Shown here: positions 1 to 5,047 of the stretch, in pieces
Numbering within the stretch: position 1 is the first letter of the stretch
Layout: each line of letters starts with the position of its first letter
Assembly (NCBI GenBank): GCA_000961805.1
Contig: LADV01000256.1
Span: forward strand, 1-5,047
DNA: 5,047 nucleotides
Source of the DNA: Peptococcaceae bacterium BRH_c23
GTDB lineage: Bacteria; Bacillota_B; Desulfitobacteriia; Desulfitobacteriales; Desulfitobacteriaceae
Direction of reading: 5' to 3'
Notes under the pieces: generated by a model
Database searches by the model: none
The model's input: the letters and a program-made list of their open reading frames with translations, nothing else
Told to the model about the DNA's origin: nothing
Program-made: the position numbers and the translations under genes

Positions 1-197
1 ATGGTATCCCCATCATCGATATAATTAAAGATCTCGCGTAGGATTCTAGTCAGGTAATCCGCCAGAATCTTAGATGACTCAGCCGAATCCAGCGGCTGGG
101 TATCTTTTATGACAAGCTCTTGATCCACTTTATTTAGGTTTTCGTTAACGATCTCGTTTATGATTTGTTCATACAGGCCATAGATAATTCCAGACAT
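1..197 (-). CDS. N-terminal part of a probable DUF3427-family DEAD/DEAH helicase (cut by window edge)
   Basis: An open frame of 65 codons runs leftward from ATG (197-195) and leaves the window, so the stop and the helicase motifs are not visible. A clear RBS (AGAGGTGG, 208-201) fixes the start. The protein begins MSGIIYGLYEQIINEIV and continues with N-K-V-D-Q-E, then D-S-A-E-S-S-K-I-L-A-D-Y-L. From memory, this resembles the N-terminus of the large helicases of about 950-1050 aa that combine a PLD-like nuclease region, an SF2 helicase core and a C-terminal DUF3427 domain. Such proteins are thought to act on DNA, often in restriction or defence settings. Two context points support the call: a decayed Nudix gene ends 14 nt upstream, and a second locus at 1394-1851 carries unmistakable DUF3427 helicase sequence. 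Whether this copy is intact cannot be seen. It could be another large helicase with a similar leader. Confidence 0.5.
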   Translation of the reverse strand, partial: MSGIIYGLYEQIINEIVNENLNKVDQELVIKDTQPLDSAESSKILADYLTRILREIFNYIDDGDT

Positions 198-211
198 GCT
201 CCACCTCTAAC

Positions 212-426
212 TTATGACTGCTTTAGCTTTTCTACTAGTGGAATAACTGCGTAGTAATATAAGTCTAACTCAGTTTGGTTAACCCACCAATGTGGCAGTG
301 GTAGTAATATGTGAATTTACTCAATTCAGATTTAAGTATTCTAAGCATTCCTTTAAGTCTCTCCATGTTCTACTTTACCACAGGGAACACAAATTCACCT
401 GCTAATTTGAGCTTGGCGCAGTATAG
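212..426 (-). pseudogene. Decayed Nudix hydrolase (MutT / CTP pyrophosphohydrolase-like)
   Basis: No single frame is open here, but two frames read in order give a recognisable degraded Nudix protein. The first frame (from 426) reads L-Y-C-A-K-L-K then LAGEFVFPVVK, which lines up position for position with the family's LAGYWEFPGGK. After an in-frame TAG it gives NMERLKGMLRILKSEL, a worn Nudix box in which the REIKEEL core has become RILKSEL. A shift near 300-320 leads into a second frame, HWWVNQTELDLYYYAVIPLV then E-K-L-K-Q-S-stop (stop 214-212), matching the usual W-x-x-x-x-E-L-(x)n-IPLIEKL tail. Intact relatives hydrolyse (d)NTPs or oxidised nucleotides. The essential glycines and glutamates of the box are lost, so it should be inactive. 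The stop lies 14 nt before the helicase ATG, as expected of a coupled operon. Confidence 0.5.
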
Positions 427-705
427 CTATAGTGTCAAGGATTTAATGTATGTAGTACGCGTCACACTTCGACAAAATGCGGGAGGTGCCAGTCCCTTAA
501 TGTGTAAATCAACACCGCTGATGAAATGAGTAACTCCCATAGCTTCAATCAAATAGACCGCCTGTTCCATCAGTACCTGCTTCAATCGCAGGCTCCCTGC
601 GTTATTTTCGTCAAACCTTATATGAAAGCTTTTAGTGCGGGGTTCCGAAAAGCAGCAGGCAGCCCTTATTTTGGCATCTTTAATAAACATCGGTATTTTA
701 GTCAA
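427..705 (-). pseudogene. Truncated DUF1273 (SLOG-superfamily, YpsA-like) gene
   Basis: The 92-codon frame starts at TTG 705 or ATG 690. An AAAGGTGG RBS (713-706) abuts the TTG and is about 15 nt from the ATG, so neither start is well spaced. Residues 14-60 resemble the N-terminal half of DUF1273 proteins: A-A-C-C-F-S-E-P-R-T stands for the usual T-C-C-F-T-G-H-R-P, followed by F-D-E-N-N-A-G-S-L-R-L-K-Q-V-L and GVTHFISG. Family members go on for about 180 aa with a Rossmann-like SLOG fold that binds nucleotide-type ligands. Here the motif after HFISG jumps to VDLHI and the homology then stops, so the C-terminal two thirds are missing. The GHRP motif is also changed to SEPR, so loss of function is likely. 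It is the first gene behind the strong leftward promoter at 752-780. Confidence 0.6.
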
Positions 706-722
706 CCACCTTTCTCATAATA

Positions 723-806
723 ATATGGAATTAAGGCATATATTCTCTTGCATTATATGGAATACAATTCCTCATGTCAATAGAAACATATGCTGTAATT
801 CCGTAT
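723..806. promoter_or_regulatory. Operator cluster for the divergent XRE regulator
   Basis: Three related sites lie between the leftward cluster and the XRE gene. ATATGGAAT occurs at 723-731 and again at 755-763, 32 bp apart. The second copy is part of the perfect dyad GGAAT-ACA-ATTCC (759-771). A third, inverted copy, AATTCCGTAT, is at 797-806 (one change from the others). The 759-771 site lies between the -35 and -10 boxes of the leftward promoter, and the 797-806 site lies at about the -35 position of the rightward one. Binding by the 855-1166 protein is inferred from position and symmetry. Confidence 0.55.
752..780 (-). promoter_or_regulatory. Consensus sigma-A promoter for the leftward cluster
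   Basis: On the minus strand TTGACA (780-775) is followed by exactly 17 nt and then TATAAT (757-752). Both boxes match the consensus completely. Transcription should start near 745 and run through the DUF1273 and Nudix remnants into the helicase. The spacer holds the dyad GGAAT-ACA-ATTCC, so a bound regulator would block polymerase. Confidence 0.8.
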
Positions 807-825
807 AAAGAGCCGATGTATTGTC

Positions 826-831
826 TATAAT
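826..831 (+). promoter_or_regulatory. Possible -10 box (TATAAT) for the XRE regulator gene
   Basis: A perfect TATAAT lies 24 nt before the ATG at 855. No good -35 box is found 16-18 nt upstream; that position holds the end of the inverted operator half-site at 797-806. The promoter would be weak alone, so it could be activated or tuned by the regulator itself. The leader would be short, about 17 nt. Confidence 0.4.
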
Positions 832-854
832 CATATACAAGGTGGTGAATTGTA

Positions 855-1166
855 ATGTATGAGGATTTATTTTACGAAAGATTAACCACGCTCCGCACAC
901 AAAAAGGAGTTTCTGCAAGGGATATGAGCCTGTCTTTGGGTCAAAGTGAAAGTTATATCAATAAAATTGAGAACAAAAAGTCGCTGCCATCCATGACAGG
1001 ATTTTTTTATATCTGCGAATACCTAAATGTCCCTCCTAAGGATTTCTTTAATGACGAAGTAAGCTTTCCGACAAAATTAAATGATTTGATTAACGAGTCA
1101 AAGAGGCTAAACGACGGCCAATTGGAACATCTTCTGGCTATCATTAAGGACTTAAAGACAACCTAA
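855..1166 (+). CDS. XRE-family helix-turn-helix regulator
   Basis: This 103-aa protein has a strong RBS (AAGGTGGTG, 839-847) 7 nt before the ATG. Residues 7-62 form an XRE/Cro-C1 type HTH: helix 2 is A-R-D-M-S-L-S-L-G (21-29) and the recognition helix is S-E-S-Y-I-N-K-I-E-N (31-40), followed by the usual P-S-M-x-x-F-F-Y-I-C-E-Y-L and P-K-D-F-F. The last 35 residues (K-L-N-D-L-I through I-I-K-D-L-K) look like one or two amphipathic helices, perhaps for dimerisation. The gene is divergent from the DUF1273-Nudix-helicase cluster and is separated from it by a set of symmetric sites, so it most likely controls that cluster and itself, much as controller proteins do beside restriction systems. The frame is intact and ends in TAA followed by an A run. 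The regulatory target is an inference. Confidence 0.9.
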   Translation: MYEDLFYERLTTLRTQKGVSARDMSLSLGQSESYINKIENKKSLPSMTGFFYICEYLNVPPKDFFNDEVSFPTKLNDLINESKRLNDGQLEHLLAIIKDLKTT

Positions 1167-1226
1167 AAAAAAGCAGGCAAAAGAAAAGGACTAACGTGTT
1201 GCAAGCACGCCAGCCCAACCGATTGC

Positions 1227-1242
1227 CTAACCGAACGGTTAG
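1227..1242. repeat. Perfect 7-bp inverted repeat CTAACCG-AA-CGGTTAG
   Basis: A short perfect dyad lies in the non-coding stretch 1167-1393 between two convergent reading frames. A two-base gap makes it a poor hairpin, so it is better viewed as a possible protein-binding site or a scar. The rest of 1167-1257 shows only a weak CGTG/CACG pair (1195-1209) and no gene. Confidence 0.3.
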
Positions 1243-1255
1243 CCGGAATTAGAAG

Positions 1256-1298
1256 TTATAAAGAAATAACCGCAATCCTAGGGTTATTTCTTCTTTAT
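1256..1298. terminator. Probable bidirectional terminator between convergent genes
   Basis: AAGAAATAACC (1261-1271) and GGTTATTTCTT (1282-1292) form a perfect 11-bp stem with a 10-nt loop. Further ATAAAG/CTTTAT pairing is possible if a CTT bulge is allowed. T-rich sequence follows on both strands, though without a clean T run. It lies between the XRE gene (plus, ends 1166) and the broken helicase (minus, ends 1394), where a shared terminator is expected. Nothing else is seen from 1299 to 1393. Confidence 0.5.
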
Positions 1299-1393
1299 GA
1301 TCAAAACAAATCTTAGATTCCCTTAGTAGGTCATGTTGTTCTTCGGGCATCTAATAAGGAAACCAATTCTTTGGAAAACTTCACTTGTCAACA

Positions 1394-1851
1394 TTAAATC
1401 TTTACCGTCTTCTTCATCACAAAACCCGGCAGCGGCTCCTTCATCTTCCAGACAATACTAATCGGTGCCGAGCCATGATGGCTTTGAAAATCGGCAAATC
1501 CAATACAAGTAAAGGTCGCGGCAAAAGCCCCCTCTTTCTTATACTCTCTCACAAAAAACAACACATTCCCACCACTGGTTACTTGGTTAAGATACCTCTG
1601 CCCTGTCAGTGATTCCACCGTCGTCCGGCTTTGAGACTGCCAATGAAACAGCTCTTCATTGATATATCCACCACAAAAACAAAGGTTATTTCCTTCGTTA
1701 CCAGGCGCCGCTTCACGCTATCCCTCACAGCGCTCTCCGATTCCGCGACTAGAAATTCTGAAGGAATCCCCGCTTTATTAAAAACCTGAGCCATAAATTC
1801 AGAATGCTTTTTACTTAAACAAAAGCTAATTCCAATGATCTCCGCAGGATC
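1394..1851 (-). pseudogene. Fragments of a DUF3427-family helicase (core piece + C-terminus, frame-disrupted)
   Basis: Two pieces of one helicase family are read in different frames. The first (about 1851-1664) reads I-I-G-I-S-F-C-L-S-K-K-H-S-E-F-M-A-Q then FNKAGIPSEF, R-D-S-V-K-R-R-L and FVFVVDI, which is the helicase C-terminal lobe (usual form: GFCVS..HAEFMA..FN..GIP, ending IFVVDLYNEGVDIP). From 1663 the neighbouring frame continues I-N-E-E-L-F-H-W-Q-S-Q-S-R-T, GQRYLNQ, VLFFVREYKK, then S-H-H-G-S-A-P-I-S-I-V-W-K and a TAA at 1396-1394. That is the end of DUF3427 (family form: FHWQSQN, GQRYINH, VLLFVREYK, SHEGSKPM.IVWKL). Roughly 400 residues between VVDI and the W-Q-S-Q block are missing, so this is a deletion derivative with a frame change and cannot work. 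It reads as a continuation of the sbcD-like start at 1893. Confidence 0.8.
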
Positions 1852-1893
1852 GCGCTTGCCGATGTGCAGGTCGGCGATGTGTAGGAATTTCAT
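1852..1893 (-). pseudogene. sbcD: Start of an SbcD-like exonuclease gene, fused to the helicase fragment
   Basis: ATG (1893-1891), with a good RBS AAGGAG (1908-1903), begins MKFLHIADLHIGKR. This is the near-invariant start of SbcD/Mre11-type metallophosphoesterases and contains the first metal motif D8-x-H10-x-G12. After residue 14 the sequence changes abruptly, in the same frame, to the helicase C-lobe piece (D-P-A-E-I-I-G-I-S-F-C). About 380 residues of a normal SbcD are absent. The fragment keeps its own translation signals, so a short useless chimera might still be made. It lies 63 nt downstream of the ASCH stop codon. In-frame codons continue upstream to a TTG at 1932, but that extension is not SbcD-like. 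Confidence 0.65.
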
Positions 1894-1956
1894 TGGGCTA
1901 GGCTCCTTCACTAAATTAGGCAATTCTGACAATTATCGAATATTTTGTGCTAACCT

Positions 1957-2325
1957 TCAAATATATACAAACGACTGCGGTGCAAAGCTGATCCCAAAAT
2001 CCGAGAGTTTTAACGGTTCCAGGTATTTTTTTACTTCACCTAACCTGTACGCGATAGCTTTTTCCTTATGCTCAAAATATTGATCATAAAACCTTTTCGT
2101 GATTCCTGAATATTCAGCCGTTATATCCCAAACCTTATCAGGGATATCTTCGATCACTCCAAGTAATTCCACTTCGCCAACTACACGCATGACCGGTGAG
2201 GTTGAATAAATAACAATTTTATCCACATCAGACTTACACTTGATTTTCCGGAACTCGAACTGTTTACTGCCGTTAAAAATATTTTCCACATGCTCAGGGT
2301 TAATCGATAATAACATTTTGCGCAT
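1957..2325 (-). CDS. ASCH-domain (PUA-like) protein
   Basis: This 122-aa protein fits a single ASCH domain: it opens MRKMLLSINPEHVENIF, then has the G19-x-K21-x-x-E24-x-R26 signature, a strand with Y-S-T-S-P-V-M-R-V-V-G-E (40-51), a helical W-D-I-T-A-E-Y-S-G-I-T stretch, and ends P-Q-S-F-V-Y-I. ASCH domains have a PUA-like fold and are thought to bind RNA or modified nucleotides; the K and E/R residues line the cleft. No other domain is present. The start ATG lies 26 nt inside the end of the upstream GNAT gene, with GGGTGA 5 nt before it, so translation is probably coupled. It should share the SOS-controlled promoter at 3455-3481. The exact substrate is unknown. A start at the second Met (residue 4) is possible. 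Confidence 0.85.
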   Translation of the reverse strand: MRKMLLSINPEHVENIFNGSKQFEFRKIKCKSDVDKIVIYSTSPVMRVVGEVELLGVIEDIPDKVWDITAEYSGITKRFYDQYFEHKEKAIAYRLGEVKKYLEPLKLSDFGISFAPQSFVYI

Positions 2326-3373
2326 CTACGTCACCCATCTCCAGTATTTTAGTAAATTGATCCTTACTGAAATCCAATTGATAAGGATGGGAATTAAACA
2401 AGCCTTGATTCTTTAAATCCTTGTGAATAACATTATGTCCTTTGCCAAAATAACCGTTATATACTAATTCCAGCATGATAATATTTTTCTGGTTCTCATA
2501 TGTAACTGTTAATTCCTCCGGAGAAAAAACCGTTTTATTTCCGGCATTTTTAATGAAATCAGCAAGACTTATAGTGGTTTTACCATTACTCTTGATTACT
2601 TCCATCTTAGTTATTGTGCAATAAGATGTAACTGCTGACTTATAGGTTTTTCCCGTATCGCCTTCATATATCCGATAAATATAAACCGGTTCATCAATTT
2701 CATAATGCATCGCCGTAAAAGGAGAAGCTATGTAAACCTTAGTAATCCCATTGCCAGCTGTTTCTTCTTCAATTTCACGTTTCTTGATTTTTAGCTCAGA
2801 ATACGGAAAAAGTCGATCATGGTATCTCTCATAAATCGGAATTAATCCCGCCTTGCTAAAATCTGGACGAATAAACGGAAAAGATTTATAAGGGTCGCTG
2901 TAATCAATTTTACTACGACTTTTTAAATATATACACTCACCACGCCGGTTTCTTCCCATACATATAAACCCAAATCTTTCAAAAAGGTTGATTAGTTCGG
3001 AATATTTTTCATATACTGTAACATAGATTTCCTCAGTCCTATCTTCACACCATTTCCAGAGAGAAACTCCTAACGCTCCCTCTCCAAGCCGCATACCCCG
3101 ATAGCGTTCAGCCAAACGTAATGTACCAATTTTGACGCGTGATATAGCGGGAAGAATTGTTGAATCCGAAAGCTTAATGGCTTCATTTTCCCGTTTCAAA
3201 TAAATAAAAGCTCCCACACCTTGTTCATCATGAAAAACGAGCGCACTCTCCCCAGCATCGCTCTTTCTTTTAAACCAGTCCGGAAATTCCTCGTAATCAG
3301 CCTTGAGAGAATCAAAAAAGCCGTCATCAAGGTCTACCTCTGAAAACTTGTGCCATTCAAACTTTCCAGCCAT
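2300..3373 (-). CDS. GNAT-family acetyltransferase with an additional C-terminal domain
   Basis: The protein has 357 aa. ATG 3373 follows GGAGG (3385-3381) and AGGAG (3379-3375). Residues 1-155 are a GNAT fold: S-A-L-V-F-H-D-E-Q-G-V-G-A-F-I-Y (43-58), the strand V-K-I-G-T-L-R-L (80-87), the acetyl-CoA loop Y91-R-G-M-R-L-G-E-G-A100, and the closing L-F-E-R-F-G-F (130-136). The loop is a variant, with R95 where many members have Gly. After a basic linker with KIKKREIEEE (195-204), residues 210-357 form a second domain with S-P-F-T-A-M-H-Y and P-V-Y-I-Y-R-I-Y-E-G-D, then Y-K-S-A-V-T-S-Y-C-T-I. I do not recognise it firmly; the strand pattern could be PUA/ASCH-like. The acetylated target is unknown. 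A tRNA, a modified base or a protein are all possible. It is the first gene of an operon with the ASCH gene. Confidence 0.8.
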   Translation of the reverse strand: MAGKFEWHKFSEVDLDDGFFDSLKADYEEFPDWFKRKSDAGESALVFHDEQGVGAFIYLKRENEAIKLSDSTILPAISRVKIGTLRLAERYRGMRLGEGALGVSLWKWCEDRTEEIYVTVYEKYSELINLFERFGFICMGRNRRGECIYLKSRSKIDYSDPYKSFPFIRPDFSKAGLIPIYERYHDRLFPYSELKIKKREIEEETAGNGITKVYIASPFTAMHYEIDEPVYIYRIYEGDTGKTYKSAVTSYCTITKMEVIKSNGKTTISLADFIKNAGNKTVFSPEELTVTYENQKNIIMLELVYNGYFGKGHNVIHKDLKNQGLFNSHPYQLDFSKDQFTKILEMGDVDAQNVIID

Positions 3374-3431
3374 TCTCCTACCTCCACTCTATCACTTTAG
3401 GCATTACAATAGATGTAGTCAGGGCCTTCTT

Positions 3432-3447
3432 TAGAACGTATGTTCTA
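3432..3447. promoter_or_regulatory. SOS box (LexA/DinR operator) of the GNAT-ASCH operon
   Basis: TAGAACGTATGTTCTA is a perfect dyad (TAGAAC-N4-GTTCTA) and contains GAAC-GTAT-GTTC, the core of the Bacillota LexA (DinR) box. It begins about at the expected +1 of the minus-strand promoter (-10 at 3460-3455) and covers the first 16 transcribed bases, where a bound repressor would block transcription. It is 59 nt upstream of the GNAT start. Known: LexA binds GAAC-N4-GTTC in Bacillota. Inferred: the operon is induced by DNA damage. Confidence 0.75.
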
Positions 3448-3454
3448 TTGCAAT

Positions 3455-3481
3455 TTTATACCATTTATAGATGAATTGCAA
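3455..3481 (-). promoter_or_regulatory. Promoter of the GNAT-ASCH operon
   Basis: On the minus strand an extended -10, TGGTATAAA (3463-3455), lies downstream of a TTGCAA -35 (3481-3476). The spacer is 15 nt, shorter than the usual 17; the extended -10 TG may compensate. The start would be near 3448, next to the SOS box. TTGCAATT (3448-3455) and AATTGCAA (3474-3481) also form an inverted repeat around the core promoter, perhaps a second binding site. Confidence 0.6.
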
Positions 3482-3506
3482 GGATCTGGGGTTAATTATC
3501 TTTGAG

Positions 3507-4226
3507 CTATGATTCAAATGAACCAGATAGAATATTCACCGAAACAGCTTCCTCTTCTATTTTGATAGCACGAAGTCTCTGGAACAATGTACCAAGCTGG
3601 TCCCGCATAGATTCTTTTTGTAAATGAAATTCACTTAAACGTTGATATATATTTTTTATCAGCGAGTCAAAAACATCAAAAGTAAGTTCGCCTGTAAAAC
3701 CCATCGTTGTATTCATTTTTGTTTTGAGCATCTGTCGACGTTCTTCAAGTAAAGAAATATCCCGATTGAATTGCTCAACCTTAGCAGAGATTTCTTCGAT
3801 TTCTTTGTTCAGCGCGGATAGTTCTTTTTCCAATTCTTTGGAGATGTTTTGTTTGGTCAAGTCCCAGGATAGCACCATACTTTGGTAGGAGTCTCGGGAA
3901 CTTTTCAGCAGCTCGTCTTTGGCATGATACTCCGCACGTGCCTCAGCCAAGTCTATGCTGCAAAACTCCTGTTTGATACGCGCAAGCAGCGATTCGGCGG
4001 ATGCAAATTCAGTTTGGCATACCGGGCAAGCTTTTAGTTGTGCATTTATGATTTGGGCCCGGATCTGTTCAATAGACGCAATTACTTCGTTGCAAGATGA
4101 TTCCGCTTCCTGAATTCGCTGAGATATCTGCGTTCGCTGTTTGACAATGCTTTGAATTGCGTCATCCTGCACAGTCAATTCGCGAACTTTTTTAATAATT
4201 CCTTGACGATATCGAAGCCCAGGCAT
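3507..4226 (-). pseudogene. SbcC/Rad50-like zinc-hook coiled-coil fragment lacking both ATPase heads
   Basis: The frame gives 239 aa from ATG 4226 and is open back to a TAA at 4274-4272. There is no RBS before the ATG. The zinc-hook motif C67-P-V-C70 sits between charged heptad-like arms: about 45 residues before it (20-64) and about 150 after it (83-230). SbcC/Rad50 proteins have a hook midway between two long arms of equal length, each leading to half of an ABC ATPase head. Here the Walker A half and most of the first arm are absent, and the protein stops (S-G-S-F-E-S) before any signature motif or Walker B. It is therefore a fragment, or less likely a small hook-only protein. Normal SbcC works with SbcD in processing DNA ends and hairpins. 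The only sbcD trace in the window is the 14-codon start at 1893, downstream, opposite to the usual sbcD-sbcC order. Confidence 0.6.
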
Positions 4227-4297
4227 AAGCCGTTCTATATAGCCTGGTTCGATAATTTCATGAACAACATATTACTCTTTTAATAGCTATTTAAATA

Positions 4298-4344
4298 GAT
4301 CGAGTAGGAAGCTCCTCATTAATTGAGCCGCCTCCTACTCGATC
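4298..4344. repeat. 47-nt near-perfect hairpin
   Basis: GATCGAGTAGGA (4298-4309) pairs fully with TCCTACTCGATC (4333-4344). The stem continues inward after single and double mismatches with GC/GC (4311-4312 with 4330-4331) and CTCA/TGAG (4315-4318 with 4324-4327), leaving a 5-nt loop. Neither side has a clear T run; the minus-strand exit is AT-rich. It could be a terminator for the leftward XRE gene at 4451-4663, a mobile-element end, or a DNA-level recombination structure. It lies where the integrase fragment begins. Confidence 0.5.
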
Positions 4345-4345
4345 C

Positions 4346-4465
4346 TACTGTAACGACTCCCCCGAGAACATCCATACCGACGAGCTGGGGCGGCTGCTCC
4401 AGCCTAACTATGTAACAAAGCATTTTAGCGGGCTGCTGAAAAATGCAAGCTCAGCGATAAGGTTG
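4346..4465 (+). pseudogene. Fragment of a tyrosine (phage/ICE-type) integrase
   Basis: Reading the plus strand in one frame gives N-D-S-P-E-N-I-H then TDELGRLLQPNYVTKHFSGL, L-K-N-A and finally A-I-R-L-F. This matches the segment of tyrosine integrases just before the catalytic H-x-x-R box (typical form: ..TNELGRPLHPNYVSKHFKKLLKKAGLPxIRFHDLRH). The catalytic HDLRH and the later His and Tyr residues are absent: homology ends where the convergent XRE gene begins (its stop is 4451-4453). Upstream, homology begins at the end of the hairpin. About 35-40 codons remain of a normal 350-400, with no start codon, so it is non-functional. It indicates that an integrating element was once here. Confidence 0.6.
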
Positions 4466-4663
4466 TTTATTTTCTGTAAACCCGACCAGGTAGTCAATGC
4501 TGGTTTTATAAAACTGTGCGAGTTTAATCATAATATTTAGCGGAACATCACGCTCCCCTCGCTCATATTTGGAGTATAAAGATTGATCGCACATTAGGTA
4601 TTCCGCAACTTGTTGTTGGGTTAGATCATGATCTTCACGAACATCACGTATTCTTAATCGCAT
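4451..4663 (-). CDS. Small XRE-family helix-turn-helix regulator
   Basis: This 70-aa protein is almost only an XRE HTH. Helix 2 is T-Q-Q-Q-V-A-E-Y-L (15-23), the recognition helix is D-Q-S-L-Y-S-K-Y-E-R-G-E-R (26-38), and the domain closes with the usual P-L-N-I-M-I-K-L-A-Q-F-Y-K-T-S-I-D-Y-L-V-G. I chose ATG 4663 because GGTG (4673-4670) lies 6 nt before it as an RBS; ATG 4669, GTG 4672 and TTG 4675 are in-frame alternatives adding 2 to 4 residues. Upstream lie two dyads built on GGAC-N5-GTCC (4689-4731), which are good candidates for its own operators. It is divergent from the small ORF and response regulator to the right, so it may repress that unit. The frame is intact and full-length for a Cro/C1-type repressor of an island or phage. 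Confidence 0.85.
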   Translation of the reverse strand: MRLRIRDVREDHDLTQQQVAEYLMCDQSLYSKYERGERDVPLNIMIKLAQFYKTSIDYLVGFTENKQPYR

Positions 4664-4688
4664 CAGCATCACCAAAGCAAGTATATCT

Positions 4689-4731
4689 TAGGACGATAAG
4701 TCCTATTGACATATTGGACTATTTGTCCTAA
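4689..4731. promoter_or_regulatory. Two XRE operator dyads (GGAC-N5-GTCC)
   Basis: TAGGAC-GATAA-GTCCTA (4689-4705) is a perfect 6-bp dyad. TTGGAC-TATTT-GTCCTAA (4714-4731) is a second copy with a GGAC/GTCC core. Centres are 25 bp apart, a little over two helical turns, which suits paired dimers. The first dyad ends just before the TTGACA at 4706 and the second lies in the spacer of that rightward promoter. Both precede the XRE start at 4663, so autoregulation plus control of the divergent unit is likely. Confidence 0.65.
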
Positions 4732-4734
4732 AAC
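4706..4734 (+). promoter_or_regulatory. Probable rightward promoter
   Basis: A perfect -35 TTGACA (4706-4711) is followed after 17 nt by TAAAAC (4729-4734), a 4-of-6 match to TATAAT. It would transcribe the short ORF at 4760 and the response regulator at 4901. The spacer contains the second operator dyad. Confidence 0.5.
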
Positions 4735-4759
4735 TATTCAACAAAAGCCACCGATGTGA

Positions 4760-4897
4760 TTGCTGAGCTACAGCAGTTACAGGGATACGGAACAACATAA
4801 TATTGATCTTGCCAGCTTCGAACTGCTGGTGGTGAACAATGTGGAAGACGAACGCCCGAACAATAAAAACTTCGTTTTAAATAGGTGGAGGAGATGA
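4760..4897 (+). CDS. Unidentified short ORF before the response regulator
   Basis: A 45-codon frame is open from just after a TGA (4757-4759), with TTG as the first possible start, and ends TGA at 4895-4897, 3 nt before the next gene's TTG. It contains N-I-D-L-A-S-F-E-L-L-V-V-N-N-V-E-D-E and ends N-K-N-F-V-L-N-R-W-R-R. I do not recognise it. No RBS precedes the TTG. Another frame just upstream reads S-T-K-A-T-D-V-I-A-E-L-Q-Q-L-Q-G-Y-G and stops at 4798-4800, so the ORF may be the tail of a longer gene broken by a frameshift near 4795. The tight spacing to the response regulator is the main reason to list it. Confidence 0.25.
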   Translation: MLSYSSYRDTEQHNIDLASFELLVVNNVEDERPNNKNFVLNRWRR

Positions 4898-4900
4898 GCT

Positions 4901-5047
4901 TTGCTTAATATTGGCATTTGTGATGACAGGTTATTGTGTCGGCTGTTATTGGAAACATTCATTCATTTATATGAAGAAGAAAAGGGGGTTTTATTTGATA
5001 TTTACCAATTTGGCAGTGGTGAAGAGCTTCTCGAAGAACTTAATAAG
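4901..5047 (+). CDS. N-terminus of a LytTR/AgrA-type response regulator (cut by window edge)
   Basis: Forty-nine codons are open to the right edge. The start is TTG 4901, since GGTGGAGGAG (4884-4893) lies 7 nt before it; the ATG at 4894 is in another frame and stops after four codons. The protein begins L-L-N-I-G-I-C-D-D-R and later reads F-D-I-Y-Q-F-G-S-G-E-E-L-L-E. The I-x-I-C-D-D opening with D8 and D9 is the acidic metal site of receiver domains, and the F-x-S-G-E-E-L-L pattern is typical of AgrA/LytR-type regulators in Bacillota, which respond to a membrane histidine kinase and often to a peptide signal. The phosphorylated Asp (about residue 55-60) and the expected LytTR DNA-binding domain lie outside the window. 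It probably depends on the promoter at 4706-4734 and may be controlled by the XRE protein beside it. Confidence 0.75.
   Translation, partial: MLNIGICDDRLLCRLLLETFIHLYEEEKGVLFDIYQFGSGEELLEELNK

Follow-up and report, generated by a model that had tools for sequence, protein, structure and literature searches.

A GNAT-EVE/ASCH gene pair behind a predicted LexA-type operator in Peptococcaceae bacterium BRH_c23

The closest described relatives of the locus analysed here are operons built around fusions of a GNAT acetyltransferase with an EVE domain. According to the passages on these fusions in Bell et al. 2020 (PMC7641849), they are nearly always encoded with an ASCH gene, often together with an AAA_17 ATPase, and are considered putative toxin-antitoxin (TA) components. 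The same passages credit Iyer et al. for the operon, describe GNAT-EVE as commonly carried by prophages of beta- and gammaproteobacteria, suggest tRNA as a target, and state that no GNAT-EVE module had been characterised experimentally at that time. It was the only paper on GNAT-EVE that was found. PADLOC contains the module as PDC-M11, a name for which no paper was found. A homologous overlapping pair in coliphage PhiR47_2 (GenBank PV340567.1) is annotated as "GevT toxin" and "GevA antitoxin"; a paper explaining these names was not found, with only unrelated uses among the matches listed. SOS or LexA wiring of GNAT-EVE/ASCH was likewise not found in open-licence papers among the matches listed.

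The window (the whole stretch of 5,047 nucleotides, contig LADV01000256.1) carries such a pair on the minus strand. The GNAT-EVE fusion gene, the putative toxin, lies at 2300-3373 (ATG, 357 aa) and is preceded by a purine-rich ribosome-binding site, read from the sequence, at 3375-3385 of the same strand. The ASCH-domain gene, the putative antitoxin, lies at 1957-2325 (ATG, 122 aa). The two reading frames share 26 nt (2300-2325, minus strand), so that the pair is likely to be translationally coupled. With every frame taken from its first start codon, 93 of 100 non-redundant GNAT/ASCH pairs show an overlap. The original prediction of two overlapping genes, the first encoding a two-domain GNAT protein, agrees with these frames and with the domains described below; the range it gave for the pair, 2300-3481, contains the GNAT-EVE gene and leaves most of the ASCH gene outside. 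The closest named relative is Desulfosporosinus meridiei, whose ASCH protein is 98% identical to that of the window and whose genome aligns with the window DNA in two stretches (92-95%). No phage relatives were found at the DNA level.

The GNAT-EVE protein matches PADLOC PDC-M11A over residues 6-355 (E 1.5e-68), and its best match in PHROGs is phrog_6345, a family of no known function. The GNAT acetyltransferase domain occupies residues 1 to about 155 (2909-3373, minus strand), has its acetyl-CoA motif around R95/G97/G99, and is followed by a predicted EVE/PUA-like domain at residues about 160-357 (2303-2896, minus strand). The predicted structure has a mean pLDDT of 90.6, and a structure search with this model gave alignments mainly over the GNAT half. 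The Pfam EVE model (PF01878) has no match in the window protein itself. It does match 5 of 45 aligned relatives (E up to 1), and a Rhizobium homologue reaches the cut-off of the model; full-length homology links the window protein to these EVE-bearing relatives. The window protein starts with GNAT and has no PIN domain, so it does not belong to the PIN-GNAT-EVE type, two longer members of which (loci L029 and L072) show weak PIN matches.

The promoter region also contains a LexA/SOS-box-like perfect palindrome, TAGAACGTATGTTCTA, at 3432-3447. Its core, GAACGTATGTTC (3434-3445), fits GAAC-N4-GTTC exactly, as no other site in the window does; if one mismatch is tolerated, the count rises to 3 sites vs 1.55 expected. 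The promoter-like hexamers TTGCAA-17-TAAAAT (3481-3453, minus strand) have only 9 of 12 consensus matches, and a scan of the window found 8 such sites vs 5.9 expected; therefore, the hexamers alone are weak evidence for a promoter. The box starts 7 nt past the -10 hexamer, ends 60 nt before the GNAT-EVE ATG and would be expected to cover the transcription start site. Exact GAAC-N4-GTTC sites number 21-61 in each of ten genomes with homologous loci (2.2-6.8 Mb), so an exact site at a given promoter is unlikely to arise by chance. These ten genomes show no general enrichment of the pattern; its backwards-read control gives 29-151 sites.

The LexA motif was taken from 25 lexA loci of genomes with homologues of the pair, with the partial lexA-like matches L059-L066 and L179-L189 left out. 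At 19 of the 25 loci the 200 bp preceding the matched lexA start contain one or more boxes that fit [GA]AAC-N4-GTT[CT] (29 sites in all), and the remaining 6 have no box by this pattern. In D. meridiei lexA carries a similar box at -76, ACGAACATTTGTTTGC (GAACATTTGTTT). LexA of B. subtilis recognises GAAC-N4-GTTC. A matrix was made from the boxes upstream of 19 other lexA genes; the lexA sites themselves score 11.3-20.7 bits. With this matrix the box at 3434-3445 ranks first in the window at 15.5 bits, followed by a site of 10.2 bits. As the sole exact site and the best LexA-type site, it bears out the original prediction of a perfect SOS box over the start region of the promoter, and a LexA-type operator, as expected of a member of the SOS regulon, is predicted at this promoter.

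Boxes of this type recur among cellular relatives of the pair. In the 150 bp upstream of the operon start, with GTTC or GTTT (or AAAC) accepted in one arm, a box is found at 6 of 33 loci (the window, L001, L003, L009, L017 and L029), compared to 1 of 174 other ORFs in the same regions. The control ORFs were at least 120 aa long and came from a locus list that took in longer regions, and the module with the 1.3 kb around it was left out. The single boxed control ORF is DinD by NCBIfam (429.8 bits, cut-off 242). The enrichment has a binomial probability of 3.5e-8 with the window and 1.1e-6 without it, with the loci treated as independent, which is not the case. L023/L024 and L070/L071 are examples of near-identical loci of which both members count among the 33, all of them without a box. 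The operon start was taken as the GNAT start unless an AAA_17-like gene lies upstream; the true start may differ in L004, L011, L012, L023, L024 and L039, which have other same-strand genes upstream, and in L010, in which the AAA_17-like gene runs off the contig. Repeat loci, and loci that lack either the 5' end of GNAT or the sequence upstream (L015, L031-L033, L038, L041), are not among the 33. An archaeal locus (L008), also outside this set, has a box at -114 and no lexA match in its genome.

The boxes of L001 and L029 are identical to that of the window over the 12-mer, and those of L009 and L017 are of the one-mismatch form. In L003 and L009 the box precedes an AAA_17 gene that opens an AAA_17-GNAT-ASCH operon. 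Both L029 and L072 encode the PIN-GNAT-EVE type; L072 is not among the 6, since its box lies directly before the PIN-GNAT-EVE gene and none lies before its AAA_17 gene. In L003 and L009 the box occupies the spacer that separates the -35 and -10 hexamers. In the window, L017, L029 and L072 it follows shortly after the -10, and the spacing between TATAAAAT and the box in L017 is the same as in the window. Such placement is what would be expected of an operator. A lexA box is also present in the hosts of L001, L009, L017 and L072; before lexA of the L003 host the only site, at -166, has one arm that is mismatched.

The original prediction had named homologous pairs lacking an SOS box as evidence against it. 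Such pairs are common, with no box in the 150 bp examined at 27 of the 33 cellular loci. Before the module the box is enriched relative to other ORFs. Since most relatives show no box in the stretches examined, the predicted SOS link is specific to certain lineages and does not characterise the family as a whole. The boxed operons are spread over different parts of a tree that comprises 51 homologues, and the six boxed rows need 5 changes vs a shuffled mean of 5.8. The rows marked as boxed are the window, L001, L003, L009, L029 and Salmonella phage SopEPhi, with L017 absent and L072 entered as unboxed. This scatter suggests that the SOS wiring was gained or lost several times. As judged from the predicted operators, SOS control is an add-on to the module and not a family trait.

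The module also occurs in many prophages and on plasmids. Among 64 loci from viruses or phages, a single one shows a Bacillus-type box in the nearest 250 bp. Exact CTGT-N8-ACAG sites, sought over as much as 1 kb, are present in 3 of the 64 (SopEPhi, PhiR47_2 and, at -626, L124), with upstream sequence shorter than 1 kb in several loci and none in L081. In SopEPhi the pair is orf12-orf13 behind the DinI-like orf11, and two near-consensus tandem LexA sites with 4/20 mismatches each lie upstream of orf10. It is the viral locus with a LexA site at the operon start (orf10-DinI-like-GNAT-ASCH). The PhiR47_2 pair follows immediately after cI, as it does in phage 4A7, and forms part of a lambdoid immunity region; the only exact CTGT-N8-ACAG within 1 kb is at -248, inside the cI gene. 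Lactobacillus prophage Lj965 has four phage tRNA genes followed by the pair, which is a small hint toward a tRNA target. At the seven plasmid loci neither a Bacillus-type box nor an E. coli CTGT-N8-ACAG box was found (six of them scanned to 700 bp). The pair on a Rhizobium plasmid (L221) has GAAC-N7-GAAC at -240, a pattern that resembles the alphaproteobacterial LexA motif and is too weak here to be counted.

The pair is probably an SOS-induced TA or phage-exclusion unit in which GNAT-EVE acetylates RNA and ASCH is the antidote. The predicted LexA-type operator, taken alone, is held with higher confidence than this reading as a whole, and a role of the pair in nucleic-acid or tRNA conflict is plausible. 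LexA would repress the operon, and derepression would come with DNA damage or with a phage that replicates or excises. The EVE-like domain would bring GNAT to nucleic acid, most likely charged or modified tRNA; acetylation of the bound tRNA by GNAT would then stop translation, and ASCH would act as the antidote by binding or clearing the modified RNA or the toxin. A tRNA target is proposed because known GNAT toxins act in this way and because of the suggestion already made for GNAT-EVE fusions. In a damaged or infected cell the newly made toxin may outrun the antidote, resulting in growth arrest or a block of phage production; since toxin and antidote would be induced together, net toxicity need not follow. 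More tentatively, GNAT-EVE/ASCH might arrest growth or exclude phages upon DNA damage and might have come under LexA in several independent events: on its own (the window, L001, L017), behind AAA_17 (L003, L009), as PIN-GNAT-EVE (L029, L072), and in the dinI operon of SopEPhi under an unrelated proteobacterial LexA motif.

The antidote role of ASCH is supported by the way in which the pair is kept or lost. Among the best 80 of 175 matches to viral ASCH loci, a long GNAT frame is directly upstream in 75; two of the other five are cut by contig ends, one is frameshifted, one has GNAT remnants and one has none. Searches with both proteins also covered 299 genomes from one phylum and 82 from a single class. 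Thirteen of the genomes searched have a GNAT-EVE or PIN-GNAT-EVE frame that is long and reaches the C-terminus, and in every one of them ASCH is adjacent; two genomes (G801, G810) have two long GNAT frames around one ASCH. Seven ASCH genes adjoin an eroded or broken GNAT. In five of them an intact ASCH is found with GNAT as a 3' remnant only (G833, G245, two copies in G595, and D. meridiei, G805, in which the remnant is about 58 codons). In the other two (G091, G008) an intact ASCH adjoins a frameshifted or interrupted GNAT, which may be a sequencing error in G091. G332, which comes from another sample, has a truncated GNAT with an intact ASCH, and G511, likewise from another sample, has a C-terminally truncated GNAT frame and no ASCH within 1.4 kb downstream. 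In G191 a GNAT scrap stands without ASCH; in G199 a partial ASCH lies on the strand opposite to a truncated GNAT frame; and the stretch upstream of ASCH in G290 reads N. Further divergent ASCH genes, in G121, G220, G804 and G814 and as an additional copy in G805, were assigned to other operons or left unassigned.

The dN/dS of ASCH is 0.04 between the window and D. meridiei, 0.13 between the window and G833, and 0.09 between D. meridiei and G833; it is higher, 0.28, between the two orphan copies of G595. The low values suggest that the orphan ASCH genes are constrained, and part of the ASCH divergence may predate the loss of GNAT. Erosion of GNAT beside an intact ASCH, as read from these genomes, supports ASCH as the antidote and does not prove it. 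Part of the asymmetry of loss would arise from gene length alone, GNAT-EVE having three times the length of ASCH, and ASCH might also be kept for a separate function.

The pair could instead be a defence or modification system and not a classical TA module, with GNAT acetylating a DNA or RNA base and EVE and ASCH reading modified bases. It would then protect or restrict nucleic acid, and SOS control would reflect stress from phages or mobile elements. Recognition of modified bases is a function proposed for EVE and ASCH domains, and the pair is among the phage-defence candidates of PADLOC. The module ranges over Bacillota, Pseudomonadota, a spirochaete, an archaeon and many prophages, and its prophage and plasmid copies also fit this alternative, one having SIR2-family and DUF4365 genes no more than a few kb away and one adjoining a gene annotated as dCMP deaminase. 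However, the repeated loss of GNAT-EVE with ASCH kept is unexpected if GNAT is the useful part, and the closest fold to ASCH is that of an ssRNA ribonuclease; a defence system of this kind is therefore considered unlikely.

The ASCH protein matches PADLOC PDC-M11B (E 3.5e-43), its best match in PHROGs is phrog_3136, also of no known function, and its predicted structure has a mean pLDDT of 95.2. The fold resembles that of ZmASCH (5GUQ; TM 0.85-0.88), which is reported to be an ssRNA-binding ribonuclease that cleaves ssRNA (PMC5615036). Cleft residues Tyr47, Thr49, Arg32, Tyr90, Gln127 and Ser128 of ZmASCH correspond to Y40, T42, R26, Y83, Q117 and S118, which are invariant or near-invariant. 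Unlike these, Lys53 is not conserved in place in the predicted RNA cleft of the window ASCH, and the identity is only 25-26%. A YqfB-type ac4C amidohydrolase (Lys21-Thr24-Glu74 triad) was rejected, since the place of Thr24 is taken by an invariant Glu24; this comparison was aligned by the conserved G-x-K-x-x-E-x-R motif and not by structure. Conservation of most cleft residues, together with the survival of ASCH alone at a low dN/dS in most comparisons, might suggest that ASCH is an RNA-cleaving or RNA-binding effector or regulator, which GNAT-EVE modifies or tunes, and not an antitoxin. This is very doubtful, since an RNase toxin is unlikely to be kept repeatedly without its partner, and the annotation of the GevA record names the ASCH homologue an antitoxin.

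A chance palindrome or the operator of another regulator, in front of an ordinary constitutive or autoregulated TA pair, would agree with the boxless relatives and with the 5 of 300 Markov windows of the same length that hold a site as good anywhere in 5 kb, but is improbable given the position of the box over the promoter, the enrichment over control ORFs, the matching placement of the L017 box behind its -10, the recurrence of the window's 12-mer in L001 and L029, and the different LexA motif before the operon of the pair in SopEPhi.

The LexA operators predicted at several copies of the GNAT-EVE/ASCH module give a concrete hint of when it switches on, and an easy experimental handle. If the toxin acetylates RNA, SOS would govern translation directly through RNA chemistry; if LexA has captured the module multiple times, the SOS response would be coupled directly to acetylation of tRNA or modified nucleotides. 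The orphan ASCH genes with GNAT scars upstream are a natural test of the identity of the antidote.

TacT, AtaT and ItaT are tRNA-acetylating GNAT toxins, and toxins of the TacT/AtaT type have a ribbon-helix-helix antitoxin as partner. The window pair is like them in its GNAT fold and in the translation-blocking toxin role proposed for it, but differs in having ASCH as partner and an extra EVE-like domain. The toxin and antitoxin families of higBA differ from GNAT-EVE and ASCH. As an SOS-box-controlled TA module, higBA of IncC plasmids is a parallel; it is reported to be ciprofloxacin-inducible, and the paper discusses LexA and SOS boxes (PMC8265657). GevT/GevA of PhiR47_2 is a homologous overlapping pair annotated as toxin and antitoxin, but is only about 29% identical to the window pair, is separated from it by a long branch on the tree, and lies behind cI with the nearest exact LexA-type site inside that gene. 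The closest likeness is to the operon of Bell et al. and PADLOC PDC-M11, which have the same domain order and sometimes an AAA_17 gene or a PIN fusion; the N-terminal GNAT and the ASCH gene directly downstream place the window pair in this module. The original prediction did not know of any described system of this form; the operon of PMC7641849, PDC-M11 and the GevT/GevA record are such systems. Unlike the account in the passages of Bell et al. on these fusions, which do not mention SOS control, LexA-type boxes recur here at the start of the operon. The module itself is already known; what looks new is the predicted SOS switch at its promoter.

The region is flanked in the window by two small XRE-type regulators (HTH_19/HTH_3), one at 855-1166 (+) and the other, which is RstR repressor-like, at 4451-4675 (-). 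Upstream of the GNAT-EVE/ASCH pair, an ORF at 3507-4226 (-) encodes a 239-aa coiled-coil protein with a CxxC motif and a weak likeness to SMC/Rad50-type proteins; it is perhaps the remnant of an SbcC-like gene. Downstream of the pair is a decayed region at 1394-1932 (-), whose start (MKFLHIADLHIGKR), which we take to resemble SbcD, passes into a helicase-like fragment with a weak match to the RecQ family. This SbcD-like start is found again near 16809-17063 of L017, a cellular locus with a LexA-type box, and also adjoins the orphan ASCH gene of Desulfosporosinus meridiei.

Two other loci, L157 (7791-11054) and L158 (6734-9997), have a GNAT-EVE gene followed in tandem by a single ASCH gene and then by a second, longer GNAT-EVE gene. 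The protein of this second gene (514 aa) is probably PIN-GNAT-EVE, the variant with an N-terminal PIN domain. Since there is only one ASCH gene in the tandem, it may serve two GNATs.

In Lactobacillus prophage Lj965 (L069, 4289-6384), the pair is directly preceded by genes for four tRNAs (Ser, Glu, Tyr and Phe). Should the module target tRNA, the products of these genes could be resistant versions.

ASCH genes also occur in other arrangements. At 215-1666 (-) of L208, the ASCH frame extends to 483 aa, a possible fusion, with a GNAT remnant upstream. L211 (1438-3350), L212 (1438-3355) and L216 (1501-3370, reverse-strand coordinates) carry a different operon, in which a divergent ASCH gene is followed by genes for a ~330-aa protein, split into two pieces in L212, and a weak GNAT-like protein.
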